NCBI GenBank assembly: GCA_021156245.1
Contig: JAJNBO010000088.1
Span: forward strand, 1-11,707
Source of the DNA: Ramlibacter sp.
GTDB lineage: Bacteria; Pseudomonadota; Gammaproteobacteria; Burkholderiales; Burkholderiaceae_C
DNA: 11,707 bases
Direction of reading: 5' to 3'
This document shows, piece after piece, positions 1 to 11,707 of the stretch (position 1 is the stretch's first letter; each line of letters begins with the position of its first letter). A program made the translations under genes and the position numbers. Below the pieces are notes generated by a model that made no database searches, had not been told where the DNA came from, and saw only the letters and a list, made by a program, of their open reading frames with translations.

Positions 1-1
1 G

Positions 2-1123
2 GCTGCGCGGCGAGCGGGCTGGGAGGCGCGCGTGTTCGAACAGGCCGAAGCGTTCTCCGAAGTCGGCGCGGGCATCCAGCTCGGGCCCAATGCCACGCGC
101 ATCCTGCAGGAGTGGGACCTGCTGGAGGGGGAGCTGGCGCGGACGGTGGTCGCGCCGTCGCGCCTGCGGGCGCGCGATGGAGTGGACGGCGCCGACCTGG
201 CTGTGGCGGAGCTCGGCCCGGCCATGTTGCAGCGCTATGGCGCACCTTACCTGACGGTTCACCGCGCCGACCTGCAGGCCAAGTTGCTGCAAGCTGCCGG
301 CGCGGCCGGCGTGCGCCTGCACACGGGCAGCCGGCTGGGCGCGGTGGAGGAACAGGGCAGCGTCGTCACCGCCCGCACCGGCCCGGCCCGGCTGGTGGAA
401 GCCGAGGCGCTGGTCGCGGCCGACGGCGTGTGGAGCAGCCTGCGCGTGGACGTGGCCGGGGATGCGCCGACGCAGCCCACGGGCCAGCTCGCATACCGCG
501 GCCTGGTGCGGCAGCAGGACTTGCCGGAAGCCTTGCGCAGCGACGAGGTGACGGTGTGGCTCGCGCCGCGCATGCACCTGGTGACCTACCCGGTGCGCGG
601 CGGCGAGTGGCTCAACGCCGTGTGCGTGGTGGAGGGGACGCGGCCGGGGGACCCGCGCGACTGGGACTTCGCCGCCACCCAGGCCCAGCTCGAGGCGGCG
701 CTGGGCGCGGTCTGCGGCGCCGTGCGGGAGCGCGTCGCGTCCGTTCCCGACTGGAGCTTCTGGGTGCTGCATGCGCGCCCCCCGGTGAGCTCCGCCGACG
801 AGATGGCGCGTGGCCGCGTCGCGCTGCTCGGCGATGCGGCGCATCCGATGCGCCCCTATCTGGCGCAGGGGGCGGGGATGGCCATCGAGGACGCGCGCGA
901 GCTGCAACGCGTGCTGGCCATCGCCGACGACCGCATCGTCGACGTGCCGACCGCCTTCCGCCGCTATGCCCTCAATCGATGGCAGCGCGTGGCGCAGGTG
1001 CAGGAGCGATCGATCCGCAACGGCACGATCTTCCATGCGACGGGGCCGCTGCGCATGGCCCGCAATGCGGCGATGCGGATGCTGGGGGACAAGCTGCTGG
1101 ACCAGCCGTGGCTGTACAAATAG
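2..1123 (+). CDS. FAD-dependent monooxygenase, salicylate hydroxylase-like (5' partial)
   Basis: Flavoprotein hydroxylase of the class A aromatic monooxygenase family, which uses NAD(P)H and O2 to hydroxylate small aromatic substrates. The frame is open to the left edge (codons from base 2), so the N-terminal Rossmann GxGxxG motif is outside the window; the GTG at 32 is internal. Visible motifs: EVGAGIQLGPNATRIL just after the missing dinucleotide fold, VHRADLQ, the DG motif DGVWSSLR (from base 422) that contacts FAD and NAD(P)H, and the FAD-ribityl motif GDAAHPMRPYLAQG (from base 830). The GDAAHPM...AQGAGMAIEDA signature is typical of salicylate and 3-hydroxybenzoate hydroxylase relatives. 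It lacks the KMO-type C-terminal membrane segment. It is convergent with the kyn operon, so co-regulation is not implied. The substrate cannot be read from sequence. Family assignment is sure; specificity is not. Confidence 0.9.
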   Translation, partial: AARRAGWEARVFEQAEAFSEVGAGIQLGPNATRILQEWDLLEGELARTVVAPSRLRARDGVDGADLAVAELGPAMLQRYGAPYLTVHRADLQAKLLQAAGAAGVRLHTGSRLGAVEEQGSVVTARTGPARLVEAEALVAADGVWSSLRVDVAGDAPTQPTGQLAYRGLVRQQDLPEALRSDEVTVWLAPRMHLVTYPVRGGEWLNAVCVVEGTRPGDPRDWDFAATQAQLEAALGAVCGAVRERVASVPDWSFWVLHARPPVSSADEMARGRVALLGDAAHPMRPYLAQGAGMAIEDARELQRVLAIADDRIVDVPTAFRRYALNRWQRVAQVQERSIRNGTIFHATGPLRMARNAAMRMLGDKLLDQPWLYK

Positions 1124-1124
1124 A

Positions 1125-1165
1125 CGTCATTCCCGCGAGAGCGCGTCATTCCCGCGAAGGCGGGA
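1125..1165. repeat. Two tandem half-sites of a REP-like GTCATTCCCGCGA element between convergent genes
   Basis: The 14-mer CGTCATTCCCGCGA occurs at 1125-1138 and again at 1144-1157, with a 19-base period. The second copy completes a small palindrome, CCCGC-GAAG-GCGGG (1151-1164), directly behind the kynA stop. The GC stem next to an ATTTTC stretch could act as a weak terminator for the converging transcripts. This palindrome type is commonly scattered in proteobacterial intergenic regions. A related copy lies at 7489-7511. Confidence 0.6.
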
Positions 1166-1168
1166 TTT

Positions 1169-2017
1169 TCACAGCTCCGTGCGCAGCTGCCAGATCTCCG
1201 GGAACAGCACGACGTCCAGCATCTTGCGCAGGTAGCTCACGCCGCCGGTGCCCCCGGTTCCGCGCTTGAACCCGATCACGCGTTCCACCGTGGTGACGTG
1301 GCGGAAGCGCCAGAGGCGGAACGCGTCCTCCAGGTCCGTGAGCTCCTCGCCCAGCTGGTACAGGTCCCAGTTCTGCTCCGGCGCGCGATACACGGCCAGC
1401 CACGCCTGTTCGACCTCCTTGCTGGCCTCGTACGGCTTCGTCCAGTCGCGCTGCACGTGCGAGGCCGGCACTGGCAGGCCGCGCCGCGCCAGCAGCCGCA
1501 GGGCCTCGTCGTAGAGCGAAGGGGCTTCGTGCGCCGCCCGCACGATCGCGAGCCGCGCCTCGTGGTGCTCGTGCGGCTTGAGCATGGCCGCATTCTTGTT
1601 CCCGAGCCGGAATTCGATGCAGCGGTACTGCCAGCTCTGGAAGCCGCTGGAGTTGGCGAGATAGGGGCGGATGGCGCTGTACTCCGGCGGCGTCATCGTC
1701 GCCAGCACGTCCCAGGCATGCACCAGCTGTTCCATGATGCGCGACACGCGGGCCAGCATCTTGAAGGCCGGCGGCAGCTGGTCCCGCGCCACCGCCGCGA
1801 TCGCCGCATCCAGCTCGTGCAGCATCAGCTTCATCCACAGCTCGCTGGTCTGGTGCTGCACGATGAACAGCATCTCGTTGTGTTCCGGCGAGAGCGGCTT
1901 TTGCGCCTGCAGGATGGTGTCGAGCTGCAGGTAGTCGCCGTAGCTCATGTCGCGGCTGAAATCCAGCTGCGCGCGCTCGGCTTGCACGATCTCTTCCGGT
2001 TTCGGGGTGGGGTTCAT
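1169..2017 (-). CDS. kynA: Tryptophan 2,3-dioxygenase
   Basis: Haem enzyme that opens the indole ring of L-tryptophan to N-formylkynurenine, the first step of the kynurenine pathway; cytosolic tetramer. The 282-residue length matches bacterial TDOs. Landmark residues fall at the same numbers I recall for the Xanthomonas enzyme: His55 in [11 protein letters not shown] (substrate side), Tyr113 and Arg117 in [10 protein letters not shown] (carboxylate binding), proximal haem ligand His240 in [13 protein letters not shown], and Thr254 in the flexible loop KRGTGGTGG. The ATG at 2017 sits one base after the kynU stop and has a GGTGA Shine-Dalgarno-like site inside the end of kynU, so translation is probably coupled. 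It is the last gene of the kynBUA operon. Family, start and function are all well supported. Confidence 0.97.
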
Positions 2018-2018
2018 G

Positions 2019-3281
2019 TCAGGTCACCGCGTGCTGTCTGTTGAATTCGTCGCGCCGCCATTCGCCGGCGTCGAGCACCTGCCACAGGTGCTCCACCGCA
2101 TGCCAGACATCCTCGAAACGCAGGTACAGGGGCGTCAAGCCGAAGCGCAAAATGTCGGGCCGGCCGGCCCGGAAGTCGCCGATCACGCCGCGCGCTATCA
2201 GCGCCTGCACGATCGCGTAAGCGCCTTCGTCGCGCGTCAGGCAGACCTGCGATCCTCGCCGTGCGTGCTCGCGCGGCGTAGCCAGGCCCAGGCCTTGGCC
2301 GCCGCAGCGTTCTTCCACCAGCGCGATGAACAGGTCGGTGAGCGCGAGCGACTTGCGGCGCAGCGCCTGCATGCCGCCGTGCGGCTGCGCCGCCAGCACG
2401 GTGTCCAGCCCGCATTCGAGCGCCGTCATGCTCAGGATGGGCTGGGTGCCGCACAGGTAGCGCGCAATGCCGGGGGCAGGGCGATAGTCCGGCGTGAAAG
2501 CGAACGGCGCCGCGTGGCTCCACCAGCCGGCGAGCGGCTGCCAGAAGCGGTCGGCATGGCGGGGGTGCGCCCACACGAAGGCCGGCGCGCCCGGCCCGCC
2601 ATTGAGGTACTTGTAGCCGCAGCCGATGGCGAAGTCGGCCTGCGCCCCGTGCAGGTCCACCTCCACCGCGCCGGCGCTGTGCGCGAGGTCCCAGACGACC
2701 AGCGCGCCCGCGGCATGGGCCGCGGCGGTGACGGCGCGCATGTCGTGCATCGCGCCGGTGCGGTAGTTCACGTGCGTGAGCATCAGGACGGCGGTGCGGC
2801 CATCGATGGCGGAGCCGAGTTCGTCCGCCTCCACCAGGCGCAGCGTCATGCCGCGTTCCCGGCACAGCGATTCCGCGATGTACAGGTCGGTCGGGAAGTT
2901 GCTGCGCTCGCTGACGATGGTTCGCCGCGAAGGCGCGTCGGCGTGCGCGATGGACAGGGCCGCGCTCAGCACCTTGAACAGGTTGATCGAGGTGCTGTCG
3001 GTGGCGACCACCTCGCCCGGCCGCGCGCCGACCAGCGTGCCGATCTTGTCGCCCAGCCGCTGCGGCAGCTCGAACCATCCCGCCGTGTTCCACGAGCGGA
3101 TCAGCCCTTCGCCCCACTCCTGCTGCACGGCGTGCGCGATGCGCCCGGGTGCGGCCTTCGGCAGTGGGCCGAGGGAATTGCCGTCGAGGTAGATCACGCC
3201 TTGCGGCAGCGTGAACAGGTCGCGCAGCTCGCGCAGGGGATCCGCCGCATCCAGCGCGATGCAGTCCTGCAGCGTCGTCAT
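2019..3281 (-). CDS. kynU: Kynureninase
   Basis: PLP-dependent hydrolase (fold type I) that cleaves L-kynurenine to anthranilate and L-alanine. The protein has 420 residues, normal for the family. Seen in order: [11 protein letters not shown] near residue 31 (substrate/PLP region), STSIN at 96-100 (phosphate binding), NYRTG near 172, WDLAHSAG with the ring-contacting Asp198, and the Schiff-base lysine Lys224 in [12 protein letters not shown]. The ATG at 3281 overlaps the kynB TGA by four bases (ATGA), with a GAGGG ribosome site at 3289-3293, a classic coupled arrangement. The gene lies between kynB and kynA, so one transcript carries all three steps from tryptophan to anthranilate. Nothing looks damaged. 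Confidence 0.97.
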
Positions 3282-3907
3282 GCCAGGGCCCTCAGCACGG
3301 CGCGCACCGGCGAAGCATCCGCGGTCATCAGCTTCAGCGGCAGCGCGATCAGTTCATAGTCGCCCTCCGGCACGTCGTCGAGCACCAGGTTCTCCAGCAC
3401 GCGCAGTCCGCGGCGGCGGATCACCTGGTGGCTGTCCAGCGTCTTGCTGGCCGCCGGGTCGATGCTGGCGGTGTCGATGCCCACGAGGCGCACGCCGGCA
3501 TCGGCGAGGCGCTCGATCGTCTGCGGGGAAAAGGCCGCGAGTTCCGGATCCCATCGGTCGACCGGCGCGTGTCCATAGGTTCGCACCAGCACGCGCGGCG
3601 GCAGGTCGTGCGCGGCATGCGCGATGTGCTCCCACTGCACGAGCGGCCCGCGCGAGATCGCGTGGATCACGCGGCAGCGCCCCAGGTAGGCGTCGAGGTC
3701 GACGGTGCCGATCGGCTGGCCCTGGGGGTCGTAGTGCAAGGGCGCGTCGGCGTGCGCGCCCACGTGCGGTGACAGCGTGATCGTGCTGACGTTGACGGGG
3801 CAGCCGGGCGCGATCGTCGCGGCCCACTGCTGGCGGTACGGCGTGTCGCCTGGAAAGACCGGAGCGCCTTCCGCGACCGGTGGAGAGATGTCCCAGAGTC
3901 GTGTCAT
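3278..3907 (-). CDS. kynB: Kynurenine formamidase (N-formylkynurenine hydrolase)
   Basis: Metal-dependent cyclase-family hydrolase that removes formate from N-formylkynurenine, the second pathway step. The chosen ATG at 3907 gives 209 residues beginning [10 protein letters not shown], the usual KynB start and length; upstream in-frame sequence does not resemble the family. The signature [14 protein letters not shown] supplies His48, His52, Asp54 and His58. The second metal-site pair is probably His160 (DSHQ) and Glu172 (LEN), as in characterised bacterial KynB enzymes. The conserved LPLKL segment is near the C-terminus. It is the first gene of kynBUA, overlapping kynU by four bases. No kynR-type regulator is visible in the window. 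Confidence 0.96.
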
Positions 3908-3980
3908 GCGGCGGAGTTTGCGCCGCCCGATTCGCGCGTGGTGTCGGTTGGTTCCAACAGCCGGCAAAAATCCTTGAGGC
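3908..3980 (-). promoter_or_regulatory. Upstream region of the kynBUA operon with a small inverted repeat
   Basis: This 73-base gap between ykgJ and kynB must hold the operon promoter unless ykgJ reads through. A short inverted repeat GTTGG-TT-CCAAC lies at 3947-3958, about 40 bases before the kynB start. It could be an operator for a KynR-like (Lrp-family) activator, but it is short and the centre is not symmetric. I see no convincing -35/-10 pair and no strong Shine-Dalgarno sequence. Confidence 0.25.
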
Positions 3981-4310
3981 TTAAAGCATCCCTGCCCCGA
4001 GGGGTGGCATGCCATGGCGCGCACGGGCCCGTTCGCAGCCCTGACTGCCGGGCTCCAGCTCACGGCAGGGGTTGGGACGCCACTCGTAGATGCCGCAGGC
4101 GGCACGCTCGCCTACCTTGCCCGTGAGCGCGGCACAGCGCACCGGCAGGTGGTCGGTGCCGCGCATGCGCCATGTATTCCCCGTGACTTCCACTGTCAAG
4201 CCGTCAGGAACGGTTCCGCCCTCCGATTGGAGTTCGTGCACGGAAAAGTCCACCCGGTAGGCGGCGCAGCAGGCGCCGCAGCGCAGGCAGGGGTCATCGG
4301 TTTCGGACAT
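3981..4310 (-). CDS. YkgJ family cysteine cluster protein
   Basis: Small cytosolic protein of the YkgJ/UPF0153 family, thought to bind zinc or an Fe-S centre; its biochemical role is not established. From the ATG at 4310 it has 109 residues. The pattern is C8-x2-C11-x2-C14-C15 at the N-terminus (PCLRCGACC), then C59, C72 in [13 protein letters not shown]82 and C92, the usual eight-cysteine family arrangement. A GTG at 4340 would add ten residues (MPVLPGVDAR) with no family resemblance, so 4310 is preferred, although its ribosome site is weak. It lies upstream of and parallel to kynBUA with a 73-base gap, and divergent from the HTH gene across a LexA-type box. SOS control of this gene is therefore possible but unproven. 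Confidence 0.85.
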
Positions 4311-4352
4311 ACGGGCGTCAACCCCAGGAAGCACGGGCACGTTGCGAAAGGG

Positions 4353-4368
4353 CTGTATGGAAATACAG
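4353..4368. promoter_or_regulatory. Putative LexA (SOS) box
   Basis: CTGTATGGAAATACAG is a perfect match to the CTGT-N8-ACAG operator recognised by gamma- and betaproteobacterial LexA, with six-base perfect arms (seven counting flanking G/C). It lies in the 91-base divergent region between ykgJ and the HTH gene. A possible -35 (TTGCGA, 4342-4347) precedes it on the + strand, so LexA would cover the -10 area. It is 33 bases upstream of the HTH start and 42 bases from the ykgJ start. Confidence 0.65.
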
Positions 4369-4390
4369 CGCCACCACCACCACTTCCTTC

Positions 4391-4396
4391 AGGAGG
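4391..4396 (+). promoter_or_regulatory. Consensus Shine-Dalgarno AGGAGG fixing the HTH gene start
   Basis: AGGAGG ends five bases before the ATG at 4402. It decides the start in favour of MELQIARQ over the upstream in-frame ATGs at 4342 and 4357. Those would translate through the LexA box and add a meaningless His-rich leader. Confidence 0.85.
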
Positions 4397-4401
4397 CTTC
4401 C

Positions 4402-4782
4402 ATGGAACTGCAGATCGCGCGCCAGATTATCGACACCCTGGCCCAAGGCATCCATCCCGTCACCGGCGAGGCCATGCCGGACGACAGCCCGTACAACGCG
4501 CCGCCGGTCATCCGGGCGCTCCACACCGTCGCGCGTGCCCTCGAAGGGGAGCAACCGGCGGCGCAAGAGCGGTCGCGCCGCGTGCCGAACGCGGGCAAGC
4601 CGTGGTCGGCGGCGGACGATTCCGCGCTCGAAACCGCGTTCGATGCGGGCATCCCGGTCAAGCAGGTCGCGCAGGAACTGGGCCGCACCGCCTTTGCCGT
4701 GGAGCAGCGGCTGATCAAGATCGGCAAGGTGGCCGCGCCGGCCGGCGGGGGGCGCTTCCCCGCGCCGGCATCCGCCAATTAG
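4402..4782 (+). CDS. Small putative DNA-binding protein with Myb/SANT-like helix-turn-helix
   Basis: A 126-residue protein that I recognise only as a conserved betaproteobacterial type, without an assigned function. The N-terminal part (residues 1-48) has the motif GIHPVTGEAMPDDSPYNAP followed by VIRAL, a helical element seen with nucleic-acid-associated proteins. A charged linker (about 50-65) follows. Residues 66-108 (GKPWSAADDSALETAFDAG ... VKQVAQELGRTAFAVEQRLIKIG) fit a SANT/Myb-like tri-helical DNA-binding fold: a W in helix 1, an acidic ADD cap, a GRT turn and a recognition helix rich in Q/R. The tail is Gly/Ala/Pro-rich. The perfect LexA box upstream suggests DNA-damage induction, giving a possible role in repair or replication restart. 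That role is inference; no enzymatic domain is present. Confidence 0.8.
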   Translation: MELQIARQIIDTLAQGIHPVTGEAMPDDSPYNAPPVIRALHTVARALEGEQPAAQERSRRVPNAGKPWSAADDSALETAFDAGIPVKQVAQELGRTAFAVEQRLIKIGKVAAPAGGGRFPAPASAN

Positions 4783-4789
4783 GGGAGTC

Positions 4790-4812
4790 GTGGCGGAGCC
4801 TTACTCCGCCAC
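4790..4812. terminator. Hairpin spanning the argF stop codon, between convergent genes
   Basis: GTGGCGGAG (4790-4798) pairs perfectly with CTCCGCCAC (4804-4812), leaving a five-base loop CCTTA that contains the argF stop (TTA on the + strand). It lies in the 18-base gap between the convergent HTH gene and argF. No long T run follows on either strand, so it is at best a weak or Rho-assisted bidirectional terminator. Confidence 0.45.
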
Positions 4813-5721
4813 CTTCCCCAGCAGCAGGAACTCCATCAGCGCCTTCTGCACGTGCATGCGGTTCTCGGCCTCGTCCCACACCACCGATTGCGGGCCGTCG
4901 ATCACTTCCGCTTCCACTTCCTCGCCACGGTGCGCGGGCAGGCAGTGCATGAACAAGGCGTCGGGCTTGGCCACGCGCATCATCTCGGCGTCGACGCACC
5001 AGTCGGCAAAGGCCTTGCGGCGTTCCTCGTTCTCCGCCTCGAAGCCCATGCTGGTCCAGACATCGGTGGTCACCAGGTCGGCGCCGCGGCACGCTTCCAT
5101 CGGGTCCTTGAAGACCTTGTAGCTCTCGCTGCTGCGGATGCCCGCGATGTCCTGGTCCACTTCGTAGCCGGTCGGCGTGCTCACGTGCACGGTGAACCCG
5201 AGCAGCTCCGCCGCCTGCAGCCAGGTATTGGCCATGTTGTTGCCGTCGCCCACCCAGGCCACGACGCGCCCTCTGATGGAGCCGCGCTGCTCGATGTACG
5301 TGAAGATGTCCGCCAGGATCTGGCACGGGTGGAACTCGTTCGTGAGGCCGTTGATCACGGGCACCCGCGAGTGCTCGGCGAAACGCTCGATCTTGTCCTG
5401 CCCATAGGTGCGGATCATCACCAGGTCCACCATGCGGCTGATCACCTTGGCGCTGTCCTCGATGGGCTCGGCGCGGCCCAGCTGGCTGTCACCGGTGGTG
5501 AGGTGCACCACGGAGCCGCCCATCTGGTACATGCCCGCCTCGAAGCTCACGCGGGTGCGGGTGGACGCCTTCTCGAAGATCATCGCCAGCGTGCGGTCCG
5601 CCAGCGGGTGGTACTTCTCGTAGTTCTTGAACTTGCGCTTGATCGCCGCGGCGCGGCGGAAGATCCACTCGTGCTCCTCGGTGCTGAAGTCGCTGAACTG
5701 CAGGAAATGCCGGAGCGCCAT
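4801..5721 (-). CDS. argF: Ornithine carbamoyltransferase, anabolic
   Basis: Transfers the carbamoyl group to ornithine to give citrulline, the sixth step of arginine synthesis; cytosolic trimer. From ATG 5721 the protein has 306 residues, the family norm. Carbamoyl-phosphate motif Ser-Thr-Arg-Thr-Arg at 53-57 (EKASTRTRVSFE), HPCQ at 131-134, the ornithine loop with DVWTSMG at 220-226, and the catalytic HCLPAHRGEEV from 259. The chosen start begins MALRHFLQFSDF, and a GAGGA ribosome site embedded in the argD stop (TGAGGA) sits five bases upstream, so argF is coupled to argD. The stop codon lies in a hairpin loop shared with the convergent HTH gene. No truncation is seen. Confidence 0.97.
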   Translation of the reverse strand: MALRHFLQFSDFSTEEHEWIFRRAAAIKRKFKNYEKYHPLADRTLAMIFEKASTRTRVSFEAGMYQMGGSVVHLTTGDSQLGRAEPIEDSAKVISRMVDLVMIRTYGQDKIERFAEHSRVPVINGLTNEFHPCQILADIFTYIEQRGSIRGRVVAWVGDGNNMANTWLQAAELLGFTVHVSTPTGYEVDQDIAGIRSSESYKVFKDPMEACRGADLVTTDVWTSMGFEAENEERRKAFADWCVDAEMMRVAKPDALFMHCLPAHRGEEVEAEVIDGPQSVVWDEAENRMHVQKALMEFLLLGKVAE

Positions 5722-5729
5722 CGTCGTCC

Positions 5730-6923
5730 TCACTCCGCGAGGAACGACTTCACCAGCGGCGCCAGGATGGCCACCACCTCGTCCGCCTGGGACTCGGTCA
5801 TGACCAGGGCGGGCAGCAGCCGGATGACGCTGTCCGCGGTCACGCTGATCAGCAAGCCGGCGTCGGCCGCGCGCTGGGTCAGCACGCCGCACGGGCGCGC
5901 CAGTTCCACGCCGATCATCAGGCCCTGCCCGCGGATCTCCAGCACGCCCTTCAGGCCGCCCAGCTCACGCGCCAGCGCGCCCTTCAGGTGCGCGCCGACG
6001 CGCGATGCGTTCTCCAGCAGGCCATCCTCTTCCATGATGCGCAGCGTCTCGACGCCGGCGCGCATCGCCAGCGGGTTGCCGCCGAAGGTGGTGCCGTGGT
6101 TGCCTGGCTGGAAGATGTTGGCGGCGCGCGGCCCGGCCACCACCGCGCCGATCGGCACGCCCGAACCCAGGCCCTTGGCCAGCGGCATCACGTCCGGCAC
6201 GATGCCGGCCCACTGGTGCGCGAACCATTTGCCGGTGCGGCCCATGCCGCATTGCACCTCGTCGATCATCATCAGCCAGTTGCGCTGGTCGCACATCTCG
6301 CGCACCTTCTGCAGGTAGTCAATGCGCATCTGGTTGATGCCGCCTTCGCCCTGGATGGTCTCGAAGAACACGGCCACGACGTTCTTGTTGCCATCGGTGG
6401 CCTGGCGCAACGCGTCGATGTCGTTCATCGGCACGCGGATGAAGCCTTCGACCAGCGGGCCGAAGCCTTGCTGCACCTTCTCGTTGCCGGTAGCGGACAG
6501 CGTGGCGATGCTGCGGCCATGGAAGGCCTTCTCGTACACCACGATCTCCGGCCGCTCGATGCCGCGGTCGTGGCCGAACTTGCGCGCCAGCTTCAGGGCG
6601 CCCTCGTTCGCCTCGAGGCCGGTGGAGCCGAAGAACACGTTCGTCATGCCCGACAGCTCTACCAGCTTGGCCGCCAGCTTTTCCTGGTTGGGCACGTGGT
6701 AGTAGTTGCTGCTGTGGATGATCTTTGCGACCTGGTCCTGCAGCGCGGGCACCAGTTTGGGGTGGTTGTGGCCGAGCGTATTGACCGCGATGCCGGCCAG
6801 CGCGTCGAGGTAGCGCTTGCCGTTGACGTCCCACACGTACACGCCTTCCCCCCGCTCCAGCGCCACCGGCAGCCGGCCATAGGTGTTCATGGTGTGGGGC
6901 GACGACGCCTCGATCTGTGCCAT
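5730..6923 (-). CDS. argD: Acetylornithine aminotransferase
   Basis: Class III PLP aminotransferase that makes N-acetylornithine from the semialdehyde with glutamate as donor. From ATG 6923 it has 397 residues; the ribosome site AGGAA (6931-6935) is seven bases upstream. Longer in-frame extension to the left of this start has no family character. Motifs: GIAVNTLGHNHP near 45-55, the phosphate-binding STGLEANEGALK at 100-111, FHGRS at 134-138, the PLP-pyridine Asp221 in MMIDEVQCGMGRTG, and Schiff-base Lys250 in PLAKGLGSGVPIGA. Adjacency to argF (8-base gap) supports argD over a catabolic aminotransferase. Class III enzymes can share succinyl-diaminopimelate aminotransferase activity in lysine synthesis, which sequence alone cannot exclude. 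Confidence 0.94.
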   Translation of the reverse strand: MAQIEASSPHTMNTYGRLPVALERGEGVYVWDVNGKRYLDALAGIAVNTLGHNHPKLVPALQDQVAKIIHSSNYYHVPNQEKLAAKLVELSGMTNVFFGSTGLEANEGALKLARKFGHDRGIERPEIVVYEKAFHGRSIATLSATGNEKVQQGFGPLVEGFIRVPMNDIDALRQATDGNKNVVAVFFETIQGEGGINQMRIDYLQKVREMCDQRNWLMMIDEVQCGMGRTGKWFAHQWAGIVPDVMPLAKGLGSGVPIGAVVAGPRAANIFQPGNHGTTFGGNPLAMRAGVETLRIMEEDGLLENASRVGAHLKGALARELGGLKGVLEIRGQGLMIGVELARPCGVLTQRAADAGLLISVTADSVIRLLPALVMTESQADEVVAILAPLVKSFLAE

Positions 6924-7025
6924 TGCGCGCTTCCTGTGTGCTTCCCAAATGAAATCGGCTCCATGCGGGTCCCCAGGAAGCTTGCTTTCCGGGGTCCACT
7001 GGTGAGCCGTTGGAGCACGATTGTA
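6924..7025 (-). promoter_or_regulatory. argD leader with candidate -10 box and an imperfect hairpin
   Basis: On the - strand a TACAAT hexamer (7020-7025) is one mismatch from the sigma-70 -10 consensus, but no good -35 lies 17 bases upstream. It would give a leader of about 90 bases. Inside that leader, CCCCAGGAAGC (6971-6981) and GCTTTCCGGGG (6984-6994) form an 11-base imperfect inverted repeat around a two-base centre. No T run follows, so it is not an obvious attenuator. No ArgR-type box was recognised. Confidence 0.35.
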
Positions 7026-7093
7026 GGCACACGCCCTGCCTGCTTTGCTTGAGAATTCCGCATCACTGCGATGCCGCGCGGCGTGCGGCCGGC

Positions 7094-7108
7094 GGGCCTC
7101 GCAGGCCC
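7094..7108. repeat. GC-rich inverted repeat in the argD/DUF3579 divergent region
   Basis: GGGCCT (7094-7099) and AGGCCC (7103-7108) are perfect arms around CGC. The element sits just upstream of the AT-rich palindrome, where the DUF3579 -35 would be expected. It may be an operator half or a chance GC-rich hairpin. Confidence 0.3.
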
Positions 7109-7112
7109 TGAC

Positions 7113-7124
7113 TCTTATATAAGA
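7113..7124. promoter_or_regulatory. Perfect AT-rich palindrome TCTTATATAAGA, likely operator overlapping a promoter
   Basis: A 12-base perfect palindrome in an otherwise GC-rich region, immediately followed by TAGAAT (7125-7130), one mismatch from the -10 consensus. A -10 there would start transcription near 7137, giving DUF3579 a leader of about 46 bases. A dimeric repressor bound here would occlude that promoter and might also influence divergent argD. I have a faint memory of similar TCTTATATAAGA motifs upstream of central-metabolism genes in Burkholderiales but cannot name the regulator with confidence. Confidence 0.5.
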
Positions 7125-7182
7125 TAGAATACTTGTGCGCTGCAGCAACCACGCTGCCCCGCGCGCCGAGACCCGCTACCCC

Positions 7183-7485
7183 ATGGTCCCCAGCAACCCC
7201 AGCGAAGTGTTCATCCAGGGCGTGACCCGGGACGGGCGCACCTTCCGTCCCAGCGACTGGGCGGAGCGGCTGGCGGGCGTGATGAGCTCCTTCCGCCCCG
7301 GCGGCGCGCAGCCCGGCAGCCACCTGAGCTACTCGCCCTGGTGCATCCCCACCATGATCGACGGCGTCACGTGCGTGATCGTCAACCGCGCGTTGCGCGA
7401 CCACGAGCCCATGGCGTGGGACTTCGTCATCAACTTCGCCAAGGACAACGAGCTGAAGGTCAGCGAGGGCAGGTTCGAGAAGTGA
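7183..7485 (+). CDS. DUF3579 family protein
   Basis: Conserved small betaproteobacterial protein of unknown function, 100 residues from ATG 7183 (MVPSNPSEVFIQGVTRDG). Recognised by the family core FIQGVTRDGRTFRPSDWAERLAGVMS (residues 10-35) and the second half around PWCIPTMIDGVTCVIVNRAL and PMAWDFVINFAKDNEL. It has no signal peptide, no membrane segment and no cysteine cluster. An in-frame GTG at 7135 would add 16 residues, but the candidate -10 box at 7125-7130 puts it at or before the likely transcription start, so 7183 is preferred; the ribosome site is weak either way. Its place between arg genes and rpsT is, from memory, a conserved betaproteobacterial neighbourhood. The gene ends before a strong terminator. 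Confidence 0.85.
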   Translation: MVPSNPSEVFIQGVTRDGRTFRPSDWAERLAGVMSSFRPGGAQPGSHLSYSPWCIPTMIDGVTCVIVNRALRDHEPMAWDFVINFAKDNELKVSEGRFEK

Positions 7486-7488
7486 AAG

Positions 7489-7511
7489 CCCGCCCCCCTG
7501 CGCGGGAATGA
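7489..7511 (-). repeat. Third copy of the TCATTCCCGCG element, degenerate palindrome
   Basis: On the - strand bases 7511-7500 read TCATTCCCGCGC, sharing eleven bases with the copies at 1127 and 1146. The partner arm GCGGG is present, giving CCCGC (7489-7493) and GCGGG (7502-7506) on the + strand around an eight-base spacer. Like the first pair it is intergenic and abuts a terminator. Confidence 0.5.
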
Positions 7512-7538
7512 AAAAGCCGCCCGAAGGCGGCTTTTTCA
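7509..7538. terminator. Strong bidirectional intrinsic terminator between DUF3579 and rpsT
   Basis: Perfect 13-base stem, TGAAAAAGCCGCC pairing with GGCGGCTTTTTCA, around a CGAA tetraloop. The stem gives T5 on the + strand (with a further T6 at 7540-7545) and A5/T5 symmetry on the - strand, so it can end transcription from both DUF3579 and rpsT. Confidence 0.93.
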
Positions 7539-7576
7539 CTTTTTTGCTTGCTGGCAGCGCACCCGGTTCAAACGGC

Positions 7577-7618
7577 GTGAAGCCTGGGCTTCACGGGCTG
7601 ACCTGATGGGTAATCAGG
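7577..7618 (-). other. Two hairpins at the 3' end of rpsT
   Basis: CCTGAT (7602-7607) pairs with ATCAGG (7613-7618) across the rpsT stop codon. GTGAAGCC (7577-7584) and GGCTTCAC (7587-7594) form a second inverted repeat around a TG centre. Neither has its own T run. They make a structured 3' untranslated region ahead of the terminator. Confidence 0.45.
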
Positions 7619-7922
7619 CGGCCGCGGCGGCGGGCTGGAGGCCCTTGACCTTGGCGGAGAGGCGGCTCTTGTCGCGAGCTGCCTTGTTCTTGTGGAAGAT
7701 GCCCTTGTCGGCAACCGTGTCCACGATGGATTGGGCCTTGGCGAAGAGTTCGGTCGCCTTGGCCTTGTCGCCAGCGGCGACGGCCTTCTCGACGTTCTTC
7801 ACCGCGGTGCGGTACTTGGAGCGCAGCGAGGTATTGGCTGCGTTCAGCTTCACGTCCTGGCGCGCGCGCTTGCGGCCCGACGCGAGGCGGGGGTTCTTCT
7901 TCTTGGGTTTGGCAGAGGCCAT
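7614..7922 (-). CDS. rpsT: 30S ribosomal protein S20
   Basis: Small basic primary-binding protein of the 30S subunit body, contacting 16S rRNA helices. 102 residues from ATG 7922, somewhat longer than the 87-residue E. coli protein because of an N-terminal basic extension and an Ala-rich tail (QPAAAAA), as in related betaproteobacteria. Recognised by the Lys/Arg-rich N-terminus ([19 protein letters not shown]), the helical middle ([20 protein letters not shown]) and the conserved [16 protein letters not shown] at 73-88. Ribosome site AAGGA (7930-7934) is seven bases upstream of the start. It has a strong promoter with a perfect TATAAT and transcribes away from murJ. S20 often represses its own translation; no specific site is identifiable here. 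Confidence 0.97.
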
Positions 7923-7967
7923 GAAATAGTCCTTAGGTGTCTGAGGATGATGCCAGCAAAGCCCACC

Positions 7968-7996
7968 ATTATAGCCCGCGGCCTTGACCCCGCCAA
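7968..7996 (-). promoter_or_regulatory. Sigma-70 promoter of rpsT
   Basis: On the - strand: TTGGCG (7991-7996), a 17-base spacer, then a perfect TATAAT (7968-7973). Transcription should begin near 7961, giving a leader of about 39 bases. It is the clearest promoter in the window and fits a highly expressed ribosomal gene. Confidence 0.85.
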
Positions 7997-8014
7997 CCGT
8001 GGGGGACCCCGGGC

Positions 8015-8020
8015 TACACT
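8015..8020 (+). promoter_or_regulatory. Candidate -10 box of murJ
   Basis: TACACT lies seven bases before the GTG start at 8028, with no Shine-Dalgarno sequence between. If it is the -10, the transcript would begin at or within a base or two of the start codon. The -35 is unclear: TTGACC at 7984 is too far away, at 25 bases. Confidence 0.35.
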
Positions 8021-8027
8021 CGGCCGC

Positions 8028-9513
8028 GTGAGCCTGTTCAAAGCCGCCTCGACCGTCTCGGTCCTGACCCTCGCGTCCCGCATCACCGGCCTCGCCCGCG
8101 ACGTCCTGTTCGCCGCCTTCTTCGGTCAGCCAGGCGTTCGTGCCGGTGCTCGCCGCCACCCGCGCCGAAGGCGGTGACGAGGGCGCCCGCCGGCTGGTGG
8201 ACCACGTCGGCACCGTGCTGCTGTGGACACTGGTCCTGCTGTGCGTCCTGGGCGTCGTCGGGGCGCCCTTGCTGGTCTGGGCGCTGGCCAGCGGGCTGCG
8301 CAAGGACCCGGCGGCCTATGACGCGGCCGTGGTGATGACGCGCTACATGTTCCCCTACATCGGCTTCATGTCGCTGGTGGCGCTGGCGGGCGGCATCCTG
8401 AACACCTGGAAGAAATTCGCGGTTCCGGCGGCATCGCCCGTGCTGCTGAACGTCATGCTGATCGGCTCCATCGTGCTGGTGGCGCCCTGGTTCCAGCGGC
8501 ACGGCATCGAGCCCATCTACTCGCAGTGCGTCGGCGTCATGCTCGGCGGCGTGTTCCAGCTGGCGATCCAGGTCCCGGCGCTGCGCCGCATCGGCATGTG
8601 GCCACGCTTCGGCCTGGCGTGGTCCGGCCTGCGCGAGTCCTGGACCGACCCGGCGACGCGCAAGATCCTCGGCCTGATGCTGCCGGCGCTGCTGGGCGTC
8701 AGCGGCGCGCAGATCTCCTTGCTGATCAACACGCAGATCGCCTCGTACCTGGCGGCCGGCAGCGTCAGCTGGCTCAACAACGCCGACCGGCTGATGGAGT
8801 TTCCCACCGCCTTGCTGGGCGTGGCGCTCGGCGTGGTGCTCATGCCCCAGCTCGCGGCCGCACGGGCGAGCCAGGACGACGAGCGCTATTCAGGCATGCT
8901 GGATTGGGGACTGCGGCTGGTGTTCCTGCTGGCCGTGCCGAGCTCGGTCGCGCTGCTCCTCTTCGGGGTGCCCCTGGTGGCCACGCTGTTCCACTACGGC
9001 GCGTTCACCGATGCGGACGTGGCGCAGGTCGCCTGGGCGCTGGCCGGCTACGGCACCGGGCTGCTCGGGATCGTGGCGATCAAGGTCCTGGCGCCGGGCT
9101 TCTATGCCAGCCACGACATGAAGACGCCGATGAAGATCGCGCTCGCCGCCCTGGTGGTCACGCAGCTGTGCAACATTGCCCTGGTGCCCTACCTGCGCCA
9201 CGCGGGACTGGCCTTGTCCATCGGCATCGGGGCGCTCGTCAACGCCGGCGTCCTGTTGGCCATCCTGCTGCGGCGCGGCCGTTATCGTCCGCGTCCGGGC
9301 TGGGGCGTGTTCTTCCTGCAGGTGATCGCCGCGACCATCGTCCTCGGCGCCTTCCTGGCCTGGGCCTCGCAGGCCTTTCCATGGGTGCAATGGCGCGCCC
9401 AGGCGTGGCTCAGGGCAGCGGCAATGGCCGGCATGCTGGCCGCGTCGGCTGCGATCTATTTCCTTTCCCTCGCACTCACCGGCGTGAAGCTGCGTCAGTT
9501 TGTCACGCGATGA
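8028..9513 (+). pseudogene. murJ: Lipid II flippase MurJ, frameshifted by an internal deletion of about 80 bases
   Basis: MurJ (MviN) moves lipid II across the inner membrane for peptidoglycan synthesis and is usually essential. The gene starts normally at GTG 8028 ([33 protein letters not shown]). At GGT 8124-8126 the sequence jumps: one extra base (8127), then codons from 8128 read [14 protein letters not shown] in the +1 frame and continue intact to TGA 9511-9513 (461 codons). Compared with E. coli MurJ as I recall it, residues 34-60 (27 codons) are absent, including the essential-region Asp39, Arg52-Arg53 and Glu57. The unshifted frame stops at 8175. With the missing codons restored the protein would be about 521 residues, the family norm. 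Downstream motifs are well kept (GGILNTWKKF, GSVSWLNNADRLMEFP, VKVLAPGFYASHDMKTP). Restart at GTG 8140 would lack TM1 and much of TM2. Confidence 0.88.
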
Positions 9514-9544
9514 ACGTCCGGCAACGTGTACCGTCTCCGACGGC

Positions 9545-9573
9545 TTGACGCCATCTAGCCCGTCCATTACAAC
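9545..9573 (+). promoter_or_regulatory. Sigma-70-like promoter for the SirB1-type gene
   Basis: TTGACG (9545-9550; one mismatch to consensus), an exact 17-base spacer, and TACAAC (9568-9573; two mismatches). The expected transcription start is about 9580, which is the A of the downstream ATG. No Shine-Dalgarno sequence is present, so a leaderless message is plausible. Confidence 0.55.
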
Positions 9574-9579
9574 GAACAC

Positions 9580-10431
9580 ATGTCGCTGCAATTCACTGCT
9601 CCCACGCCACTGGAATACTTCCGGATGCTGGTGCAGAGCGACGAACAGTTTCCGCTGCTCGAAGCTGCCGCCAGCGTGGCGCAGGACGAATACCCCGACC
9701 TCGACCTGCAGGTCGTGCTCGGCGACGTCGACCAGTTGCTGGCGCGGCTGAAGCGTCGCATCCCGGCCGACGCCGCGGCCCTGCAGCGGCTGCGCACGCT
9801 GAACCAGTTCTTCTTCCGGGACCTGAGCTTCGGCGGCAACGTCAACGACTACTGCGACCCGGACAACAGCTACCTCAACGTGGTGTTGCGCACCCGCCGC
9901 GGCATCCAGATCTCGCTGGCGGTCCTGTGGATCGAGCTGGCGCAGGGCATCGGCCTGCATGCGCGCGGTGTCTGCTTCCCGGGCCACTTCATGGTGAAGG
10001 TCAACCTGCCGAAAGGCCAGGTCGTGATCGACCCGTTCACCGGCCAGTCGCTTTCCCGCGAGGAGCTGTCGGAGCGGCTTGAACCGTACAAGCGCCGCAG
10101 CGGGCTGGTGGACGAATTCGAGGTGCCGCTCGGGCTGTACCTGCAGGCGGCGCCGCCGCGCGACATCCTCGCGCGCATGCTGCGCAACCTGAAGGAAATC
10201 CACCGCGCCCAGGAAGACTGGCAGCGGGTCATCGCGGTGCAGAACCGCCTTCTGATCCTGCTGCCGGATGCGTGGGCGGAATACCGTGACCGCGGGCTCG
10301 CGCACGCGGAGCAGGGCCATTCGCAACGCGCCGTGGAAGACCTGGAAACCTACCTTGTGCACGCGCAGGACGCGCTGGACATCGACGCCATCGCCGACCG
10401 CGTGGCCGACCTGCGCCGCGCCAAGCAGTAG
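9580..10431 (+). CDS. SirB1 family protein: transglutaminase-like domain with C-terminal TPRs
   Basis: A 283-residue cytosolic protein of the SirB1 family, whose biochemical role is not settled. Residues about 40-160 form the transglutaminase-like core: RTLNQFFFRDLSFGGN, YCDPDNSYLNVVL, RRGIQISLAVLW (106-117), FPGHFMVKV (133-141) and IDPFTG (150-155). His136 and Asp151 fit a catalytic-like pair. The expected nucleophile region reads ISL rather than carrying a Cys, so peptidase activity is doubtful. Residues about 190-283 are helical and TPR-like (LRNLKEIHRAQEDWQRVIAV, RDRGLAHAEQGHSQRAVEDL). ATG 9580 lacks a ribosome site but sits at the predicted transcription start. It follows murJ after 66 bases on the same strand. 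The name SirB1 is historical and does not imply invasion-gene regulation. Confidence 0.88.
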   Translation: MSLQFTAPTPLEYFRMLVQSDEQFPLLEAAASVAQDEYPDLDLQVVLGDVDQLLARLKRRIPADAAALQRLRTLNQFFFRDLSFGGNVNDYCDPDNSYLNVVLRTRRGIQISLAVLWIELAQGIGLHARGVCFPGHFMVKVNLPKGQVVIDPFTGQSLSREELSERLEPYKRRSGLVDEFEVPLGLYLQAAPPRDILARMLRNLKEIHRAQEDWQRVIAVQNRLLILLPDAWAEYRDRGLAHAEQGHSQRAVEDLETYLVHAQDALDIDAIADRVADLRRAKQ

Positions 10432-10443
10432 AAGGCTAGGCCG

Positions 10444-11187
10444 TCAGGCGGCGGTGCGCACCAGCGGATGGAGCGGCCGCGCGCCGCGCAGCACCGACCC
10501 GCGGTTCACCGATGCCAGCACGCTCTCGCGCGTGCGCACTTCGGCCGCGGGCAGAGGCTTGAGCACCGGCCGCAACCAGTCCAGGATGGGCGCCCACTGC
10601 GCCAGGTCGGTGGCGATCTTGTCGGGAGCCACGTCGAACAGGGTCAGTCCCCGCTCGAGGCTGCGCACGTAGTGCTGCGTCTCGCGCAGCATGCCCACCA
10701 TCTCCACCTTGTGTTCGCCCGCCCAGGCGCGCAGCGTGTCCGCGGCGTTCGTGCGGCCGTCCACCCGCATGCCCACCGTCGCCACGCGGCACTGGCCCTT
10801 GACGATGCGCGGCAGCGTCATGAGTTCGGCGATGCACGCGGCGGCCGACTCGCGGTCGAAGAGGGAGGGGCACACCGGGATCACGATGGCATCGGCGAAC
10901 ATGACGATGCGCGCCAGCTCGAAGCCGTGCAGCCCGCCGGGCGTGTCCAGCACCACGTGCGTGATGCCGGTGGGCACCCGCAGCACGTTCTTCTGGTCGA
11001 TGGTCCAGGGGGCGATGGCGGGAAGCGAGGGGTCGCGCCGGCGCAGCCAGCTGCGGCTGGATTGCTGGCGGTCGATGTCGCCCAGCATGACGGCGAGCCG
11101 TTCGCGTGCGCACCATGCGGCCACGTGGGCGGCGAAGGTGCTCTTCCCGCTCCCTCCCTTGCGGTTGACGACCGCGACGACGGGCAT
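10444..11187 (-). CDS. ParA family ATPase (orphan)
   Basis: A 247-residue P-loop ATPase of the ParA/MinD superfamily. Start ATG 11187 has the ribosome site GAGGAG (11193-11198) five bases upstream. Deviant Walker A KGGSGKST at 10-17 with signature Lys10 and Lys15, Walker A' GDIDRQQSSRSWL (Asp37, Asp39) and Walker B HVVLDTPGG (Asp81) are all present. There is no N-terminal HTH as in plasmid ParA, and no MinD-like amphipathic C-terminus. No parB, parS, che or cellulose-synthesis neighbour is visible, so it is an orphan; relatives position protein clusters or chromosomes by nucleoid-bound gradients. The tail (residues about 215-247) is basic and unlike the ParA core. It converges on the SirB1 gene with a 12-base gap. 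ATPase family sure; cargo unknown. Confidence 0.9.
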   Translation of the reverse strand: MPVVAVVNRKGGSGKSTFAAHVAAWCARERLAVMLGDIDRQQSSRSWLRRRDPSLPAIAPWTIDQKNVLRVPTGITHVVLDTPGGLHGFELARIVMFADAIVIPVCPSLFDRESAAACIAELMTLPRIVKGQCRVATVGMRVDGRTNAADTLRAWAGEHKVEMVGMLRETQHYVRSLERGLTLFDVAPDKIATDLAQWAPILDWLRPVLKPLPAAEVRTRESVLASVNRGSVLRGARPLHPLVRTAA

Positions 11188-11341
11188 GACTTCTCCTCGG
11201 GTTGGAGAGCCAGTTTCGGCCAGGAAGGGCGGCAAGTCCAGCCTGGCGCCCTCGCGGGGCGCTCCGGCTTTTGTAGCGGCGCAACGGCCTGCCGCCTGTC
11301 GCCCGGAGGACGCCGTCCGCCGCCGGCGGACGCGGAAAGTG
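11188..11341 (-). other. Intergenic region between purM and parA with a GC hairpin behind purM
   Basis: A 154-base spacer. CGTCCGCCG (11314-11322) and CGGCGGACG (11324-11332) are nine-base perfect arms beginning ten bases after the purM stop, a possible Rho-assisted 3' end with no T run. A second stem, GCGCCC/GGGCGC (11246-11262), lies about 60 bases before parA. No convincing -35/-10 pair for parA was found. Confidence 0.4.
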
Positions 11342-11707
11342 TCAGCCGACGGTTACGGGTGCGCCCGCGCCGCGAGCGCCGATGCGGCCGATCTCGTGCA
11401 CCTGCTCGCCTTGCGCGCGCAGGGTCGCCACCACCGCCGCGGTCTCCGCCGGAGACACGACCACCACCATGCCGATGCCGTTGTTGAACGTGCGGTTCAT
11501 CTCGTGGTCGTCGATGGCGGCGGTCTGCTGCAGCCAGGCGAACAGCTCCGTGCGCGGCCAGCTGCCCGCCTTCAGGTGCGCGGCCAGGCCTTCGGGCAGC
11601 ACGCGCGGGATGTTCTCCAGCAAGCCGCCACCGGTGATGTGGGCCAGCGCCTTGATGCCCGGGTGGGCGGCCAGCGCGGCCAGCACCGGCTTCACGTAGA
11701 TGCGCGT
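11342..11707 (-). CDS. purM: Phosphoribosylformylglycinamidine cyclo-ligase (AIR synthetase), C-terminal part
   Basis: PurM closes FGAM to aminoimidazole ribonucleotide with ATP, the fifth step of purine synthesis. The frame is open to the right edge (reading TRIYVKPVL inward), so about the last 121 of roughly 345 residues are present. Diagnostic stretch: [19 protein letters not shown], with the TGGG loop encoded at 11624-11635, followed by [27 protein letters not shown] (the PurM-type NxGIGM segment) and the C-terminal IGRI. The C-terminus matches the family's usual end. An isolated GTG at 11695 is internal and not a start. Confidence 0.95.

Follow-up and report, generated by a model that had tools for sequence, protein, structure and literature searches.

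The closest described system for the gene studied here is MurJ (MviN; TIGR01695/PF03023), of which the accessible part of PMC6465408 describes residue Asp39 as essential and Glu57 as important. A second point of comparison is the spurious pseudogene, since pseudogenes may, in the account given in the accessible part of PMC11017572, be technical artefacts of sequencing or assembly. The Ramlibacter locus described here resembles MurJ in that 461 of its codons score above the family cut-off and its first 33 codons are identical in DNA to those of an intact relative; it differs in that, as assembled, it is without positions 34-60 and has its parts out of frame, a difference that we judge to be artefactual. 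With spurious pseudogenes it shares the occurrence, in this MAG, of genes that are frame-broken yet otherwise conserved, whereas the faults seen here are gaps several bases long, from 31 to about 124. We conclude, with a probability of about 0.96, that the murJ break is no real feature but an artefact from the assembly of a fragmentary Ramlibacter MAG. In the organism itself, murJ is most likely ordinary and intact.

The murJ locus and its counterparts in relatives

The stretch of DNA analysed (the window) is contig C520, 11,707 bases long, from a MAG of the genus Ramlibacter that comprises 3.31 Mb in 556 contigs and is 69.17% complete. The nearest named relatives of the window are mostly Ramlibacter, and the closest relative found is L032, a locus of another Ramlibacter MAG. 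The features to which we refer are as follows.

1169-4105, minus strand: three neighbouring genes, open throughout, which we take to encode tryptophan dioxygenase, kynureninase and kynurenine formamidase, a kynurenine pathway cluster
7614..7919, minus strand: divergent neighbour of murJ, open throughout and inside the stretch aligned to L032; presumably ribosomal protein S20 (rpsT)
8028..8126, plus strand: 5' part of murJ, 33 codons from a GTG, normal in translation
8126..8128, plus strand: almost certainly a false join, at which 80 bases of L032 are absent (pairwise alignment; alignment with twelve relatives)
8128..9513, plus strand: remainder of murJ, 461 codons and a stop, normal in translation and by profiles, in a different frame from the 5' part
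8140..9513, plus strand: mechanical ORF of 457 aa that starts at GTG 8140, which automatic annotation might call and which presumably, going by our TM assignment, is without TM1 and most of TM2

On the left of the join, positions 8025-8126 are identical to L032 at 102 of 102 bases; after 8126 the translated first frame leaves the family sequence and ends at a stop codon at 8175-8177. On the right, the 461 codons match NCBIfam murJ_mviN (TIGR01695) over positions 60-503 of 506 with 348.6 bits (cut-off 235.55) and Pfam PF03023 with 355.3 bits (cut-off 27.4), above the cut-off in both cases, and they are 95% identical to L032 in amino acids. The gap with respect to L032 measures 80 bases and is out of frame (80 mod 3 = 2), with a single base T at the join that can be assigned to either side. 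Instead of an uninterrupted frame of about 520 residues, the window thus has murJ in two frames with 80 bases absent, and the positions 34-60 that it lacks, including Asp39 and a G/A-E-G-A motif with Glu57 in TM2, are present in the relatives. An earlier note on this DNA had described the same layout, a loss of about 80 bases, or 27 codons with one base left (27 codons make 81 bases, and alignment with L032 gives 80), between normal residues 1-33 and a normal stretch from 8128 to 9513 in a different frame, and the translations and the TIGR01695 match agree with it. Its placement of residues 39, 52, 53 and 57 in the lost segment holds if the residues of L032 are numbered from its GTG, and its impression that the remainder shows no decay was borne out: the 461 codons contain zero internal stops, and purifying selection is visible in them in comparison with L032 (dN 0.034 and dS 0.49 by NG86; 0.027 and 1.91 by YN00).

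In the relatives, 79 of 80 named loci have the 27 codons ahead of the match complete and open, and in the eightieth (L101) 24 of the 27 are present before the start of the contig is reached; a natural in-frame absence of the segment in close relatives, which the earlier note had envisaged, was not seen. (From this comparison 14 of 29 further rows, on the minus strand, were left out; L004, L006, L007, L008 and L010 were used, strand-corrected, in later comparisons.) All 79 named loci tested have murJ in one frame across at least 90% of its length, the reference locus L033 being left out of the count, and in each of the other 40 genomes the frame with the best murJ match is open for 515 residues or more from stop to stop. 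Because murJ is in one frame in 79 of 79 loci, the break is not a family variant; it is more than chance, and no natural variant among the relatives seen.

Two side observations concern these relatives. Just upstream of its murJ (at about 2816), L032 is in alignments without 44 bases that the window has at 7980-8023, and most other aligned relatives also have sequence there, so that there is a gap beside murJ in the sister MAG too. Genome G003 has a second MurJ-like protein (C59:3724-5079; matched positions 1-457, 42% identical), which could be a paralogue or, with an estimated contamination of 9% in that genome, a contaminant.

The identity to L032 is uneven across the join, the 102 bases on its left being identical and the murJ body 87.7% identical, an excess of 12.3 points. 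Among 91 pairs formed by fourteen relatives the 5' end is the better conserved in 72, with a mean of 2.7 points and a maximum of 9.3, and the contrast in the window exceeds that in every one of these pairs. A local strain mixture at the join would be compatible with such a contrast, and would be another form of assembly fault. Other ideas about the join were tried and rejected. In L032 the homologous stretch is no more stably folded than its shuffles (z -0.16), which gives no reason to assume a hairpin; a repeat-mediated deletion is not supported, as both sides of the join share one base only; and stripped or filled scaffold gaps, taken as the exact step, would fit the absent Ns and an overlap close to zero, but adjacent duplications show no overall excess.

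Broken genes elsewhere in the assembly

Unrelated genes of this assembly show the defect of murJ as well. We took 857 mechanically chosen ORFs from G011 C1, a contig of an isolate of the genus, and compared them with 81 MAG contigs, the window included and four of them fully masked. For 72 of these ORFs the best match had at least 60% identity, and the matches were whole and in one frame in 42 cases, cut by contig ends in 17, partial in nine and multi-frame in four. Three of the four multi-frame rows are clean out-of-frame gaps, of 80 bases in murJ, 95 in acnB and 31 in an acyl-CoA synthetase gene, while the fourth (r19) was set aside because its reference ORF is spurious; those of the nine partial matches that were listed on re-inspection looked like over-long reference ORFs and not like breaks. 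As a control, 17 genes neighbouring murJ were put to the same test, at an identity limit of 50%, in 79 other named loci. The 291 gene-locus pairs gave 186 whole matches, 104 partial ones (many loci end inside a gene) and a single multi-frame one, at a gene start in L035, which by coordinates only was judged a divergent N-terminus rather than a break.

A homology-free frame scan of the MAG, covering 77 readable contigs (0.61 of 3.31 Mb, window included), found 18 breaks in 611,684 bases, versus nine in 1,181,414 bases of the isolate contig cut into 8-kb pieces (one-sided binomial p = 0.0006, or 0.0009 without the window). The scan detected 121 of 150 simulated gaps and missed the acyl-CoA synthetase break, and its codon model, trained on the isolate's own genes, may favour the isolate. 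At the isolate rate about 4.7 breaks would be expected in the 0.61 Mb that gave 18; part of the 18 are false positives, as the isolate gave nine too, and scaling the excess to the whole MAG yields, by extrapolation, about 70 broken genes. Family searches covered 30 of the 32 parts from 16 events (all but the window and acnB). Seven of the 18 breaks are one family across two frames, namely murJ, acnB, glyQ, hisS, rho, urtB and an epsE-like glycosyltransferase, and the remaining 11 received no confirmation from family matches. The broken loci outside the window, each split over two frames, are these.

L253 (C538), about 7733: glyQ
L255 (C540), about 7703: hisS
L150 (C114), about 2256: rho
L250 (C535), about 728: acnB, 95 bases absent
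L149 (C113), about 2767: urtB
L165 (C519), about 3856: epsE-like gene
L240 (C504), about 3910: acyl-CoA synthetase gene, 31 bases absent

Against three of three relatives each, glyQ is 41 bases short and hisS, judged from BLAST block positions, about 124 bases short. In searches of the whole MAG glyQ is represented only by positions 2-121 and 130-291, rho by 2-363 and 370-414, hisS by 85-278 and 322-400 and acnB by 1-224 and 256-843, the two parts in every case being neighbours on one contig; hisS and acnB each have one weak match elsewhere, and the first 84 positions of hisS are absent only since the contig ends there. No intact glyQ, hisS, rho or acnB was found in these searches of the 69% complete MAG, and the indispensable glyQ, hisS and rho are thus split there with no intact copy found.

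Duplications and placeholders were also surveyed. At position 4153 of L153 (C117) 62 bases are duplicated exactly and in tandem, which puts a membrane-protein gene, about 1.5 kb away from a TRAP-type solute-binding gene, out of frame, and at 8638 of L238 (C502) there is an exact adjacent duplication with a unit of 39 bases. Adjacent duplications are alike in number per Mb (12 in 0.61 Mb of the MAG, 24 in 1.18 Mb of the isolate), and two long exact ones of the MAG alone looked unusual, by eye. No N runs occur inside the 77 readable contigs.

Proposed faulty joining and its alternatives

We suggest that, during assembly or scaffolding, two sequence ends were joined directly across a short stretch for which usable reads were lacking, which would have left out the 80 bases of murJ. 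Such a join would have had next to no overlap and no Ns put in as placeholders; like faulty joining may have cost other genes between 31 and about 124 bases and, in one gene, probably duplicated an end of 62 bases. The missing bases, the intact relatives, the recurrence of the pattern in indispensable genes and the absent N runs are observed; the joining step and a coverage gap as its cause are what we infer. The joins inspected have little or no sequence shared between their sides, and faulty end-joining is favoured as the explanation because the gaps of 31 to about 124 bases, the little shared sequence, the exact duplication and the absent N runs all fit it. A cell in which glyQ, hisS, rho and murJ are all broken is not viable, and the common cause must therefore lie in the assembly.

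The earlier note had left the choice between a very recent event and an artefact, and had considered an essential gene to be broken in the organism. Its artefact half is supported; the other half, a real and recent event, is not. Breakage at the level of the organism is contradicted by the like breaks that the one assembly has in glyQ, hisS, rho and acnB, and its conditional statement that the cell must use another flippase therefore has no basis. A real, very recent 80-base deletion would have killed murJ, and lipid II would then be flipped by a SEDS protein, by a transporter of the Wzx or Wzk kind or by a second MurJ encoded in the third of the genome that is missing. The clean gap and the undecayed remainder would agree with this, and substitutes for MurJ do exist: the accessible part of PMC4990322 reports Wzk as one in Helicobacter pylori and E. 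coli, and that of PMC12096821 reports that, in Bacillus subtilis, an excess of the Und-PP-making enzyme makes up for the loss of both MurJ and Amj. In the MAG, the search for alternative flippases that the earlier note had proposed returned one Wzx-like protein (PF01943) and a single MurJ match; it found neither a second murJ nor an intact copy of the gene, nor any fragment with the missing segment, nor, at E <= 0.001, an Amj (PF10997), for which only Bacillus subtilis was positive among 14 control genomes. The absence of substitutes is weak evidence, about 31% of the genome being missing. Weighing more heavily against a real deletion, together with the 79 of 79 intact named loci, is that glyQ, hisS, rho and acnB have a like defect and that intact copies of them were not found; we know of no plausible bypass for the loss of glyQ, hisS or rho. 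We therefore regard a real deletion as very improbable, and it is a shade less probable still that this Ramlibacter lineage is, through such a fresh deletion, truly without a working MurJ and moves lipid II by Wzx-like or SEDS proteins.

Just as improbable as a real deletion, in our estimate, is a gap that exists in a minority of dying or mutant cells, in a chimeric molecule or in a strain mixture, and was taken up by the assembler. MAG contigs are a consensus of mixed cells, and the 102 identical bases left of the join, with an excess larger than the largest among the 91 pairs, could be read in this way; however, that stretch is short and the 5' end is the better conserved in 72 of the pairs anyway, lethal variants should not make up a consensus, and the accident would have to be repeated in unrelated genes of one MAG. 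That murJ might instead be decoded into a functional protein by programmed frameshifting, bypassing or a restart at GTG 8140 is the least credible proposal, its chances being negligible. The layout would permit coupling, with GTG 8140 in the second frame and a stop at 8175 closing the first, but it is seen in none of the 79 named loci tested, and no decoding event supplies the 26-27 conserved codons that are absent, among them the G/A-E-G-A motif and the position of Asp39, the residue called essential in the accessible part of PMC6465408. The earlier note had likewise dismissed programmed frameshifting, rightly, as the coding sequence itself is missing.

With an assembly artefact as the preferred reading, the murJ break is unimportant as biology, and its value is one of caution. 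In annotation this MAG would be given many false pseudogenes, indispensable genes among them. Claims of gene loss drawn from it, or from similar fragmentary MAGs, need to be checked for a like defect elsewhere in the same assembly.
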